This document shows, piece after piece, positions 1 to 64,000 of a stretch of 64,000 nt of DNA. The stretch is from Chloroflexota bacterium (GTDB taxonomy: Bacteria; Chloroflexota; Anaerolineae; B4-G1; DUEL01): assembly GCA_014874475.1 (NCBI GenBank), contig JADBJJ010000032.1:62001-126000 (forward strand), in the 5' to 3' direction. The stretch's first letter is position 1. Each line of letters starts with the position of its first letter. Position numbers and translations under genes: made by a program. The notes under the pieces are model-generated. The model had not been told where the DNA came from, did not search any database, and saw only the letters and a program-made list of their open reading frames with translations.

Positions 1-995
1 TCCGGCACCGCAAAGCCCGTGGTGTGACCGGAAAGGTGCTCTATAATCTCAATCCCCCGTGCGATGGTCGTCCGGAAGTGACCGATGCCCAGAGAGAGGT
101 CACATTGATAGAGACGGTAGGGGCGGACCCGGTTCTCCACCAGCCTCTGGCAGAGTTCTTTGATGATCCAGGGGCAGTCGTTGACGCCGCGCAGGAGAAC
201 GGTCTGGTTGCCCAGGACGAAGCCGGCGTCGGCCAGTTTCGCCAGTGCCTGCCGCGCGCGGGGCGTCAACTCTTTGGGATGATTAAAGTGGGTGTTGATC
301 CAGACTGGCTGGTACTTCTTTAACATATTCACCAGTTCGTCGGTGATGCGCTGGGGAAAGGCAACCGGGGCAGCAGTCCCGTAGCGGATAATCTCCACGT
401 GGGGGATCTCACGAAGTTTGGCCACAATGTACTCCAGCCGTTCGGTGGAGATAGTGAATGGGTCGCCGCCGCTGAGCAGGACATCTCGCACGCCCCGATG
501 TTCCCGGATGTGGGCGATGGCGACGTCTATCTCCGCCTGGGAGCGCGGCCGGTCCGTCTCTCCCGCGTAGCGGCGGCGGGTGCAGTGGCGACAGTACATA
601 GCACACTGGTCAGTGACCAGCAGGAGCACCCGGTCCGGGTAGCGATGGGTCAGACCGGGCGCTGGGGAGTCTGTCTCCTCGTGGAGCGGGTCCCGCATGT
701 CCTCCGGTCGGATAGCCTTCTCATAAAGGGTGGGCACTGCCCGCTTGCGAATGGGGTCTTCGGGATCGTCCGGGTCCATCAGGCTGGCGTAGTAGGGGGT
801 GATGGCCATCCGCAGGGTACCCAGCGACTCCTCAATCATCGCTTTCTCTTCTTCGGTCAGCGGGATGACTCGGGCCAGTTCTTCCACGGTGGTGATGCGG
901 TTGGCCAGTTGCCAGCGCCAGTCCTCCCATTGTTCCCAGGGCACATCCTGCCACGGAGGTGGCGGGGTACGGCGGTCTTCGGTATGTACGGTCAT
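1..995 (-). CDS. kamA: lysine 2,3-aminomutase (KamA family), C-terminus cut by window edge
   Basis: Radical SAM/PLP enzyme that interconverts L-alpha-lysine and L-beta-lysine. Reading the minus strand from the ATG at 995 gives about 331 residues with no stop before the window edge. The family is roughly 400 residues long, so the C-terminal part is missing, probably including the PLP lysine. The radical SAM cluster motif CAMYCRHC (C131, C135, C138) is intact and is followed by the conserved LLSGGDP segment and the NTHFNHP segment. An AGGAGG ribosome site lies just upstream of the ATG. It could instead be a related glutamate 2,3-aminomutase or EpmB-type protein. The long N-terminal region before the Cys motif favours KamA. 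The next gene upstream is a hydrolase remnant, so no functional partner is evident. Confidence 0.9.
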   Translation of the reverse strand, partial: MTVHTEDRRTPPPPWQDVPWEQWEDWRWQLANRITTVEELARVIPLTEEEKAMIEESLGTLRMAITPYYASLMDPDDPEDPIRKRAVPTLYEKAIRPEDMRDPLHEETDSPAPGLTHRYPDRVLLLVTDQCAMYCRHCTRRRYAGETDRPRSQAEIDVAIAHIREHRGVRDVLLSGGDPFTISTERLEYIVAKLREIPHVEIIRYGTAAPVAFPQRITDELVNMLKKYQPVWINTHFNHPKELTPRARQALAKLADAGFVLGNQTVLLRGVNDCPWIIKELCQRLVENRVRPYRLYQCDLSLGIGHFRTTIARGIEIIEHLSGHTTGFAVP

Positions 996-1042
996 ACTAC
1001 CTCCTGGAAATGTCGCATGTTGCAGGGAGCCGGACGCAAAAG

Positions 1043-1600
1043 TCAGGGTAATAGCGGCAGCGGGGCTGGAGCAGGGTAGGCCTGGAGCGCCAGGTCGTCC
1101 CAGTAGCCCCGGTTGTTCACGGTGCCGTGGGAAAAGATGGCTTGTCCTCCAGCCCTCAACGCCCGGCTGGCACGGATACGGTTGATGGTATCATCAAAAC
1201 AGGCGTAGCCGCCGTGGATGCCCGGGAAGACATACCGCCCTCCGGCGTCGGCGACGAAGTCCGCTACCAGTATGTGGAACCTCTCCAGCGTCCAGACCCC
1301 GCTATCCGGACAGTCGGAAGAAAGATTTGCCGGATACAGCATCGGTATGACAGCGTCCACCCAGCCCTCGCGCAGCCAGCGTTTGGAGTCCTGGTAGTAG
1401 TCGCTGTAGCCCTGGCTAAAGGAGGGCCAGCCCCACGAGTTCTGGTAGACACCCCAGACGGCCGCCGTCACCCAGAGGTCGGGCCTGCGGACTTTCATAA
1501 CCCCATACGTCTCCCGGACCAGAAGGTTATACCAATTGCGTTTCCAAAGACCGTGCTTTTTGGCTTTCCCATGGGAGGCTTTCAGAACACGATGTTTCAT
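1043..1600 (-). pseudogene. C-terminal remnant of a family 10-like glycosyl hydrolase (YngK/DUF187 type)
   Basis: The readable frame gives 185 residues. From residue 25 on they match the C-terminal half of YngK-like glycosyl hydrolases: NLLVRETYGVMK, a KVRRPDLWV segment, QGYSDYYQDS and the stretch WVDAVIPMLYP. The catalytic N-terminal half and any signal peptide are absent. The first 24 residues are coded by the inverted-repeat element at 1528-1615, and similarity begins exactly at its inner edge, so the apparent ATG is probably accidental. No ribosome site is evident. I read this as a gene whose 5' part was lost when or after the element arrived. A short functional protein cannot be excluded, but it would lack the active site. 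Confidence 0.6.
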
Positions 1601-1615
1601 CAGGCAATTGGTATA
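1528..1615. repeat. 88-bp MITE-like element with perfect 12-bp terminal inverted repeats
   Basis: TATACCAATTGC at 1528-1539 is the exact reverse complement of GCAATTGGTATA at 1604-1615, with 64 bp between them. Both outer ends carry TA dinucleotides, as expected for TA target duplication by mariner/IS630-type transposition. The centre has the palindrome CCCATGGG. It codes no transposase. I found no second copy in this window, so the mobile-element reading is an inference. Confidence 0.5.
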
Positions 1616-1658
1616 ATGCGGGCAGTCAGGCTACATTCAACAGGCCCAGCGGCCTGCG

Positions 1659-3116
1659 CTACATCAATGGCGGCAGGGAGTCCATTCCCGCCTGCCGAGC
1701 CAGACGTTCCACCATCGCCCGCAATTCCCGTTCCTGGTCGGGGTCTATAGGCGGGCGCTGGTAGACGGCCAGGAGTTCCTGCACGCGCGCCCTGGCCCGC
1801 GCGAAGGTGTCCAGCCGACCCGACTCCTCCCAGGCCCGGATGGAGCCCCGGTCCAGAACCGCCGAGGGCAGGTACTGTTCCTTCGGGAAGAGATGGCGGG
1901 TCATTTTCTGCTTCAGGAAGTCGCCCCGGAAGCCGATGGATGCAAACATCTCCAGCGCCAGGGTGTCGGTGTGGACTTTGATCCCTTCCACCAGCCGCAG
2001 GGCCATACCGATCGCCTCGGCGTCCACGACCAGTTTCTCCGCGCTCTGGCAGGCCAGGAAGTCCAGCATCCCAGCGCCGGAAATCATATTGATGCCGCCC
2101 AGGGCGCCGATGACGGCAGTAATGCCGCTCTCCAGGCCAGCCTGAGCATCCACCACTTTGGCGTCGCTGGCGCCCAGGTAGGTGTGGGTGGGCAGGCCCA
2201 GAGACTTACCCACCTGCGCATAGGCGACGTCTATCATCGCCGTCTCTATGGCGCCCATAGGGGTGGTGCCGTGGCGCATGTCAAAGATCGCCGGCGCGCC
2301 GCCCCAGACGATGGGGGCGCCGGGCCCGGCCAGTTGGTGGATGACGATGCCGCTCAGAGACTCCGCCGCGTGCTGGACAACGGAGCCCAGAATGGTCACC
2401 GGCGCCGTCGCGCCCGCCAGAGGCATAGAGACAATCTGTGCCGGGACACGCGCGCGGGCCAGGTCCACCAGGCCGCGAGCACCGAATTCGCTCCAGATAA
2501 GCGGCGGCGACGGGCAGATATCAAAGACCGCCAGGGGCTTCTGGGCCAGATTCTCCCGTCCACCGGCAAAAATCGCCAGCATGTCAAACATATAATGGGC
2601 CGTGGGGACGGAGAAAGCACCGGTGACAATGGGTTTGGCGGAGTAGAGAAGGACGATGTAGAGCCGGTAGAGGTCGCCAATGGCCTTGGGGACCTCGTTG
2701 CAGACGACAGCGGTAGACTGGGCAGCGTACTGAGGAAGCATTTCCGCCACCTGGACCAGACGGGCCAGGTCGGGAGTCCGGGAAGGGCAGTGTTCTAGCG
2801 TGTCGGGGTCCAGGATGTGGACACCGGAGGAGCCAGGGTCAAAGTGCACAGCGTCGCCGCCGTAGCGGACGACCGGCTCCCCGTACCGGTTATAGAGGTA
2901 GAACTCCCGGGGGACGGTCTCCAGGGCCCGCCGGACGAGGGTCTCAGGGATATAGACCACCTCATTCGCCTCGTCAACCCGTGCGCCCGCCTCCCCCAGA
3001 AGACGGCGCGCCTGGGCATCCTGGACTTTCACGCCATGGGTCTCCAGCAGGTAGAAGGCTTCGCTCAGGACATGGTCTATCAGATCAGGGGAGAGAAGTT
3101 CCAGTTTGGGTTGCAT
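1659..3116 (-). CDS. MttB-family methyltransferase (non-pyrrolysine type), paralog 1
   Basis: Member of the trimethylamine methyltransferase superfamily (COG5598), which moves a methyl group from a quaternary or tertiary amine to a corrinoid protein in the cytoplasm. The start at 3116 gives 485 residues beginning MQPKLELLSPD and is supported by a CAGGAG site 6-7 nt upstream. An upstream in-frame start at 3170 would add 18 unlikely residues. There is no in-frame amber codon, so this belongs with the non-pyrrolysine members (such as glycine-betaine MtgB, or MtpB/MtcB-like enzymes) rather than true trimethylamine MttB. Typical features are the N-terminal LLETHGVKV region, VHFDPGSSGVHI, and a glycine/serine-rich GALGGINMISGAGML stretch. 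It follows a second paralog and a corrinoid protein on the same strand. The substrate is unknown. Confidence 0.85.
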   Translation of the reverse strand: MQPKLELLSPDLIDHVLSEAFYLLETHGVKVQDAQARRLLGEAGARVDEANEVVYIPETLVRRALETVPREFYLYNRYGEPVVRYGGDAVHFDPGSSGVHILDPDTLEHCPSRTPDLARLVQVAEMLPQYAAQSTAVVCNEVPKAIGDLYRLYIVLLYSAKPIVTGAFSVPTAHYMFDMLAIFAGGRENLAQKPLAVFDICPSPPLIWSEFGARGLVDLARARVPAQIVSMPLAGATAPVTILGSVVQHAAESLSGIVIHQLAGPGAPIVWGGAPAIFDMRHGTTPMGAIETAMIDVAYAQVGKSLGLPTHTYLGASDAKVVDAQAGLESGITAVIGALGGINMISGAGMLDFLACQSAEKLVVDAEAIGMALRLVEGIKVHTDTLALEMFASIGFRGDFLKQKMTRHLFPKEQYLPSAVLDRGSIRAWEESGRLDTFARARARVQELLAVYQRPPIDPDQERELRAMVERLARQAGMDSLPPLM

Positions 3117-3166
3117 CGCGCACTCCTGAAAATTGAAGCAGGAACCACGTTTCACGCCCTTAGGTT

Positions 3167-4609
3167 TCACGCTGTAGCAATAATGTGCTCCAGTTCGGCA
3201 GCCAGTTGCAGGTCCAGCGGTTCAGGCTGATGGGTCTCCAGAATCTGCCGGGCCATAGCGCGCGCCCAATCCCGGGCATCGTCCCGCTTCGCCTCCCATT
3301 CCTCATAGGGGCGTCGGTCCATAAATTTCGGCACCCACAGTTCCCGCATGTGCTTCCGGGTGTGCTTTTGGGCCAGGAAGTTACCGCCCGGCCCCACCGC
3401 GCGGATGACATCCAGCGCCAGTGTCTCATCGTCCACGGGGATGCCCTTCATTGTATTGTAGACGATGTCAAAGATTTCGCAATCCATGAGCATCTGCTCG
3501 TAGGACCAGATGCGGCTGCCGTGGAGAAGGCCGACGCCCAGGAGCATGTCGGACATCACGACGCAGGCCATGAAGGTGGAGAGGCTGTTCTCAATTCCGG
3601 CCTGCCAGTTGGGCTCTTTGGCACCGGTGGCGAAGGAGCCCATAGAGAGGGGAACGTTGTAAAAGTCGGCCAGGACGTTGGAGGCGGCGCCAAAGAGAAA
3701 ATCCTCTGGGCCGCCACCGGTGTAGCCGCCGGTGCGCAGGTCCATTGCGGTCTGGGCGGCGGCGTAGAAGACGGGCGCACCCGGGTAGGCCAACTGAATC
3801 ATCGCCAGCGCGCTGATGACCTCCGCGTTGCCGACGACCAGGTTGCCCGCCAGGGTCACCGGGGCAGTAGTGCCGCAGGAAGTCATAGTCATAAAGCCGA
3901 CAGGGATACCCGCCTCGGCCGCCACCAGTGCCGCCTCCAGGGTGCCAGGGTCCTGGCCCAGAGGTGGCGCGGTACAGAGGGCATAGGAGAGCACAGGCCG
4001 TCGGCGCAGTTCTTCCCGCCCGCCAGCAATCAGGGCCGCCATCTCTACCGACGCCCGCGCTTCCCGTTCCGAATAGATACTCTCGGTCTGGACGTGCTTG
4101 GTGGAATTCTCCCAGGCCGCCTTCAATTCGTAGAGGCTCCGGGTCTCGGGGGGACAGTCCTGGGCAGAGACCGGTATCCAAATAAACGCGACCTCTTCCA
4201 CGTAGTCGGCGACGCGGGCGATTTCGGCCACGTCCTTCAGCGCGGAGAGGCGCCGCTGGCCAGTGTAGAGGTCTATCATCTGCACGCCACAGCCATCGGT
4301 ACCGACGTAGACGTGGTTGCCATCCAGCGGGAGGTCCTGAGCGGGGTCGCGGGCGGCCAGGGTGTAAACGGGCGGGGCCTTTTTCAGGGCGTCCTCAATC
4401 AAGTGGCCAGGGGCACGGACAATCCTCGTATCCCAGTCTACCTGCGCGCCGTGGGCTTCCCAAATCTTCAAGGCTTTGGGGGAAGGAAAGCGAACGCCGA
4501 CACTCTCAATGACATCCAGGGTGGCAGTGTGAATACGTCGGACGTCCTCCGGGCTCAGAATCTGAAGGCTGAGGCGCGGATCGGTGATGGATTTGATCGG
4601 TCGGGGCAT
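3167..4609 (-). CDS. MttB-family methyltransferase (non-pyrrolysine type), paralog 2
   Basis: A 480-residue relative of the neighbouring gene, starting MPRPIKSITDPRLSL at 4609, where AAGGAGT sits 3 nt upstream. An open frame runs further upstream, but it overlaps the corrinoid gene and has no family similarity. Diagnostic stretches include the N-terminal TLDVIESVGVRF, YVGTDGCGVQMIDLYTG, the TSCGTTAPVTLAGN segment and MACVVMSDMLLG. There is no internal amber codon. It lies 50 bp upstream of paralog 1 and 70 bp downstream of the corrinoid protein gene, so the three are probably cotranscribed. The two paralogs differ enough that they likely act on different methylated amines while charging the same corrinoid protein (inference). 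Confidence 0.85.
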   Translation of the reverse strand: MPRPIKSITDPRLSLQILSPEDVRRIHTATLDVIESVGVRFPSPKALKIWEAHGAQVDWDTRIVRAPGHLIEDALKKAPPVYTLAARDPAQDLPLDGNHVYVGTDGCGVQMIDLYTGQRRLSALKDVAEIARVADYVEEVAFIWIPVSAQDCPPETRSLYELKAAWENSTKHVQTESIYSEREARASVEMAALIAGGREELRRRPVLSYALCTAPPLGQDPGTLEAALVAAEAGIPVGFMTMTSCGTTAPVTLAGNLVVGNAEVISALAMIQLAYPGAPVFYAAAQTAMDLRTGGYTGGGPEDFLFGAASNVLADFYNVPLSMGSFATGAKEPNWQAGIENSLSTFMACVVMSDMLLGVGLLHGSRIWSYEQMLMDCEIFDIVYNTMKGIPVDDETLALDVIRAVGPGGNFLAQKHTRKHMRELWVPKFMDRRPYEEWEAKRDDARDWARAMARQILETHQPEPLDLQLAAELEHIIATA

Positions 4610-4679
4610 GGGACTCCTTAATAGGTCGTATGGCGCAGAACGCAGGAAGCGAGTTGCAAGACACCGGCTGAGACCTGCG

Positions 4680-5327
4680 CTACTTCGCGAGCAGTTGTTT
4701 GGCGACGGCGACGGCACCGATGGCATCCTCGCTGTAGCCGTCCGCACCGATTTCCTGGGCCCAGGCCCGGGTAACGGGCGCTCCGCCGACCATAACTTTG
4801 ACCTGCGAGCGCAGGCCGGCGTCCTCCAGGGCCTCCACCACATCCCGCTGGCGGACCATAGTGGTGGTCAGCAAAGCGCTCATACCGACGATGTCGGCAC
4901 TCACCTCGCGCGCCTTCTCCACAAAGGTAGCCACCGGCACATCCACGCCCAGGTCGTAGACGCGAAATCCGCTGACAGAGAGCATGGTGGCCACCAGGGT
5001 CTTGCCGATGTCGTGGATGTCGCCCTCCACAGTGCCGATGACAACGACGCCCAGAGTCTGGCGCTGACTGCCCTGGCGGACAATCTCCGGCTCCAGAACG
5101 GCAACGGCCGCCTTCATCGCCTCGCCCGCCAGAACCAGGTCGGGGAGGAACATCTCGCCCTTGCCATACTGTTCGCCCACGTAGTCCACGCCGGGAACGA
5201 AGCCCTTGTTGATGGCCTCCAGGGGGTCTATGCCCGCTTCCACGGCCTTTTTGGCCAGGTCAGCAGCGGCGTCGGGATCGCCGTCAATGATGCTCCGGGC
5301 CATTGCACGGAAGAGTTCGTCGGTCAT
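4680..5327 (-). CDS. corrinoid (B12-binding) methyl-carrier protein, MtbC/MttC type
   Basis: A 215-residue cytoplasmic protein that carries the methyl group on a cobalamin between methyltransferases. Residues 1-90 form the helical cap domain (start MTDELFRAMA), and residues about 91-215 form the B12-binding Rossmann domain. The base-off/His-on motif GDIHDIG lies at 102-108 with H105 as the lower axial ligand, followed by the GMSALLTTTM and VMVGGAPVT strands. Length and order match MtbC/MttC/MtmC proteins. It is the first gene of the minus-strand set with two MttB paralogs. The partner that passes methyl to tetrahydrofolate or CoM, and the RamA-type reactivase, are not in the window. Confidence 0.92.
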   Translation of the reverse strand: MTDELFRAMARSIIDGDPDAAADLAKKAVEAGIDPLEAINKGFVPGVDYVGEQYGKGEMFLPDLVLAGEAMKAAVAVLEPEIVRQGSQRQTLGVVVIGTVEGDIHDIGKTLVATMLSVSGFRVYDLGVDVPVATFVEKAREVSADIVGMSALLTTTMVRQRDVVEALEDAGLRSQVKVMVGGAPVTRAWAQEIGADGYSEDAIGAVAVAKQLLAK

Positions 5328-5433
5328 ACTTGCCTCCGGGGTTGGTTTCGCGCTCTATGTTGCGCATTTTGTTCCAATATATCACAGGGCGGAACAGATG
5401 TCAAGCGAGAAATTGAAAAACAAAGAAAAACGG

Positions 5434-5462
5434 TTGTCAGGGATTGAGGTTTGTGGTAAAAT
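5434..5462 (+). promoter_or_regulatory. sigma-70-type promoter for the aminotransferase gene
   Basis: TTGTCA at 5434-5439 and TAAAAT at 5457-5462 are separated by exactly 17 bp. Transcription would start near 5470 and leave a leader of about 175 nt that contains the hairpin repeat. The 5328-5644 gap between the divergent corrinoid and aminotransferase genes holds only this promoter and that repeat. Confidence 0.6.
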
Positions 5463-5522
5463 GGGCAAAAGATGTTGAAAATCGTATAGAACACGGGAAG
5501 ATAGGGGTTTAAAAATCAAAGG

Positions 5523-5626
5523 GGACGCGGATAAACGCGGATGAATGCGGACAAACGCGGACGGACTTACGAATCTATTCGCGCTCTTCCGCGGGTATCT
5601 GTGTCTAATCGTGTTTATCCGTGTCC
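5523..5626. repeat. imperfect inverted repeat built from 'GGATAAACGCGGAT' units
   Basis: The left arm (5523-5553) contains tandem GCGGATAAAC/GCGGATGAAT/GCGGACAAAC units. The right arm (5596-5626) is close to its reverse complement (…GTGTTTATCCGTGTCC). In RNA the two arms could form a stem of about 30 bp with several G-U pairs, ending just before the aminotransferase ribosome site at 5632-5638. Related units recur near 16345-16365 and 44366-44390. Confidence 0.55.
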
Positions 5627-5644
5627 AGTTCAAGGAGGAAAGAG

Positions 5645-6997
5645 ATGTGCGCTGAGTACGTTTTAGAAAAGGCAGTCCTTCTAGGCCCGCAGGCACAGGC
5701 GATGGTGGAGCGGAGCAAACGGGTTGTTTCGCCATCGCTGCCGCGAGCATATCCGCTGGCAGTGAAGCGGGCCTACGGGTGTGTGGTGGAGGACGTGGAC
5801 GGCCATCAGTTTCTGGACTGTATGGCAGGCATCGCGGTCTGCTCCACGGGCCATTGCCACCCGCGCGTGGTGCGGGCGATCCAGGAGCAGGCGGAGCGAT
5901 GGCTCCATATCTGCGGCGCCGACTTCTATGATCCGCAGTACATCGCCCTCGCAGAGCGGCTGGCGGCTATCGCGCCCGGAGACGAGCCGAAGCAGGTCTT
6001 CCTGGGCAATTCCGGCGCGGAGGCAGTGGAGGCGGCTTTGAAACTGGCCCGCTACCACACGGGGCGCCCGTACGTCATCGCTTTCTTCGGCGCATTTCAC
6101 GGCCGGACGATGGGCGCAGTCTCGCTGACTGCCAGCAAGCCGGTCTACCACCGGGGTTTCATGCCGCTCCTGCCAGGCATCGTCCATGTGCCCTACGGCT
6201 ATTGCTACCGCTGCGCGTACAATCTGACCTACCCGTCCTGCGACCTGGCCTGTGTGGACTTCATAGAGATGACGCTGATGGGCCGGTCGGTGCCGCCGGA
6301 TGAGGTAGCGGCGATTTTTGTAGAGCCGGTGCAGGGCGAGGGTGGCTATGTCGTCCCACCAGATGGGTGGCTCCAGAAACTGCGCGCGCTGTGCGACCGG
6401 TACGGCATCCTGCTGGTGGCCGACGAGGTGCAATCCGGGATGGGGCGGACGGGGAAATGGTTCGCCACCGAGCACTGGGGTGTGGTGCCGGACATCCTCT
6501 GCGTGGCGAAAGCGCTGGCTTCGGGGATGCCGGTCTCAGCGATGATCGCCCGGGAATCGGTGATGACGTGGCCCACCGGAGCGCATGGGAGCACGTTCGG
6601 CGGCAACCCGGTCGCCTGCGCAGCCGCCCTGGCGACCATAGAGGTGATAGAGCAGGAGGGGCTGATGGAGAACGCGACCCGGGTCGGGGCGCGACTTCTG
6701 GAAGGGCTGCGCGGGCTTGCCCAAGAGGTGGAACAGGCAGGTCGCCCGCCGTTCATCGGCGACGTTCGGGGGCTGGGGCTGATGATCGGGGTGGAACTGG
6801 TCCAGGACCTCAAGACGCGGGCGCCCGCCCACGACGAGGCCGAGCAGGTGATGCAGGAATGTTTCCAGCGGGGGCTGCTGGTGCTGACCTGCGGGGCCAG
6901 TTCTATTCGCTTCGCACCGCCGCTGGTCATCACGGAGGCCGAGGCGGATCGGGCGCTGGAGATTTTTGCGGATGCGCTGCGGGCAGTGAGCCGCTAA
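5645..6997 (+). CDS. class III PLP aminotransferase (acetylornithine/4-aminobutyrate aminotransferase family)
   Basis: A 450-residue fold-type I PLP enzyme moving an omega-amino group. The ATG at 5645 follows AAGGAGG by 6 nt, so an in-frame GTG at 5621 was not used. Visible features are the NSGAEAVEAALK phosphate-binding loop (about 122-133), FFGAFHGRTMGAVSLT, EPVQGEGGY, the ADEVQSGMGRTG segment with the cofactor-binding Asp, and the Schiff-base lysine in CVAKALASGMP (K289). A four-cysteine segment (C187, C190, C199, C203) resembles the insert common in the archaeal-type ornithine/4-aminobutyrate transaminase and racemase branch. It is transcribed away from the corrinoid genes. The substrate cannot be fixed from sequence; a link to the lysine/beta-lysine chemistry of KamA is possible but unproven. 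Confidence 0.85.
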   Translation: MCAEYVLEKAVLLGPQAQAMVERSKRVVSPSLPRAYPLAVKRAYGCVVEDVDGHQFLDCMAGIAVCSTGHCHPRVVRAIQEQAERWLHICGADFYDPQYIALAERLAAIAPGDEPKQVFLGNSGAEAVEAALKLARYHTGRPYVIAFFGAFHGRTMGAVSLTASKPVYHRGFMPLLPGIVHVPYGYCYRCAYNLTYPSCDLACVDFIEMTLMGRSVPPDEVAAIFVEPVQGEGGYVVPPDGWLQKLRALCDRYGILLVADEVQSGMGRTGKWFATEHWGVVPDILCVAKALASGMPVSAMIARESVMTWPTGAHGSTFGGNPVACAAALATIEVIEQEGLMENATRVGARLLEGLRGLAQEVEQAGRPPFIGDVRGLGLMIGVELVQDLKTRAPAHDEAEQVMQECFQRGLLVLTCGASSIRFAPPLVITEAEADRALEIFADALRAVSR

Positions 6998-7030
6998 GAA
7001 AGCCTGCGCTCCGGAGACACGTTGGGGGCA

Positions 7031-7059
7031 GGTTGGGGGCGGCTGTGCCGCTCCCAGCC
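7031..7059. terminator. hairpin between convergent genes, probable terminator
   Basis: GGTTGGGGGCGGC (7031-7043) pairs over a 3-nt loop with GCCGCTCCCAGCC (7047-7059), giving a 13-bp stem with one G-U pair. It lies between the aminotransferase stop and the end of the facing membrane-protein gene. The plus side has only a short T-rich run about 8 nt later, so intrinsic termination is likely but not ideal. Confidence 0.55.
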
Positions 7060-7069
7060 CGCCCCTCTT

Positions 7070-7678
7070 TTATCGCCGCCACAGGGCGAAGAGGATCAGA
7101 ATCAGACCCGCCAGGAGGAGAGCCCCGATCCAGAGCCAGTCCAGCAAGCCGCCGAAGCCCAGTCCCAGGGCAGCAGCGAACAGCACCAGAACCAGTGCCG
7201 GGACGGAGACCCAGGAACGGCGCGCCAACAGGGCCACCAACAGGAACGTCAGGCCCAGACCCAGGAAGAAGACGCCACGGGTATCTCCAACCGATAGCGT
7301 TTCCGACAGGCCAGAAGTAGCCGCCAGGGTTAGCATAACGCCGCCGGGGATAATAGCCCACCAGTTCTGTGGGTTGGTCAGGTAGAAGGCCCAGAAGGCC
7401 AGGCCGATGCTCCCCTGAAATACTACCCCGTCCAGCCATTCCGGCAGGAACCCCGCCGTCCCCAGCCCCAGTAATGTGAATCCCGGGATCGCCGCCCACC
7501 CTTGGGCGCGGGGGTTGCGGAGGAACGCGTACAAAAAAGCGGCTCCTCCCCCAATGCTGAAAATCCTCCAGAATAAGTTAACTCCCCAGGGAATCACCCC
7601 CGCCTTCTCCAGCAGCAAGAGCACCCCCCAGCAAATCAACAACAAACCAACAATGATACGCCAGTCTATACGTTTCAT
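7070..7678 (-). CDS. multi-pass membrane protein (DUF5668/LiaI-like N-terminus)
   Basis: A 202-residue protein, mostly hydrophobic, with about six to seven predicted membrane helices and a short basic C-terminus (LWRR). The N-terminal IIVGLLLICWGVLLLLEKAGVIPWG resembles the two-helix unit of LiaI/LiaF-like (DUF5668) proteins. It is the last gene of a three-gene minus-strand set, 9 bp downstream of a protein with the same type of N-terminus and an adhesin-like domain. No enzymatic motif is visible. A role in envelope stress sensing is suggested only by the relatives. Confidence 0.6.
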   Translation of the reverse strand: MKRIDWRIIVGLLLICWGVLLLLEKAGVIPWGVNLFWRIFSIGGGAAFLYAFLRNPRAQGWAAIPGFTLLGLGTAGFLPEWLDGVVFQGSIGLAFWAFYLTNPQNWWAIIPGGVMLTLAATSGLSETLSVGDTRGVFFLGLGLTFLLVALLARRSWVSVPALVLVLFAAALGLGFGGLLDWLWIGALLLAGLILILFALWRR

Positions 7679-7687
7679 TCGTCCCCC

Positions 7688-8485
7688 TCATCGGATATTG
7701 ACGACACTGACGTCGGCCTCCAGGGTGATTTCTACCCGGTATACCGCATCGTTGTAATCAGACGATTGATAGACACCACCCTCTATGAGCGGGAACCGCC
7801 CTTGGTCAATGTTGCGCACGGTCAGGCTGTCCTTCAGGCGGATACGAGCGGCGACGCCCTCCGGAATCCGCACGTTCAGGGTCGCCGCGCCTGCCTCCAC
7901 GTCCAGCAACGCGTTTTCCATACGCGCCGGTGGGATCAGCGTGACGCTACTGGCTCCGGTCTCCAGTTTGCAGTACATGACCGGCAGGTCCCGCAGGTCC
8001 AGCATCATCTGACTGGCGCCGCTCTCCACATTCAGAGTGAGCGGAACCTCATCGGTGAGGCAAAAGCGCCAGACCCCGCTTTCTGGTCCGATCACGGGCG
8101 CAAGGGATGGACCGCATTCCACCTTCACATCCAGACAGTCCCCTTCCAGGTCGCTGGCAAACTTCATACCAGTGCCCCGACTGACCGTCAGCACGGCGCC
8201 CGGCGGGGCTCCACTGGTCACCTCTATCCGTCCGGCCCCACACTCAACCCCCACCCGGGCCTGCCGGGCGCCTTTTAGGTCCAGGATGATGACTTCCTCT
8301 CCGGTTACCGGCTGCGCGGGGACCAGCGCGCTGAACACTAGCCCGATGCCTGCCAGCAAGAGAAACCCGGCCCAGAAATAGCCCAGGATATCGCCGATAA
8401 CGCCCAGAGCCTTGAGAAGAAAACAGAGGGCCAGCCAGATCAACACCGCCCCCCAAAACAGGAGCCAACGCTGTGCAGTGGACAT
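7688..8485 (-). CDS. LiaF-like protein: membrane helices plus C-terminal beta-helical (DUF2154/adhesin-like) domain
   Basis: 265 residues. Residues about 5-55 form two membrane helices separated by GVIGDILGYFW (the LiaI/LiaF-type pair). Residues about 65-265 form a repetitive beta-rich domain with strands such as VGVECGAGRIEVTSG, LNVESGASQMMLDLRDL and LDVEAGAATLNVRIPEG. That repeating 'xxxGAxxxxL' pattern is typical of LiaF C-terminal and DUF4097-like domains, which in known systems modulate envelope-stress signalling. It lies between two small membrane proteins in an apparent operon, 1 bp from the upstream gene. No LiaRS-type two-component genes are present here. Confidence 0.65.
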   Translation of the reverse strand: MSTAQRWLLFWGAVLIWLALCFLLKALGVIGDILGYFWAGFLLLAGIGLVFSALVPAQPVTGEEVIILDLKGARQARVGVECGAGRIEVTSGAPPGAVLTVSRGTGMKFASDLEGDCLDVKVECGPSLAPVIGPESGVWRFCLTDEVPLTLNVESGASQMMLDLRDLPVMYCKLETGASSVTLIPPARMENALLDVEAGAATLNVRIPEGVAARIRLKDSLTVRNIDQGRFPLIEGGVYQSSDYNDAVYRVEITLEADVSVVNIR

Positions 8486-8486
8486 C

Positions 8487-9014
8487 TTACCTCCTCCTGG
8501 AACGCGTCAGGCCCCGGATAATGAACCAGAGGCCCAGCAGGAAAAAGAGACCCGCCAGGAAATATTCCTGGTACGGACGAAGAATGGCCAGTCGGCCAAA
8601 GATGGCCGCGAAGATCAGGAACAGAACGGCGCTGATGAGGATCAGATTGAGGCCCTCCCGGACCGACCGCCGGAAATCCTGACCAAGAAGCCCTGCCAGA
8701 ATCGTCCCCACCCCGACGAAACCGGGAATGAGAACCCAGGCGTAGGCCCAGGATGCCCAGTCGCCCGTTGCGTTCTGGTAATAAAGGATGCCGCCGATGC
8801 CGGCAACGATGCAAGCCGGAATCGCCATCCTCGGCGCCCCAACCAGGAGACCAATAAGCAAGATAACCCCTCCGGCGATAACAACCCACATCGGCCAGTC
8901 AAAGGGCGGGATGAAGGTACGCAACGGGGGATATAAGCGGAGCGCGGCCAGAAACGCTGCAACCAGAATGAGGAACAGGCCCAGGGCCAGTTGAGTACGG
9001 GTACGATCCTCCAT
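8487..9014 (-). CDS. small multi-pass membrane protein, first gene of the LiaF-like cluster
   Basis: 175 residues with about six hydrophobic segments. A short charged N-terminus (MEDRTRTQ) precedes a first helix LALGLFLILVAAFLAALRLY, and the C-terminus is strongly basic (RGLTRSRRR). A strong AAGGAGGG ribosome site lies just upstream of the ATG at 9014. It resembles poorly characterised membrane proteins that accompany LiaF-like genes in Chloroflexota and Firmicutes. No specific function is recognised. The three genes from 9014 to 7070 are separated by 1 and 9 bp and should be one transcript. Confidence 0.6.
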   Translation of the reverse strand: MEDRTRTQLALGLFLILVAAFLAALRLYPPLRTFIPPFDWPMWVVIAGGVILLIGLLVGAPRMAIPACIVAGIGGILYYQNATGDWASWAYAWVLIPGFVGVGTILAGLLGQDFRRSVREGLNLILISAVLFLIFAAIFGRLAILRPYQEYFLAGLFFLLGLWFIIRGLTRSRRR

Positions 9015-9103
9015 CAGACCCTCCTTTCGTAATTATTGATGACGAGTGAAAGGGGTTGAGAGCAGTGGGCCTGGACGCCGCTCTCAATCCTACCCTGATA
9101 TCT

Positions 9104-9949
9104 CTACGTTTCGGTCTCCGGAAACGTCGCGGGGACTTCGGTGGTATCCTCTTCGCCGTCCTCCTCAGCCGCCAGCGCGCGGGCGAAAATCAGGAAACCC
9201 GTATGGGCTACCATCCGGTCCTCCGGGCGGAAGCGGGCAGAGACAGCCTTATAGGGCCGCAGCAGAATCTCCTCCACCGCCACCAATCCCCACTGGGGCG
9301 ACTCCAATGCCTCTAACAGGCGCGCGACCTGGTTGGCAGTGGGCAAAAGAGAGCCCAGATACCCACCGTTCGCCAGCGCGGCATGCGCCTGGTCCAGATA
9401 GTCCCAGGGATTGGGCAGGTCCAGGAACAGGGCGTCCACACCGACCTCGTCAAATCCCTCCGCGATATCCCGGATTTTGAACTCCACCACATCGGCCAGG
9501 CCCAGCCGCTCCAGGTTACGGCGGGCCAATTGCTGCATCTCCGGGCGGACCTCATAGGAGTATATCCGTCCGTCCGGACGGACAGTATGAGCCAGCACCG
9601 CCGTCAGTGCACCGCTGCCACTCCCCGCCTCCACCACCCGGGAACCCGGCCCGATGTTCATCTTCAGCAAGATATACCCCGCCTCTTTGGGGTAGACAAT
9701 CTGAGTGGTGCGACGCAGACGGAGGATCAGGTCATGGAGCGACGGGGTCAGGAGCAGGAACGGCTGTCCCGTATGAGAAACCACCCGGCTCCCCCAGGGA
9801 CGGCCAATAAGGTCGTCGTGGGCCAGAACCCCCCGATGGGTGTGCACTGCCTGCCCGGGCTCCAGACGGACAATCTGCCAGCGGCGATCTGGGCCGATCA
9901 GCAGGGCCAGGTCACCGGCACGGGCACGGGAAACGGGTCTCTCGGCCAT
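9104..9949 (-). CDS. trmI: tRNA (adenine-N1)-methyltransferase, TrmI family (m1A58)
   Basis: A 281-residue SAM-dependent enzyme methylating A58 in the tRNA T-loop. The N-terminal beta-barrel domain (about 1-75) is followed by QIVYPKEAGYILLKMNI and the SAM-binding motif VVEAGSGSGALT, then YEVRPEMQQLARRNLE, FLDLPNPWDYL and the C-terminal GFLIFARAL strand. This order is characteristic of bacterial and archaeal TrmI. A short acidic tail ends the protein. Its ATG overlaps the stop of the upstream ThiS-like gene by one base, implying translational coupling. Confidence 0.9.
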   Translation of the reverse strand: MAERPVSRARAGDLALLIGPDRRWQIVRLEPGQAVHTHRGVLAHDDLIGRPWGSRVVSHTGQPFLLLTPSLHDLILRLRRTTQIVYPKEAGYILLKMNIGPGSRVVEAGSGSGALTAVLAHTVRPDGRIYSYEVRPEMQQLARRNLERLGLADVVEFKIRDIAEGFDEVGVDALFLDLPNPWDYLDQAHAALANGGYLGSLLPTANQVARLLEALESPQWGLVAVEEILLRPYKAVSARFRPEDRMVAHTGFLIFARALAAEEDGEEDTTEVPATFPETET

Positions 9950-10155
9950 TATCCCCCCGCAATCAGATGAATGACCCGTACATCAGCACCATCGGGAATG
10001 AGGCGAGTGGGGAACTCCTCCTCGGAAATCACTTCCCCGTTGATGGTAACGACAATGGCCGGGAAGGTGTAGCGGAATCGGCGCAGAAGTTCCGTCACCG
10101 TCAACCCCGGCTCCCATTCTATTTCGTCTCTGTTGTTGACGCGAACGAGTCCCAT
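9949..10155 (-). CDS. ThiS/MoaD-like small sulfur-carrier protein with C-terminal Gly-Gly
   Basis: 68 residues from the ATG at 10155: MGLVRVNNRDEIEWEPG, then VTELLRRF, ITINGEVI-like core and the terminal IAGG. The size, the 'TINGE' turn and the free C-terminal GG match beta-grasp sulfur carriers (ThiS, MoaD, CysO-like), which are adenylated by an E1-like enzyme before sulfur transfer. A longer open frame continues upstream but crosses the neighbouring gene and lacks similarity. No ThiF/MoeB-type activator and no thiamine or molybdopterin gene is nearby, so the acceptor pathway is open. The stop shares a base with the trmI start. Confidence 0.8.
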   Translation of the reverse strand: MGLVRVNNRDEIEWEPGLTVTELLRRFRYTFPAIVVTINGEVISEEEFPTRLIPDGADVRVIHLIAGG

Positions 10156-10220
10156 CGGCAAGGCACGGTACAGAATACAGGATGCAGGATAGCAAATTGC
10201 TAAATCTGGCGCTGCTCCGC

Positions 10221-11540
10221 TTAACGGTAAATGAGCAGTTGCGGGAATATTCCCAGGCCTACCGCGCTGAGGGAGGCCAGCGCCAGCCACAGGTCGGTCA
10301 ACGTCATTGCGCGCCGGGCAGGCACGCCTGCTCTCAGGGCAGCAGGAAGCATCCGCAGAAGCCCCACCACTGGCCCCAGGGAAGCCAGGAGCAGGGCCAG
10401 AACCATCAGCGGTTGCTCCTGAAAGAGGAGCCGATACAGCCCCCAACGGGAGACGAACCCCACCGTGGGCGGGAAACCGGCCAGGGAGAGCAACCCCGCA
10501 GCAGCCGCCACCGCCCCCCACGGCGACCAGCCCGTCTCCGCCGATTCCTGCCGGACGCCGAGAGCGGCCAATCCGGCGGCCATTGTCAGCACCCCCCAGG
10601 TGCGGGTGAGCATCATCGCCCGCTCCAGTCCCAATCCCGCCGCCTCTCCCCTTCCCAGTGCCAGCACCAGCATCCCCGTGTCTACCATCACCGCGTATCC
10701 CAGCAGAGCGCCCCACCCCCGCCGGGTCGTGCCCAACAACCCACCAATGAGGGCTGTCCCAACAGCCAGTATGGTCAGGGCCGACGACCAGTACGGGGAG
10801 CGGTCCAACCAGGGGTAGGTCAGCAAGTAATCCATCAGGAGGAACCACACCGTTCCGCCAACGGCAGAATAGATGAAGGCAACCGCCAGCGGCGATTCAG
10901 TCCGGGCCAGCGCGGGCACCCAGGGGTGAAACGGGACCAGCCCCAGCATCAGAGCAAACGAGAGGCCAATCAGCAGACTGGCGGTGTACAGTAGCCCGGT
11001 CTGGTCAGGGGTCAGAGCGTACATGTCCAGCAGCCAGTGGGCAACCAGGGGGCCCGGCAACGCCAGAATACAGAAGGTCAGATACCGCGCCCCCCCCACC
11101 CCACCGCGCAGGAGAAGGACGGAAAGAGCCACGGCCAGTTCCAGAAGCAACATCGCGTAGACCAGGGGACGGACGACCAGCGCGGCCGCCAGGAGCCCCA
11201 GTACCCCCAAACCGATGGGAGCGTAGAGTTCCCCGGATTCCAGGGGCCATGCCAGCAAGAACAGGGCCGCGCCAATCAGGAAAAGAAACGTCAGCGCCGT
11301 CTGAGCCATCGGGCCCACGAGTACGGAACGGCCCAAAATGGTTGTTGCCCCGCCAACGGCAAACTCGCGACCCCACAAGACAAACGTCCGGTCCATCGGG
11401 GTCAGGGCAATTCCAAACCCCAGCGCGGCGGAGATCGTCGCGGCCAGCAGAAGCGCTACGCCCCGCCGACGGCGCAGGATATACGTCGGAATGATAGCCA
11501 GCAGCAACAGCCCAATTCCGATCAGAGTCAGCATCCTCAC
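10221..11540 (-). CDS. proton-translocating antiporter-like membrane subunit (NuoN/MrpD/HyfB family)
   Basis: 439 residues with about 12-14 membrane helices. It contains the family core of complex I antiporter-like subunits: PFHPWVPALARTESPLAVAFIYSAVGG, with the conserved HxWxPxA-type segment, and LAGFPPTVGFVSRWGLYRLLF near the C-terminus (the G(F/L)P segment before the last helices). Slightly shorter than NuoN (about 480) but complete. Last of three membrane genes in an operon read from 13793, following its neighbour by 4 bp. No NADH- or hydrogen-oxidising subunits are encoded next to it. Confidence 0.75.
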   Translation of the reverse strand: MRMLTLIGIGLLLLAIIPTYILRRRRGVALLLAATISAALGFGIALTPMDRTFVLWGREFAVGGATTILGRSVLVGPMAQTALTFLFLIGAALFLLAWPLESGELYAPIGLGVLGLLAAALVVRPLVYAMLLLELAVALSVLLLRGGVGGARYLTFCILALPGPLVAHWLLDMYALTPDQTGLLYTASLLIGLSFALMLGLVPFHPWVPALARTESPLAVAFIYSAVGGTVWFLLMDYLLTYPWLDRSPYWSSALTILAVGTALIGGLLGTTRRGWGALLGYAVMVDTGMLVLALGRGEAAGLGLERAMMLTRTWGVLTMAAGLAALGVRQESAETGWSPWGAVAAAAGLLSLAGFPPTVGFVSRWGLYRLLFQEQPLMVLALLLASLGPVVGLLRMLPAALRAGVPARRAMTLTDLWLALASLSAVGLGIFPQLLIYR

Positions 11541-11544
11541 CCCT

Positions 11545-12234
11545 TTATCCGGTCTGGGCCAGCGCCAGGTAGGCCACCGCCAGGGTGATCAAAAACTGCA
11601 CCAATCCCAGCAGGCCAGCCACCACCAGGCTGGGTTCCAGAGCGCCGAAGAAGAGATCAAACCCGCTCAGAAAGACCAACAGCCCCAAACCTGCCCCCAA
11701 AGGCTCCTCCGCCATCCCCGCCAGGAAAAGGCCAACCACTCCCAACAGGTAACACGCCAGGCCAACGAGCGGGGGCACCTGAGGCAGGGGAAAGCGAAGG
11801 GACCCCGCATAGGCAACCAGCAGAGCCGCACCCAGGGCCAGCGCCCGCAGAGGGGCATCGTCCGACCACCGGGGAAGCCGACGGAAGAGGTTTCTCCACC
11901 AAGAAGGAGGCGCCGCCCCTTCGGTTTCCCTCTTACTCTCATTGCCATCTCCACCCTTGTCGTCTCTGGTCACCAACCCAGCAGCAGCCTGTCCAGTAAC
12001 CCCCAGGGCCAGGCAAATCACCACACCGATGAGCAGTTTCACCAGAACGACCTCAGGACGAATCACTTGAGTGTGGAGGACGCCCACGACGAAGTACATC
12101 AATGCCATTCCGAGAACCTGGAACAACCAACGACGGGCCACCAACACCAGCCCCAGGGCGACAATCAGTACCCCCACCGCAGGAGGCGCGGCGAGAGCAG
12201 ATATTCGTTCCACCCACTCCAGGAAAGTCCCCAT
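11545..12234 (-). CDS. HyfE/NuoK-related hydrogenase-4-like membrane subunit
   Basis: 229 residues with about seven membrane helices and a hydrophilic Lys/Glu-rich loop near residues 113-135 (RDDKGGDGNESKRETEG). The length and first helix (AVGVLIVALGLVLVARRWL) followed by VVGVLHTQVIRPEVVLVKLLIG resemble HyfE, the NuoK-like subunit of group 4 hydrogenases. Position between two antiporter-like subunits supports this. Its start overlaps the stop of the upstream gene by one base (12234). Assignment to HyfE is by pattern and context only. Confidence 0.6.
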   Translation of the reverse strand: MGTFLEWVERISALAAPPAVGVLIVALGLVLVARRWLFQVLGMALMYFVVGVLHTQVIRPEVVLVKLLIGVVICLALGVTGQAAAGLVTRDDKGGDGNESKRETEGAAPPSWWRNLFRRLPRWSDDAPLRALALGAALLVAYAGSLRFPLPQVPPLVGLACYLLGVVGLFLAGMAEEPLGAGLGLLVFLSGFDLFFGALEPSLVVAGLLGLVQFLITLAVAYLALAQTG

Positions 12235-13793
12235 CAGCGCCTCGTCACCACGACCAGAATGAGCAGAAAAGTCGCCAGCGCCCAGAGAACGGCGCCCGGC
12301 CCTTCGGCGACGTCAGCCACCGCATCCAGAAAACCCGTCAATCTGCCCAAACTGTTGATCAGGAGTCGTCCAGCCCACTCCGGGCGAAGGGCTTCCGCGA
12401 CCATCTGAAGCGCTCTGGGGCGCGTCCATGTCCTGAACCTGAGCAACTCCAGCGCCAGCAATCCGCCTCCCAGCAGCGTACCGGCGATCCAGGCCCCCCA
12501 CCCCATCAGGGTCGGCGCCACCTTCGGCGCAGCGCCCCAGGCCAGGATCAGCGCGACGACCGGAACAGCCAGACCGACCATTTGAGCGATGGCAGGAAGC
12601 GAATCGACCGGTTCCTCCCAGGCTATCCGGCGCAGGATTTCCTTCGCCACAGCCGCCGTCAGCAGGGCTTGGCCCAGGGGGAACAAAATCGCCATCAGAA
12701 CATCTGGCGGAGAGAGAACTCCGCCCGAAGTCAGGGGGGCAGCCAGAAGCGCCAGTCCACCCAGAACGGAAGCCGCCGTCCATATGGGAGCAGTCCTCTC
12801 CCACCCCCGCCCCAGATAGAGAAGAGTCAGGCCCAGCACCCAGGCCGCGCCTCCCGCCGCCCAGGCAGCACCCGCCGCGTGACCTGCATGCAGGCCGGCC
12901 CAGAATACCCCTCCCGCTGCCGCCATCCCGATCCAGATGGTCCTCTGGTCCGGGTCCGCGGTTGACCAAGCCAGAAATCCGCCGACCACAAACGTCGCTG
13001 CTGCCAGCACCTCCAGCACCACCTCGCCCGGGATGGAGATTCCGGCCTGCCAGGACATCCGGGCCAGTAAGCCCCAGGCCAGGAGCGGCTCCATAAGCAG
13101 AGCGACGGTCAACGGGCGGCCTCGCCGCATTTCGGTTGGAACAGTAAAATGGAAAGGATAGACACCCAGCCGAACCAGGGCGGCCAGCAGGAGAAAACTC
13201 CCCGCCCAGCCATCAGAGGCCATCAGCGACCACGAGAGTCCGTTCCCCATCTTCTCCAGGGACAACGCGCCCATCCACAACGCGGCCGTCGCCACAACTC
13301 CGCCCCCGACTCCCCTGGCCACCCGTTCGCCCGGAAGGCCAGCCGACGCCATACCGATCCCCCAGGCCAGGTCAAAGCCTGCCCAGGCCAGCAGAACCGT
13401 CAGCAAGTTCTCTCCCCAGAGGGCACCCAGGCCAAAAGCCAGCATGGCCAGGACAGCGGCGCCAATGGCCAAACGCAGGGGTTGCGGGCGGCCCATCTGG
13501 ACCAGAGCGCTCCCCGCCACCGCACCGGCCCAGGCTAGGGCCAGCGGCCATACTATGCGATCTGCCACCAGAACCGGGAACAGGCCAAAGAGAGACAGGG
13601 GTTGCCAGAGGGAAACGAGAAACGGACGGGGGTCCTCCCAGGGGGCAAAAAGGACTCCCAGAAGCGAAAGCCCCGCTCCCAGTGACAGCACATAGCGCCG
13701 GTAGGGTTGCAGAGGATGAATGTAAGAGAACCCCATCAGGATCAGCAGCCCGCATAAGGGCGCTGTCAGCGCAAGAATCGGTGCAAAGGGCAT
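12234..13793 (-). CDS. NuoL/MrpA/HyfB-like antiporter-type membrane subunit
   Basis: 519 residues with about 14 membrane helices, no signal peptide. The core has the family segment RLGVYPFHFTVPTEMRRGRPLTVALLMEPLLAWGLLARM (helices 7-8, with the conserved PFH), and an earlier LLTVLLAWAGFDLAWGIGM helix matching the conserved E/D-containing helix 5 region. It lacks the long lateral helix of NuoL and is shorter than NuoL (about 610). It is the first gene of the three-gene operon and has a good ribosome site (TTAAGGAG) about 12 nt before the ATG. Probably part of an ion-translocating complex whose soluble arm lies elsewhere. Confidence 0.7.
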   Translation of the reverse strand: MPFAPILALTAPLCGLLILMGFSYIHPLQPYRRYVLSLGAGLSLLGVLFAPWEDPRPFLVSLWQPLSLFGLFPVLVADRIVWPLALAWAGAVAGSALVQMGRPQPLRLAIGAAVLAMLAFGLGALWGENLLTVLLAWAGFDLAWGIGMASAGLPGERVARGVGGGVVATAALWMGALSLEKMGNGLSWSLMASDGWAGSFLLLAALVRLGVYPFHFTVPTEMRRGRPLTVALLMEPLLAWGLLARMSWQAGISIPGEVVLEVLAAATFVVGGFLAWSTADPDQRTIWIGMAAAGGVFWAGLHAGHAAGAAWAAGGAAWVLGLTLLYLGRGWERTAPIWTAASVLGGLALLAAPLTSGGVLSPPDVLMAILFPLGQALLTAAVAKEILRRIAWEEPVDSLPAIAQMVGLAVPVVALILAWGAAPKVAPTLMGWGAWIAGTLLGGGLLALELLRFRTWTRPRALQMVAEALRPEWAGRLLINSLGRLTGFLDAVADVAEGPGAVLWALATFLLILVVVTRR

Positions 13794-13827
13794 AGGTCTT
13801 CAGGTCTCCTTAAACTGACAGGTTTCT

Positions 13828-13856
13828 ATTTTAGCATGAGAAAAGGGTTTGGGCAA
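13828..13856 (-). promoter_or_regulatory. sigma-70-type promoter for the antiporter-like operon
   Basis: On the minus strand TTGCCC (13856-13851) and TAAAAT (13833-13828) are 17 bp apart, about 35 bp before the ATG at 13793. On the plus side, a 6-bp inverted repeat TTACCC/GGGTAA (13875-13880 and 13889-13894) lies in the same gap ahead of fabF and might be an operator; that is speculative. Confidence 0.6.
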
Positions 13857-13981
13857 TCCAGTGACCTGCCGACTTTACCCATCTCTTTGGGTAAGACCGC
13901 AGAAAACCGGGGTCCGCGGGCGTGACTTTCCTGCCTATCCGGTGTTTCTGTTTACGAGCGATGATTCAACAGGAGTGCAAA

Positions 13982-15220
13982 ATGCGGAAACGAGTGGTTA
14001 TCACCGGATTGGGAGCCGTCACACCGCTGGGCAACGATGTGCCCACTTTCTGGGAGAACCTGCTGGCAGGCCGAAGTGGCGCCGGGCCCATTACGCAGTT
14101 TGACCCCTCGGGCCTGGAAGTCCGCTTTGCCGCCGAGGTGAAAGATTTTGACCCGGTGACCCTCTTTGGACGGCGGGAAGCCCGCCGCCACGACCGATTC
14201 ACCCACTTCGCGCTGGAGGCGGCCCGTCAGGCCATCACAGATGCAGGCCTCCAGTTTGATCAGGAAGACCGGGATGCTATCGGCGTGATTATCGGCACAG
14301 GCATCGGGGGAGCGCTCACGTTTCTGGAGAACCACGACATTCTCCGGGAAGCAGGCCCCCGACGGGTGAGCCCCTTTATGATCCCGATGATGATGCCCAA
14401 CGCCGCCTCCGCCGTCATCGCCATCACTTACGGCCTGCGGGGGCCCAACATAACGGTGGCTTCCGCCTGCGCCACTGGCTCCCACGCGATCGGCGAAGCC
14501 GCAGAGATGATTCGCCGGGGCGACGCGGAGGTGATGATCTGCGGCGGCAGCGAGGCCGTCATCCACCCCCTGGCCATCAGCGGCTTTGCCAACATGGGTG
14601 CGCTCTCCGCCCGCAACGACGACCCCCAGAAAGCCTCCCGCCCCTTTGACGCGGACCGCGATGGCTTCGTGTTGGGAGAGGGCGCGGGCGTGCTGGTCCT
14701 GGAATCTCTGGAGCACGCTCAAGCCCGCGGAGCGCGCATCTACTGCGAACTGGTAGGCTATGGCGCCTCCTGTGATGCCTACCACATCGCCGCACCAGAA
14801 GAGGCGGGAGAGGGAGCCGCGCTGGCTATGCGACGCGCACTGGCCAATGCCGGACTCCCCCCGGAGGCGGTGGATTACATCAACGCCCACGGCACCAGCA
14901 CCCCCCTCAACGACCGCATAGAAACCCAGGCCATCCGCACTGTCTTCGGCCCCCACGCCGACCGTCTGGTGGTCAATTCCACCAAGTCCATGATCGGCCA
15001 CCTGATGGGCGCGGCCGGGGCAGTGGAGGCCATCGTCTGCGTCAAGAGCCTGGAGACAGGGTGGGTTCATCCGACCATCAACTACGAGACCCCCGACCCG
15101 GCCTGCGACCTGGACTACGTCCCCCATCAGGCCCGGTATCTGAAGCCCAGGGCGGCCCTCTCCAACTCCTTCGGGTTTGGAGGGCACAACGGATGCCTGG
15201 TTTTTGTGGCGCCAGAGTAA
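13982..15220 (+). CDS. fabF: beta-ketoacyl-ACP synthase II
   Basis: 412 residues, the normal FabF length. Condenses malonyl-ACP with acyl-ACP in fatty-acid elongation. The ATG at 13982 has AGGAG 7 nt upstream. The open frame extends 60 nt further 5', but that part shows no similarity. Catalytic triad visible: Cys in [15 protein letters not shown], His in [12 protein letters not shown], His in [13 protein letters not shown], plus the [15 protein letters not shown]-terminal glycine loop. It is the first gene of a plus-strand lipid cluster and is followed by fabH after 22 bp with its own GGAGG site. Confidence 0.95.
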
Positions 15221-15242
15221 TCTTGCGCCATAAGGAGGATCC

Positions 15243-16352
15243 ATGCCGCGCGCCCACATCGTCGGCTGGGGCAAATATATCCCCCCCCAGGTATTGACCA
15301 ACGATGACCTCTCCCGGATGGTGGACACTTCGGACGAGTGGATTATCACCCGTACCGGTATCCGAGAGCGGCACGTCGCCGCTGAAGGCGAGACGACCGC
15401 CACGATGGCCATCCAGGCCGCCCGCCAGGCACTGGAAGGGGCCGGAATCCGACCGGAGAAGGTGGACCTCATTATCGTCGCCACAGCAACGCCGGACTAT
15501 CTCTTCCCCGCCACAGCCTGCCTGATACAGGATGCACTGGGGGCAACCCGCGCGGCGGCCTTTGACCTGGCGGCGGGTTGTACCGGCTTTGTTTACGCTC
15601 TGGGCGTCGCCGCCGCAATGGTGGAATCTGGCACCGCCCAGACCGTGCTGGTGGTTGGCTCGGAGACCCTCTCCCGCATCACTGACTGGACCGACCGCAA
15701 CACCTGCGTCCTCTTCGGCGACGGGGCTGGCGCGGTCGTCCTGCAGGCCGGGCCTGAAAACGGCGGCATCCTGGCCACCGTCCTGGGCGCCGACGGCTCC
15801 GGCAGCAACCTGCTGATGCTCCCCGCGGGGGGAAGCCGACACCCCGCCAGCCACCGGACTATTGCGGAGCGGATGCACTTCATCCGGATGCAGGGCCGAG
15901 ATGTCTTCCGCTTCGCCGTCCGGGTCATTCCTGCCGTTACCCGCCAGGCGTTGACAAAGGCCGGCCTTTCTCTGAACGACGTGACCCTCTTCATCCCCCA
16001 TCAGGCCAACGGACGCATTATAGAGGGCGCGATCCGGGACCTGAAACTTCCGCCAGAGAAGGTCTACAGCAATCTGGAGCAGTACGGCAATACATCGGCG
16101 GCATCCATTCCCATTGCCCTCTGCGAGGCGGTGGAGGAGGGACGGCTGAAGCCCGGAGATGTGGTAGTCTGCGTAGGATTTGGGGCTGGGCTGACCTGGG
16201 GCGCAACAGTCCTTCGCTGGACACATCCGCAACCGGCGCCCGTGCCGACCTGGCAGCAGTTCCTGCGGCGGCTCCGCTATGCCCTGGTCACCATCCGCTC
16301 CTGGCTCCGACACCTCTGGTGGAAAGTGTTTTTGAGATTCGGGCGCGAATGA
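15243..16352 (+). CDS. fabH: beta-ketoacyl-ACP synthase III with C-terminal extension
   Basis: Primes fatty-acid synthesis by condensing acyl-CoA with malonyl-ACP. 369 residues, about 45 more than typical FabH. Catalytic Cys in DLAAGCTGFVYAL, His in FIPHQANGRII and Asn in LEQYGNTSAASIP are intact, and the conserved N-terminal DEWIITRTGIRERH and FGDGAGAVVLQ are present. The core ends at GAGLTWGATVLRW (about residue 324). The remaining 45 residues form a basic, Trp/Arg-rich tail (LRRLRYALVTIRSWLRHLWW), probably an amphipathic helix that could bind the membrane. Start is supported by AGGAGG upstream. Confidence 0.92.
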   Translation: MPRAHIVGWGKYIPPQVLTNDDLSRMVDTSDEWIITRTGIRERHVAAEGETTATMAIQAARQALEGAGIRPEKVDLIIVATATPDYLFPATACLIQDALGATRAAAFDLAAGCTGFVYALGVAAAMVESGTAQTVLVVGSETLSRITDWTDRNTCVLFGDGAGAVVLQAGPENGGILATVLGADGSGSNLLMLPAGGSRHPASHRTIAERMHFIRMQGRDVFRFAVRVIPAVTRQALTKAGLSLNDVTLFIPHQANGRIIEGAIRDLKLPPEKVYSNLEQYGNTSAASIPIALCEAVEEGRLKPGDVVVCVGFGAGLTWGATVLRWTHPQPAPVPTWQQFLRRLRYALVTIRSWLRHLWWKVFLRFGRE

Positions 16353-16402
16353 ACACGGATCCACCCGTTCGCTTTCGCTAACCCGTTCAACGAGGGAGAA
16401 AT

Positions 16403-17947
16403 ATGCGCAGGGACCTGCAACGGCTGGAGGAAATGGATATAGCGGCCCGCGCGGGCGGCGGACCGGAACGAGTCCAGCGGCAGCACGCGCAGGGTAAGAA
16501 GACGGCGCGGGAGCGGCTGGAGGCGATGTTGGACCCCGGCTCTTTCGTGGAACTGGACGCCTTCGTCACCCACCGGGCGACGGAGTTCGGCATAGACCGG
16601 GAGCACCCCCTGGGCGACGGCGTCGTCACCGGCTGGGGGGAGATAGACGGTCGGAAAGTCTACGTCTTCGCCCAAGATTTCACCGTTCTGGGCGGCTCTG
16701 TGGGCGAGGCCCACGGACGGAAAATCTGCAAGGTGCTGGACCTGGCCCTGGAGAACGGCGCGCCCATCATCGGCCTGAACGACTCTGGCGGCGCGCGCAT
16801 CCAGGAGGGAGTGGACGCGCTGCACGCCTACGGCGAAATTTTCTATCGCAATACCCTCGCCTCAGGTGTGATCCCGCAGGTCTCGGTGATTATGGGCCCC
16901 TGCGCCGGAGGCGCCGTCTACTCTCCTGCCCTGATGGACTTCGTCGTGATGGTAGAGAGAACGGCGCGGATGTTCATCACCGGCCCCGACGTCATCCGGG
17001 CGGTGACCCACGAGGAGGTGACACCGGAGGAACTGGGCGGCGCAGCGGTCCATTTCGCCAAGAGCGGGGTCGCCCACTTCGTCGCGCCGGACGACCTCTC
17101 CGCGTTGGCACTGGTGCGCCGTCTCCTTTCGTACTTGCCGTCCAACAACGCTGAAGACCCGCCCTTCCTCCCACCCACCGACCCGCCAGACCGGGCCGAC
17201 GAGGAACTGAACACGATCGTGCCCGAAGATCCCGCCGAGCCCTACGACATGTACGAGGTCATCCGACGCGTGGTGGACGATGGGGCCTTCCTGGAAATCC
17301 AGGCCAGGTTCGCCCCTCATCTGATCGTCGGGTTCGCGCGGCTGGGAGGCTATCCGGTGGGGATCGTTGCCCAGCAACCGGCAATGCTGGCAGGAGTCCT
17401 GGACATAGACGCCGCCGACAAAGGCGCGCGGTTCATCCGCTTCTGTGACGCCTTCAACATCCCTCTGGTTACCTTCGCCGACACGCCCGGTTTCCTTCCC
17501 GGTGTTGCGCAGGAGCATGGTGGAATCATCCGCCACGGGGCGAAGATGATCTACGCCTACGCCGAGGCAACCGTCCCCAAACTCTCCGTCATCACCCGCA
17601 AGGCCTATGGGGGCGCGTACATCGTGATGAGTTCCAAATCGCTCCGGGGCGACCTCTGCCTGGCATGGCCGACGGCGGAAATTGCCGTGATGGGGCCGGA
17701 CGGGGCAGTGAACGTTCTCTTCCGAAAAGAACTGGCCGAGGCGGAAGACCCGGAGGCAGTCCGACAGCGGTTGATTCAGGAGTACCGGGACCGGTTCGCC
17801 AATCCCTACGTTGCAGCAGGACGGGGGTACCTGGATGGGGTGATCCGTCCCTCCCAGACCCGCTATCTGCTCATCCGAGGGCTGGAGATGCTGAAGGACA
17901 AGCGGGTTCGCCGGCCGCCGAGAAAGCACGGGAATATCCCCTTGTAG
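16403..17947 (+). CDS. acyl-CoA carboxylase carboxyltransferase subunit (PccB/MmdA type)
   Basis: 514 residues, full length for the fused alpha/beta crotonase-type carboxyltransferase. It transfers CO2 from carboxybiotin to acetyl-, propionyl- or related acyl-CoA. The N-terminal half has LNDSGGARIQEGVDAL (oxyanion loop) and VIMGPCAGGAVYSPAL. The C-terminal half has FADTPGFLPGVAQEHGGIIRHGAKMIYAYAEA and KAYGGAYIVM. Followed by bioY, a biotin carboxylase and a biotin carrier, which together make a complete carboxylase. Whether it makes malonyl-CoA for the adjacent fabF/fabH or methylmalonyl-CoA cannot be told from sequence; context favours malonyl-CoA or dual use. Confidence 0.93.
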   Translation: MRRDLQRLEEMDIAARAGGGPERVQRQHAQGKKTARERLEAMLDPGSFVELDAFVTHRATEFGIDREHPLGDGVVTGWGEIDGRKVYVFAQDFTVLGGSVGEAHGRKICKVLDLALENGAPIIGLNDSGGARIQEGVDALHAYGEIFYRNTLASGVIPQVSVIMGPCAGGAVYSPALMDFVVMVERTARMFITGPDVIRAVTHEEVTPEELGGAAVHFAKSGVAHFVAPDDLSALALVRRLLSYLPSNNAEDPPFLPPTDPPDRADEELNTIVPEDPAEPYDMYEVIRRVVDDGAFLEIQARFAPHLIVGFARLGGYPVGIVAQQPAMLAGVLDIDAADKGARFIRFCDAFNIPLVTFADTPGFLPGVAQEHGGIIRHGAKMIYAYAEATVPKLSVITRKAYGGAYIVMSSKSLRGDLCLAWPTAEIAVMGPDGAVNVLFRKELAEAEDPEAVRQRLIQEYRDRFANPYVAAGRGYLDGVIRPSQTRYLLIRGLEMLKDKRVRRPPRKHGNIPL

Positions 17948-17973
17948 CAAACTTGCAGAGCGAAGGAGGCAAA

Positions 17974-18585
17974 ATGTACTCGGGTAGAGAGGCTTCGTGG
18001 AGTCTGGCAGATGTCCTGGTACGACCACAAGCACTCTGGCAGGAAGCGCTGCTGATCTTGGCCGGGAGCGTGCTGATCAGCCTGATGGCCCAGGTGGCGA
18101 TCCCGCTCCCCTTTACGCCGGTACCTGTCACCGGGCAGACATTTGCCGTGTTGCTGGTGGGGGCTATGCTGGGAAGTCGGCGCGGGATGTGGGCCGTCGC
18201 CCTCTATCTGGCGAAGGGGCTTCTGGGCCTGCCGGTCTTCGCCGGCGGGACCAGTGGTCTTGCTCGCCTCCTGGGGCCGACAGGCGGATACCTGCTGGGA
18301 TTCGTCGCCGCGGCCGGGTTGACGGGCTATCTTTGCGAGCGGGGCTGGGACCGGCGAATCCCCACCGCTGCGCTGGCTATGCTGGCAGGTAACGCAGCCA
18401 TCTACCTCTTCGGTCTGCCCTGGCTGGCCGGTTTTGTGGGGCCGGATAAAGCACCAGCGCTGGGCCTCTGGCCCTTCATCCCCGGCGACCTACTGAAAAT
18501 CGCCCTGGCCTCCTTCCTCCTCCCCACCGGATGGAAGGCCCTTGGGAACACAAAAACCCCAAAGACACCGGGGGCTCTCCATTAG
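17974..18585 (+). CDS. bioY: biotin transporter S-component BioY
   Basis: 203 residues with about six membrane helices. Substrate-binding S-component for biotin uptake (energy-coupling-factor type, or solitary). Conserved BioY segments: VAIPLPFTPVPVTGQTFAVLLVGAMLG, then LYLAKGLLGLPVFAGGTSGLARLLGPTGGYLLGF and IPGDLLKIALA near the end. The ATG at 17974 has GGAGG 5-6 nt upstream; a longer in-frame opening overlapping the previous gene was discarded. Placing biotin uptake between carboxylase subunits makes functional sense. A perfect 7-bp dyad (GAGCAAA/TTTGCTC, 18585-18600) overlaps its stop; it does not resemble a BirA operator. Confidence 0.93.
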   Translation: MYSGREASWSLADVLVRPQALWQEALLILAGSVLISLMAQVAIPLPFTPVPVTGQTFAVLLVGAMLGSRRGMWAVALYLAKGLLGLPVFAGGTSGLARLLGPTGGYLLGFVAAAGLTGYLCERGWDRRIPTAALAMLAGNAAIYLFGLPWLAGFVGPDKAPALGLWPFIPGDLLKIALASFLLPTGWKALGNTKTPKTPGALH

Positions 18586-18631
18586 AGCAAAACTTTGCTC
18601 ATAAGCCAACTGAGCATTTGATAACACCCCT

Positions 18632-20113
18632 ATGATCCAGAAAGTACTGGTTGCCAACCGAGGAGAAATTGCAGTACGGGTATTACGGACGTGCCGGGAA
18701 CTGGGGCTGGAGACGGTCGCTGTCTACTCTGAGGCCGACCGGGATTCCCTGCATGTCCGCTACGCCGATGAGGCCTTCTGCATCGGCCCGCCGCCGGCGC
18801 GGGAAAGTTATCTGTGCGCCGACCGCATCATAGACGTTGCGCGGAAAGCGGGAGCGCAGGCAGTCCATCCCGGTTACGGCTTTCTGGCCGAATCGGCTGC
18901 CTTCGCCCGCGCCTGCGCGGAGGCGGGACTGGTCTTCGTTGGCCCCCGGCCGGAGACGCTGGAACTGATGGGGGATAAGGTCGCCGCCCGGCGGCTGGCT
19001 CGGCGGCTGGGCATTCCGGTCCTCCCGGGGACGGAGCGCGCGCTGGACGACCCGCAGTTGCTGGCGGCGGCGGACCGGATCGGCTATCCGGTTGTCCTCA
19101 AGGCGGCTGCCGGAGGGGGCGGCATCGGCATTCGGATCGCCCGATCGCGGGAGGAACTGGAGACGGCGATCCCGCTGGCCCGCCGGGAAGCAAAGGCCGC
19201 CTTCGGCGACGATTCCCTCTACCTGGAGCGCCAGATAGAGCAGGCCCGCCATATTGAGATCCAGGTGCTGGCCGACCGGCATGGCCACGTCATCCACCTG
19301 GGGGAACGGGAGTGCTCCATCCAGCGACGACATCAGAAACTGGTGGAGGAGGCCCCTTCCCGCGCCCTGACGCCGGATCTGCGCAAGCGGCTCTCTCGGG
19401 CCGCCGTTATCCTGATGCGGGCCGTCCACTATGTGGGCGCCGGAACGGTGGAATTCCTCCTGGACCCGAAAGGACAGTTCTACTTCATTGAGGTCAATCC
19501 CCGGCTGCAGGTGGAGCACACCGTCACCGAAGCGATTACCGGAGTGGATATTGTGAAGGCACAACTGCGCATCGCCGCCGGACGGGAACTCCCCTACCGG
19601 CAGTGGGAAATCCGACCCCGCGGCTGGACGCTGGAATGCCGCATCCTGGCCGAGGACCCTCAACGGGACTTTGCGCCCTCCGTCGGACGTATCACCCGGT
19701 TGCGGGAGCCAGGCGGGCCGGGAGTGCGCGTGGATAGCGGCGTCTGTGAGGGAATGACCATCAGCCCTTACTACGACTCGCTGCTGGCCAAACTCATTAC
19801 CTGGGGCGAGACGCGCGGCGTGGCCATTGTCCGCATGCGCCGGGCACTGGAGGAGTACCAGATTCTGGGCGTGACGACCAACCTGGACCTGCACCGGGCG
19901 CTGATGAACAGCCCTCGCTTCTTCGGAGGGCAAATCCACACCCGCTTCCTGGAGGAAGAGAAACTTGCTCCACCCCCGCCGGAGGACGAAGAAGTCCTGG
20001 CCGCCGCGCTGGCCGCCGCTCTGGCGGACTGGAGCCGCCGGGTCGGAAGCCGTCGGGGGGAAACAATCAGCCGCTGGCGCCTGCTGGGCCGTTGGGAGCA
20101 ACTATCGTCGTAG
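18632..20113 (+). CDS. accC: biotin carboxylase subunit of acyl-CoA carboxylase
   Basis: 493 residues. ATP-grasp enzyme carboxylating carrier-bound biotin. Order: biotin-carboxylase N-domain (IQKVLVANRGEIAVRVLRTC), HPGYGFLAESAAFARAC, the ATP-grasp glycine loop KAAAGGGGIGIR, HIEIQVLADRHGHVIHLGERECSIQRRHQK, FIEVNPRLQVEHTVTE, and the C-domain with YYDSLLAKLITWGETR. In the glycine loop the usual Arg before Gly is Ile (GGGGIG), a small deviation. About 45 residues longer than E. coli AccC, the excess being at the C-terminus. It sits 46 bp after bioY and 53 bp before the biotin carrier gene. Confidence 0.95.
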   Translation: MIQKVLVANRGEIAVRVLRTCRELGLETVAVYSEADRDSLHVRYADEAFCIGPPPARESYLCADRIIDVARKAGAQAVHPGYGFLAESAAFARACAEAGLVFVGPRPETLELMGDKVAARRLARRLGIPVLPGTERALDDPQLLAAADRIGYPVVLKAAAGGGGIGIRIARSREELETAIPLARREAKAAFGDDSLYLERQIEQARHIEIQVLADRHGHVIHLGERECSIQRRHQKLVEEAPSRALTPDLRKRLSRAAVILMRAVHYVGAGTVEFLLDPKGQFYFIEVNPRLQVEHTVTEAITGVDIVKAQLRIAAGRELPYRQWEIRPRGWTLECRILAEDPQRDFAPSVGRITRLREPGGPGVRVDSGVCEGMTISPYYDSLLAKLITWGETRGVAIVRMRRALEEYQILGVTTNLDLHRALMNSPRFFGGQIHTRFLEEEKLAPPPPEDEEVLAAALAAALADWSRRVGSRRGETISRWRLLGRWEQLSS

Positions 20114-20166
20114 GAAGCCAGACGCCAGTCGCAGAGGAGCAAAGACCAGACCCGCAGAGAGCATAG

Positions 20167-20658
20167 ATGAAATACTGGGTTGAAGTAGAAGGACGACGGT
20201 TTGAGATAGAAATCCGGCCCGACGGAACCATCTGGGTGGACGGGCGTCCCGTGGACGTGGACCTGGAAGGACCAGAGGGCTTTTCCCTCCCTCTGCTGCT
20301 GGGCCAGCGCTCCTACGAAGCCTTCATAGAGGAGAAAGGGGAAAAACGCCAAGTAGTGGTGGGAGGACGCACGTACCAGACTATCGTGGAGGCTCCCCAA
20401 ACAACCCCTTTAGAGCGTGGAGATGCCTGCTCTCCCGCGGCAGGTTCCTGCCAAATCACCGCCCCCCTGCCGGGACTCCTGGTGGAGGTGCCCGTTTCGG
20501 AAGGAGAGCAGGTGGAGCCAGGAACGGTCATCGCCGTGATGGAGTCCATGAAGATGCATCTGGAACTCCGGGCGCCCAGGGGCGGCACTATCCGCTCCCT
20601 TTCTGCGATGCCGGGCCGGGAGGTCCAGGTAGGAGAGGTGCTGGCTGTTATCGGATAA
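20167..20658 (+). CDS. biotin carboxyl carrier protein
   Basis: 163 residues. Residues about 1-75 form a beta-rich domain (MKYWVEVEGRRFEIEIR) of the kind preceding the biotinyl domain in acyl-CoA and pyruvate carboxylase carriers, not the AccB Ala/Pro linker type. A short linker precedes the biotinyl domain at about 95-163 (ITAPLPGLLVEVPVSEG). The biotin site is VMESMKM with K129. With accC and the carboxyltransferase it completes a three-component carboxylase. It converges on the radical SAM gene with only 8 bp between stops, and no separate terminator is visible. Confidence 0.92.
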   Translation: MKYWVEVEGRRFEIEIRPDGTIWVDGRPVDVDLEGPEGFSLPLLLGQRSYEAFIEEKGEKRQVVVGGRTYQTIVEAPQTTPLERGDACSPAAGSCQITAPLPGLLVEVPVSEGEQVEPGTVIAVMESMKMHLELRAPRGGTIRSLSAMPGREVQVGEVLAVIG

Positions 20659-20666
20659 TCTGCCCC

Positions 20667-21704
20667 CTACCACCGGCCTGCTACCGACATTCCGCAGGCC
20701 GGACAGCGCCCGTCTTGCAGAGTACTCCTCACCCGCCACAACCCCCAGCGCCAGATGACCACCTCCCCACAGGACGGGCAATAGGTATTCTCGGCCGGAT
20801 GACCGGGGACGTTGCCAATATAGACGTAGCGTAGCCCAGCCGCCAGTCCGTCGCCGTGAGCCTGCTCCAGGACCTCCACCGGAGTCGGCGGAGCAGCGAA
20901 GCGATAGGCCGGGTAGTACCGGGTCAGATGCCAGGGGGTATCCGGCCCCAGTTCTCCGACAATGCGAGCCGCTATCCCCGCCAGAACCGCACGCTCATCG
21001 TTGACGCCAGGAATGACCAGGGTCGTCACTTCCACCCAGACCCCCAGTTCCTGCGCCCGCCGCAAGTTGCGCCAGACCACCTCCACATCCGCCCCGCAGT
21101 ACTCCCGCACCACTCGGGCATCCCCTTTAACGTCCACGTTCATCCCATCCAGCCCGGCTTCCACCAGAAGCGTCAGCGCCTCCTCGGTCATGTATCCGTT
21201 GGTGACGAAGGTATTATATAGCCCAGCCTGGCGAGCCAATCGGAACACGTCCAGCGCCCACTCCAGGCTAAGGGTCGGTTCGTTGAAACTGATGGACGTC
21301 CCCTGGCAACTATGCCGGACCGCCTCTCTCACGAAGTCCTCCGGTGAATAGAACTCCCCTCCATTCGGGGAACGCTTGGAGATCTCCCAGTTCTGGCACC
21401 AGGGACAGGCGAAATTGCAGGACCAGGAGCCAGAGGTGAGAGCAACCGTGCCGGGATAAAAGTGGTAGAGGGGCTTCTTCTCTATCGGATTGGCCGAAAG
21501 GGAAGAGATAATGCCGTAGATCAGCGTGACCAGGGCCCCCTCCCGATTCTGGCGGGTACGGCACCAGCCGACCTCGCTGGGCCGAAGCACACAACGTCGC
21601 TCGCAGGTCCGGCAACGCACCCGCCCGGCAGGGGGGTCGCCGACAGGCTCCTGCAGCAATGCAGGACGGACAGAAAGGGATAAGTCACCGGTCCGCATAG
21701 CCAT
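20667..21704 (-). CDS. amrS: AmrS-type radical SAM protein (pyruvate-formate-lyase-activase-like)
   Basis: 345 residues from the ATG at 21704; an in-frame TTG at 21740 is possible but weaker. Typical AmrS layout: an N-terminal cysteine-rich zinc site (RCRTCERRCVL … GWCRTR), the GIISSLSANPIEKKPLYHFYPG stretch, the radical SAM motif CNFACPWCQNWEIS, ISFNEPTLSLEWALDV and NVDVKGD. It ends in a four-cysteine ribbon (CPSCGE … CPACGM), an extension seen in many family members. AmrS is one part of the three-protein AmmeMemoRadiSam set; AMMECR1 and Memo homologs are not in this window. Physiological role unknown. Confidence 0.85.
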   Translation of the reverse strand: MAMRTGDLSLSVRPALLQEPVGDPPAGRVRCRTCERRCVLRPSEVGWCRTRQNREGALVTLIYGIISSLSANPIEKKPLYHFYPGTVALTSGSWSCNFACPWCQNWEISKRSPNGGEFYSPEDFVREAVRHSCQGTSISFNEPTLSLEWALDVFRLARQAGLYNTFVTNGYMTEEALTLLVEAGLDGMNVDVKGDARVVREYCGADVEVVWRNLRRAQELGVWVEVTTLVIPGVNDERAVLAGIAARIVGELGPDTPWHLTRYYPAYRFAAPPTPVEVLEQAHGDGLAAGLRYVYIGNVPGHPAENTYCPSCGEVVIWRWGLWRVRSTLQDGRCPACGMSVAGRW

Positions 21705-21749
21705 TCGGTGAACGCAGGCCGCCGAGCCTGGACGGGCCAAAAGCCCGCG

Positions 21750-22463
21750 CTACAGTTTTCGCGCCTCCCCGACCAGATGGACCCGCGCGGACGGGGGAAT
21801 CCACCGTTCCACCCAGAGGGAGAGGCGGTATAAGACCTCGTTGAACGCCAGATAGGTCGGGTCGCCGACAGGAATAATGGCCAGCGGCTCCAGGCCGGCG
21901 GCCCGAAGGAGAACCGTCAGGTCAGGGATGGTGTTGACCCGGTAGAGGGCCGGGAAGGTATCCGCCTCCGCCCGCCCGTAGAGCCACCGCACGGCCCGAC
22001 CGCGCGTCCAGCGCAAGAGACGGTTCAGGGCCAGCAGCGGGTGACGGACATTGGGGGTAAGAAAAACAAAGCGGCCCCCGTAGACCAACACTCGGGCCAC
22101 CTCCCGGAATGCCCGCTCCGGGTCGGGTAGGTGTTCCAGCACCCAGGAGCAGAAGACCAGATCAAATGAACCGTCGGGGAACGGGAGCGCCTCCGCCCGG
22201 GCGGCGGCGCGGGGTAGAAAAATCAAGCGATGTTCGGCCAGCGAGGGCCAGTCCGCATCCACGCCGATGACCCGACCGGCTCGCTCGTACAGTTCCTCTA
22301 CCACCCCACCCCGCCCACAGCCCAGGTCCAGCATTCGGACCGACGGGCCGAGGTGGGCTGCCACCCGATCCCGGTATACGTGCGAGGCCGGCTGCCAGCC
22401 GGGGTGCTCCGCTGCATACCGGCGGCGATAGACTTCCTGTTTTTCCAGAGGGAGAAAAGGCAT
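21750..22463 (-). CDS. class I SAM-dependent methyltransferase
   Basis: 237 residues from the ATG at 22463 (MPFLPLEKQEVYRRRYA); an in-frame GTG at 22544 would add 27 residues and overlap the thioesterase gene. The SAM-binding core is clear: MLDLGCGRGGVVEEL (motif I), VIGVDADWPSL, LPFPDGSFDLVFCSWVLEHLPDP (motif IV and helix) and GGRFVFLTPN. This Methyltransf_11-type pattern, with the YRRRYA N-terminus, is common in enzymes acting on glycans, quinones or lipids. It is adjacent to an envelope glycosyltransferase, so a cell-surface role is plausible. No clear ribosome site; substrate unknown. Confidence 0.75.
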   Translation of the reverse strand: MPFLPLEKQEVYRRRYAAEHPGWQPASHVYRDRVAAHLGPSVRMLDLGCGRGGVVEELYERAGRVIGVDADWPSLAEHRLIFLPRAAARAEALPFPDGSFDLVFCSWVLEHLPDPERAFREVARVLVYGGRFVFLTPNVRHPLLALNRLLRWTRGRAVRWLYGRAEADTFPALYRVNTIPDLTVLLRAAGLEPLAIIPVGDPTYLAFNEVLYRLSLWVERWIPPSARVHLVGEARKL

Positions 22464-22525
22464 AGCAGCCAGTCGCAGTAACAGAGGGCCGTCTTTAACA
22501 CCCCTTCGCTTTGCTCCGTGGCTGA

Positions 22526-22933
22526 CTACGGACGCGGTATCCACTTGCCCCGCGTCCGTTCCATAAAACGTTCCACATCCACCAGCACCCGCTCATGGAC
22601 GGCCTCACCGATCTTCTCCGCCTCGTCCCACGCTTCTATCTGGAAAGTCAGACGGCGGCCCTCGGCGGCGACCAGTGTGGCGCGAGCGCGCACGCGCATT
22701 CCGGGCAAGGTGGCAGCCAGATGGCGGACGTCTATGCGGACCCCGACGGAGGTCTGGCCGGCGGGGAGGCGGCCTTCCAGCGCACGTACGGCGGCTTGCT
22801 CCATCAGGGCAACCAGCGCCGGCGTCGCCAGCACCGGCACGGTCCCGCTCCCCATTGAGGGGGCAGTCCAGTCCTCGGTCACCACCCGTTCGGATTCACC
22901 CCAGCAGGGAATGGTCAGCAAATCCTCAGACAT
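22526..22933 (-). CDS. FlK-like hotdog-fold acyl-CoA thioesterase
   Basis: 135 residues from the ATG at 22933, which has GGAG 3-4 nt upstream. It matches the fluoroacetyl-CoA thioesterase FlK family: VLATPALVALMEQAAVRAL (the hotdog helix carrying the conserved Glu), TSVGVRIDVRHLAATLPG (with the conserved His) and the strand AEGRRLTFQIEAWDEAEKIGEAVHERVLVD. These proteins hydrolyse small acyl-CoAs. Most relatives are not fluoroacetate-specific. A long open frame covering the same stop runs backwards into the glycosyltransferase gene and is not real. It lies 26 bp downstream of the GT-C gene on the same strand. Confidence 0.82.
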   Translation of the reverse strand: MSEDLLTIPCWGESERVVTEDWTAPSMGSGTVPVLATPALVALMEQAAVRALEGRLPAGQTSVGVRIDVRHLAATLPGMRVRARATLVAAEGRRLTFQIEAWDEAEKIGEAVHERVLVDVERFMERTRGKWIPRP

Positions 22934-22959
22934 GTTCTCCTCCGACGAGGCGGCATCCG

Positions 22960-24381
22960 CTACAAATTGGGGACAATCCCCCAGAAAATTGCGTAGAGGT
23001 TCAGCCCCGCCATCCCCAGCACCCAGGCCGCCAGTATCAGGGGGCGGCGGAATCGGAGTAAGAAAAGGGCTGGAAGCCAGAGCGCCGGAAGAAGAATCCC
23101 CATCGTCCCCCAGAGCGGGAACGCCGTCCGACGCAGCGTCCATGCGATCGCCAGCGAAATGCCCGTCAGCCCCAGTCCCATCAGCAGAACGCCGGCCCTT
23201 CGGTCCGCCCACCATTCCAGACCCAGCGCGCCCGCCAGTGCCAGCGGGACCAGCGCCGGAAAAAGGTAGCGGCCCTGGTGCTGGACAAAGGTCAGGTTGT
23301 ACCAGAGGTAGGAGAGGACGGTCAGGGTGGCAGAAAGGGTCAAGAGGAGAGCCCCCCGCCGCTGCAGGGGCGTCAGGGGGGGGCGACGGCGGTCCAGCCA
23401 CCCGGCCAGGAAGCCCACCCCCAGCAGTGCGGAGAGGACCCCCAGGGCCAGGTAGACGGGCGGATGCATCGGGACCCCCATCCATCCGAACTGGCCCCAG
23501 AAACTCTGAAAGGTGGTGCGGAGAAACTGCGCGGCCAGTCCGAGGGGACCGTACTGGACCAGCCATTCGGCCGTCCGGGGCTGCCCCACGACGACGGCGT
23601 TGTGCCGGGCCAGGCCCAGCGGGTCGGCCCAGCCGTAGACGGTCGCGTTGCGAATCAGCCATGGCCCCGCCAGCAGAAGCGCCGCCAGGAGCATCCGCCC
23701 GATCCGAGCAGCAGCCCGGCGGGCATCCATCTTTGCCCCATCCCACCAGAGAGCCAGTAGGGCCACCGGCAGCGCAACGTAGGCGGTGGTCTTGGTCAAC
23801 AGGGCCAGCCCCACCACGGCCCCCAGCGGCCAGGGACGGGAGTTGGGGCGGACGGCCAGCCAGAGAGCCGTCGCCAGGACCAGTTCCGCCAGGGCATCGT
23901 TGTTGACGGCGGCGGTCATGGCGACATGCTGGGGCAGGAGCGCCACCAGGGCCACCACCGTCAGCGCCCGAAAGGGATGGTCTGGGAATAGATCGCGCAT
24001 CAGGCGATGGATGACCGTCAACAACAGAAGACCCAGCGCCACCGAGAGCAGGCGGAGGGGAATCAGATTGCCGCCAAAGAGGAGGTAGAACGGAACAGCC
24101 AGGAGGTAGTAGAGGGGCGGCTGATGGTCCTCGTATCGTAGAGGGGCGATAGAGAGTTCCGGAGGGAATTTCTGGGAAGTCAGACGAGCCAGATACTCCT
24201 GGTCGTAGTCCCCCTCCTCTATAACCGGCAATCTCCGCTCTTCAGCCAGAGCCCGGATGTAGTTGTAGTGGGCCGGTTCGTCTGGGGTCTGCCAAGGAGG
24301 CGTGCAGATCGCATAAAGGGTACCGAGAACAACGTAGAGAACGAAGAGGAGGACCAGAGCCCAGCGGTACCCATTGCCCAT
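22960..24381 (-). CDS. GT-C fold membrane glycosyltransferase (family 39/DUF2142-like)
   Basis: 473 residues with about 11-12 membrane helices. The first periplasmic loop carries TPDEPAHYNYIRALAEERRLP, with the acidic DE pair and following His/Tyr expected for lipid-phosphosugar-dependent GT-C enzymes. TAAVNNDALAELVLA and LVQHQGRYLFPALVPLALA are typical of the DUF2142-like branch. Unlike the large GT-C genes at 52.5-64 kb it lacks a C-terminal beta-sandwich domain. The start at 24381 has a GGAGG-like site. It probably glycosylates an envelope polymer or protein using polyprenyl-phosphate sugar; acceptor unknown. Confidence 0.75.
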   Translation of the reverse strand: MGNGYRWALVLLFVLYVVLGTLYAICTPPWQTPDEPAHYNYIRALAEERRLPVIEEGDYDQEYLARLTSQKFPPELSIAPLRYEDHQPPLYYLLAVPFYLLFGGNLIPLRLLSVALGLLLLTVIHRLMRDLFPDHPFRALTVVALVALLPQHVAMTAAVNNDALAELVLATALWLAVRPNSRPWPLGAVVGLALLTKTTAYVALPVALLALWWDGAKMDARRAAARIGRMLLAALLLAGPWLIRNATVYGWADPLGLARHNAVVVGQPRTAEWLVQYGPLGLAAQFLRTTFQSFWGQFGWMGVPMHPPVYLALGVLSALLGVGFLAGWLDRRRPPLTPLQRRGALLLTLSATLTVLSYLWYNLTFVQHQGRYLFPALVPLALAGALGLEWWADRRAGVLLMGLGLTGISLAIAWTLRRTAFPLWGTMGILLPALWLPALFLLRFRRPLILAAWVLGMAGLNLYAIFWGIVPNL

Positions 24382-24397
24382 ATTTCCTCCAGGGGTG

Positions 24398-25354
24398 TTA
24401 TGTCACCGCCGCGCGCACCTGCACGAACTGGGGGTCCTGTTCGGCCCGCCAGATAAATTCCATATTGACGGGGCCTCCCCAGTCCCCAGCGACCCGGTCC
24501 ACCAGCGCAGCCAGGCGGCGGGCTTCTTCCTCGGTCAGGGGCGGGGCATCCGGTGACGACGCTGGCTCCAAATACCCCCTGGGCCCAGTGATCCGAATCT
24601 CCGGCGGAGGTACGCGCTGGATACGGACGGTCTCTCCCTCCACGCTGTACAGGTCTCCGCCATATCCCCTGACGACGGTCTCTCCGGCGCCGCAGGCGGC
24701 CTGAATGAGCGCTCCGGGCATAGACGGCACAGGAGATTGGCTAAATGCGACGCCGGAACGGTCCCGAGCCGTAATCGGTTCCATCGGTTGCAGAATGACC
24801 GCCATACGAGGCAAGGGAAGGCCCCTTTGAGCGCAGTAGGCGAGCACCTCCCGGCGAAACACCGAAGCCCAGACCTGCCGGATCGCGTCCCAGAGCGGGC
24901 GCCCTGAAGGTACCGAGAGGAGGGAGAGGAACTGACCAGCGAAACTCTGGCCGGGGCGGTCTTCTACCGTTGCGGAGGAACGGACAGCCCACTGATCGGG
25001 CATCAGGACCAGTCTTTCCAGCACCCGCCCGATGGGGTCCAGGAGCACGGCCTCTGCAACCCGGCCCGCGATGTCCCGACGGCGCGGTTCCACGTCATCC
25101 AGCATCTGTTGCAGTTGGGTCCAGTCATCCCCAACGGTCGCCAGGGCACGCCCCAGTTGGGCGATCTCCTCCCCCAGTTCCATTCGCTGAATGGTCAGGT
25201 CAAACGCGGCAATAGTCAGCACCCAGGTGGGCGGGGTGGGAAAGCCGCGAGCAGCCAGCCAGTAGAGGCCATAACCTTTCCCTCCCACCATTTCCACGGA
25301 CGGCAACGACCGTTCAATTCCCGGCTCCCACGGGGGGACAAGCAACTCCGTCAT
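24398..25354 (-). CDS. PEP-synthase-like ATP-binding domain protein (PPDK N-terminal domain)
   Basis: 318 residues from the ATG at 25354, which overlaps the upstream stop as ATGA. Equivalent to the ATP-binding half of PEP synthase, pyruvate phosphate dikinase or rifampicin phosphotransferase. Visible: VGGKGYGLYWLAARGFPTPPTWVLT, WAVRSSATVEDRPGQSFAGQFLSLLSV, the VILQPMEPITARDRSGVAFSQ strand, and MEFIWRAEQDPQFVQVRAAVT (the 'QxRPxT' end of the domain). The phosphohistidine domain is in the preceding gene, so one enzyme appears split into two polypeptides. Probably forms a complex with that protein to activate ATP; substrate unknown. Confidence 0.8.
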   Translation of the reverse strand: MTELLVPPWEPGIERSLPSVEMVGGKGYGLYWLAARGFPTPPTWVLTIAAFDLTIQRMELGEEIAQLGRALATVGDDWTQLQQMLDDVEPRRRDIAGRVAEAVLLDPIGRVLERLVLMPDQWAVRSSATVEDRPGQSFAGQFLSLLSVPSGRPLWDAIRQVWASVFRREVLAYCAQRGLPLPRMAVILQPMEPITARDRSGVAFSQSPVPSMPGALIQAACGAGETVVRGYGGDLYSVEGETVRIQRVPPPEIRITGPRGYLEPASSPDAPPLTEEEARRLAALVDRVAGDWGGPVNMEFIWRAEQDPQFVQVRAAVT

Positions 25355-26991
25355 CCCACCACCTCCACGATGCCCGTGCGGCCATCCAGCCGCAACCGCT
25401 GACCGTCCCGAATGTGTCGGGTTACCTCGGCAACCCCTACCACAGCCGGGAGACCATTCTCCCGCGCCACAATCGCCGCGTGGGAAATCACCCCACCCAG
25501 TTCGGTCACCACCCCGCTCAACCGCGGAAAGAGCCCCGACCACGCCGGATCTGTCAGCCGAGTGACCAGAATAACCGACCCCTCCATCCTGAGCAGTCGC
25601 CGCCCCGCCTCCAGCGGATCGTTGGTGACCAGCGCAATGCCCTCCACCGGCCCTTCCCCCGGACTGGCCGGAATCCCCTGAAATCGCTGGAGCATCGGCC
25701 CTTCAGTCTCTTCCGCCGCCACCGCCGGACGCCAGTACCGCGTCTCCGGATTGTACCAGATCAACTCGGGAGGCGGGGGTTGGTTCCGATGAAGTTCGTA
25801 CTCCGCCCGCCGCCGCTCCAGAATGTCCATCGGCACCCGCTGCTCACCCCGGCTGCGGACAAAGGCCAGAAATTCATCCAGGGTGTAGAACATCAGAATG
25901 TCGTCGGGCTGATCGGGGTAGAAATGACGGGCCAGCCGCCGGGCCGCCAGGCCGTAGGTGGCCTGCCGAAGGGCAATATTGCTTTTGGAATCTTCCCGCC
26001 AGGAAATCAGTTGGCGACCCCATCGGAGGAGACGAGACCACAGCAAGCGCTGGAAGAGATTCGTCTGTCGCAGGGCTTTATAAGCCCGCTTACGGGCGGC
26101 GTCGGCCCGTGATTGGGGAGACTGGCCCTCCCGCAATTGCCCGGCAACAGCCAGGAGGATGTGCTCCGGCCGGTCGGCCAGCCGTTCGGTCTCAAAATCG
26201 GCCTCAAAGCGAAACCCCCTGTGGCCGTATTGGCGGAGGAAGGCCCGGACACCTTCCACAAGAGAGGTTGCCTCCGGGATGATCTGGTACGCTTCCAGGT
26301 CAGCGATACCCTCTTCCAGCATCTGGCGGACCTGAGGAGAAGATCGCGCGGCCAGGTCGCGCAGTTCCCAGATGCGCTGGCCCAGCAGGGAGGTCGCGGT
26401 CGCTTCGCCCGCGAAGAGGGGCAGGAGTTCCGGAACCCGCTGACGGAGCATCCCATCCAGTGCGGTGATGGTCAGCGAGACAACGATATGCGCCCGGTCG
26501 GCTTCCCGACACCGGGTGTAGAAATTGGGGTCAAAGAGCGCGTCTGTCAGCGAGAGCAGGTCTTCTGCACCTTCCCGGAGCCGCCAGAATATCTCCCGTA
26601 ACCGCTCATCTATCAGAGGGAGTTGGTAACGATAGAAGCGGGTTGCCCAGCGGTAGATGCGGAGAAATCGCCACGGCAGGGCCAGCATACGGCCACGGGG
26701 AACGCTAACGGTTTCCTGAATCAGTCCGGCCGGCGCGCCGACCGATGTCGGATCAAAAGGAAGGACGCGCGCCATATTCCGGGCATAGTAGTGAATGTTG
26801 AGATACAGCCATCCCTGGACAACCTGTGTCGGCTTGACGGTGGGGTCAAAATCAGAGGTATCTCCGGCCAGGGTGCCCAGGAACCAGGAAATCTGGGCAT
26901 CCAGGCCTGCTTCCGTCATTGTCACTGTTACCGGCCGCGCAAGACTGGTGGTCTCCTGAGTGTTATGTCCGCTGAGCAACCATTCGGTCAT
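25351..26991 (-). CDS. PEP-utilising enzyme: central domain plus C-terminal phosphohistidine domain
   Basis: 546 residues. The C-terminal about 100 residues are the swivelling phosphohistidine domain (TELGGVISHAAIVARENGLPAVVG; catalytic His in GGVISHAAI). Residues about 25-430 are helical and resemble the substrate-binding middle domain of rifampicin phosphotransferase-like proteins (for example YGHRGFRFEADF, matching the 'GHRG' motif of that family). Together with the downstream ATP-binding protein it reconstructs a rifampicin-phosphotransferase/PEP-synthase-like enzyme with domains in a different gene order. Overlaps both neighbours by 4 nt (ATGA). Whether it acts on an antibiotic or on a cell metabolite is open. 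Confidence 0.78.
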   Translation of the reverse strand: MTEWLLSGHNTQETTSLARPVTVTMTEAGLDAQISWFLGTLAGDTSDFDPTVKPTQVVQGWLYLNIHYYARNMARVLPFDPTSVGAPAGLIQETVSVPRGRMLALPWRFLRIYRWATRFYRYQLPLIDERLREIFWRLREGAEDLLSLTDALFDPNFYTRCREADRAHIVVSLTITALDGMLRQRVPELLPLFAGEATATSLLGQRIWELRDLAARSSPQVRQMLEEGIADLEAYQIIPEATSLVEGVRAFLRQYGHRGFRFEADFETERLADRPEHILLAVAGQLREGQSPQSRADAARKRAYKALRQTNLFQRLLWSRLLRWGRQLISWREDSKSNIALRQATYGLAARRLARHFYPDQPDDILMFYTLDEFLAFVRSRGEQRVPMDILERRRAEYELHRNQPPPPELIWYNPETRYWRPAVAAEETEGPMLQRFQGIPASPGEGPVEGIALVTNDPLEAGRRLLRMEGSVILVTRLTDPAWSGLFPRLSGVVTELGGVISHAAIVARENGLPAVVGVAEVTRHIRDGQRLRLDGRTGIVEVVG

Positions 26992-27869
26992 TCTAACCTC
27001 CGTGCCTGTTCCAGGAATCCGGTAAATGGTTCTCCCGTTGGGGAGATAAAACGCGCCGGGCCAAGTTCGTCCCGCAGCAGGTCGCCGGGTTGGGGTATGG
27101 TGCGGAAGGCTTCATGACCTGCTGGGCCCAGATATCCAACCAGCGGCTCCGCGATGCGGGCGAACGTCCATGGCTCCAGGCCGGCTTCCCGTTCTTCCAC
27201 CCGCCAGCCGCCGGGAACGGCCGTGATCTCCGGCCGGTGCAGGGAATGAGCAACGCCGTCAGCAGTGAAAAAGCAGCCAAAACCCGCCGGGCCCTGAGGC
27301 GTCTCCACCCGGACGGCGTAAAGACGCTCTGGGACCCATGCGACCGTCCATCCCAGGGCGACCCCCATGGGCCGCACCCCCCAACTATGGTCCCGGTAGC
27401 AGAGCCATTCCCCGGTCAGGTCCAAATCGCCGACCTGGATGCGGCCGCGCAACCGACCGTCCTGCTGGGCCTGGGTGTAGGGGCCGAAAGTGTACCGGCC
27501 GGGCGACGTGGTGGCCCTAAACTCCATCTGCAGGAGCAGGGGGGCTTCCTGCCCTGTAGGACTCCGAACAGGCCCGGAGAAAGAACAGTTCCAGGCTTCC
27601 CACGGGTGCAGACAACGTAACTGGAGCCGGGGACCTGAAGCGTCCAGGTCTGCCCTCTCCGGGCCGGGCATTGCAGCGGAATGGTGAAGCCAGACCGTCC
27701 CTTCCGCGTGCAGCACCAGGATTTCCAGGACCGAATCGTGCCCGAAGAGAGTGCGCAGAAGGCCAAATACGGCGCCTTCCGGTGCAGTGAAGGCAAAGTA
27801 GAAGGCCTCATGTTCCCCCGGCCGCAACGCGTGACGGGCGTCTTCGTAAGGAGAGAGGAAAGAAGACAT
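26988..27869 (-). CDS. CrtC/AttH-like lipocalin-fold protein (hydroxyneurosporene synthase superfamily, DUF7064-like)
   Basis: 293 residues from the ATG at 27869; the open frame extends 5' but without similarity. A beta-rich protein with WLCYRDHSWGVRPMGVALGW, the signature 'RDHSWG' stretch of the AttH/CrtC superfamily, and a second half repeating the barrel (WRVEEREAGLEPWTFARI). In known members such as CrtC this two-barrel fold hydrates or binds hydrophobic terpenoids. No signal peptide. First gene of a three-gene operon with the split PEP-synthase-like enzyme, joined by a 4-nt overlap, so the partners probably act on the same hydrophobic compound (inference). Confidence 0.6.
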   Translation of the reverse strand: MSSFLSPYEDARHALRPGEHEAFYFAFTAPEGAVFGLLRTLFGHDSVLEILVLHAEGTVWLHHSAAMPGPERADLDASGPRLQLRCLHPWEAWNCSFSGPVRSPTGQEAPLLLQMEFRATTSPGRYTFGPYTQAQQDGRLRGRIQVGDLDLTGEWLCYRDHSWGVRPMGVALGWTVAWVPERLYAVRVETPQGPAGFGCFFTADGVAHSLHRPEITAVPGGWRVEEREAGLEPWTFARIAEPLVGYLGPAGHEAFRTIPQPGDLLRDELGPARFISPTGEPFTGFLEQARRLE

Positions 27870-27930
27870 CAGAGCATCCTGGAGTGACGTGCCAGGCACT
27901 TCGGAAAGCGCCTGGCACGTCCTGCAGGGC

Positions 27931-28866
27931 CTATTTCTCCCCGCAGAGGAAGAGCAGCCGCTCCCAGCGGCGGTCCACCTCGGCCTGGAGTTCGTCAATC
28001 AGGTGGCGGTTCTCCGGGCGGAAGAGATGGCGGAAGCGGCCCTGCCGCTTGAGCCATTCCTCCACCGGCAGTTTCTCCTTTGGCTTGTAGGTCAGCCGCC
28101 AGACGCCATTTTCCACCTCATAGAGAGGCCAGTAGCAGGTATCCACCGCCAGTTGGGTGATTTCCAGCGTCTCGTACGTCTCGTGCCGCCAGCCCCGGTT
28201 GCAGGAAGCAAGGACGTTCAGGAAAGCCGGCCCGCCGCAATTGACCGCCTTGCGGGTCTTCTCCATCAGGTCCTTCCACTGGGTGGGGGCCGCTTGGGCC
28301 ACGTAGGGGATGTCATGAGCCGCGATAATGGCCGTCAGGTCCTTGCGCATCTGCTGCTTGCCCGGGACGACCGTGCCGGCCGGCGAGGTGGTGGTGTGGG
28401 CACCCAGGGGGGTGGCGCCGGAACGCTGGATACCGGTGTTCATATAGGCCTCGTTGTTATAGCAGACGTAGAGGAACTGATGCCCGCGCTCCAGAGCGCC
28501 GGAGAGGGCCTGAAAACCAATGTCGTAAGTGCCGCCGTCGCCACCGAACGCAATGAATTTGACGTTCCGCTCAGGGATTTTGCCCTGCCGGACCAGACTG
28601 CGATAGGCCGTTTCCACCCCAGCGATGGTGGAAGCGGCGTTCTCAAAGGCATTGTGTATCCACGGCACCCGCCAGGCGGTGTAAGGGTAGATGGTCGTGG
28701 CGACCTCCAGACAACCCGTGGCGTTGGCCAAGACGACGGGATCATCAATGGCCGCCAGCATCTGCCGGACAACGATGGGGGCCGCGCATCCGGCACAGAG
28801 GCGATGTCCCGGCGAGAGCCGGTCAGGTTTCTTCGCTAATTCTTTGGGAATCAATTTGGTTGCCAT
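27931..28866 (-). CDS. porB: pyruvate:ferredoxin oxidoreductase beta subunit (TPP-binding)
   Basis: 311 residues. Binds thiamine pyrophosphate. Cysteines GHRLCAGCAAPIV and NATGCLEVAT, plus a later cysteine (LASCNRGW), supply the [4Fe-4S] ligands seen in PorB. The TPP/Mg site is FGGDGGTYDIGFQALSGAL with NNEAYMNTGIQRSGATP. Length is typical. Last gene of porG-porD-porA-(small ORF)-porB on the minus strand. The complex decarboxylates pyruvate to acetyl-CoA and reduces ferredoxin in the cytoplasm. A 2-oxoacid variant is possible, but the four-gene order and PorB cysteine pattern favour pyruvate. Confidence 0.92.
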   Translation of the reverse strand: MATKLIPKELAKKPDRLSPGHRLCAGCAAPIVVRQMLAAIDDPVVLANATGCLEVATTIYPYTAWRVPWIHNAFENAASTIAGVETAYRSLVRQGKIPERNVKFIAFGGDGGTYDIGFQALSGALERGHQFLYVCYNNEAYMNTGIQRSGATPLGAHTTTSPAGTVVPGKQQMRKDLTAIIAAHDIPYVAQAAPTQWKDLMEKTRKAVNCGGPAFLNVLASCNRGWRHETYETLEITQLAVDTCYWPLYEVENGVWRLTYKPKEKLPVEEWLKRQGRFRHLFRPENRHLIDELQAEVDRRWERLLFLCGEK

Positions 28867-28896
28867 ATCCTATCTCCTTCAGAAGCCTCGGGGAAC

Positions 28897-29025
28897 TCAG
28901 AGAGAATTCCCGCCCAGATTTCTCCGTTGGAAGCGCCGCGCGGGCGCCGCCCGGCGCAGCAGTTCTATCTGCACCCTGGCGGCCTCCGGCGTCGTATTGG
29001 GGCTTCCGGCCAGTCCGACCGGCAT
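28897..29025 (-). CDS. 42-residue small ORF between porA and porB
   Basis: ATG at 29025 preceded by a perfect AAGGAGG site 5 nt upstream, ending at TGA 28897: MPVGLAGSPNTTPEAARVQ then IELLRRAAPARRFQRR. The 'TPEAARVQIELLRRA' core resembles the N-terminus of short proteins of unknown function common in Chloroflexota and Cyanobacteria that begin with a 'P-x-x-x-x-QIELLRxA' helix and usually continue for another 30-50 residues. This copy ends early, so it is either truncated or a short variant. It lies 9 bp after porA and 30 bp before porB. Function unknown. Confidence 0.5.
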   Translation of the reverse strand: MPVGLAGSPNTTPEAARVQIELLRRAAPARRFQRRNLGGNSL

Positions 29026-29034
29026 CGGGCCTCC

Positions 29035-30222
29035 TTACTCCCGGACGCTCAAGGGTGTTACCAGTCGCTCCACCCGGCCGGTCTCGGCAACGCGGAGCAT
29101 ATCCCGGTAGACAGATTCAATCTCCGACGGTTTGATGTCCCGGCCACCCAGGCCGAAGACGTAGTCGGCGATGGGGACATGGACACCGTGGAGGGCCAGT
29201 GCCGCCGTCAGTTCTATGAAGAGGGGGCCAGCACCGTTCAGGTAGCCAAAGGCGATGGAGCGGTCCATCACCGCAATGGCCTTCAGGTGACGCAGCGCCT
29301 CCGCCAGTTCCTTCGCGGGGAACGGCCGAAAGACGCGCGGCTTCAGCAGGCCCACTTTCAAGCCCTGCGCGCGCAGGCTGTCCACGACTATCTTCGCCGT
29401 CCCGGCAGTAGAGTTGGCGACGACAACAGCGACATCGGCATCGTCCAGCCGGTAAGCCTCAAAGAGGCCGTAGTTGCGGTTGAATTTACGGTTGAACTCC
29501 TCGGTGACCTCCGGGATAACCCGCCGGGCATGCTCCATCGCCTCCGCCTGCTGACGCTTGCTCTCGTAGTAGTAATCATAGAAGTGAAGAGCGCCATAGG
29601 TCATAGGGCTATCCACGTCCAGGAGAGAGCGCTCCGGCCGGTAGATACCGACGAAGGCTTTGACGTCGGCGTCGTCGTAGACCTCCACCCGCTCCATTGA
29701 GTGGCTGGTGATGAACCCATCCTGGCAAACCATCACGGGGAGCAGAACATCAGGGTGCTCCGCGATGCGGACGGCCTGGATGACGTTGTCGTAGGCCTCC
29801 TGGTTATTCTCAGAGAACAGGATGATCCAGCCACTATCCCGCGCGCCCATCACATCGGAGTGATCGCAGTGAATGTTGATGGGGCCGGAGAGAGCCCGGT
29901 TCACCAGACTCATCACAATGGGGCAACGGTAAGAGGCAGCGATGTAAACAATCTCCCACATCAGAGCCAATCCCTGAGAGGAGGTTGCGGTCATCACCCG
30001 CGCGCCCGCCGCCGACGCGCCCACACAGGCGCTCATCGCCGAGTGCTCGCTCTCCACACAGATGAAATCGGTCGTCACCTCCCCGTTCGCCACGTACTCA
30101 GCGAAAAACTCCACGGTCTCCGTTTGGGGAGTGATGGGATAGGCAGCGACCACATCGGGGTTAATCTGGCGCATCGCTGTAGCGACTGCCTGGTCTCCAG
30201 TAAGCGCTTCGTATTTACTCAT
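29035..30222 (-). CDS. porA: pyruvate:ferredoxin oxidoreductase alpha subunit
   Basis: 395 residues from the ATG at 30222 with GGAGT 3-4 nt upstream; 21 nt of open frame further 5' are not used. Family features: ALTGDQAVATAMRQINPDVVAAYPITPQTE at the N-terminus (PYR-like domain), ECVESEHSAMSACVGASAAGARVMTATSSQGL, and the C-terminal LKPRVFRPFPAKELAEAL transketolase-type domain. Forms the catalytic core with PorB. Downstream are the small ORF and porB, upstream porD after 41 bp. Confidence 0.93.
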   Translation of the reverse strand: MSKYEALTGDQAVATAMRQINPDVVAAYPITPQTETVEFFAEYVANGEVTTDFICVESEHSAMSACVGASAAGARVMTATSSQGLALMWEIVYIAASYRCPIVMSLVNRALSGPINIHCDHSDVMGARDSGWIILFSENNQEAYDNVIQAVRIAEHPDVLLPVMVCQDGFITSHSMERVEVYDDADVKAFVGIYRPERSLLDVDSPMTYGALHFYDYYYESKRQQAEAMEHARRVIPEVTEEFNRKFNRNYGLFEAYRLDDADVAVVVANSTAGTAKIVVDSLRAQGLKVGLLKPRVFRPFPAKELAEALRHLKAIAVMDRSIAFGYLNGAGPLFIELTAALALHGVHVPIADYVFGLGGRDIKPSEIESVYRDMLRVAETGRVERLVTPLSVRE

Positions 30223-30263
30223 TGGACTCCTCCACTGTAGCACATTGCAGGATAAATCCTGCG

Positions 30264-30614
30264 CTACTTGGCTTTGCCTTCTTCAATCATTCGGATGCAC
30301 AGACGGGGGTCATCCCGGCTCAATTGTTCCCCCGCCTGACGGATCACTTTGGCATTGACCGGGCAGACCGAAGCACAGATGCCACAGCCCTTGCAATGCT
30401 CCAGGTCAAAGCCGACCATCTTCTCGTTTTCGGCATCCACCAGGATGCTGGAATCGGGGCAGAAAAGCCAGCACTGGAAGCAGTGGATGCACTGGGCCTG
30501 GCCAAAGACAGGCCGGAAGGCCCGCCAGCCACCGGTCTTATATTCCACCGCATTCCCGGCCTCCACAATGGCGCCGCCAATCGGAATCTCACGCCATCCC
30601 TTCAACTTTGCCAT
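30264..30614 (-). CDS. porD: pyruvate:ferredoxin oxidoreductase delta subunit (2[4Fe-4S] ferredoxin type)
   Basis: 116 residues from the ATG at 30614. Two 4Fe-4S motifs: CIHCFQCWLFCPD (C42, C45, C48, C52) and CKGCGICASVCPV (C74, C77, C80, C84). The N-terminal GWRAFRPVF lead is typical of PorD. It relays electrons from the PorA/PorB core to external ferredoxin. A much longer frame with the same stop crosses porG and is not real. Sits between porG (73 bp) and porA (41 bp). Confidence 0.92.
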   Translation of the reverse strand: MAKLKGWREIPIGGAIVEAGNAVEYKTGGWRAFRPVFGQAQCIHCFQCWLFCPDSSILVDAENEKMVGFDLEHCKGCGICASVCPVNAKVIRQAGEQLSRDDPRLCIRMIEEGKAK

Positions 30615-30687
30615 GACAGATGCTCCTCCATAAGGTTGATCAGACGGAACACGGGATACGAAACCCGTTTGCGCGTTGCGGATTCCG

Positions 30688-31263
30688 TTATCCCTCCTGG
30701 ATTTCCTGGGCCGCACGCCGCAGAACGCGGATATTCGCCTCCACAATAGAAGGGGAGACTTTCTCGCTGAACCACTCCCGGACCTGGTACTCCAGCGCGT
30801 CCAGGTCAAAGAGGCCGGTGGCCCGGGCGAACGCTCCCAACATCGGGGTATTGGTGATTTCCCGCCCCATCTCCTCAATGGCGATGTGGCTGGCGTCCAC
30901 GGTGAAGACTTTGCCCGTGCGGAAGCCCGTAATCCGGCGCACCTCCTCAGGGCTCATAGAAGTGTTGACAATGAGGATGCCGTCCTCTTTCAACCCCTCC
31001 GTCACCGGAACAGTGCCCAGGAGCGTGGGGTCCAGGACCAGGACCACGTCGGGGTTCTCAATCTGGGAGTGAATATTGATGGGCTTGGAACTCAACCGGG
31101 TGAAGGAGCGGATCGGAGCGCCCATCCGCTCCGGTCCGAAGTCGGGGAAGGCCTGGAAGTAGTGACCGGCCCCCATAGCCGTTTCGGCCAGGAGTTTACC
31201 GGCGGTGACCACGCCCTGCCCTCCCCGGCCGTGCCAGCGGATTTCTATCATCTCTTTGCTCAT
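30688..31263 (-). CDS. porG: pyruvate:ferredoxin oxidoreductase gamma subunit
   Basis: 191 residues with the glycine-rich RWHGRGGQGVVTAGKLLAETA start, the GPERMGAPIRSFTRLS stretch and NTPMLGAFARATGLFD, all typical of PorG. The ATG at 31263 has AGGAGGA upstream. First gene of the por operon. An extended -10 (TGGCATAAT on the minus strand, about 31310-31318) lies 50 bp upstream, without a convincing -35. Confidence 0.93.
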   Translation of the reverse strand: MSKEMIEIRWHGRGGQGVVTAGKLLAETAMGAGHYFQAFPDFGPERMGAPIRSFTRLSSKPINIHSQIENPDVVLVLDPTLLGTVPVTEGLKEDGILIVNTSMSPEEVRRITGFRTGKVFTVDASHIAIEEMGREITNTPMLGAFARATGLFDLDALEYQVREWFSEKVSPSIVEANIRVLRRAAQEIQEG

Positions 31264-31453
31264 CGTTCCTCCTATCAGAAAAATGCGCGGGTGAGGGACA
31301 TCAAGAGAATATTATGCCACAAATCTTGATTTTCGCCAGTGCAAGATGTCAGGTCGCAGGGGGGACAAGTCACAGGTCAACAGGGTAAGTCATCGCCTCC
31401 ACTGCCGGTTTACACCGGGGATGCCGAAAGAGAGAGACTACCCAACGGGCCCT

Positions 31454-32374
31454 CTACCGTGGCCGGACAATCTGGAAACGGTCAAAATCGCGGGCGATGA
31501 CCGTCTCCGGAAAGACTGCCTGCGCCTCTTCCAGTACCTCCCAATCCCGGTAACGGCGGGAGATATGGGTCAGCACCAGTTGGCGGACGTTCGCCTCCCG
31601 CGCCAGAAAGGCCGCCTGACGGGCCGTCAGATGGCCGAACTCCCGGGCCATCTCCGCTTCCGCTTCCAGGTACGTCGCCTCAATGACCAGCAAATCGGCC
31701 TCCCGTACAAACTCCGCCAGGCCGTCGGTGCGGGCGGCATCCCCGACGTGGGCCAAACAGGCCCCTGGGCGAGGCGGCCCCAGGACCTGGTCGGGATGAA
31801 TCACCCGGCCGTCGGGCAGAGTAACAGACTCCCCAGCGACCAACCGTCGCCGCTCCGGTCCGGCAGGCACCCCCAGCGCCTCCGCTTTCTCCACCAGGAA
31901 CGGACGGCGCGGCCGCTCCCGGAAGAGGTAGCCAAAGCACCCCGGCCCCCGATGCTGGACCGGGAAGGCGAAAATTTCCAAGTCGTCCGCTTCCAGAATC
32001 TTCCCCGGGGTCACTTCCCGGAAAATCAGTTCCATCGGCAGTTGGGCACCCCGCAGAACGACGCCGAAGATGAGGTCCCGCACCCGTTCCAGCGCGGCCC
32101 GTCCACCGTAAATCTCCAGATATTCTATGGTCTCCCAGCGGGCAAAGGTGGAAATCAGACCGCCCAGGCCCAGAATGTGGTCCAGGTGGCCGTGAGTGAG
32201 CAGGACGCGGTTCAGTCGCTTGAACCCCAGCCCACTCTGGAGAATCTGCCGCTGGGTGCCCTCGCCGCAATCTATCAGAAACCGATGGTCCTGATAGAGC
32301 ACCATCTGGGATGGGAGATTCCGATGGATAGAAGGCGCCGATGCGGATGTGCCCAGGAAGACCAGTTCTATCAT
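31454..32374 (-). CDS. rnz: ribonuclease Z (tRNA 3'-processing endonuclease)
   Basis: 306 residues, standard length for short-form RNase Z. Metallo-beta-lactamase fold: MIELVFLGTSASAPS, FLIDCGEGTQRQ and the zinc motif HGHLDH at 61-66, then PVQHRGPGCFGYLF, LAHVGDAARTD, EATYLEAEAEMAREFGHLTA and VLTHISRRY, which supply the remaining His/Asp ligands and the exosite region. Removes 3' trailers from pre-tRNA. Followed after 66 bp (upstream on this strand) by rtcA, another RNA-end enzyme. Confidence 0.93.
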   Translation of the reverse strand: MIELVFLGTSASAPSIHRNLPSQMVLYQDHRFLIDCGEGTQRQILQSGLGFKRLNRVLLTHGHLDHILGLGGLISTFARWETIEYLEIYGGRAALERVRDLIFGVVLRGAQLPMELIFREVTPGKILEADDLEIFAFPVQHRGPGCFGYLFRERPRRPFLVEKAEALGVPAGPERRRLVAGESVTLPDGRVIHPDQVLGPPRPGACLAHVGDAARTDGLAEFVREADLLVIEATYLEAEAEMAREFGHLTARQAAFLAREANVRQLVLTHISRRYRDWEVLEEAQAVFPETVIARDFDRFQIVRPR

Positions 32375-32440
32375 ACCACTGCCTCAGAGGTAGTTTGAAA
32401 ATTCTGCCACAAAACCCGGAAATACGTACAGGGCCTGTTC

Positions 32441-33499
32441 CTACAGAGACACGGTCTCCAGAATCACCGTGCCAGGCTTTCCCATCTCGCCCTCCACCGT
32501 CGCCCGGATGGAGAGGAAGGACTGAAGGACAGCCAGATTCGTCAGCAAATGCCCTGTGATAGCCGAGGTGGCGATGCGGGAAACCCCGTTCACCAGTGCC
32601 ATCGGGAGCAGGAGTTGGTCCGCCAAATGGGGATCCACCGGAGCGCCGGTCTCGTGATGGGCCAGCAGGTCCTGGCAGGCCATCTGGGCGACCTGGTCAG
32701 CGGGCAGGCCCTTGCGCCCGTAAGCGGTGAAGCCGGCCCGGGCGTGGTCGTACTGGACAAACAGGAAGATGCCCGCTCCTGGTCCGGCTCCCCGTACCAC
32801 CAGCGGCTGCAGGTCGGCCTTGAGGCCCGCGCGGGCCAGCAGGTTGCGCGCCCGGTCTACCATCCGCTGGGGGATATGGGCCGGAAGGTTGGAGACGACG
32901 CCCCGTCCCCAGACCCGCCGGACGGCCCCTCGATCGGTCAGGGTGATGGGAGATAGTGGGCCGGAGCGCCCCCGAATCCGCACCCGGACCTCCCCGCCCC
33001 CGGCCGGGTAGAAGCCCCAGGAGACCAGGTCTATCTCCGCCTCCAGGCCCATACGGGCCACGGTGGGCAGAAAAACTTCCCGCAGGTAGTCCACTGACGG
33101 AGCCCAGGGGACATGGGTGCCTCCGCGCAGGGTCAGATGGCTCTCGCCCGGAGCCAGCGCCAGCGGCAGGAAAACCGCCTGGAAGACCAGGCCGACAGCG
33201 CCGGCGCTCCCCCGTCCGGCCACTTCCGTGACATCAAAGGTATAGGTGCCCGGAATGGGGGGACTCTGGGGCCAGAACCGCAGCGCCTGGCTGCCCAGTC
33301 CGGCCCCCTCCACGCGAGCGCGGCAGATGACGGCTGCCGCCTGCACTGCCGTCAGGTGCTGGGGCTGCAGGCCCGGATTGGGCCGACCGGCGCGGATGTT
33401 GACGATTTCCACCGGTTGGCCCGTGAGCGCAGAGAGCGTCAGGGCGGTGCGCAGGACCTGCCCCCCACCCTCTCCAATGGAGCCGTCTATGGAGATCAT
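32441..33499 (-). CDS. rtcA: RNA 3'-terminal phosphate cyclase
   Basis: 352 residues from the ATG at 33499 (a TTG directly before it was not chosen). Converts RNA 3'-phosphates to 2',3'-cyclic phosphates with ATP. Visible: IDGSIGEGGGQVLRTALTLS, IRAGRPNPGLQPQHLTAVQAAA, GGGEVRVRI and the C-terminal THLL-like 'GHLLTNLAVLQSFL' region; the catalytic His lies in the HETGAPVDPHLADQLLLPMAL part. No RtcB ligase or RtcR activator is present. It has its own promoter (33565-33593). Confidence 0.93.
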   Translation of the reverse strand: MISIDGSIGEGGGQVLRTALTLSALTGQPVEIVNIRAGRPNPGLQPQHLTAVQAAAVICRARVEGAGLGSQALRFWPQSPPIPGTYTFDVTEVAGRGSAGAVGLVFQAVFLPLALAPGESHLTLRGGTHVPWAPSVDYLREVFLPTVARMGLEAEIDLVSWGFYPAGGGEVRVRIRGRSGPLSPITLTDRGAVRRVWGRGVVSNLPAHIPQRMVDRARNLLARAGLKADLQPLVVRGAGPGAGIFLFVQYDHARAGFTAYGRKGLPADQVAQMACQDLLAHHETGAPVDPHLADQLLLPMALVNGVSRIATSAITGHLLTNLAVLQSFLSIRATVEGEMGKPGTVILETVSL

Positions 33500-33564
33500 C
33501 AACCCTCTCGCGCGATAAATGAGAATATTATTTTAACCCTATCCCCTTACAGAATGCGGGTTGG

Positions 33565-33593
33565 ATTATACCCCAGATGCAGAGGGGAAGCAA
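33565..33593 (-). promoter_or_regulatory. sigma-70-type promoter for rtcA (and possibly rnz)
   Basis: Minus-strand TTGCTT (33593-33588) and TATAAT (33570-33565) with a 17-bp spacer, about 65 bp before the rtcA ATG and directly after the stop of the upstream gene. Confidence 0.7.
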
Positions 33594-33596
33594 CCG

Positions 33597-34217
33597 TTAT
33601 TGCTCCCAGGCCATCCGGCGGAGCAGACCGTCCAGCCGCAGCAAGTCACTGCCCAGCAAGCGGGCCAGTTCCCGTCCCGCCTCCAGCAGGAACGGTTCCC
33701 GCTCCTCGGGCGGACGGGCTGCCGCGGCAAACCGCAAACTGGCCACTAACAGTTCATCCGCGGGGACATCCCGGGCCCCCAGGACCAGCCGGAAGTAATC
33801 CAGTCGCCGGGTGAACTCCCGCACCTCTTCGGGCGCGCACTGGTAGAGAAAATCCATCGTCACTGGCGGCTGGGGCGGGATGCAGTGGAGAATGCGATCG
33901 CCCATCCGGCAGCCCACTGCCAGGACACTCACTTCAATGGGCACCTGCCGGTTCTCCTGCTGGTCGCGGACGACCTCTTCGGTGGGCTCAGCGACCACAA
34001 TGTGGCGGACAAACTGGTCATCCCGAAGGGCGACGTTGTAGATCAGGCCATAGACGGCTGCATCGGAGGAGCGAATGTCGGCCCGGACGAACGAGCCGAA
34101 CACAGGAATCTCCCGTTGCATAGCCCGGCAGCCCACAACGAAGCCCCGGTTGGAGGCCTGCAGAATTCGCCCGACGGGAATCGGAGAGAATATACCGGTC
34201 ATCGGTTCATTGCTCAT
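33597..34217 (-). CDS. HAS-barrel-domain protein of unknown function
   Basis: 206 residues. N-terminal about 110 residues fit a HAS-barrel (the beta-barrel found at the start of HerA-type ATPases): PVGRILQASNRGFVVGCR, GSFVRAD, VYGLIYNVAL and VSVLAVGCRMGDRILHCIPPQPP. The remainder is helical with LYQCAPEEVREFTR and ends in a leucine-rich stretch. Similar stand-alone proteins occur in Cyanobacteria and Chloroflexota; no ATPase domain follows. It lies 3 bp downstream of the VanW gene on the same strand and may be translated from the same message. Confidence 0.55.
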   Translation of the reverse strand: MSNEPMTGIFSPIPVGRILQASNRGFVVGCRAMQREIPVFGSFVRADIRSSDAAVYGLIYNVALRDDQFVRHIVVAEPTEEVVRDQQENRQVPIEVSVLAVGCRMGDRILHCIPPQPPVTMDFLYQCAPEEVREFTRRLDYFRLVLGARDVPADELLVASLRFAAAARPPEEREPFLLEAGRELARLLGSDLLRLDGLLRRMAWEQ

Positions 34218-34220
34218 CGG

Positions 34221-36041
34221 TCATTCCTCCGGCGGCTGATAGCCAGGACCGTAGTGATAGGCTGCCCGGCGTGGCGCGTACTTGCTGACAAACACGTTGT
34301 GGTAGAGCAGATTCCCTGCCGCATCATACACCCACCGCTCTACCGTCGCCGTGAACCCCTTTTGTGCCGTCTGCCATTCCACCACTGTCCCCGGCGGGAG
34401 TTTCTCGTCCAGTTGGTAGATGGGCGGGCCCGGCTCCGTCTCATTGGTGATGACGGGGCCCCTGATCTCCACCCGCCGCCCATCACCAGTGGAGTAGAAG
34501 CGGAAAATCAGCCGGTGGTTGGCTTCTTCTATCTCCGTCTCTATCAGCAGCGCTGTCGGGCGGTCGTTGACGAATTTGAAGTCCACCAGGGGCGAGTAGA
34601 CAGTGGCATCCAGCCCCGGTCCGTGGCCGCGCAGTTCGTAGTAGCCGACCCGGTGATAGTGTGCCCAGCGCTCCACAATGGGATACCCCCCGCGCAGCGC
34701 GGCCCGAAACGCCGTTGTAGAGACCTGACAGATACCGCCGCCCACTTCTATGGCTAACTGCTCCCCCATAGTGACGTAGGCTTCGTCGTATCCTGCCTCC
34801 TTGCTCACTTCCCCCAGGTAGCGGTTGAAGGAGAACGTCTCGCCCGGGGCAATAACCAGTCCGTCAAATTGACGGGCCGCCAGACGAATGTTGTGGTCGC
34901 GGCCAGAGGGGGAGCCGATAAAGTACGAATCCCCTTCGGCGACCAGTTCCCGGATGCCCAGTTCCTCCGCCGTAGCGGTATCGGGGAAGCGAGGAGGAAC
35001 AGTGCGCACGGAGAGGGGCGCAGTATGCTGACCCGCCGCAACCGCCGCCAGGATGTTCTCTATGCTGGCACCCACATCCAGCGCCCTACCAGGCGACGAC
35101 GGAGATATGGGGACCAGTTGACCCGTTCGCCGGTCAAAATGGAAGCGGGCGTCCACCGGCTCTATCGCCAGAGAGGGAGCAATTTCCTCTAAAAATACCC
35201 GCAACGCCTCCCGGTCCAAGGTGACAGTGAGATGCCCTCCCTGGACGGTAGTGGTGAGCATCCGGGCCAGCCCTTCGGGCGTCAGCGACCAGGGGCCAGG
35301 GTCGCCCTGGCGAGGGTTGGGAAAGAGCAAAGTGAAGGGCGCAGAGAGCAGGGCTTCCGCCTGAGCGCGAGCCGCCTCCGCATCAGTCACCTGCGGCGGG
35401 GCTTCCCGGACGACCAGTTCCACCCGGGCGCCCCAGGGGTTCCGGATGGACTGGCGGAGGTCCGCCAGAGCGGCCTCTACATCCAGCATACGTCCAGGGC
35501 GGGCGGGGGTAGAGACCGGCGTCAGCCCTTGGAGGGTGAACGTCGCATCTACCGGCGGGATATCTATCTCCTTCGCCAGCGCCTGCAGGTAGAGGCGGGC
35601 CGCCGACTCGTCGTAGGAAAAGATGGGGGCGACGGAGTGCCCGCCCAAAAGCAGCAACAAATGGGTAACGGGGCCATCCTCCGGCCCCCGCCCTACCCGG
35701 AAAGCGGCACGGACGGTAGCATCCGCCAGAAGTCGCAGGCCAATATCGGCAGCGGGGGCATCCCAGGCCCGATCCGGCCCCACCAGGCGGACGGGGGGAA
35801 CCGTCAGGTGGTCCTGAAGCCGACGGGCTGCCTCCTCCGGCCGCAGTCCGCCGACCGGGATCTCCCCCACCCACACACCAGGGTAGATGCGGTCAGCGCA
35901 CCAGGCCTCGTAGGCCAGCACCAGGCCGAAGACGCCCAGGAAGGCCAGCAAAGCCACCAGCAACAGCGCCAACCACTCCAGGCCGCTTGCGGCCTGTTTC
36001 CCCTCATCCGGCCTACGGGACAGTGACCCGGAGATTGTCAA
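34221..36041 (-). CDS. VanW-family protein with membrane anchor and peptidoglycan-binding-like (PG_binding_4) repeats
   Basis: 606 residues if translation begins at the TTG at 36041, the only candidate with a good ribosome site (GGAGG, 6 nt). An ATG at 36080 is the alternative. Short basic N-terminus (SRRPDEGKQ), one membrane helix (about 21-46), two PG_binding_4-like domains (about 50-330, each starting like PVRLVGPDRAWDAPAADIG), then a G5/VanW domain: APGETFSFNRYLGEV, IEVGGGICQVSTTAFRAAL (the VanW signature) and a C-terminal beta domain. Role is at the cell wall, unknown in detail. It overlaps the upstream lipoprotein gene by 29 nt. Confidence 0.85.
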   Translation of the reverse strand: MTISGSLSRRPDEGKQAASGLEWLALLLVALLAFLGVFGLVLAYEAWCADRIYPGVWVGEIPVGGLRPEEAARRLQDHLTVPPVRLVGPDRAWDAPAADIGLRLLADATVRAAFRVGRGPEDGPVTHLLLLLGGHSVAPIFSYDESAARLYLQALAKEIDIPPVDATFTLQGLTPVSTPARPGRMLDVEAALADLRQSIRNPWGARVELVVREAPPQVTDAEAARAQAEALLSAPFTLLFPNPRQGDPGPWSLTPEGLARMLTTTVQGGHLTVTLDREALRVFLEEIAPSLAIEPVDARFHFDRRTGQLVPISPSSPGRALDVGASIENILAAVAAGQHTAPLSVRTVPPRFPDTATAEELGIRELVAEGDSYFIGSPSGRDHNIRLAARQFDGLVIAPGETFSFNRYLGEVSKEAGYDEAYVTMGEQLAIEVGGGICQVSTTAFRAALRGGYPIVERWAHYHRVGYYELRGHGPGLDATVYSPLVDFKFVNDRPTALLIETEIEEANHRLIFRFYSTGDGRRVEIRGPVITNETEPGPPIYQLDEKLPPGTVVEWQTAQKGFTATVERWVYDAAGNLLYHNVFVSKYAPRRAAYHYGPGYQPPEE

Positions 36042-36642
36042 AGTGAACCTCCACTCCTCCTTCGTAGAAACTGCCCGCATAAAGGCCGATGTCGCCGTGG
36101 GAGAAACGGTCATCCTCCACCTGGGCCAATGGCTGGTCGTTGACGATGAAGGTCAACTGTTTCCCCTGGGCGACGACTTCCAGAACGTTGGTGCCGATCC
36201 CCGGGTGGATGGCATCGGAGGGGGTCCAGTCGGCCTCCAGGGGCTGACGGACACCGTCCACGAAGCGGCTCACCAGGAAGTAACCGTCTCCGCTGATGGA
36301 GAAGGCGTAGAAGTTCCGGGGGTCCTGTACCCGGACCAGAACGCCGTACTCATTATCATTGGGCCCGGCGACCTGAGAAGCCTCCACGGTCAGGCGAAAA
36401 TCCTGCAAGTCCTTCCCCGCTGAGGCCCAGGCCAGTTGGTTGGAAGCCGCGATGGAGATTCGCAGCACGCCGTTTTCCACCGTTACCTGGGCAGCAGCAT
36501 CCGACTCCATTTTCCAGGTGGCGGGTGCGGAGAAATCCTCCTCCCAGGGCAGGTCGCTCCTCTGACCGCACCCGCTCAGCAGGAAGACCGCGCAGAGAAC
36601 AACCAGAGTTCCGTACGAAATCCGCCGGTGGGCTCTCTTCAT
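36013..36642 (-). CDS. lipoprotein with LamG/DUF1080-like beta-sandwich domain (paralog A)
   Basis: 209 residues. Signal peptide with lipobox LLSGCGQ (Cys at about 25). The mature part is one concanavalin-like domain: WEEDFSAPATWKM, YGVLVRVQDPRNFYAFSISGDGYFLVSRFVDG, GKQLTFIVNDQPLAQVEDDRFSHGDIGLYAG and VHFDNLRVTVP. This order is typical of extracellular family-16/LamG-like domains in Chloroflexota. It is a paralog of the gene immediately upstream and overlaps it by one base (stop/start TAATG). Ligand unknown. Confidence 0.8.
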   Translation of the reverse strand: MKRAHRRISYGTLVVLCAVFLLSGCGQRSDLPWEEDFSAPATWKMESDAAAQVTVENGVLRISIAASNQLAWASAGKDLQDFRLTVEASQVAGPNDNEYGVLVRVQDPRNFYAFSISGDGYFLVSRFVDGVRQPLEADWTPSDAIHPGIGTNVLEVVAQGKQLTFIVNDQPLAQVEDDRFSHGDIGLYAGSFYEGGVEVHFDNLRVTVP

Positions 36643-37277
36643 TATTCCTCCTCCTCGGGCGCGGTCACCTTGAAGTTATCAAAGTGAACGCGAAGGGGGC
36701 TATCGGGTCCGGAGCCGACCCCCAGACCCACGTCGCCCTGGTTGAAGGTCTCATCGGCGACGGAGGCGATCAACCGACCATCAACGAACAGTTGGAGGCG
36801 CTCCCCCTGGCAGACAGCGCGGAGGTGATAGACGGCCGCGCCGGTCGGGATGTCCGGAGAGGGCAGAAAGCCCGCGCCGCTGAGAATTTTGGGGTGGCTA
36901 TCCCGGACCCGCATAATGGCGTAGTAACCGTCGTCGGTAACGGCGAAGTAGTAGAAATTAGCAGGTGCCCGGTAGCGGCAGATAAGGCCAAAGTGGCCCC
37001 CTGTCCCGGAAACCCGGCGAGCGTCCACCATCACCTCCGCATCGCCGAACCGCTTCCCCGGCCCGGCCCAGACGAACCAGTCGGGCTCGTAGACTTCTAT
37101 AAAGTACTCTCCATCCTGATAGCCCCGGTCGTAGGACTCCCGACTTTCGCTCCCCCAGCCGCTATCGGGGTTGCCGAAGCGGTCGTAGAAGAGGATGCCC
37201 GACGAGGTGCCCCGGCAGGCCGTCAGCAGGATCAGGGCCAGCACCAGCAAGAGCGGGCGCGGGTTTCCGGATATCAT
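36642..37277 (-). CDS. lipoprotein with LamG/DUF1080-like beta-sandwich domain (paralog B)
   Basis: 211 residues from the ATG at 37277, preceded by GGAGGGA. Lipobox LLTACRG. The domain repeats the pattern of its neighbour: FYDRFGNPDSGW, FGLICRYRAPANFYYFAVTDDGYYAIMRVRD, ERLQLFVDGRLIASVADETFNQGDVGLGVGSG and VHFDNFKVTAPEEEE. First gene of the lipoprotein-lipoprotein-VanW-HAS-barrel operon. A tandem duplication is the simplest origin of the pair. Confidence 0.8.
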   Translation of the reverse strand: MISGNPRPLLLVLALILLTACRGTSSGILFYDRFGNPDSGWGSESRESYDRGYQDGEYFIEVYEPDWFVWAGPGKRFGDAEVMVDARRVSGTGGHFGLICRYRAPANFYYFAVTDDGYYAIMRVRDSHPKILSGAGFLPSPDIPTGAAVYHLRAVCQGERLQLFVDGRLIASVADETFNQGDVGLGVGSGPDSPLRVHFDNFKVTAPEEEE

Positions 37278-37319
37278 GGTTCCCTCCTGGGGATGTCGCC
37301 TCCGATCACACTGAAGCAG

Positions 37320-37328
37320 ATTATACCA
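37320..37328 (-). promoter_or_regulatory. extended -10 promoter for the lipoprotein/VanW operon
   Basis: Minus-strand TGGTATAAT (37328-37320), a consensus extended -10, about 45 bp before the ATG at 37277. No convincing -35. Confidence 0.45.
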
Positions 37329-37368
37329 CGAACCCCCATATCCGCACAGAAACCCGCATCGCCCGAAC

Positions 37369-37396
37369 TTGACAAAAGGCGGTTTTGTGATACAAC
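37369..37396 (+). promoter_or_regulatory. sigma-70-type promoter for the SCP2 gene
   Basis: TTGACA (37369-37374), 16-bp spacer, TACAAC (37391-37396), about 60 bp before the ATG at 37459. Confidence 0.5.
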
Positions 37397-37458
37397 CTTC
37401 AATGAGCCAGTAGTGCAAATTCATCCTGCACAAGACCACTTTTCAGGAGGAAAGACCT

Positions 37459-37779
37459 ATGGCCGCAACCAGTGTTCAGGACATCATCCAGCGAATTACT
37501 GGCCTGGACCCCTCGCGCCTGACGGGATTCACCGGAGTGGTCCTCTTTGACCTCTCCGGCGAAGGAGGAGGCAAGTGGACCCTCACCATCAGCGAGGGGA
37601 AAGCCAAAGTGGAAGAGGGCCAGACCGCCACCCCGAACGTCACTCTCTCCATGAACGCGGACGACTTTGTGGCCATGGCCAACGGCCAGTTGAACCCGGT
37701 CAGCGCGTTTATGCAGGGTAAAATTCGCGTGACCGGCGATATGGGGTTGGCTATGCGGCTCCAGAGCATCCTGACGTAA
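37459..37779 (+). CDS. SCP2 sterol-carrier-domain protein
   Basis: 106 residues, a single SCP2 domain: GVVLFDLSGEGGGKWTLTISEGKAKVEEG, PNVTLSMNADDFVAMANGQLNPVSAFMQGKIRVTGDMGLAMRLQSIL. The segment 'GxLNPxxAFMxGKIKVxGDM' is diagnostic. SCP2 proteins bind lipids or acyl-CoA in a hydrophobic tunnel. AGGAGGAAAG precedes the ATG. Monocistronic: own promoter upstream and a hairpin terminator downstream. Ligand unknown. Confidence 0.9.
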   Translation: MAATSVQDIIQRITGLDPSRLTGFTGVVLFDLSGEGGGKWTLTISEGKAKVEEGQTATPNVTLSMNADDFVAMANGQLNPVSAFMQGKIRVTGDMGLAMRLQSILT

Positions 37780-37806
37780 CCGGCGGCCCCATCCCACCCT
37801 CCCTGC

Positions 37807-37838
37807 GGTGCGATGCGCCCTACAAGGCGCGTCGCACC
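37807..37838 (+). terminator. hairpin after the SCP2 gene
   Basis: GGTGCGATGCGCC (37807-37819) and GGCGCGTCGCACC (37826-37838) form a 13-bp stem with one G-U pair and a 6-nt loop, 28 bp after the stop. There is no T-run, so termination may need Rho, or the hairpin may only protect the transcript end. Confidence 0.5.
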
Positions 37839-37918
37839 TGAATCTATCATTCGGATTTGGTTTTTGCGATAGCGCAGGGCGCCGTCACAGAAACCCAACT
37901 CATCATACAGGAGTTTCC

Positions 37919-38530
37919 ATGGGCTATATAGAACGACTGCTGGCCGAGAACGAACGTATTGTATTCGTCACCCGATCCCATTGGATCTCCCTGCTCCCGG
38001 TCATCCTGACAGACCTGGGGATTGCCATCGTCATCATCGCCTTCTCCGTTGGTGGCGCCCTCATCGCTCCTCCCCTTCCCCTCCTGGGGCTGCTGCTCCT
38101 TCTCTTACCCCTGGGCCATCTCCTGGCCCGCATCATCATCTGGCGCAACCATCAGTACATTGTCACGAACCGGCGGGTGATGGAAGTCCGGGGAGTCTAT
38201 AATAAACACGTCTCCGATTCCTCCCTGGAAAAGGTCAACGATGTGGTGATGGAGCAGAGTGTGCTCGGACGGCTGCTGGATTACGGCGACGTCCGTATCA
38301 TCACCGGCGCCGACATCGGTGTCAACATCTTCCGCCGCATCGCCCATCCCATCCGTTTCAAGACCACTATGATGGACCAGAAGGCAGCCTATTCGGAGAG
38401 ACCCGCTGAGACCCGCCCCGAGGATGTGCTGGACCTGCTGGCTCGTCTGGAAGATTTGCGCCAGCGCGGTGTCATCACCCAGAAAGAATTTGAGCGGGAG
38501 AAACAGGAATTGCTGGCCCGGTTGCAGTAG
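37919..38530 (+). CDS. membrane protein with bacterial PH (bPH2) domain and C-terminal SHOCT domain
   Basis: 203 residues from the ATG at 37919, preceded by CAGGAG. Two adjacent membrane helices (about 22-75) are followed by a bPH2/DUF304-type domain: YIVTNRRVMEVRGVYNKHVSDSSLEKVNDVVMEQSVLGRLLDYGDV. The C-terminal LLARLEDLRQRGVITQKEFEREKQELLARL is a classic SHOCT motif, a short oligomerisation domain. Related proteins are found beside membrane-stress genes. Function unknown. Confidence 0.85.
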   Translation: MGYIERLLAENERIVFVTRSHWISLLPVILTDLGIAIVIIAFSVGGALIAPPLPLLGLLLLLLPLGHLLARIIIWRNHQYIVTNRRVMEVRGVYNKHVSDSSLEKVNDVVMEQSVLGRLLDYGDVRIITGADIGVNIFRRIAHPIRFKTTMMDQKAAYSERPAETRPEDVLDLLARLEDLRQRGVITQKEFEREKQELLARLQ

Positions 38531-38573
38531 GAGCAGAGCGCAGATTCAAGACGGATTTCCGGTTTAGAGCGAA

Positions 38574-39410
38574 ATGAACGAATTTTTAACGGAAACAGTC
38601 ATTGAAGCGGCCGCAGATGCCCTCCGTCGCCGCTTTTCCCTCGCTCCCGAAGTCGGCATCATTCTGGGCTCCGGTCTGAGCGCCGTTGCCGAGGCGGTGG
38701 AGGCCGAGGCGATGATTGCCTATCCAGATATCCCCCACTTCCCTCGCGCGACCGTGGAAGGTCATGCTGGACGGCTGGTCGTGGGCCATCTGGAAGGACA
38801 GCCGGTGATGGTGATGCAGGGGCGCGCTCACTACTACGAGGGCTACTCTATGGCCCAGATCACCCTGCCGGTACGGGTGATGCAGGTTCTGGGAGTCAAG
38901 ACGTTGATCGTCACCAATGCTGCCGGGGGCCTGAATCCCTCCTTCCGCCCCGGCGATGTAATGGTCATCCGGGACCACATCAACCTGATTGGGATGGCCG
39001 GGCTCAACCCGCTGCGGGGTCCCAATCTGGATCGCTTTGGCCCCCGTTTCCCTGACATGTCCTCTGCATATGACCGGACTCTGCGCGCCATCGCCCGCTC
39101 CGTTGCCCAGGAAGCCGGTATTCCGGTCCACGAAGGGGTCTACATTTGTCTGGCGGGGCCCAGTTTTGAGACCCCCGCCGACATTCACTTTCTCCGGGTC
39201 ATCGGAGCGGACGCCGTTGGGATGTCCACTGTCCCCGAGGTGACAGTGGCTTGCCACGGCAGGATGCGGGTGCTGGGACTCTCCGGCATCAGCAACGTAG
39301 CCTCTGCGGAGGGGGAAAATATCGCCACCCACGAGGAAGTGCTGGAGGCCGGGCGGGTCCTCGCTCCGCGTCTGGAGACCATCATTCGGGGAGTGCTGCA
39401 GCGATTATGA
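38574..39410 (+). CDS. punA: purine-nucleoside phosphorylase (trimeric PNP type)
   Basis: 278 residues. Phosphorolysis of (deoxy)guanosine and inosine. Contains IILGSGLSAVAEAVE (phosphate loop), the MQGRAHYYEGYSMAQ stretch, LIVTNAAGGLNPSFRPGDVMVIRDHINLIG and YICLAGPSFETPADIHFLRVIGADAVGMSTVPEV, with the SNVASAE stretch near the base-binding Asn. Length and motifs fit the low-molecular-weight trimeric class. The stop overlaps the next ATG (ATGA). Confidence 0.95.
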   Translation: MNEFLTETVIEAAADALRRRFSLAPEVGIILGSGLSAVAEAVEAEAMIAYPDIPHFPRATVEGHAGRLVVGHLEGQPVMVMQGRAHYYEGYSMAQITLPVRVMQVLGVKTLIVTNAAGGLNPSFRPGDVMVIRDHINLIGMAGLNPLRGPNLDRFGPRFPDMSSAYDRTLRAIARSVAQEAGIPVHEGVYICLAGPSFETPADIHFLRVIGADAVGMSTVPEVTVACHGRMRVLGLSGISNVASAEGENIATHEEVLEAGRVLAPRLETIIRGVLQRL

Positions 39411-40264
39411 AGGTGATCCTGGGGTGGCTGGCCAGCATTGCATGGATTTTCTACGCCGCCTGCGGCCTGGTCGCGCTGGTCTATCTATCTCGCGCTCTCT
39501 TCACCCAGCGGAAACTGGCCAGCAGTATCACCCTCTACGAGCAGGAGGAACTGCGAGAAAAGGTCAGGCGTTTTTGGCGGGGAGCGCTCCTTTTCTTCCT
39601 GGCAGGAGTCTTCCTGTTTGCAGGGGTCTGGTATCTGCAACGACTCCCGGCCCTGAGTGCTGACCTCACCATTACCCCAACCCTGCCCCCGGGACTGGTG
39701 ATCACCCCCAGCCCATCTCCCCGCCCCCCGGCGACGCCCGTTCTGGGCGCGCTGCCGACCATCACTCCGACCGTTGGAACATCCGTGCCGCCGCCTCCGC
39801 CCTCCCCTACCCCACTGCCAACAGCCACACCAACCGGCCCCGTGCCTTCCAACATCCTCTACGCCCGATTCGGGGACGTGGCAGAACTGATCGGTTACGA
39901 CCTGACTACCACAACGCTCAGCCCGGGTCAGAGTGTGGGGGTGACCCTATACTGGCGCGCGCTCCCCGGGGCCGGTAGCCTCAACTATCAAGTTTTCGTC
40001 CACCTCCTTCCGCCGGATATCTCCCGCCTCCTGGGCCAGCACGACGGGACACCAGTAGAAGGGACTCGTCCCACCACCACCTGGACGGCGGGAGAAGTCC
40101 TGGTGGACTTCCACTCTGTATCGTTGACCGCGACGGACTACACCGGCGAAGCCCGGATCGCCGTCGGCCTCTACGATCCGGCCGCGCCCCATATTCGGGT
40201 ACCTGTAGCCGGCGGCACCGACTATCTCCTTCTACCAGTAGCCATCCAGGTGAGTGGGCCGTAG
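39407..40264 (+). CDS. membrane protein with Pro/Thr linker and extracellular beta-sandwich domain
   Basis: 285 residues from the ATG at 39407, overlapping the PNP stop by 4 nt. Helix 1 at about 5-27, a cytosolic charged loop, helix 2 at about 58-80, then a Pro/Thr/Ser-rich linker (about 88-148), then a beta-sandwich with LIGYDLTTTTLSPGQSVGVTLYWRAL, YQVFVHLLPPD and ARIAVGLYDPA. That domain is the same type that follows the membrane part of the GT-C proteins at 52.5-64 kb ('LYW' strand and 'VGLY' strand). Function unknown; probably a surface-exposed binding module. Confidence 0.65.
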   Translation: MKVILGWLASIAWIFYAACGLVALVYLSRALFTQRKLASSITLYEQEELREKVRRFWRGALLFFLAGVFLFAGVWYLQRLPALSADLTITPTLPPGLVITPSPSPRPPATPVLGALPTITPTVGTSVPPPPPSPTPLPTATPTGPVPSNILYARFGDVAELIGYDLTTTTLSPGQSVGVTLYWRALPGAGSLNYQVFVHLLPPDISRLLGQHDGTPVEGTRPTTTWTAGEVLVDFHSVSLTATDYTGEARIAVGLYDPAAPHIRVPVAGGTDYLLLPVAIQVSGP

Positions 40265-40347
40265 CCCCCCAAGGCATAGTCAGTCGCAAAGCGAAGGGGA
40301 CGATAGGGTAATCCTCCCACCGCCCTGTGCCGCACCCAGGCCAATCC

Positions 40348-41418
40348 TCAAAGCGCCGAGTCGGTTAGCATCCGCGCGATGCGCCGGTCTGTCACCGGCA
40401 TCGGCAGCGCGGCCATTTCGTCCACCGTCACCCAGCGGACCTCGTCGCAATCCAGGCACTGGGGGGTCCCGGCGACCAGACGGCAGCGGAATACGTGGAG
40501 CGTGATGCGGAAGTGAGTGTACCCGTGCTCCAGCGTGACCAGACGCTCTCCCACCGCCACCTCAATCCCCAGTTCCTCCCGCATTTCCCGCGCCAGACAC
40601 TCTTTCAGGCTTTCCCCCTCCTCCCGCTTGCCACCGGGGAATTCCCACAGTCCGCCCAGGAAGGAGTTCTGTTTCCGGCGGGCCAACAGGACCCGTCCGT
40701 CCGCATCCTGAATGATTGCCGCTGTCACTTCGTAGTGGGGCAAAGGCCGCCGGGGAGAGCGGGTGGGAAACGCCTCCTCCTGCCCCAGTTGGTGAGCCCG
40801 ACAATCGTCGGCCAGGGGGCAGTCGCTACAGCGGGGGTGGCGGGGCAAGCAGATGGTCGCTCCCAGTTCCATCAGCGCCTCGTTGAAGGGGCCGGGACGG
40901 TCTGGCGGCATGAGGGAGCGGGCATATGCTTCCAGTTGTCGGCGGACAGAGAGCCGGCGCGGGTCTCCCTCCAACGCCAGGAGACGGGTCAGCACCCGGC
41001 AGGCATTGCCATCTATCGCCACTTCAGGGCGGCCAAAGGCGATGGATGCGACGGCTCCCGCAATATATGGCCCGATGCCCGGCAGTTTTTGCAGGTCTTT
41101 GCGGGTATCGGGCAACTCGCCTCCCCATTCCTCCAGCACCTTTTGCGCCGCTGCGTGGAGGAACCGAGCGCGGGAGTAGTAACCCAGCCCCTCCCAGAGC
41201 CGGAGAACCTCTTCCAGCGGGGCCCGGGCCAGGCTCTCCAGGGTGGGAAAACGGGCCATAAAGCGCTCGTAGTAGGGCCCCATAGTCTCTGTGCGCGTCT
41301 GCTGGAGCATCACTTCGGCCACCCAGACCCGGTATGGGGTGCGGTTCTGCCGCCAGGGCAGGTCCCGGCCGTGGCAAGCGAACCAGTCCAGTAGACGGTC
41401 GGCAGGATGCAGAGACAA
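40348..41418 (-). CDS. mutY: A/G-specific adenine glycosylase MutY
   Basis: 356 residues. Removes adenine mispaired with 8-oxoguanine. Visible: WRQNRTPYRVWVAEVMLQQTRTETM (catalytic Glu does not follow the exact E. coli spacing but the VMLQQT helix is intact), the helix-hairpin-helix LPGIGPYIAGAVASIAFG, AIDGNACRVLTRL (catalytic Asp), the [4Fe-4S] set CLPRHPRCSDCPLADDC, and a C-terminal NUDIX-like domain with GGKREEGESLKECLAREMREELGI. Here the NUDIX box looks complete, so the C-terminal domain might still hydrolyse nucleotides, unlike most MutY. Confidence 0.93.
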   Translation of the reverse strand: MSLHPADRLLDWFACHGRDLPWRQNRTPYRVWVAEVMLQQTRTETMGPYYERFMARFPTLESLARAPLEEVLRLWEGLGYYSRARFLHAAAQKVLEEWGGELPDTRKDLQKLPGIGPYIAGAVASIAFGRPEVAIDGNACRVLTRLLALEGDPRRLSVRRQLEAYARSLMPPDRPGPFNEALMELGATICLPRHPRCSDCPLADDCRAHQLGQEEAFPTRSPRRPLPHYEVTAAIIQDADGRVLLARRKQNSFLGGLWEFPGGKREEGESLKECLAREMREELGIEVAVGERLVTLEHGYTHFRITLHVFRCRLVAGTPQCLDCDEVRWVTVDEMAALPMPVTDRRIARMLTDSAL

Positions 41419-41499
41419 GTTGACCTCCGAAAAAGAGCCCCGGCCATAGCGGTCGGGGCCCAGGGTGTTGCCAGCCCTCTCGGGGAAAACGGCCTATGG

Positions 41500-41841
41500 C
41501 GCAAAGACCGCGCAGTACGCGTTGATACGCCTCCAGTCCAGTAAGTGTCGGTTCCAGAGATGCGATCCGCGTTCTGTTCCATCCGGCTACGTACACAGGG
41601 AGCGGTAGAGCACCTCCCACTCGCCCAGACCAGCCAGGCCAGCGACATGCGGCATCGCCACAGAGATGCTGGTCAGCGCGTCGTAACGGGTGTAGTAGCC
41701 GTAAACGGTGTTCAGATACACTGGGGTGTCCGGCATCGTGGAGAGGATGGCCACTCCCGGCGCGGCAACATCTACCCAGGATGAACCGTACTGTAGAGAA
41801 GGGACAGGTCCACAATTGGCGGCTATTATACCACAAAACAC
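41500..41841 (-). pseudogene. decayed C-terminal fragment of a subtilisin-like (S8) protease
   Basis: Three frames each hold a different piece in the right order. Frame 1: SSWVDVAAPGVAILSTMP and SISVAMPHVAGLAGL (degenerate copy of the catalytic Ser loop GTSMATPHVAGLAAL). Frame 2: NADRISGTDTYW. Frame 3: EAYQRVL (normally 'RINAYQAVL'). At least two frameshifts are needed to join them, and the catalytic Asp/His region is missing. On the minus strand an extended -10 (TGGTATAAT, about 41833-41825) remains upstream. Not expected to make a working protease. Confidence 0.7.
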
Positions 41842-41847
41842 CCCTGT

Positions 41848-41876
41848 TTGCCATTTTCCCCATTTCGTGGTATACT
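41848..41876 (+). promoter_or_regulatory. sigma-70-type promoter of the cobalamin operon
   Basis: TTGCCA (41848-41853), 17-bp spacer, TATACT (41871-41876). Transcription would start about 41883, immediately before the riboswitch. Confidence 0.75.
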
Positions 41877-41889
41877 TCTTGTTACAATT

Positions 41890-42080
41890 GATGAACCCGG
41901 TGAGGTGCCCGCGCCGAAAGGCAGGGCTTAATAGGGGAAGTCCGGTGATCCACCCGAGCGCCCCCTCGGGCGGAGAGGCCGGCGCTGTCCCGCAACTGTA
42001 ATCCCGTTTCCGGATGCCCGAAAGGCCGGGGCAAAGGGCCGCATCCGGACCGGGAGAGCCAGGTCGCCTGCCTCACCATC
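41890..42080 (+). promoter_or_regulatory. cobalamin riboswitch
   Basis: The conserved aptamer pieces are present in order: P1 (GGTGAGG 41899-41905 with CCTCACC 42071-42077), GGTGCCC, GCCGAAAGGCAGGGCTTAAT, GGGAAGTCCGGTG, then GCTGTCCCGCAACTGTAAT (core) and GAGAGCCAGGTCGCCTGCC (B12-box region). It lies between a good promoter and the btuF ATG, 225 nt upstream, with a switchable terminator in between. Cobalamin binding should lower expression of the whole operon. Confidence 0.95.
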
Positions 42081-42102
42081 GTTCCAGGAACCTGCGAGGA
42101 CA

Positions 42103-42180
42103 GGGGAATGGAACTGTGGTTCGGTCGTTTGGAACCCAGTCCCATCCCCCTTGTCGGCGAGACAAGGGGGTTTTGATTTC
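42103..42180 (+). terminator. riboswitch expression platform: antiterminator and intrinsic terminator
   Basis: Terminator: CCCCCTTGTC (42146-42155), 5-nt loop, GACAAGGGGG (42161-42170), then TTTTGATTT. Competing stem: GGGGAATGGAACTG (42103-42116) pairs with CAGTCCCATCCCC (42137-42149) with one bulge and one mismatch, taking four of the five C's of the terminator's 5' arm. Downstream are a second hairpin ATTTCCCCCC/GGGGGGAAAT (about 42176-42208) and a 10-bp pair ACCTGCGAGG/CCTCGCAGGT (42090-42099 and 42216-42225). Control by transcription attenuation is the natural reading. Confidence 0.75.
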
Positions 42181-42307
42181 CCCCCCCATCGCCTCGGAGG
42201 GGGGAAATTTGTTTCCCTCGCAGGTGACCTTCTTGCTGCGCTTTTGCGGTTCCCGCGCCCCTGGGGCGAGGTAGCCATCCGAAATTTCACTCAAAGGAGG
42301 TCACCCG

Positions 42308-43300
42308 ATGAAACGCTACACCCGTATTCTGAGCACGCTGCTAATCGCTCTGATGGTGGTGGGCCTGGCCGCCTGCCAACCCACCCCCACACCGGCGCCG
42401 CCAACGCCCACATCTCTCCCCCCTACGGCAACGCCGAAGCTTCTCCCTACTCCTACACCGACGCCAGCCCCGTACCCGATGACCGTCACCGATATGGCTG
42501 GGCGGGAGGTGACGATCCCGACCGAGCCGCAGCGCATTGTCTCCCTTGCTCCATCCATCACAGAGATTCTCTTTGCGCTGAACATGGGTGAACGGGTTGC
42601 GGGGGTCACCAAGTTCTGCAACTACCCGCCAGAGGCCGCAGAGAAGCCTCAGGTCGGGGGCTTCTCCGACGTCAGCATAGAGAAGTTGTTGGAGGTACAG
42701 CCGGACCTGGTCCTGGTTGCCAGCATTCATATGGCCCAGGTCCTGCCGGAACTGGAGAAACTGGGGCTCCCAGCGCTGGTCATAGACGCCCGCGATTTTC
42801 CGGGAGTCCTGGAGAGCATCCGGCTGATCGGGAAGGTCACAGGTGCGGAGAAAGCCGCCGAGGACCTGACGGCTCAGATGCAGGAGCGGGCAGACAAAGT
42901 CGCCCAGGCGGTGAAGGACCGGCCCCGGCCTCGGGTCTACTGGGAACTGGACCCTTCTCTCTGGACGGCCGGCCCGGGTTCTTTTGTCCAGGACTTGATT
43001 GAGCGGGCCGGTGGGGAGAACATCGCGGCCAATGCAGAAGCGGCCTGGGTGCAACTCTCCGCCGAGGCCATCATCGCCGCCGATCCGGAGGTCATCTTCC
43101 TGGCGGATCACCCTTACGGGGAATCGGCAGAGACTGTGAAAGCCCGCCCTGGCTGGGAGAAGATTTCCGCCGTGGTTAACGGGCGCATCGTGGAACTGAC
43201 CCAGGAGCAGGGCGATATCGTCAGCCGGGCCGGCCCCCGGGTGATAGACGCACTGGAACTGATTGCGCGGGCCCTTCATCCCGATGCATTCCAGCAATAG
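42308..43300 (+). CDS. btuF: cobalamin ABC transporter substrate-binding lipoprotein
   Basis: 330 residues. Signal peptide with lipobox GLAAC (Cys23), a Thr/Pro linker (24-57), then a helical-backbone two-domain binding protein: RIVSLAPSITEILFALNMGERVAGVTKFC, EVQPDLVLVA, the WELDPSLWTAGPGSFVQDLIERAGGEN stretch, and DPEVIFLADHPYG. These are typical of BtuF/FecB-like proteins; the riboswitch fixes the ligand as a corrinoid. AAAGGAGG precedes the ATG. Anchored outside the membrane, it delivers B12 or cobinamide to BtuCD. Confidence 0.93.
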   Translation: MKRYTRILSTLLIALMVVGLAACQPTPTPAPPTPTSLPPTATPKLLPTPTPTPAPYPMTVTDMAGREVTIPTEPQRIVSLAPSITEILFALNMGERVAGVTKFCNYPPEAAEKPQVGGFSDVSIEKLLEVQPDLVLVASIHMAQVLPELEKLGLPALVIDARDFPGVLESIRLIGKVTGAEKAAEDLTAQMQERADKVAQAVKDRPRPRVYWELDPSLWTAGPGSFVQDLIERAGGENIAANAEAAWVQLSAEAIIAADPEVIFLADHPYGESAETVKARPGWEKISAVVNGRIVELTQEQGDIVSRAGPRVIDALELIARALHPDAFQQ

Positions 43301-44360
43301 TAGCGAACCCTCTCACCCCAACCTGTTCCGCCAGAGGCGCTGGCTTTTCCTGGCCCTGGGCGTCGGACTGTTGCTGGTCACCGCGACGCTGGGATTCGCC
43401 TGGGGTGCCGTCTCCATCCCGCCCGGTGTCGCCCTCCGCATCGTCGGACACCAGTTGGGGCAAGGGTCCGGGCCGACGGACTGGCCGCCGGCCTGGGAGA
43501 CCATTCTCCTGCAAATCCGTGTCCCCCGGGTCGTGCTGGCCGGCCTGGTGGGGATCACACTGGCTGTGGCCGGGGCAGTCTACCAGGCCCTCTTCCGGAA
43601 TCCGCTGGCGGAGCCGTACCTCATCGGCGTCTCCTCCGGCGCGTCCTTCGGAGCCACGCTGGCCATCGTCCTTATCTGGCGGCTGGGCAGGAGCGGATGG
43701 AGCGGCGTCTCGCTGGCTGCGTTCGTGGGGGCTCTTCTGGCGACAGCGGCTATCTATGGACTGGCCCGCGTCGGCGGACGGACGCCCGTCACCACTCTCA
43801 TCCTGGCCGGGGTGGCCGTCAACACTCTCCTTTCGGCCGCCACCGTCTTCCTGATGTTCAGCATGCAGGACGCCTTCCAGGCTATGCACGTCCTGGGCTG
43901 GCTAATGGGCAGCCTGGCACTGGCCGACTGGGAGAAGGTACAGGTCATTCTCCCCTACATCCTGGGAGGACTGGCGGTCATCGCCTGGCACGCCCACAGT
44001 TTAAATGTGCTCCAATTGGACGAAGAGCAGGCCCAGTCGCTGGGGGTGGCGGTGGAGCGAACGAAGGGGATACTGATCGTCGCGGTTTCCCTGGCGACCG
44101 CTGCCGCCGTTTCGGTCAGCGGCACGGTCGGCTTTGTGGGACTCATCATTCCCCACATTGTCCGGCTGATCTGGGGGCCCGATCACCGATTCTTGCTCCC
44201 AATGAGCGGCATCCTGGGGGCGGTGGGGATTATCCTGGCCGATGGCGCGGCCCGTACCCTCTTCGCCCCCCGGGAATTGCCCCTGGGAGCAGTGACGGCC
44301 GTCGCAGGCGCGCCGTTCTTCCTGTACCTGTTGCGGCGGCAAAAGCGGGAAATCTTTTAG
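43284..44360 (+). CDS. btuC: cobalamin ABC transporter permease
   Basis: 358 residues from the ATG at 43284 (17-nt overlap with btuF; an earlier in-frame start is less likely). About ten membrane helices of the FecCD/BtuC family: IRVPRVVLAGLVGITLAVAGAVYQALFRNPLAEPYLIGVSSGASFGA, the LGWLMGSLA stretch, and GTVGFVGLIIPHIVRLIWGPDHRFLLP (cytoplasmic coupling loop). The order F-C-D is that of a standard uptake system. Confidence 0.93.
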   Translation: MHSSNSSEPSHPNLFRQRRWLFLALGVGLLLVTATLGFAWGAVSIPPGVALRIVGHQLGQGSGPTDWPPAWETILLQIRVPRVVLAGLVGITLAVAGAVYQALFRNPLAEPYLIGVSSGASFGATLAIVLIWRLGRSGWSGVSLAAFVGALLATAAIYGLARVGGRTPVTTLILAGVAVNTLLSAATVFLMFSMQDAFQAMHVLGWLMGSLALADWEKVQVILPYILGGLAVIAWHAHSLNVLQLDEEQAQSLGVAVERTKGILIVAVSLATAAAVSVSGTVGFVGLIIPHIVRLIWGPDHRFLLPMSGILGAVGIILADGAARTLFAPRELPLGAVTAVAGAPFFLYLLRRQKREIF

Positions 44361-44475
44361 CGAATACGGATGGACGCGGGCGGACATGGATGCTTTGACT
44401 GGGGTGGATGGAGAGGGCCGCACTTTGCGCTCCGCATTCCGTGCCCCGTGCGGCCCGCGACCGGGGAGGTGGATA

Positions 44476-45291
44476 ATGATGCCCCTGGAAGTAGAAAACC
44501 TGACCTTCGCCTATGACGGAAGATCCGTCCTGCGGGGAGTATCGTTCCAATTGATGCCCGGGGAGGTACTGGGGCTCATCGGGCCCAACGGGGCGGGGAA
44601 ATCCACGCTGATCCGGCTGGCGGCGGGGTTCCTCCGGCCCGACAGAGGGACGGTGCGGCTCTTCGGGCGTCCACCGGCCCACTGGCCCCCGCGCCAACTG
44701 GCCCGGTGGGTCGCGCTGGTGCCCCAGGGAGCCTACATCCCGCCGACCTTCACCGTCTGGGAGAGCGTCCTGCTGGGACGGACCCCCTATCTGGGCTTTC
44801 TGGGAGTCCCCCGGCAGCCCGACCGGGCGGCAACCCGCCGCGCGCTGGAATGGGTGGGGATAGCCGATCTCTCGGAGCGGCTGGTGGGCGAACTCTCCGG
44901 CGGGGAGCGGCAACGGGTCCTCCTGGCTCGCGCCCTGGCTCAGGAGCCCCGTTGTCTCCTTCTGGACGAGCCCACCACTCACCTGGACATCCACCACCAG
45001 GTCGCGGTCCTCTCCCTGATCCGCCGGATGGCAGTGGAATGCGGCATTGCGGTCCTCATTGTCCTGCATGACCTGAACCTGGCGGCGACCTTCGCCGACC
45101 GGCTGGTGCTGCTGGTGGACGGGATGCTGGTGGCGCTGGGCGACCCGAAGGAAGTGCTGTGTCGGGAGCGGCTGACCGCAATCTACGGGGATACCGTCGC
45201 GGTCTTTCCCCGCCCCGACGACGGAGGCCGTCCGGCGATCCTGCCCAGGATCGGCCAGGGTAATTTGCCCGCGCAGGGACGGATAACGTGA
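44476..45291 (+). CDS. btuD: cobalamin ABC transporter ATP-binding protein
   Basis: 271 residues from the ATG at 44476 with GGAGG 6 nt upstream. Walker A GPNGAGKST (36-44), Q-loop LVPQGAYIP, signature ELSGGERQRVLLARALAQ, Walker B CLLLDEPTTHLD, switch His in VLHDLNLAATFADR. FecE/BtuD type. The 115-bp gap after btuC holds a GGATGGACGCGGGCGGAC fragment of the hairpin-repeat type seen at 5523-5626. Its stop overlaps the next start as GTGA. Confidence 0.93.
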   Translation: MMPLEVENLTFAYDGRSVLRGVSFQLMPGEVLGLIGPNGAGKSTLIRLAAGFLRPDRGTVRLFGRPPAHWPPRQLARWVALVPQGAYIPPTFTVWESVLLGRTPYLGFLGVPRQPDRAATRRALEWVGIADLSERLVGELSGGERQRVLLARALAQEPRCLLLDEPTTHLDIHHQVAVLSLIRRMAVECGIAVLIVLHDLNLAATFADRLVLLVDGMLVALGDPKEVLCRERLTAIYGDTVAVFPRPDDGGRPAILPRIGQGNLPAQGRIT

Positions 45292-46226
45292 ACAGTATCC
45301 TGAAAGCACTGCGGCGCTGCCTGGAAGACGCTGCCCGGCGGAATCCAGCGGAGGTGCTCTTCTTCTCCGGGGGACTGGATACGTCCATCCTGGCCGCCCT
45401 GGCCCCTTCCATCCCAGCCATTCACGTCTGCCTGGAGGACGGGGGAGAGGACCTGCCTTACGCCGAAAGGTGGGCCCGGGAACTGGGCCTTTCCCTGACC
45501 GTCCGGAAAATCTCCGTGGAAGAAGCGCTGGACGCCCTTCCGGAGGTCATCCGCATCCGACGTACCTTTGACCCCGCACTCCCCAACGACCTGGCTCTCT
45601 ACTTTGCCTTCGCTGAAGCCCGCTATCTGGGATTTGTACAGGCGATGACCGGCGACGGCGCAGATGAGTTATTCGCCGGGTATTCGTTCATGTTTGACCT
45701 GGACCTGGCATCCTACATCCCCTGGCTGGCCGGACGGATGCGTTTCTCGGCCAGTGAGATCGGCGATTGGTTCGGGGTGAATGTCAGCCAGCCATATCTG
45801 GACCCAGCGGTGGTGGACCTGGCCCTGACGATTCCCCCTGAACTGAAAGTCCGGGAGGAGAACGGGGTCCGGATCGGGAAGTGGATCCTCCGAAAAGCCT
45901 TTGAGGGAGACCTGCCCCCCTATCTCTGCTGGCAGAGCAAACGGCCCATAGAGGTGGGGTCCGGCTTCAGCCGTCTGCGGGAAGTGGTAACGGCGATGCT
46001 GAGAGAGGAGGATTGGACCGCACCGGTCCGATTTTTCTCCTGCGACCAGCCCTACTATTATCGCCTCTACCGCCAGGTGGTCGGAGAGATCCCCCCGCCA
46101 GGGCCCGAAGAGCGAGAATGTCCGTACTGCGGGGGCGGAATGCCTCTGGATGCTCATCACTGTCGCGTGTGTGGATACTCCACCCGACCTCCTGGGGGGT
46201 CTGGACAAAAGGGGGAAACCATCTGA
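45288..46226 (+). CDS. asparagine-synthase-like PP-loop ATPase with C-terminal zinc ribbon
   Basis: 312 residues, GTG start at 45288 overlapping btuD by 4 nt. N-type PP-loop FSGGLDTSIL (SGGLDTS 27-33) and the second ATP/AMP segment MTGDGADELFAGYS (120-133) match the C-terminal (synthetase) domain of AsnB. The glutaminase domain is missing, so it would need ammonia or another donor, or only adenylates. A four-cysteine ribbon ends the protein (C278, C281, C292, C295). Embedded in the B12 operon between btuD and a DUF71 gene, it may amidate or activate a corrinoid or corrinoid precursor (inference). Confidence 0.8.
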   Translation: MNSILKALRRCLEDAARRNPAEVLFFSGGLDTSILAALAPSIPAIHVCLEDGGEDLPYAERWARELGLSLTVRKISVEEALDALPEVIRIRRTFDPALPNDLALYFAFAEARYLGFVQAMTGDGADELFAGYSFMFDLDLASYIPWLAGRMRFSASEIGDWFGVNVSQPYLDPAVVDLALTIPPELKVREENGVRIGKWILRKAFEGDLPPYLCWQSKRPIEVGSGFSRLREVVTAMLREEDWTAPVRFFSCDQPYYYRLYRQVVGEIPPPGPEERECPYCGGGMPLDAHHCRVCGYSTRPPGGSGQKGETI

Positions 46227-46227
46227 G

Positions 46228-46398
46228 ATGCCCCCAATGGCGGATTACAGGTTGGGGAAGGAGACTTCCCGCCGTATACGATGCCCACAATCTGGCCCTG
46301 GCCCGACACCTGGAGGCCAAGTTCTGGACAGCCGGCAGTGGCCCCTTCGGATGGTTCGGGACCGCATCCCTGATATTCATCTGTTGGACGCTGAATGA
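46228..46398 (+). CDS. small 56-residue ORF, possibly frameshifted
   Basis: ATG at 46228 lies 1 bp after the previous stop and its TGA overlaps the next ATG (ATGA), so the spacing is that of a real operon gene: MPPMADYRLGKETSRRI … MVRDRIPDIHLLDAE. The middle (PQSGPGPTPGG) looks unnatural, while the +1 frame there reads AVYDAHNLALARHLEAK, a better-looking helix. Two compensating frameshifts, or chance, could explain this. No family recognised. Confidence 0.4.
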   Translation: MPPMADYRLGKETSRRIRCPQSGPGPTPGGQVLDSRQWPLRMVRDRIPDIHLLDAE

Positions 46399-47063
46399 AC
46401 TTCTTCATCTCCTGGAGCGGCGGAAAAGATAGCGCTTTGGCAGCCTACCGGGTCCGGCAGGAGGGTCACCGGATATCCTGCCTGCTCAACTGTGCCGCCG
46501 AGGACGGAAGCCGCGTCCGCGCCCACGGGTTTCCCGCCGAAGTTGTCGCCCTTCAGGCCCGCGCCATGGGAATTCCCCTGGTGCAGGTATACACTTCCTG
46601 GGAGGAATACGAGGCCAATTTCAAAGAGGCGCTGTGGACGCTGAAAGATTCGGGGGTGGAGGGCGGCGTTTTCGGGGATATGGACATAGAGGAGCACCGA
46701 GAGTGGGTAGAGCGGGTCTGTGCCGAGGTGGGTATGCGGCCCATCCTGCCCCTCTGGAAGGCCGATCCCTGGGCCCTGCTGGAGGAGTTCTGGGATGCCG
46801 GTTTCCGGGCCCTGGTCGTTGCAACCCGGCTGGATCCCACCTACGTGGGGCGGACACTGGACCGGGAACTGGTCACTGAGATGGAAACGCGCGGCGCTCA
46901 CCCTTGCGGGGAGAGGGGCGAATACCACACCCTGGTCACCGACGGGCCCCTGTTTCAGCGTCCCCTGCAGGTGGAACTCCCTCCGGACGCCCCCGCCGTC
47001 TATGAGCACAACGGTATCTGGTATCTGAATTTCGCACCGCGGCTGGGGGGCAAGGTTGGTTGA
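46395..47063 (+). CDS. DUF71/COG2102 PP-loop ATPase (Dph6-like, B12-salvage subgroup)
   Basis: 222 residues. N-terminal PP-loop WSGGKDSALAAYR (S8-S13) and the C-terminal motif PCGERGEYHTLVTDGPLF ('GExGExHTxVxDGP'), both diagnostic. Archaeal and eukaryotic relatives are diphthine-ammonia ligases, but bacteria make no diphthamide. Comparative genomics has proposed a separate DUF71 branch in B12 salvage, and its place here inside a riboswitch-controlled cobalamin operon fits. It probably forms an amide bond using ATP and ammonia. Its stop overlaps the next start by 8 nt. Confidence 0.85.
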   Translation: MNFFISWSGGKDSALAAYRVRQEGHRISCLLNCAAEDGSRVRAHGFPAEVVALQARAMGIPLVQVYTSWEEYEANFKEALWTLKDSGVEGGVFGDMDIEEHREWVERVCAEVGMRPILPLWKADPWALLEEFWDAGFRALVVATRLDPTYVGRTLDRELVTEMETRGAHPCGERGEYHTLVTDGPLFQRPLQVELPPDAPAVYEHNGIWYLNFAPRLGGKVG

Positions 47064-47982
47064 AGCAGCGCTGACGCTTCTGGGAGCGGTCGCCCTGGAC
47101 ATCGTCTTTGGCGAGCCGCGGGGCCCTTTCCATCCGGTCGTCTGGATGGGCCGCTGGCTGGACGGGTGGTGGCGATGGCGGCCCCGGGAGGGCCGGGTCC
47201 GACAGTTTCTCTTCGGGGCGACCGCTGTCCTTCTGGGCGCGGCGCTGTTCAGCCTCCCCTGGTGGCTCCTCTTGCGGGCGCATCTTCCCCTCTTCTGGCT
47301 CTGGAGCATTCCGTTTTTAAAAGTGACCTTCGCCGTCCGCGCCCTGCTGCAGGCTGGGGAGGAGGTGCTGGAGGCACTGGAGCGGGGGGACCTGCCGGAG
47401 GCCCGGCGGCGGGTTCGCTGGCACCTAGTGGGGCGGGAGACGGAGGGCCTTCCGGAGCCGCTGGTCGTCTCTGCGACGGTGGAGTCACTGGCAGAGAACA
47501 TCACCGATGGGCTCACGGGTCCTCTCTTCTATTTCGCCCTGCTGGGGCTTCCCGGCGCGTGGGCCTACCGGTTCTGCAACACGGCCGACTCTATGTGGGG
47601 CCACCGCCAGCCAGAGAAGGAGTATATCGGCAAATTTGCGGCGCGGGCCGATGACGTGCTGAACTGGCTGCCCGCCCGGCTAACGGCTCTGTTCATCGTC
47701 ATCGGGGCAGCGCTGACAGGGGAAGACCCCCGCGGGGCCTGGCGCGCGATGGGGAGCCAACATCGGCGGACCGCAAGCCCCAATGCTGGCTGGACAATGT
47801 CCGCGATGGCTGGCGCGCTGGGCGTCACCCTGGAGAAAAGAGGGCACTACCGGCTGGAAGGGGGCAACGGCGCGCTGGATGCGCAGACTATCCGGCGCGC
47901 GCTTCGGGTGGTCCGCTGGACAATGGCGCTGGTCGTGGGAGCCTTTGTGCTCCTGACGGGGGTCTCGCACCGCTGGCTTTAA
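47056..47982 (+). CDS. cbiB: adenosylcobinamide-phosphate synthase
   Basis: 308 residues, TTG start at 47056 overlapping the DUF71 gene. Attaches aminopropanol phosphate to adenosylcobyric acid. Integral membrane protein with LDIVFGEPRGPFHPVVWMGRWLD, ATVESLAENITDGLTGPLFYF, and the FCNTADSMWGHRQPEKEYIGKFAARADDVLNWLPARL stretch, all typical of CbiB/CobD. The 200-bp gap that follows carries GCGGAGAACGCCGAGGGCGCGGAG repeats (about 48154-48177) and no other recognisable feature. Confidence 0.95.
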   Translation: MVEAALTLLGAVALDIVFGEPRGPFHPVVWMGRWLDGWWRWRPREGRVRQFLFGATAVLLGAALFSLPWWLLLRAHLPLFWLWSIPFLKVTFAVRALLQAGEEVLEALERGDLPEARRRVRWHLVGRETEGLPEPLVVSATVESLAENITDGLTGPLFYFALLGLPGAWAYRFCNTADSMWGHRQPEKEYIGKFAARADDVLNWLPARLTALFIVIGAALTGEDPRGAWRAMGSQHRRTASPNAGWTMSAMAGALGVTLEKRGHYRLEGGNGALDAQTIRRALRVVRWTMALVVGAFVLLTGVSHRWL

Positions 47983-48183
47983 CCCCAGAGGAACTATTCG
48001 GACGCCGACCAAAGTCACCCTCAGGGTTTGCGGCCATCGGCCGGCCTTTGCTGACCCGCCTGATGCTATGCCCGCAAGAGGGCATCGGCGCAGGCCGATA
48101 TCGTATTCAGCGCCCAGAGAGCACAATTTCCATCGGGCCGAACAGTTGCCCGCGGAGAACGCCGAGGGCGCGGAGGGCTGGAA

Positions 48184-49308
48184 ATGCCTCTACCAAGAAA
48201 CGCCATTCAGAACCTGACTTCCGATCAGCACGGAGGGATAGACTATGCCCGCCTGCGGGCCGAAGGTATCGCCCCAGATGAGATACTGGATTTCAGCGTC
48301 AACTCCAACCCTTTCGGCCCGCACCCGGCAGTCCGGGAGGCACTGGCGCGCTCGGACATCGCCCGCTATCCGGATCCGGAGGCAGGTCTGCTCCGGGAGC
48401 GGCTGGCTGCGCTCTGCGGCCTCCCCCCGGCCCAGGTCCTGGTGACCAACGGCACTGCACAAGCCATCTGGCTGGTCGCCCTGGCCTACCTGGACCCCGG
48501 TGACGCTGTCCTCATCGTCGGCCCGACGTTTGGAGAATACCGGGTAGCCTCCCAGTTGATGGCAGCAGCGGTCCATATCCTTTTCGCTCCAGAGGAACAG
48601 AGATTCTATCCGGACGTGGTGGAAATTGCCGACTGGATTTCCGTCCATCGCCCCCGCCTGGTCTGGCTCTGCAATCCCAATAACCCCACCGGGGTCTACC
48701 TGGGACGGAAGGCCATCCTCTCCATTCTGACGGCATGCCAGACGGCGGGGAGTATGTTGGTTGTGGACGAAGCATATATGAACTTCACGGACAAGCCATG
48801 GGACTCTGTCCCTCTCCTGGAAAGCGGGCATCTGCTTCTCCTGCGTTCTATGACCAAAGATTTCGCCCTGGCAGGGCTGCGGCTGGGGTATGTGCTGGGG
48901 CCCGAAGAGGGAATTCGGGCCCTGCGCCGCGTCCAGCCGCCCTGGAGCGTCAACGCGGCCGCCCAGGCAGCGGGACTGGCCGCGCTGGACCATCTGGAGG
49001 AGTATCGGGAGGCCTGGAGCGTCCTGCATAGGCTAACGGAAGACCTGAGGGCGGCGTTCACCCGTTTGGGTCAGATGGCCCTGCCCACCACGGTGAACTT
49101 CTTCCTGGTCCGAACCGGGGACGGAGACGGGACACGGGAAGCGCTGATGCGCCACCGGATTCTGGTCCGCAGTTGTCGCTCCTTTGGCCTTCCAGCCCAT
49201 ATCCGTATCGGGACCCGTCGGCCCGAGGAGAACCGGCGGCTGATGGAAGTTATGGAACGCCTTGCACAGGAAGGCTTTTCCTGGCCGTCGCCCGATGCAG
49301 CGGGCTGA
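48184..49308 (+). CDS. cobD: threonine-phosphate decarboxylase (CobD/HisC family)
   Basis: 374 residues. PLP enzyme of fold type I making aminopropanol phosphate for the lower loop. Visible: DFSVNSNPFGPHPAVREAL, NGTAQAIWLVA, WLCNPNNPTGVYL, VVDEAYMNFTD and the PLP lysine in RSMTKDFALAGLRLGY. Similar to histidinol-phosphate aminotransferase, but location between cbiB and cobT and the 'QHGGIDY' N-terminus (as 'DQHGGID') favour CobD. The start follows a GGAGGGCTGGA site. Confidence 0.9.
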   Translation: MPLPRNAIQNLTSDQHGGIDYARLRAEGIAPDEILDFSVNSNPFGPHPAVREALARSDIARYPDPEAGLLRERLAALCGLPPAQVLVTNGTAQAIWLVALAYLDPGDAVLIVGPTFGEYRVASQLMAAAVHILFAPEEQRFYPDVVEIADWISVHRPRLVWLCNPNNPTGVYLGRKAILSILTACQTAGSMLVVDEAYMNFTDKPWDSVPLLESGHLLLLRSMTKDFALAGLRLGYVLGPEEGIRALRRVQPPWSVNAAAQAAGLAALDHLEEYREAWSVLHRLTEDLRAAFTRLGQMALPTTVNFFLVRTGDGDGTREALMRHRILVRSCRSFGLPAHIRIGTRRPEENRRLMEVMERLAQEGFSWPSPDAAG

Positions 49309-49393
49309 AACGCCCGCCCTGCGATGGCCAGGCGAAAAAGCCTGCCTGCGATAGCAGGAAAAACCTACCCCACATCTTGCCCGGAGGTCAAAG

Positions 49394-50455
49394 ATGACAT
49401 CGTTACAGGAGACTATGGCTCGCATTGGGCCACTCTCCGCCTCTGCGATGGAGGCCGCCAGAACCCGTCAGGACCAGTTGACCAAACCCCAGGGAAGCCT
49501 GGGGCGACTGGAGGACCTCTCGGTCCAGGTCGCCGGGATCACCGGGAACCCCCGGCCCGTCATTGCGCGCAAAGCGGTCATCGTCGTGGCGGGGGACCAC
49601 GGGGTCGCGGCGGAAGGGGTGAGCGCGTACCCCCAGGAGGTCACCGCCCAGATGGTCTACAACTTCCTGCGGGGCGGGGCCGCCATCAACGTCTTGGCCC
49701 GCCACGTCGGCGCGCGGGTCGTGGTGGTGGATGCAGGCGTCGCCGCAGACCTGGAGCCCCACCCCGCGCTGAAAATCCGCAAAATCGGTTACGGGACAGG
49801 CAACATTGCCCGCGGCCCCGCAATGACCCGGGAGCAAGCCATCCAGGCCCTGGAGGCTGGCATCGCGCTGTTGGAAGAGGAACTGGCCCAGGGACTGGAC
49901 ATCGTCGCGCCGGGGGATATGGGGATCGCCAACACCACCCCAGCGGCGGCCATCGCGGCGGCCGTCACGGGCCTCTCCCCGGCTGAGGTGACCGGTCGGG
50001 GCACCGGAGTGGACGACGAAGGGCTGGCCCGCAAAGTCGCCGTCGTGGAGCGATCGTTGCGGGTCAACAAGCCCGATCCGGAAGACGGCATAGACCTGCT
50101 GACGAAGGTCGGCGGGTTTGAGATTGGCGTTATCGCGGGGATCATCCTGGGCGCGGCGGCCCACCGCATCCCCGTCGTCCTGGACGGCTTTATCTGCACG
50201 GCTGGCGCGCTGGTCGCCGCGGCCATCGCTCCCGCCCTGACGGCGTACTGCATCGCCGGTCACAACTCCGTGGAGCGGGGCCACCGGGCCATGCTGGACC
50301 ATCTGGGGCTCAGACCGCTCCTGGACCTGAATATGCGCCTGGGAGAGGGAACCGGCGCGGTGCTGGCGATGGGCCTGGTGGAAGCCGCCTGCAAAATTCT
50401 GAACGAAATGGCAACCTTCGCCGAAGCGGGGGTCTCTGAAAAGAAAGAGCAGTAG
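49394..50455 (+). CDS. cobT: nicotinate-nucleotide:dimethylbenzimidazole phosphoribosyltransferase
   Basis: 353 residues, the expected length. Activates the lower-ligand base. Contains QDQLTKPQGSLGRLEDLSVQVAG, VVAGDHGVAAEGVSAYPQEVT, APGDMGIANTTPAAAI, GRGTGVDD and the C-terminal MRLGEGTGAVLAM with the catalytic Glu. CCGGAGGT precedes the ATG. Next is cobS after 31 bp. Confidence 0.95.
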   Translation: MTSLQETMARIGPLSASAMEAARTRQDQLTKPQGSLGRLEDLSVQVAGITGNPRPVIARKAVIVVAGDHGVAAEGVSAYPQEVTAQMVYNFLRGGAAINVLARHVGARVVVVDAGVAADLEPHPALKIRKIGYGTGNIARGPAMTREQAIQALEAGIALLEEELAQGLDIVAPGDMGIANTTPAAAIAAAVTGLSPAEVTGRGTGVDDEGLARKVAVVERSLRVNKPDPEDGIDLLTKVGGFEIGVIAGIILGAAAHRIPVVLDGFICTAGALVAAAIAPALTAYCIAGHNSVERGHRAMLDHLGLRPLLDLNMRLGEGTGAVLAMGLVEAACKILNEMATFAEAGVSEKKEQ

Positions 50456-50486
50456 AACAGTAAGCCGTTGTCCTGCGGTTCTGCAT

Positions 50487-51221
50487 ATGTTTCGTCCTTT
50501 TCTCGTCGCGCTGTACTTTCTGACCCGCCTGCCGCTGCCGCCGAAGGAGATTTCGCTGGAGGAGGTCGGGCGGTCGGCGTGGGCGTTCCCCGCCGTGGGA
50601 GTGCTGATCGGCCTCATACTGGCAGGGTCGGACTGGCTCCTCGGCTGGCTGTTCCCGCCGGTCCTGCGGGCCGCGCTCGCCCTGGCCCTGTGGGTGGCCC
50701 TGACCGGAGCGCTGCATCTGGACGGTTTCGTGGACTGCTGCGATGCCCTGCTGGCCGCCCGTCCCCCTGAGGTCCGGCTGGAGATTCTGCGGGATACCCA
50801 CGTGGGCGCGTTCGGGGTCGTCGGGGCCATTGTACTATTGCTGGTCAAATCCGTCGCGCTCTCCACCTGCCTCTCTGCCGGAACGTGGCCTGCGCTGATC
50901 CTGGCGCCCGCGCTGGGGCGATGGGCGATGGTCTACGCGATGGCCCACTACCCCACCGCCCGGGCCACTGGTATGGGGAAGGCGGTGCAGGAGTTCATCG
51001 GCCGGCGAACCCTGCTGGGGGCCACGCTGCTGGCGCTGCTTCCCCTTCCGACGCAGCCGCTGGCGGGCCTGATCGCTTTCGCACTGGCCTGGCTGTTCAC
51101 CGTTCTCTTCGCCCGCTGGGTCCTGCGGCGCATCCCCGGTTTCACGGGCGACGTCTACGGCGCCCTTTGCGAGTCCACAGAGGTCGTTATCTTGCTGACC
51201 CTGGCAGCGGGGAGAGGATGA
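50487..51221 (+). CDS. cobS: adenosylcobinamide-GDP ribazoletransferase (cobalamin synthase)
   Basis: 244 residues with about six membrane helices. Joins activated lower ligand to AdoCbi-GDP. Motifs: ALYFLTRLPLPPKEI, LHLDGFVDCCDALLAARPPEVRLEILRDTHVGAFG (Asp-rich substrate site) and GRWAMVYAM. The stop overlaps the cbiR start as ATGA. Confidence 0.95.
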   Translation: MFRPFLVALYFLTRLPLPPKEISLEEVGRSAWAFPAVGVLIGLILAGSDWLLGWLFPPVLRAALALALWVALTGALHLDGFVDCCDALLAARPPEVRLEILRDTHVGAFGVVGAIVLLLVKSVALSTCLSAGTWPALILAPALGRWAMVYAMAHYPTARATGMGKAVQEFIGRRTLLGATLLALLPLPTQPLAGLIAFALAWLFTVLFARWVLRRIPGFTGDVYGALCESTEVVILLTLAAGRG

Positions 51222-51991
51222 GGTTCCGCCTGGGCACCACTTCCTATATCTACCCGGCAGACTTTCTCTTGAACGTCCAGCGGCTGGCCGGGCTGGTGGA
51301 GGACATGGAACTGGTCCTCTTTGAGGTAGAGGGGGCCAGCAACCTTCCCGACCAACAAACCGTCGCTGGTCTGAGGGAGGCTGCCCGCTGTTACGGGATC
51401 AGTTACACCGTCCACCTGCCCACTGACCTGCGCCTGGGAGCCGAGGGGGAAATCTGGGCGTTCTCGGTGGAGAAGGCCCGGCGGTTCATCCAGACCACCC
51501 GTCCCCTGAACCCCTGGGCCTACATTGTTCATCTCAACCCGGACGGGGCTGGAACCCTGGCCCGCTGGCAGGAGCGATGTCTGGAAGCGCTGATGACGCT
51601 GGCCCGAGAGGTCGGAGAACCAGACCGCCTGGCCGTGGAGAACCTGGAGAACTGTCCCCTGGAACGTCTCATCCCCCTTCTGGCACAAATGCCCATCAGC
51701 CTCTGTATGGATGTAGGACATCTCTGGCTGGCCGGTGCGGACCCGCTCCCTGCGCTGGAAGCCCATCTGGGACAAACGCGGGCCGTTCACCTGCACGGGG
51801 TGAACCGCTGGGACCACGAATCTCTGTTATGGGTTCCAGTGGATGCGCTTCGCGCTGTTCTGAAAGCACTGACCTGTCAGGGATACGAGGGTGTGGTCAC
51901 TTTAGAAGTTTTCTCGGCAGAGGATTTTTTCTCTTCCCGGGAGCGGGTATTCTCTCTACTGGAGGAATTGGAACGTTGGGAGCCAAATTGA
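51218..51991 (+). CDS. cbiR: cobamide-remodelling phosphodiesterase CbiR
   Basis: 257 residues, TIM-barrel of the AP endonuclease 2/sugar-phosphate isomerase fold. The N-terminus RLGTTSYIYPADFLLNVQRLAGLVEDMELVLFEVEG, then YTVHLPTDL, VENLENCPL, SLCMDVGHLWLAG and AVHLHGV carries the metal-binding His/Glu/Asp residues. CbiR, first characterised in Akkermansia, removes the lower ligand from imported cobamides so CobT/CobS can attach the preferred one. Position between cobS and cobU strongly supports this reading. Overlaps cobS and cobU by 4 nt each. Confidence 0.88.
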   Translation: MRFRLGTTSYIYPADFLLNVQRLAGLVEDMELVLFEVEGASNLPDQQTVAGLREAARCYGISYTVHLPTDLRLGAEGEIWAFSVEKARRFIQTTRPLNPWAYIVHLNPDGAGTLARWQERCLEALMTLAREVGEPDRLAVENLENCPLERLIPLLAQMPISLCMDVGHLWLAGADPLPALEAHLGQTRAVHLHGVNRWDHESLLWVPVDALRAVLKALTCQGYEGVVTLEVFSAEDFFSSRERVFSLLEELERWEPN

Positions 51992-52542
51992 CCCTGATTT
52001 TGGGCGGCGTCCGGAGCGGGAAGAGCGACTACGCCCAGCGACTGGCGACAGAATCGGGCCGGCCCGTCATCTACATCGCGACGGCGACGGCCGGGGACGA
52101 GGAAATGGTCCAGCGGATCGCCCGTCACCGGGCTGCCCGCCCGGCCCACTGGCGCACGCTGGAGGTGCCGGTGAATGTCGGACAGGCACTGAAGGCCGTC
52201 ATCGCCGGGGGCGAAGTCGCGCTGATGGACTGCCTGACCCTGCTGGTCTCCAACTGGATGATGGAAGAAGGCGAAGGAGTGACGGAAGACCTGCTGGAGG
52301 CGCGAGTCACAGGTGAACTGGAAGCCCTGCTGGGGGTCTGCGCGGCCGGGGAGGTCGCCCTGATCGTCGTTTCCAACGAGGTGGGGATGGGACTGGTCCC
52401 CCCGTACCCGATGGGACGGGTCTATCGGGATGTCCTGGGGCGGGCCAATCAGTGGCTGGCCGCCCGGGCCGACCGGGTGATCCTGATGGTAGCAGGCATT
52501 CCGTTGAACCTGAAGGGAAGTTCGGAGCCAGTCGCCGGGTGA
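51988..52542 (+). CDS. cobU: adenosylcobinamide kinase/guanylyltransferase
   Basis: 184 residues from the TTG at 51988 (TTGA overlap with cbiR; GGGAG 5 nt upstream); a TTG at 51976 is the alternative. P-loop GGVRSGKSDYAQ, then DEEMVQRIARHRAARPAHWRTLEVP with the guanylyl-accepting His region, LMDCLTLLVSNWM, and VSNEVGMGLVPPYPMGRVYRDVLGRANQWLA. Size matches CobU. Last gene of the operon; no terminator is evident before the facing GT-C gene 16 bp on. Confidence 0.93.
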   Translation: MTLILGGVRSGKSDYAQRLATESGRPVIYIATATAGDEEMVQRIARHRAARPAHWRTLEVPVNVGQALKAVIAGGEVALMDCLTLLVSNWMMEEGEGVTEDLLEARVTGELEALLGVCAAGEVALIVVSNEVGMGLVPPYPMGRVYRDVLGRANQWLAARADRVILMVAGIPLNLKGSSEPVAG

Positions 52543-52558
52543 GGTCTCCGCCTGGCAC

Positions 52559-54871
52559 TTATTTCCAGGGAATAGTCGATAAGAGGATCCGGTCCCCTAC
52601 CGGTTCCCCGTCCACAATGACCTTCCATCGCTCCAGAGTATCCAGCCAGTAGGCGCCGGTGACCAGAGTGAACTCCCCCGACGGGGCATCGGTCGGGATA
52701 GAGAACCGATGCCGCTGAACAATGAGGTCACCGGGTTGCCAAAATTCGGACGGGAAGCCCATCCCGTCCGCCACCGCGATGGGGGTACCATCCGGCCCCA
52801 GGAGATGGCCCATCAGCGAGAGAGGCCGATCCGGTGTCGCTTTGGCCCGCCAGAACGTCCACAACTCCCCCGTCCCATCCGCCCGGCCAGAAATCTGGAA
52901 CAGGGAATACCCCACAAAATCCAGCGGGCCATCCAAGGTAGCCGTCAGCGGATACTCCGGCATCGGTGCGGTCTCCAGCCGGTAGAGGTTGTATAAGGGA
53001 CGGCCGTCGGCTCGGCGGGCCGGGATGTCCAGCACGGCGTCGGGTGGCGGCCCCGCTTCCGGCGGCAGGACCAAGACGCCGGGCAGCCCGGGAGCAAGGG
53101 ACACCCAGGTCTGAGCGCAATCCAGGTAGACCACCCGAATCTCCGGGCGGCCCATGCCGGCGCGCAGAGCGTCGGGGGCAAGTATAGCCGCCACGTCGGT
53201 ACAGATAGCGGCCCAGCGGGGAGCGGGGCGGGATTCTACGCGGTACAGAAAGAGCGCGTGCCCCAGCCGGGCCAGCGGCGGGCGGGCCCGGAACCATGCG
53301 TAGGTGTTGACATCCGACGTATAGACGCCCTGCAGGACCGTCGCGCCGATGGCGTAGACCCCGGGAGCCGGATCCAGCGGTGTAAAGGGAACGGCACGCC
53401 AGTTCGGCGGCAAAAAGTCCACAGAAACCCCATAGACTTCTGGCCGGGCGGGGCTATAGTGGGCATAAAAGACCCTCTCTACGTCATTCTTCTGCATCCA
53501 ATCCCGGAGTTGCCAGAGGTTCTGGCCCCAATCCAGGTTGGAATCCACCAGATAACGGTATCCCCCCGCTGGTCCGCCCGCCAGTTCGTTGAAGAAAGCC
53601 AGGTAGTTGGGAGCAACCCGCAGGGTGCCGGCGGCCAGCCAGACGATAAGCAGAACGCAGAGAACGAAATACCCGATCCGCCCGTTTGCCGTTTTCCGCG
53701 CCAACCGGCCCGCAAGCACAAAGAGGAAGGGCAAAATCGGCAGCAGGTGGCGGTAGCCGATGTTGACGGTACTGAAGGGGGTAGCGACCAGATAGGCCAG
53801 CGGGAAAATCAAGAGAGGTGCCCAACGGCGAGTTTTTAGGGAAACCACGAAGGACGCGAAGGGTCTACATCCAGTTCTAAATGCTCCCTTGTGCCCTTCA
53901 TGCGCCCTTTGTGACCTTTTGGGTAAAAGATCGGCCAGAACCAGCAGAACGGTGGGCAGCGGAGTTTTCAGGACAAAGGCGACGGGGAAGTAGTACCACC
54001 AGCCGTGGTCGCTGTTCTGGCCCATCAGGAAAGCGGGATGGCCCAGGCGGTAGTGTTCCTGAAGGGAGTGGTAAATCTCCATATGGGTTGCGGCGGGCAG
54101 GGGGAGCGGGAAGCCAGCGACAGAGCGAACCTCAAACCCGTAGGCAGCCCAGAGGGTCAATGTAGCCAGGGCCGCCCCGCCCAGGATGGCGGACAGCCGA
54201 TAGCGGAAGCGAACGGGAGCCAGTAAGGCCAGGACCAGAAGGGCCGGGATAAGGGAGAGGGCCGAGACTTTGGAGGCCAGGGCCAGCCCTAGGACAACAC
54301 CGGCCCCGAGAGCATAGCCCCAACGCAAGCGGCGAAGGGCACGGGCGACCAGGAAGAGCGCCGTCGTCCCCCAGCACGTCACCGCCATATCAGTGGTCAC
54401 CAGCGAGCCATGGGCAATGATATTGGGATCAAAGGCCAGCAAGAAGAGGGCCAGCAGGCCACTGCGGGGCCCCCAGAGATCGGCGGCCCAGCGATAGACG
54501 ATGGCTGCCAGCAACAGCGTCATCCCGATAATGGGGAACCGAGCCGTCAGCGCCATTCGGTCCGGATGGGGGTACTGCCAGACCACCCCGTCGGTGACGG
54601 CGGAGAGGCTGGCGATCTCCCAGCCATCTATCCGGCGGGGGTCCGGGAGGTCGGGCTGGAGCAGGAGCGGCGCGGCCGCCAGGACGTTGGCCAGCGGCGG
54701 GTGGATGTGGATCGGTTGCAGCCGCAGGTCGCCGGTGCGCAGGTAGGCATACCCCGCCGCGATGTGGGGCCCCTCGTCAAAGGTGAGGGAGGAGGCGCGA
54801 GCATGGGCGATCAATTGGGCAAACAGAACCAAGATAAGGGAAATTAGAAGTAAGACCTTGCTGTTTCGCAT
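52559..54871 (-). CDS. GT-C membrane glycosyltransferase with C-terminal beta-sandwich domain (copy 1)
   Basis: 770 residues. About 11 membrane helices in residues 1-420. The first periplasmic loop has SLTFDEGPHIAAGYAYLRTGDL with the acidic/His pair of dolichol/undecaprenyl-phosphate-sugar transferases (GT39/ArnT-like). GGYRYLVDSNLDWGQNLWQLRDWM is the second family mark. After the membrane part come soluble regions ending in a beta-sandwich (FWRAKATPDRPLSLMGHLLGPDG … GDLIVQRHRFSIP). A hairpin-type repeat coding about 30 extra residues interrupts it at about 53836-53925. Probably glycosylates a surface polymer or protein. Confidence 0.75.
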   Translation of the reverse strand: MRNSKVLLLISLILVLFAQLIAHARASSLTFDEGPHIAAGYAYLRTGDLRLQPIHIHPPLANVLAAAPLLLQPDLPDPRRIDGWEIASLSAVTDGVVWQYPHPDRMALTARFPIIGMTLLLAAIVYRWAADLWGPRSGLLALFLLAFDPNIIAHGSLVTTDMAVTCWGTTALFLVARALRRLRWGYALGAGVVLGLALASKVSALSLIPALLVLALLAPVRFRYRLSAILGGAALATLTLWAAYGFEVRSVAGFPLPLPAATHMEIYHSLQEHYRLGHPAFLMGQNSDHGWWYYFPVAFVLKTPLPTVLLVLADLLPKRSQRAHEGHKGAFRTGCRPFASFVVSLKTRRWAPLLIFPLAYLVATPFSTVNIGYRHLLPILPFLFVLAGRLARKTANGRIGYFVLCVLLIVWLAAGTLRVAPNYLAFFNELAGGPAGGYRYLVDSNLDWGQNLWQLRDWMQKNDVERVFYAHYSPARPEVYGVSVDFLPPNWRAVPFTPLDPAPGVYAIGATVLQGVYTSDVNTYAWFRARPPLARLGHALFLYRVESRPAPRWAAICTDVAAILAPDALRAGMGRPEIRVVYLDCAQTWVSLAPGLPGVLVLPPEAGPPPDAVLDIPARRADGRPLYNLYRLETAPMPEYPLTATLDGPLDFVGYSLFQISGRADGTGELWTFWRAKATPDRPLSLMGHLLGPDGTPIAVADGMGFPSEFWQPGDLIVQRHRFSIPTDAPSGEFTLVTGAYWLDTLERWKVIVDGEPVGDRILLSTIPWK
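53836..53925. repeat. in-frame 'CACGAAGGACGCGAAGG' hairpin repeat inside the GT-C gene
   Basis: CACGAAGGACGCGAAGGG (about 53847-53864) faces an imperfect reverse complement CCCTTGTGCCCTTCATGCGCCCTTTGTGAC (about 53884-53914). On the minus strand it codes RSQRAHEGHKGAF … FASFVVSLKTRR, a segment missing from the two closest paralogs at 56128-62275. Confidence 0.5.
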
Positions 54872-54904
54872 ACGGTGTTCTCTGTGCGGGCCGGCGATGC
54901 TGTC

Positions 54905-54932
54905 TTGACAATGCCCGCTTTTTCAGTAGAAT
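54905..54932 (+). promoter_or_regulatory. sigma-70-type promoter for the secreted YLPLV protein gene
   Basis: TTGACA (54905-54910), 16-bp spacer, TAGAAT (54927-54932), 62 bp before the ATG at 54995. Confidence 0.6.
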
Positions 54933-54994
54933 CACTTTGCTTTCGGATTTCCCAGGTATTCAACCCAGCAGATCTATGTGACAGGAGGTCAACT

Positions 54995-56113
54995 ATGAGA
55001 CGCTTTTATCTCATCCTGGCAGGACCCACCGTCCTTGCGGTATTGGGAGTGCTTCTGGTTTCCGGGATCACTTGGGCGGAAACCGAACCACCCGTAGCAG
55101 ATGTTATCGCCGCAGGACACGCCTCGCTCCACAACCCCGGGTTTGATAACCACGATTGGTATGAATTCCATCTTCGCTACCAGGGAGGATACCCTACGGG
55201 CGCCTGGCTCTCCGACGATGATAATAACATCAACAACAACATCCCCGATAGTATCCGGCAGGATTGGCGGCTGTGGTTTCTGCATGGGCGGGACATTGTG
55301 GAGCCCGACCCGGAGCAGACCTATGTTCTGTACGACGAAGCCATACAAATGCGTACCTACGGTGAAGGTTCATTCCTGGCCGGTATCTATCAGCCCATCT
55401 ATACCACCACACCTTGCCTGGTCTATGGCTTCCAGATATACGCTCAATCCCGGCCGGAGGGGAGCAATGATGTGCTTTATGCGCTGCAGGTCGGAATCGA
55501 CCGGGTGGGCTGGCATCCCAACTCGTACACTGATCCGGCAGTCCATGGCTCTTTCCCCAGCACAACGGTCTGGGGGCCCGCCCGGCAGTACCAGTGGTCC
55601 TATGGCCCACTGACGGTGACAGCAGAGGCCTGGAACACCAAAATCACGGTCTTCACCTATGCGGATGCCGGTGGCGGCCGTTCCCACCGCATTCTGTGGG
55701 ATACCGCCTCATTCTGGGATGCCACACCACCGATGATTCACGACCCCAACAACCTGCCCTCTCCTTCCGGAATCAGCAATCTGACGGTCATTACTGCCGG
55801 CACCACAGCCACGGTGACCTGGACGACCGCCGGCACGGCGCTGGGGCAGGTGTACTATCGGCTGATTGCCGCGCCGTCGGGACCAACTCCGCCGGATTAT
55901 CCCTATAAGGTCTATCTACCTCTCGTGATGCGCCAGACCGGATGGCAGTACACCCCACTGAACAAAACGCCCACCAGCAGCCACCAGGCTGTCATTTCGG
56001 GGTTGGTGCCAGGGGGTACCTACGAGTTCATTGCCATCTCCCGCGGCCTTTCCGGCGGGCAATGTGTCACATGGCAATCAGGGACTCAGCAGTTTAGCAT
56101 GCCTGCACCATAA
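54995..56113 (+). CDS. secreted protein with Fn3-like domain and YLPLV motif (copy 1)
   Basis: 372 residues from the ATG at 54995 (AGGAGG upstream). Signal peptide about 1-28 (cleavage near TWA|ET). A beta-rich N-terminal domain (SFLAGIYQPIYTTTPCLVYGFQIYAQSRPEG) is followed by an Fn3-like module (ISNLTVITAGTTATVTWTTAGTALGQVYYRLIA) whose middle is interrupted by a Pro-rich piece with YKVYLPLVMRQ. It is a paralog of the gene at 58552-59814. Function unknown; flanked by GT-C genes, so it may be their glycosylation target (inference). Confidence 0.7.
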   Translation: MRRFYLILAGPTVLAVLGVLLVSGITWAETEPPVADVIAAGHASLHNPGFDNHDWYEFHLRYQGGYPTGAWLSDDDNNINNNIPDSIRQDWRLWFLHGRDIVEPDPEQTYVLYDEAIQMRTYGEGSFLAGIYQPIYTTTPCLVYGFQIYAQSRPEGSNDVLYALQVGIDRVGWHPNSYTDPAVHGSFPSTTVWGPARQYQWSYGPLTVTAEAWNTKITVFTYADAGGGRSHRILWDTASFWDATPPMIHDPNNLPSPSGISNLTVITAGTTATVTWTTAGTALGQVYYRLIAAPSGPTPPDYPYKVYLPLVMRQTGWQYTPLNKTPTSSHQAVISGLVPGGTYEFIAISRGLSGGQCVTWQSGTQQFSMPAP

Positions 56114-56127
56114 CCGTTCCGTTGCCC

Positions 56128-58482
56128 TCACTTTGAAATCTGAACGGCCGGCAGGGAGACCCGATCCCCTGCCGGCTTTTCGTTGATTTCTACCGGCCAC
56201 CGTTCCATAGTGTCTAACCAGTACACTCCGGTGAACGGCGAGTACTCTCCGGCGGGCGCATCGGCCGGAAGGGACAGTCGATGCCGCTGGACAAGGATAT
56301 CGCCGGGCTGCCACTGGTCTACCGGCACCGCCAATCCATCGCCAACGATGACTGGCTGGCCCCCTGGGCCGATCAGGTGCATCATAATGGATAGCGGGCG
56401 AGCAGGGACGGCTTCCACTCGCCACCAGGTCTCTATATCCACTGTCTCCCCTGGTCGGATGGGAGAGGGACCCGGCGAGATCTCTCCGAGAAAGGTGAGC
56501 GTGCCCACCTGGATAACGGATTCGGGAATGAAGTGCGGGCCTACCTTACCCGCCGGTTGTTCGTAAATGACAAAGGGGGGAAGAGCGCCAGTCCGTCGCT
56601 GCTCAAACGAAAGGCGTGCAGAGGCCAGTTGCCGACGGATGAACGGATCATCAGAGAGCGCCGTCTGGCGGAACAGGGCAAACCGGCCGGGGTACTGACC
56701 GCCGGTCGGATAGAGCCATCCAGAGGTACAGTCAAAGTAGGCCAGCCGGAGGTCTCCACGGCCAAACCCCTCAGCAACGGCCTCGGGGGTCAGCGGCGCT
56801 ACCGGCACAGTGCACTGAGCCAGCCAGTTCGGAGGCGGGTCCTGGGGAAGCACCCGGTAGACAAAGAGGGCAATACCGGGGCGGGCAATCGGCTCCCGGT
56901 GGCGGAACCAGTCATAAGTATCCGGATCGTTCAGCATGACCCCTTGCAGAGTCGTTGCGCCAATCACATAAAGTCCCGGCGCTGGATCGAAGCGGGAAGG
57001 AAGAGTCGGGGAAGCATACGGGACCGGAGGAATCGGTTCATAAACGATGCCATACAGGTCCGGACCCGCATAAGTATAGAAACTGACAAAGGGCAAAGAC
57101 ATGTCCGGATCCTTCTGCGTTCGGAGCCACTCCTTCAGCGCCTCAAAAGACTGACCCCAATCCAGATTGGAATCCACCAGATAGCGATGTCCTCTGTAAG
57201 GCCCGCCTGCCAGTTCGTTGAAAAACGTCAGATAGTGCGGAGCGATTCTCACGGTGCCGGCAACCAGCCAAACCATTAACGGGATATGGAGTACAAGGAA
57301 GGCACTCCGTATTCTGTGCTTCGCCCTCTGCATGACGCGGCCCGCGAGAACGAACAGGAAAGGCAAAGCGGGTAGCAGATAGCGGTAGCCGATCGCGATG
57401 GTGCTGAGTAGTGTTGCAAACCCGTAGAGCAGGGGATAGAGCCAAAGGTCCCGTTCCTGCCACCAGCGACGGGGAGACCAGCCCGGGATAGCCAGAGCCG
57501 CTGCCAGCAGAATCAGTGTTGAAAGCGGCGTTTTCAGAAGAAAGGCCACGGGATAGTAGTACCACCAGCCATAATGCCCCACCTGGCCCATCAGGAAAGC
57601 GCTATGGCCTTCGGCTGCGTGCTTTTGCAGCATCTGCCATAACAACAGATGGGTAGCAAGGGGATAAGGTCGGAATTCAAAGCCATATAGAGCCCAAAGC
57701 GTCAAGACTGCCAGCCCCACCAGGATGGCCAGCCATCCAGCCCACCGGAGCCCCACTCTGATGCTTTTCTGACGGCGAGCGTCTTCCAGGGCCCAGGTGA
57801 CCCCCAGCAGGCCAACGATTCCCAGCGGGAAGAAGCCAGAGGTTTTAGATGCCAGTGCCAGCCCCAGAGCAACGCCGCTCAGAACCATCCATCTCCAGCA
57901 ACGAGTCGCCACCCAACGGGTCGCTGCGTAAACCCCTATAAACCCCCAAACCGTCAGGAGCAGATCGGTGGTCGCCAGGCCGGAGTGGGCCAGGAAGTTG
58001 GGATCAAAAGCGAAGAGGAAGAGAGCCAGCCACCCTCCCCAACGCCCGAACCGTTCCCGGGCCCAGCGGTAGATAAAGGCCGCGCCGATCAGCGCCACCA
58101 GGGTGATGGGGAAGCGAGAGATAAAGGTTGCCGCTTCCAGGGCCGCGCCCGGCCCATACCAGTGGAGAAAAGCAGAGACAAAGCGAGAATGGTTCCCGTC
58201 GGCCCAGCCTTCCAGTTGCTCCACAGCCGGCCCGGGCTGGAGGAGCAGGCCAGCGCCCGCCAGCACATCGGGCAGGGGCGGCTGGGCCACCGCCCAGGCG
58301 AAGCGGAAATCCCATCGCGTCCAGTAGACGTAGCCCTGAGCCAGATGAACCGGCTCATCGGCGGTCAAAGAGAGTTGAGGGATGGAGAAGACAACCTGGG
58401 CGAAGAACAGGACCAAGAGAAGGTAAGGCAGTCCCTTTTTGGCGATGGATACGGCTTGACGGTCAACTGGCGATACCATCAT
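56128..58482 (-). CDS. GT-C membrane glycosyltransferase with C-terminal beta-sandwich domain (copy 2)
   Basis: 784 residues (two consecutive ATGs, 58482/58479). N-terminal helices, first loop SLTADEPVHLAQGYVYWTRWDF (acidic pair and His), NFLAHSGLATTDLLLTVWGF, GHYGWWYYYPVAFLLKTPL, and HRYLVDSNLDWGQSFEALKEWL. C-terminal soluble part includes IWTWWRVEA-like IETWWRVEAVPARPLSIMMHLIGPGG and GDILVQRHRLSLP. Closely similar in order to copies 1 and 3. Codes across the terminator of the facing gene (56148-56181). Acceptor unknown. Confidence 0.75.
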   Translation of the reverse strand: MMVSPVDRQAVSIAKKGLPYLLLVLFFAQVVFSIPQLSLTADEPVHLAQGYVYWTRWDFRFAWAVAQPPLPDVLAGAGLLLQPGPAVEQLEGWADGNHSRFVSAFLHWYGPGAALEAATFISRFPITLVALIGAAFIYRWARERFGRWGGWLALFLFAFDPNFLAHSGLATTDLLLTVWGFIGVYAATRWVATRCWRWMVLSGVALGLALASKTSGFFPLGIVGLLGVTWALEDARRQKSIRVGLRWAGWLAILVGLAVLTLWALYGFEFRPYPLATHLLLWQMLQKHAAEGHSAFLMGQVGHYGWWYYYPVAFLLKTPLSTLILLAAALAIPGWSPRRWWQERDLWLYPLLYGFATLLSTIAIGYRYLLPALPFLFVLAGRVMQRAKHRIRSAFLVLHIPLMVWLVAGTVRIAPHYLTFFNELAGGPYRGHRYLVDSNLDWGQSFEALKEWLRTQKDPDMSLPFVSFYTYAGPDLYGIVYEPIPPVPYASPTLPSRFDPAPGLYVIGATTLQGVMLNDPDTYDWFRHREPIARPGIALFVYRVLPQDPPPNWLAQCTVPVAPLTPEAVAEGFGRGDLRLAYFDCTSGWLYPTGGQYPGRFALFRQTALSDDPFIRRQLASARLSFEQRRTGALPPFVIYEQPAGKVGPHFIPESVIQVGTLTFLGEISPGPSPIRPGETVDIETWWRVEAVPARPLSIMMHLIGPGGQPVIVGDGLAVPVDQWQPGDILVQRHRLSLPADAPAGEYSPFTGVYWLDTMERWPVEINEKPAGDRVSLPAVQISK
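56148..56181 (+). terminator. intrinsic terminator of the YLPLV gene, inside the facing gene's 3' end
   Basis: GCCGGCAGGG (56148-56157), 10-nt loop, CCCTGCCGGC (56168-56177), TTTT (56178-56181), 35 bp after the stop at 56113. The same bases code the last residues of the GT-C protein on the other strand. Confidence 0.7.
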
Positions 58483-58551
58483 TGACTGATGAACGGGACT
58501 CGGCGAAGGTCACTTTGAGGTAACCTTTACCCGGGCTTGGAATTCTTCACC

Positions 58552-59814
58552 TCATCGTCCCCTGGCCACCAGTGGCAAGTAGACGCGCGTGATAGGGGGA
58601 ATGGGGCCTATAGTCACCTGCACAGGGGCGGAAAATTCTGTCACACATATGTTGGTAAGAGGCCGTCGAGAGAGAGCCACGAATTCTATTTGGGCGCCCT
58701 CCCACAATCCTCCGATGGCCACACGATGATGGGTGGTAGGTGTGGTATCCAGAGATGTAGCATGGGTGTAGGCCGAAAGACCATAGTTTGCCACCAGGGG
58801 AAGGTAGATGAAGTAAGAACCTGTGGGAGTAACGGGAGCCGTTGGCGTTATGAATCGGTACCATACCTGTGTGGATGCTGGTTGCGGTGTGTTCCATTCA
58901 ATGATCAGAAAATCCAGCACCGTCTGAGTGACCACATTGGTGATAAAACCAGAGGGCATTGCCGAGGCCGGTGGGGGCAGGCGGTTATCGGGAAAGGGTA
59001 CTTGAATTAGCGAACCCTCATCCCAATAAGTGGATCTCGGTGGTGTTGTCACTCCCCTGGCATCCGTATAGGTCCAGACGTTAATGGTCGTGGAGACCGC
59101 TTCGGCAGTAACGCTCAGTGGTTGCCAGTTCCAGATATCCCGATATTCCGGGGACCAGATAATGTTTGGGGGCAGTTCATCCAGTGTGTCCAATCCCGGG
59201 TTGGGGCATTCGGAACGGTAATCCGGTGGGCAGTTCATCGGGTATTCATAACGATCCTGCTCATCGTGAGGGGGCAGGTTCTGGCCCGTAGGGTCGATTC
59301 CGACTTTGCTGATGTAGCCGGGATCGGGTTGATTTTTGTGGTAGATTTGGAACTGGTACAGGGTACAAGGAGACACCGAGACCGGCTGATAGATGCCACC
59401 GATGTAACCTGCACCCCATCGGATATAGCCCTGGGAGTGGTTGCCCTCATCGTGGCAGTCTCTACCGGGCGCGGGAGGCGGATAGCATTCGTTGTGATGG
59501 GGATGTCCACCGTCTATAAACTCGGGAATGGCGGCCGTCCAGAACCATTCATACCACATCCCGGCGACGAAGTGGTTGGTGGGCCGCCAGTAGAAGGGGT
59601 ATCGCGGGTCGTCCATATCGCCGTTCACCAGCAGATTGGGCTCTCCGGCGGGCGTGGAGAGCGGCGAAAGGAAGGTCTGCATCTGAAAGGGACCGACCAA
59701 CGGCGAATCAAAGGGGTTGGTCCTGGCAAAAGTTTTCCCCGCCATCCCTAATAACCCAGTGAGGGCGGCGAGGAAGAGGATAAGGATCAGAAGCCATAGC
59801 CTTCTAAATTGCAT
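58552..59814 (-). CDS. secreted protein with Fn3-like domain and two YLPLV motifs (copy 2)
   Basis: 420 residues. Signal peptide about 1-31 (MQFRRLWLLILILFLAALTG; cleavage after FA|RT). Same layout as copy 1: GYIGGIYQPVSVSPCTLYQFQIYHKNQPD, LSVTAEAVSTTINVWTYTDARG, and an Fn3-like part FLIIEWNTPQPASTQVWYRFITP interrupted by YFIYLPLVANYG. A second motif ends the chain (ITRVYLPLVARGR). GGGAGGAAAG precedes the ATG. Lies between two GT-C genes. Function unknown. Confidence 0.7.
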   Translation of the reverse strand: MQFRRLWLLILILFLAALTGLLGMAGKTFARTNPFDSPLVGPFQMQTFLSPLSTPAGEPNLLVNGDMDDPRYPFYWRPTNHFVAGMWYEWFWTAAIPEFIDGGHPHHNECYPPPAPGRDCHDEGNHSQGYIRWGAGYIGGIYQPVSVSPCTLYQFQIYHKNQPDPGYISKVGIDPTGQNLPPHDEQDRYEYPMNCPPDYRSECPNPGLDTLDELPPNIIWSPEYRDIWNWQPLSVTAEAVSTTINVWTYTDARGVTTPPRSTYWDEGSLIQVPFPDNRLPPPASAMPSGFITNVVTQTVLDFLIIEWNTPQPASTQVWYRFITPTAPVTPTGSYFIYLPLVANYGLSAYTHATSLDTTPTTHHRVAIGGLWEGAQIEFVALSRRPLTNICVTEFSAPVQVTIGPIPPITRVYLPLVARGR

Positions 59815-59917
59815 ACTTTCCTCCCATTAATATAATATTAAATAGTCAGGCCCACCAGTAAAAACTGCGTGCCGGATTGCGAACCAGCCCGTCGCGCCTC
59901 AAACGAGGAAAAATCTG

Positions 59918-62275
59918 TCAATGGGATCGCAGTTCAACCTCCAGATTCACGTAAAGGGCATCTATTTTTGATGCTTCGGTCACAGCCCACCGCTCCATCG
60001 TATCCAGCCAGTAGACACCGGTACGCAACCGGAGAGATTCGCCGGCAGGGGGCAGGGAAAACCGGTGCCGCTGGACAATAACGTCCCCCGGCTGCCAGAT
60101 GACCGGCGAGACACCCAGGCCGTCGTTCTGGCCCAGCACTTCGCCCGTCGCTGAAAGCAAATGCCCCATAATGGAGAGCGGGCGGGTAACAGGCCCTTCG
60201 GTCACCTGCCACCAGGTCTCCACATCCAGTCCGTCGTCATCGGTATAGGCTGTCGCACCCAGAAAGGCCAGGGGGCCATCCAGGCGAACCGGCGGAGTGC
60301 TCCCCTCGGGTAGCATCAGACGAAGGGACGAAGGCGACACCGGTGTGCCGGCCGACCATTCGTAGATGCGAAACGGCGGCGTCCAACCACTCCGCTTCTG
60401 CTCATAGGAAAGGCGCGCCTGCGAGAGATGAGGACGAGCCAGAGCAGTCTTCATCGCAGTGTCCCGGTAGAAGACATACCACCCCGATGAGTGTCCCCCT
60501 TCCGGATACAGCCACGCTTGCCTACAATCAAACTCTGCCAACCGGAGGTCATCCCGACCGAATCCTTCGGCTATCGCCTCAGCCGACAGGGGCGCCACCG
60601 GTACTGTGCACTGGGCAACCCACCGGGGTGGCGGGTCCTGAGAGGAGACACGGTAGTAAAAAAGAACGTGGGCGATCTGGGCATCCGGCGTGCGCTTACG
60701 GAACCAGTCATATATCTCCGGGTCTACCAGAGGAATCCCATCCAGCGTCGTTGCACTGATGACATAATCCCCCGGCGGCGGGTTGAACCGGGAGGGGAAA
60801 ATCGCCGGGGTGTTTCCCCACATCGGGGTCAGCGGTTCATAGCGCACGCCGTAGAGAGCAGGGTCATAAGCGGGAAGAAAAGCGGAGAGGCGCACTTTCT
60901 CCAGCCCTCGCTCTCGCTGGAAACGGGCCAGGTCCTTGTAGCCCTGCCCCCAATCGGTGTTGGAATCGGCCAGGTACCGCCAGCCGTTATCCGGCCCCCC
61001 CGCCAGTTCGTTGAAGTAGGCCAGGTAGTGGGGAGCGACTCGCAACGTGCCCACAGCCAGCCAGGCAAGGGAAAGGAACAGCAGAATACGCAATGGAGAG
61101 TACGTGCGCCGTATCGCGCGTTCCGCTTTGCACATTCCATAGCCCGCCAGGAGAAAAAGGCATGGGAGCACCGGAAGCAGATGGCGGTAACCGATATTCA
61201 ACGGGCTTGCCAGCGTGCTGACCCCATAGAGGAGGAAGAAAAGGACCATCGGCCCCCACCGGGCGATGAGACGGGACAGGTCCTTAGGGCGGCGGAAAAG
61301 GGTGAGGGTGGCCGAAGCCAGCAAGATGACAAAAAGCAGTTGAGTGGGCAAGGGAGTCTTCAGGGCAAACGCCACCGGGAAGTAGTACCACCAGCCATGA
61401 GTCCGGTTCTCCCCCAGCAGAAAAGCCGGATGGCCATCGGCAATATGGCGGCGCAGGCGGAGAAACGGGATAGCATGGCTGGGGGCTGGAACGAGAGCGT
61501 CGGTGCCCGGAAGCGGGCCGTACTCAAACCCGTAGAGAGCCCAGATGACCAGGCCCGCCAGAGCGAAGAGCCCCAGCAAGGCGACGAAGCGCCGGGGGTG
61601 AATCAGCAGTCCCACCAGGAAGACCGTCGGGAGCAACAAGATGGCCGATGTCTTGGTGCCCAGGGCCAGCCCCAGCGCCAGGCCAGCAGCCAGCCAGCGG
61701 GTAGCCGCCGGTCGGCGGAGCCAGCGGGCGAAGATAAAGAGGGCCAATGCCGTCGTGGTGGCTGCCCCCAGATCAGTTCCCGCCACCGATGAGTGGGCCA
61801 GGATATTCGGATCCAAAGCCAGCAGGTACAAAGCCAGCAGACCGCATCGCTTTCCACCGAGATCCGTTCCCCAGCGGTAGACCGTTGCCCCCAGCAGAAG
61901 CCCCAGCAGAGCCATCATCGCCCGGGCCGGAAGGAGCAGACGGTCAATCAGCCAATACGAGGTAATCGTCTCCCGGGCAATCGCCAGCAGGGCAATGCTA
62001 TCGGTCAGGTCCAGAGGAGCCTCCTCCCAGGCCGGAAACCCCCGAGGGTCCGGAAGATCGGGCACAAATAGCGAAGGAAGAGAGGCCCATATCTTGACAA
62101 AAGGCGGATGCTCCTCCACCAGCCGATAATCGCCGGTCCGGAGGATACTGTAGCCGCTGGCCAGGTGCAGTCCTTCGTCAACCACCATAGAGGTAGACCG
62201 GGCTGCATAAAGGGCCAGCGTCCACAACACCAGAAGTAGAAAAACGACCAACCAGTAGAACCGGGGAGATTTCAT
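59918..62275 (-). CDS. GT-C membrane glycosyltransferase with C-terminal beta-sandwich domain (copy 3)
   Basis: 785 residues. SMVVDEGLHLASGYSILRTGDY in the first loop, NILAHSSVAGTDLGAATTTALALF, RTHGWWYYFPVAFALKTPLP, WRYLADSNTDWGQGYKDLARF. The C-terminal soluble region ends in VETWWQVTEGPVTRPLSIMGHLLSATG and GDVIVQRHRFSLPP. Same architecture as copies 1 and 2; the three are diverged paralogs. Follows the YLPLV copy 2 gene after about 100 bp on the same strand and the partial fourth GT-C gene after 18 bp. Confidence 0.75.
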   Translation of the reverse strand: MKSPRFYWLVVFLLLVLWTLALYAARSTSMVVDEGLHLASGYSILRTGDYRLVEEHPPFVKIWASLPSLFVPDLPDPRGFPAWEEAPLDLTDSIALLAIARETITSYWLIDRLLLPARAMMALLGLLLGATVYRWGTDLGGKRCGLLALYLLALDPNILAHSSVAGTDLGAATTTALALFIFARWLRRPAATRWLAAGLALGLALGTKTSAILLLPTVFLVGLLIHPRRFVALLGLFALAGLVIWALYGFEYGPLPGTDALVPAPSHAIPFLRLRRHIADGHPAFLLGENRTHGWWYYFPVAFALKTPLPTQLLFVILLASATLTLFRRPKDLSRLIARWGPMVLFFLLYGVSTLASPLNIGYRHLLPVLPCLFLLAGYGMCKAERAIRRTYSPLRILLFLSLAWLAVGTLRVAPHYLAYFNELAGGPDNGWRYLADSNTDWGQGYKDLARFQRERGLEKVRLSAFLPAYDPALYGVRYEPLTPMWGNTPAIFPSRFNPPPGDYVISATTLDGIPLVDPEIYDWFRKRTPDAQIAHVLFYYRVSSQDPPPRWVAQCTVPVAPLSAEAIAEGFGRDDLRLAEFDCRQAWLYPEGGHSSGWYVFYRDTAMKTALARPHLSQARLSYEQKRSGWTPPFRIYEWSAGTPVSPSSLRLMLPEGSTPPVRLDGPLAFLGATAYTDDDGLDVETWWQVTEGPVTRPLSIMGHLLSATGEVLGQNDGLGVSPVIWQPGDVIVQRHRFSLPPAGESLRLRTGVYWLDTMERWAVTEASKIDALYVNLEVELRSH

Positions 62276-62293
62276 AAAGTCCGAGTTCCGATT

Positions 62294-64000
62294 TTATGGC
62301 CGCTCCGGCCAGATCGGGATTGCGGCATCCGGTATCCCGTTGCCCCCGATGGTCACCGGCAGACGGACACCGTCCTCCAGCCGGTAGAATCCTACTGCAA
62401 TGCGTTTTCCCTCTACCAATCGGGGCAGGCGATGAACATCCAGAATCAAGTCTCCTGGCTTCCAGAGGGAGGTAGGGAACGCCCCACCCATTGGCGGCCC
62501 ATCACCCGCTGCCAGCAGCGCACCAGAGGCATCATAGAGATGGACAAAAACGTGGTAATCTTCGGCCAGTGGAGCCAGGCTTTGCCAACACAGGGCAACC
62601 TGTATACCGGTCTCATCGGTTACCACATTGGCATGGGTCAGCGCTACGTTCTCGCTCAGGCGGACCTCCGCAGTCAGACGGCCAGATTCGGGGCAAAGCG
62701 GACTCTTCCCTGAAAGGCGAAGACGGTCTAATATCAGCCGATCGTCCGCGGGTACGCCGTTCAGGTATACCGGCAATCGCTGCGTACTATTGCCCTCGTA
62801 GATGACCAGTTGCAGGTTCCAGCCCTGAGTGGGGAAGTCCATCGGTGGCAGGCGGAACCGGTAGCGGTCCCGGATGACCTCACCGGTCCGCCAGGCAGAG
62901 GTGGGATAGTTCCCGCGGCCAGGCCAGGAGTCGTAGGTCCAGCGCAGGGTATCGTCGCCGGGGACCGGAGAGACCAGTTGAAGAGCCACGATGTAATCGT
63001 CCGTTATCGGCGCCGTGGCCTGCCAGTAGAGGGTAACATCCAGAAGATACTTCTCCGGTCGGGAGTTCAGGTCGTAACCCAGAAAACGGATGGCATTGCC
63101 GAAGCGCGCCTGAACGGAATGCTGGGGGTGCACGGCATCGGGATCCGCGTATCGGGACGGTGGAGCATAAAAAGCGGGAAAGATGTCGGCAACCGTCCAG
63201 AGGGCCAGAAGAGCCAGGGGAATAATCAATAACCGAATGACAAATGATGGAACGCGCAATGACTGATTCAGCAGAAAGGAAATCCCCAGAGCGAGGAGAG
63301 TGGCCACAGCCGGCAAGGCGGGGAAAAGGAGACGGCCACCAGGCGCCGGGGTCATCATATTCCAGCGGATCCAACCGACCAGGACCAGAAGGAACCAAGC
63401 CGCGAGGAAAACAGTTGGCCAGCGCTCCGCAGAGCGAAGTTTTCGCCAGTTCCAAAGCAGACCACCGATGCCGGCCAGAGTCAGGAAGGCGTAGAGGACG
63501 TAGAAGCCAGCAGGATAGAACGAACAGGGAATCTGTCCCCAGAACGAACGAAACACCAGTCCGGCCTCGTTCCACGGGTAAATCGGATTCTGGCGCAGGC
63601 CAACCAGTTCCAGCATAGGCGCCAGTGCGGTGGGATCGCCATAGAGGCGCCAGTTCCGCCAGAACCACCAACCGGAGAGAACAGCGGGCATGAGAATGAC
63701 CAGGGCCCAATGACCAGCGAGCGAAGCCCATGCTCGGAGACCAGCGCCCTGCCTGAAACGGTAAAAGTTGAACAGAACGACCAGCAGGGAAATGGGCAGC
63801 AGCAGCCAACCGCTCAGTTTGGAAAGCCCTGCCAACCCGATCAGGGAGCCCAGTAAGAGGGTACGCTGGACCGAGAGATTTTCCTGCCCGATTCGGACCA
63901 GCAGGTAGAGGCTCCAGGTCGCCAGAGGAGTTATCAGGTTGTCATTGTTCACGCCGCTGGCGACGAAGAGAAACTGGGGATTAAAGGCCACGATGGCGGT
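62294..64000 (-). CDS. GT-C membrane glycosyltransferase with multiple C-terminal beta-sandwich domains, N-terminus outside window
   Basis: At least 569 residues readable; the first helices and catalytic DE loop lie beyond 64000. AFNPQFLFVASGVNNDNLITPLATWSLYLLV matches the DUF2142-like branch ('NND' after the phosphate-sugar loop), as in the gene at 22960-24381. After the membrane part (to about residue 265) there are at least two beta-sandwich domains: FLGYDLNSRPEKYLLDVTLYWQATAPITDDYIVALQLV and LTHANVVTDETGIQVALCWQSLAPLAEDYHVFVHLYD with GDLILDVHRLPRL. The first domain resembles that of the membrane protein at 39407-40264. Confidence 0.72.
   Translation of the reverse strand, partial: TAIVAFNPQFLFVASGVNNDNLITPLATWSLYLLVRIGQENLSVQRTLLLGSLIGLAGLSKLSGWLLLPISLLVVLFNFYRFRQGAGLRAWASLAGHWALVILMPAVLSGWWFWRNWRLYGDPTALAPMLELVGLRQNPIYPWNEAGLVFRSFWGQIPCSFYPAGFYVLYAFLTLAGIGGLLWNWRKLRSAERWPTVFLAAWFLLVLVGWIRWNMMTPAPGGRLLFPALPAVATLLALGISFLLNQSLRVPSFVIRLLIIPLALLALWTVADIFPAFYAPPSRYADPDAVHPQHSVQARFGNAIRFLGYDLNSRPEKYLLDVTLYWQATAPITDDYIVALQLVSPVPGDDTLRWTYDSWPGRGNYPTSAWRTGEVIRDRYRFRLPPMDFPTQGWNLQLVIYEGNSTQRLPVYLNGVPADDRLILDRLRLSGKSPLCPESGRLTAEVRLSENVALTHANVVTDETGIQVALCWQSLAPLAEDYHVFVHLYDASGALLAAGDGPPMGGAFPTSLWKPGDLILDVHRLPRLVEGKRIAVGFYRLEDGVRLPVTIGGNGIPDAAIPIWPERP

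What the first reader, a model, noticed from the sequence alone, without database searches (positions are those of the whole stretch)
45288..47063. AsnB-like zinc-ribbon ATPase and DUF71 ATPase inside a B12 operon
Two different ATP-pyrophosphatases of amide-forming families sit next to each other between uptake and assembly genes. DUF71 has been predicted to act in B12 salvage, but its reaction is unsettled, and a glutaminase-less AsnB relative with a four-cysteine ribbon is an unexpected partner. Together they could re-amidate hydrolysed corrinoids or activate a corrinoid side chain.
Basis: partly seen in the sequence, partly recalled or inferred. Interest (0 to 1): 0.7.

Follow-up and report, generated by a model that had tools for sequence, protein, structure and literature searches.

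The report
Zinc-ribbon amide ligase in B12 salvage
Next to vitamin B12 uptake genes sits a pair of ATP-using amide-chemistry enzymes that recurs in at least ten phyla, and the undescribed one of the two appears to stand where other bacteria keep the classical enzyme that finishes the side chains of the B12 ring.

Summary
The gene at 45288-46226 encodes a stand-alone AsnB-type synthetase domain with a four-cysteine C-terminal ribbon ("AsnL" here). The gene at 46395-47063 encodes a DUF71 protein of the B12 type. Both lie in one riboswitch-controlled salvage operon: btuF-btuC-btuD-asnL-duf71-cbiB-cobD-cobT-cobS-cbiR-cobU. AsnL is a coherent family, with ATP motifs and all four cysteines invariant in 64 homologues. 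In 35 of 80 loci from GTDB species a DUF71 gene follows it at once, and every typeable partner (39/39) carries the DUF71-B12 histidine. A cobalamin riboswitch was found in 21 of 26 loci scanned. The bacterial carriers surveyed have no corrin-ring gene (cbiC), no cobyric acid synthase (CbiP), and no amidohydrolase CbiZ with one exception. Close relatives have the same operon with CbiP where this one has AsnL, and CbiZ where this one has DUF71. One relative has CbiP next to DUF71. I conclude, by inference, that AsnL is most likely an ammonia-dependent, AMP-forming amide ligase for corrinoid side chains that does CbiP's job in salvage. DUF71 would fill CbiZ's slot, as proposed in 2012. Exclusivity fails in archaea, and the chemistry is untested.

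The parts
41886..42089 (+). cobalamin riboswitch aptamer (RF00174), head of the operon
   Evidence: cmscan 50.1 bits, gathering 31.5
42308..43300 (+). btuF-like corrinoid-binding lipoprotein
   Evidence: PF01497 2.6e-43; NCBIfam BtuF 2.5e-28, below that model's cut-off
43284..44360 (+). btuC-like permease (exact start not tested; the open frame begins at 43263)
   Evidence: PF01032 9.3e-92
44476..45291 (+). btuD-like ATPase (start not tested; the open frame begins at 44386)
   Evidence: PF00005 7.3e-34
45288..46226 (+). AsnL: stand-alone AsnB-type synthetase domain with a C-terminal four-cysteine ribbon (C278, C281, C292, C295)
   Evidence: PF00733 3.8e-38; family alignment; model pLDDT 95.3, human asparagine synthetase Z 27.8
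46227..46394 (+). remnant of a Phd/PIN toxin-antitoxin insertion between the two genes
   Evidence: reads as the C-terminal end of the PIN protein that is present in L003, L007 and L008
46395..47063 (+). DUF71-B12 type ATP-pyrophosphatase (motif ERGEYHT)
   Evidence: PF01902 1.6e-49; motif typing of partners
47056..47982 (+). cbiB, adenosylcobinamide-phosphate synthase
   Evidence: PF03186 9.2e-88, TIGR00380 over cut-off
48184..49308 (+). cobD, threonine-phosphate decarboxylase
   Evidence: TIGR01140 best hit, 8.8e-81, just under cut-off
49394..50455 (+). cobT
   Evidence: TIGR03160 over cut-off
50487..51221 (+). cobS
   Evidence: TIGR00317 over cut-off
51221..51991 (+). cbiR, cobamide-remodelling phosphodiesterase
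   Evidence: NF041277 244.5 bits, cut-off 105
51988..52542 (+). cobU-like kinase/guanylyltransferase (not run against a family library here)
   Evidence: reading frame with a P-loop GGVRSGKS; homologues of it lie in the same kind of operon in relatives

Best explanation
AsnL is an ammonia-dependent amide ligase for corrinoid side chains. It binds MgATP, turns a side-chain carboxylate into an acyl-adenylate and lets free ammonia attack, giving the carboxamide plus AMP and PPi. In these salvage-only bacteria it stands in for cobyric acid synthase (CbiP), so that incompletely amidated corrinoids taken up through BtuFCD become cobyric acid, which CbiB and CobD (next in the operon) then carry on. 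DUF71-B12 fills the other slot that feeds cobyric acid, the one held by CbiZ in relatives. Shown: the genes, the families, the operon, the riboswitch, the recurrence, and the swap with CbiP and CbiZ. Inferred: the substrate, ammonia as donor, the reaction, and the division of labour.
For: (1) The fold is that of the AsnB and beta-lactam synthetase domain over its whole length, with no glutaminase. (2) SGGxD, TGDxxDE and the WxxK lysine are kept in all or nearly all of 64 homologues. (3) Same operon, different enzyme: the window has btuFCD-asnL-duf71-cbiB-cobD; L120 (same order) has btuFCD-cbiB-cobD-cbiP-duf71; L156 and L158 have btuFCD-btuR-cobT-(cobS)-cbiZ-cbiB-cobD-cbiP, and L157 and L159 the cbiZ-cbiB-cobD-cbiP core; L134, L135 and L163 have btu genes-cbiB-cobD-cbiP. 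(4) No bacterial AsnL genome searched has CbiP or CbiC, and only G246 has CbiZ, in which AsnL is frameshifted and DUF71 is absent. (5) All four pairings of (CbiP or AsnL) with (CbiZ or DUF71) are seen. (6) AsnL is fused to CobY in L096, overlaps a CbiA-type side-chain amidase gene in L095, and lies close to cbiB in ANME-1.
Against: Salvage-only genomes would lack CbiP anyway. Within the class the lack of overlap (0 of 9 AsnL genomes, 43 CbiP genomes) is not significant by itself (Fisher p = 0.21), and seven of the nine are one genus. AsnL and full-length CbiP co-occur in three ANME/Methanomicrobia genomes and in 10 of 15 full-CbiP archaea around Nitrosotalea. CbiP makes four amides, and a single small ligase doing so is unproven. 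How much incompletely amidated corrinoid these organisms meet is unknown. No biochemistry exists.
Confidence: 0.43

Rival explanations
1. Both enzymes together re-amidate chemically hydrolysed side chains of imported corrinoids, each serving different positions, as damage repair and not as a replacement of CbiP.
For: Both families are known for making amides from a carboxylate and ammonia with ATP going to AMP; the genes are often coupled.
Against: L120 keeps DUF71 next to a full CbiP, and DUF71 replaces CbiZ, not an amidating enzyme, in the swap pattern. The H-for-E change in DUF71-B12 suggests a changed reaction (PMC3541065).
Confidence: 0.2
2. AsnL and DUF71 form one machine that opens the aminopropanol amide of imported cobamides or cobinamide, an ATP-driven analogue of CbiZ, giving cobyric acid for CbiB.
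For: DUF71-B12 and CbiZ exclude each other in bacteria (PMC3541065), borne out for AsnL bacteria here (one exception in those searched); cbiB and cobD, which only make sense with cobyric acid, accompany the pair.
Against: AsnB-type domains make amides; amide cleavage with ATP to AMP has no precedent in the fold that I know of. L120 has DUF71 without AsnL, and some archaea have AsnL without DUF71-B12 beside it. CbiR in the window already gives a remodelling route.
Confidence: 0.13
3. AsnL joins an amine other than ammonia to a corrinoid carboxylate, for example the aminopropanol linker or a variant of it, next to or instead of CbiB.
For: CobY-AsnL fusion and closeness to cbiB in ANME-1; beta-lactam and carbapenam synthetases show that the fold takes amines other than ammonia (matches; their reactions from general knowledge).
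Against: CbiB and CobD lie in the same operons and would be redundant.
Confidence: 0.12
4. AsnL is an ordinary ammonia-dependent asparagine synthetase or works outside B12 metabolism, and its place in the operon is incidental; or the family has split functions, with B12 only in part of it.
For: In ammonia-oxidising archaea AsnL is nearly universal but no B12 gene was seen beside it.
Against: Repeated linkage with B12 genes and riboswitches in unrelated phyla; the AsnB substrate motif with its arginine (TTIRAS) is FDPALPND in the window's clade.
Confidence: 0.08

Closest known systems
Asparagine synthetase B (AsnB/ASNS), synthetase domain; beta-lactam and carbapenam synthetases
   Same: same fold (Z 22-28), PP-loop, second ATP motif and catalytic lysine
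   Different: no glutaminase domain, added invariant four-cysteine ribbon, aspartate-site motif changed in the window's clade, found in B12 operons
DUF71-B12 subfamily (de Crecy-Lagard et al. 2012, PMC3541065)
   Same: the window's DUF71 has the family's H motif, lies beside btuFCD and cbiB, and the genome has no CbiZ hit
   Different: the passages of the 2012 text read here mention asparagine synthetase only as a fusion domain or ammonia source; the AsnL partner is not described there
CbiP/CobQ, cobyric acid synthase
   Same: proposed reaction and the place in the operon
   Different: no homology: CbiP is a BioD-type ATPase plus GATase_3, AsnL is a PP-loop ATPase without glutaminase
CbiZ, adenosylcobinamide amidohydrolase
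   Same: occupies the slot that DUF71-B12 holds here
   Different: unrelated sequence, no ATP
AsnB-DUF71 fusion proteins of archaea
   Same: the same two catalytic domains joined
   Different: those checked here carry a Dph6-type EGGEFES motif, so they point to diphthamide and not to B12

Membership tests
AsnB-type synthetase (PF00733) | PP-loop SGGxD and second motif [ST]G[ED]xxDE | tested here: met
   S27, G29, D31, T121, G122, D123, D126, E127 invariant in 64 homologues
AsnB-type synthetase (PF00733) | fold of the synthetase domain | tested here: met
   model pLDDT 95.3; Z 27.8 to human ASNS over 269 residues
Asparagine synthetase (glutamine-hydrolysing) | N-terminal class II glutaminase domain | tested here: not met
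   312 aa, starts at the synthetase domain; 95 bits against TIGR01536 cut-off 267
Asparagine synthetase (glutamine-hydrolysing) | arginine of the TTIRAS substrate motif | tested here: not met
   FDPALPND in the window; kept as FDPMEVRNS in deep archaeal branches
DUF71-B12 | histidine in ENGEF/YH in place of the Dph6 glutamate | tested here: met
   ERGEYHT; 39 of 39 typeable partners have H
DUF71-B12 | next to btuCDF or cbiB | tested here: met
DUF71-B12 | no CbiZ in the same bacterium | tested here: met
   no PF01955 hit in G000; one exception (G246) among the bacterial AsnL genomes searched, and that genome lacks DUF71
Dph6 | E188 in EGGE/DxE | tested here: not met
   H at that place
CbiP/CobQ | homology to TIGR00313 | tested here: not met
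   not among the families of AsnL; only a 3e-4 partial hit elsewhere in G000
CbiP/CobQ | amidation of cobyrinic acid a,c-diamide | not testable with these tools
   needs enzyme assay

The most novel reading that the evidence does not exclude
AsnL is a second, non-homologous kind of cobyric acid synthase that uses ammonia and acyl-adenylate chemistry, spread over bacteria and archaea, and together with DUF71-B12 it forms an alternative pair to CbiP and CbiZ at the cobyric acid node.
Probability: 0.35. Interest if true: 0.85.

Novelty: new variant of a known kind. Interest (0 to 1): 0.7.

Why it matters
DUF71-B12 has been an unsolved B12 protein since 2012. A conserved partner with a clear chemistry class, found by swap analysis, narrows both reactions to the cobyric acid node and makes them testable with available corrinoids. 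If right, many bacteria scored as unable to use incompletely amidated corrinoids because they lack CbiP can in fact do so, which changes predictions of who feeds whom with B12.

Tried and rejected
Idea that AsnL compensates for the half-length CbiP of ammonia-oxidising archaea: AsnL also occurs with full-length CbiP in 10 of 15 archaea of that set, so it was dropped as a proof. Idea that loss of the AsnB substrate arginine marks the B12 clade: members that keep it (L103, L108, L110) also lie beside DUF71, so it is not a clean marker. AsnB-DUF71 fusions as evidence for the pair: those checked are of the Dph6 type. CbiA hits in sulfate reducers and methane-oxidising archaea are not counted as B12 synthesis, because DsrN and CfbB belong to the same family (from memory). 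Papers: no text found that joins an asparagine-synthase-like protein to DUF71-B12; subscription journals are not covered.

Full report
What is there. The window lies in a 3.0 Mb Chloroflexota genome (close relatives include Thermoflexus and other Anaerolineae). Reading from 41886, a cobalamin riboswitch is followed on the + strand by btuF, btuC, btuD, the AsnB-like gene (AsnL), the DUF71 gene, cbiB, cobD, cobT, cobS, cbiR and cobU. AsnL starts with GTG inside the btuD stop, and cbiB starts inside the end of the DUF71 gene, as in translationally coupled operons. The two genes are 168 bases apart here; that gap reads as the worn end of a PIN toxin gene. An intact-looking Phd/PIN pair sits in the same gap in L003 and L007 and a broken one in L008, whereas the genes touch or overlap in L004, L005 and L006.

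The AsnL family. Nine close orthologues were aligned. In 64 full-length members the ATP motifs are invariant, and so are the four cysteines and the glycine after the last one. The predicted structure has mean pLDDT 95.3 and matches human asparagine synthetase (Z 27.8, 2.4 A over 269 residues), beta-lactam synthetase (Z 25.5) and E. coli AsnB (Z 25.3). The ribbon itself was barely covered by the matches. A tree separates all AsnL from three AsnB outgroup domains on a long branch with full support; the main clade of 51 (99/91 support) has an FDPALPND-type motif where AsnB has TTIRAS.

Partners. In 35 of the 80 loci a DUF71 gene follows AsnL directly on the same strand. btuFCD, cobU, cobT, cobS, cbiB, cobD, and homologues that look like btuB and btuR are the commonest neighbours. 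All 39 DUF71 partners whose motif could be read have the histidine that marks DUF71-B12 (motif from PMC3541065). Of 26 AsnL loci scanned, 21 hold a cobalamin riboswitch above the curated cut-off, nearly all upstream on the same strand; four of the five without have under 1.6 kb of upstream sequence held. Carriers include Chloroflexota, Nitrospirota, Omnitrophota, Thermodesulfobacteriota, Aerophobota, Latescibacterota, Auribacterota, Lithacetigenota, Actinomycetota and Pseudomonadota among bacteria, and several archaeal groups. In the class survey of about 200 genomes, all nine AsnL genomes have DUF71 against 16 of the rest (Fisher 1.8e-9, not corrected for kinship).

What the carriers lack. 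Of 65 AsnL genomes, CbiC is present in 10, all archaeal by their loci. Full-length CbiP is present in three, all archaeal. CbiZ is absent from all bacterial carriers searched but one, G246, in which the AsnL reading frame is broken, DUF71 is missing, and CbiZ lies in the operon. The window's own genome has no CbiA, CbiP, CbiZ or CbiC hit beyond a 3e-4 partial match. MAGs are incomplete, so single absences mean little; the pattern over many genomes means more.

The swap. Relatives in the same class have nearly the same operon with other enzymes in it. In G027 (L120, same order) it is btuF-btuC-btuD-cbiB-cobD-cbiP-duf71-cobT-cobS-cobU under a riboswitch. In L156 to L159 the core is cbiZ-cbiB-cobD-cbiP; L156 and L158 also show btuFCD-btuR-cobT upstream. 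In L134, L135 and L163, btu genes are followed by cbiB-cobD-cbiP. Within the surveyed class CbiP occurs in 43 genomes and AsnL in nine, with no overlap. So there are two slots: CbiP or AsnL, and CbiZ or DUF71-B12; all four combinations are seen (AsnL with CbiZ: G246, and ANME-1 genomes without a CbiP hit such as G205, G230, G237, G241). Both CbiP and CbiZ are known to deliver cobyric acid, the substrate of CbiB, which is in these operons. The 2012 paper inferred that DUF71-B12 fills the role of bacterial CbiZ from their mutual exclusion. By the same logic AsnL fills the role of CbiP, and its chemistry class (carboxylate to amide) is the right one. This is the basis of the best explanation. It is an inference from gene content and fold.

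Archaea. In ANME-1 AsnL lies near a Cys-rich small protein, cbiB, ThiC and a UPF0280-type protein. In L103 and L173 it is btuFCD-asnL-duf71-cobT-cobS-cobY. In L096 CobY and AsnL are one 528 aa protein. In L095 AsnL overlaps a CbiA-type gene. In ammonia-oxidising archaea nearly every genome has AsnL, with no B12 gene seen beside it, and CbiP there is only the ATPase half. There the function may differ. Full CbiP and AsnL occur together in 10 of 15 other archaea of that set. So mutual exclusion holds for bacteria only.

Known and new. DUF71-B12 and its operon context are known (PMC3541065). CbiR is known (PMC7733943). I found no description of the AsnL family, of its pairing with DUF71-B12 or of the swap with CbiP, within the open papers searched. 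The reactions remain to be measured.

Noticed in passing
L115-L118; one search set: Ammonia-oxidising archaea carry only the ATPase half of CbiP (about 280 aa, no glutaminase domain) in a cobD-cbiP-cbiB-cobS operon, in roughly a hundred genomes; the source of the amide nitrogen is open.
   Followed up: partly
window 46227-46394; L003, L007, L008: A Phd/PIN toxin-antitoxin pair was inserted between asnL and duf71; it reads intact in some relatives and is a worn remnant in the window.
   Followed up: partly
L096:8359-9942: Fusion of CobY (adenosylcobinamide-phosphate guanylyltransferase) with AsnL in a Thermoprotei archaeon.
   Followed up: partly
L063, L067, L070, L074, L077, L090: ANME-1 and related archaea share a cluster of a ThiC homologue, a UPF0280-type protein, AsnL, a Cys-rich small protein (PF04071) and often cbiB; the ThiC may be thiamine ThiC or a lower-ligand enzyme.
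   Followed up: no
L136-L144: AsnB-DUF71 fusion proteins of about 680-750 aa in these archaea have the Dph6-type motif EGGEFES, so they probably belong to diphthamide synthesis.
   Followed up: partly
L094:2945-3849: AsnL reading frame broken in an Omnitrophota genome that lacks DUF71 and has CbiZ in the same operon.
   Followed up: partly
L075: Contig labelled Nitrosotalea carries an ANME-1 type AsnL, ThiC and UPF0280 neighbourhood; probably misbinned.
   Followed up: no
L042: Latescibacterota operon with AsnL between cobD and btuF but without DUF71; the genome has no DUF71 or CbiZ hit.
   Followed up: no
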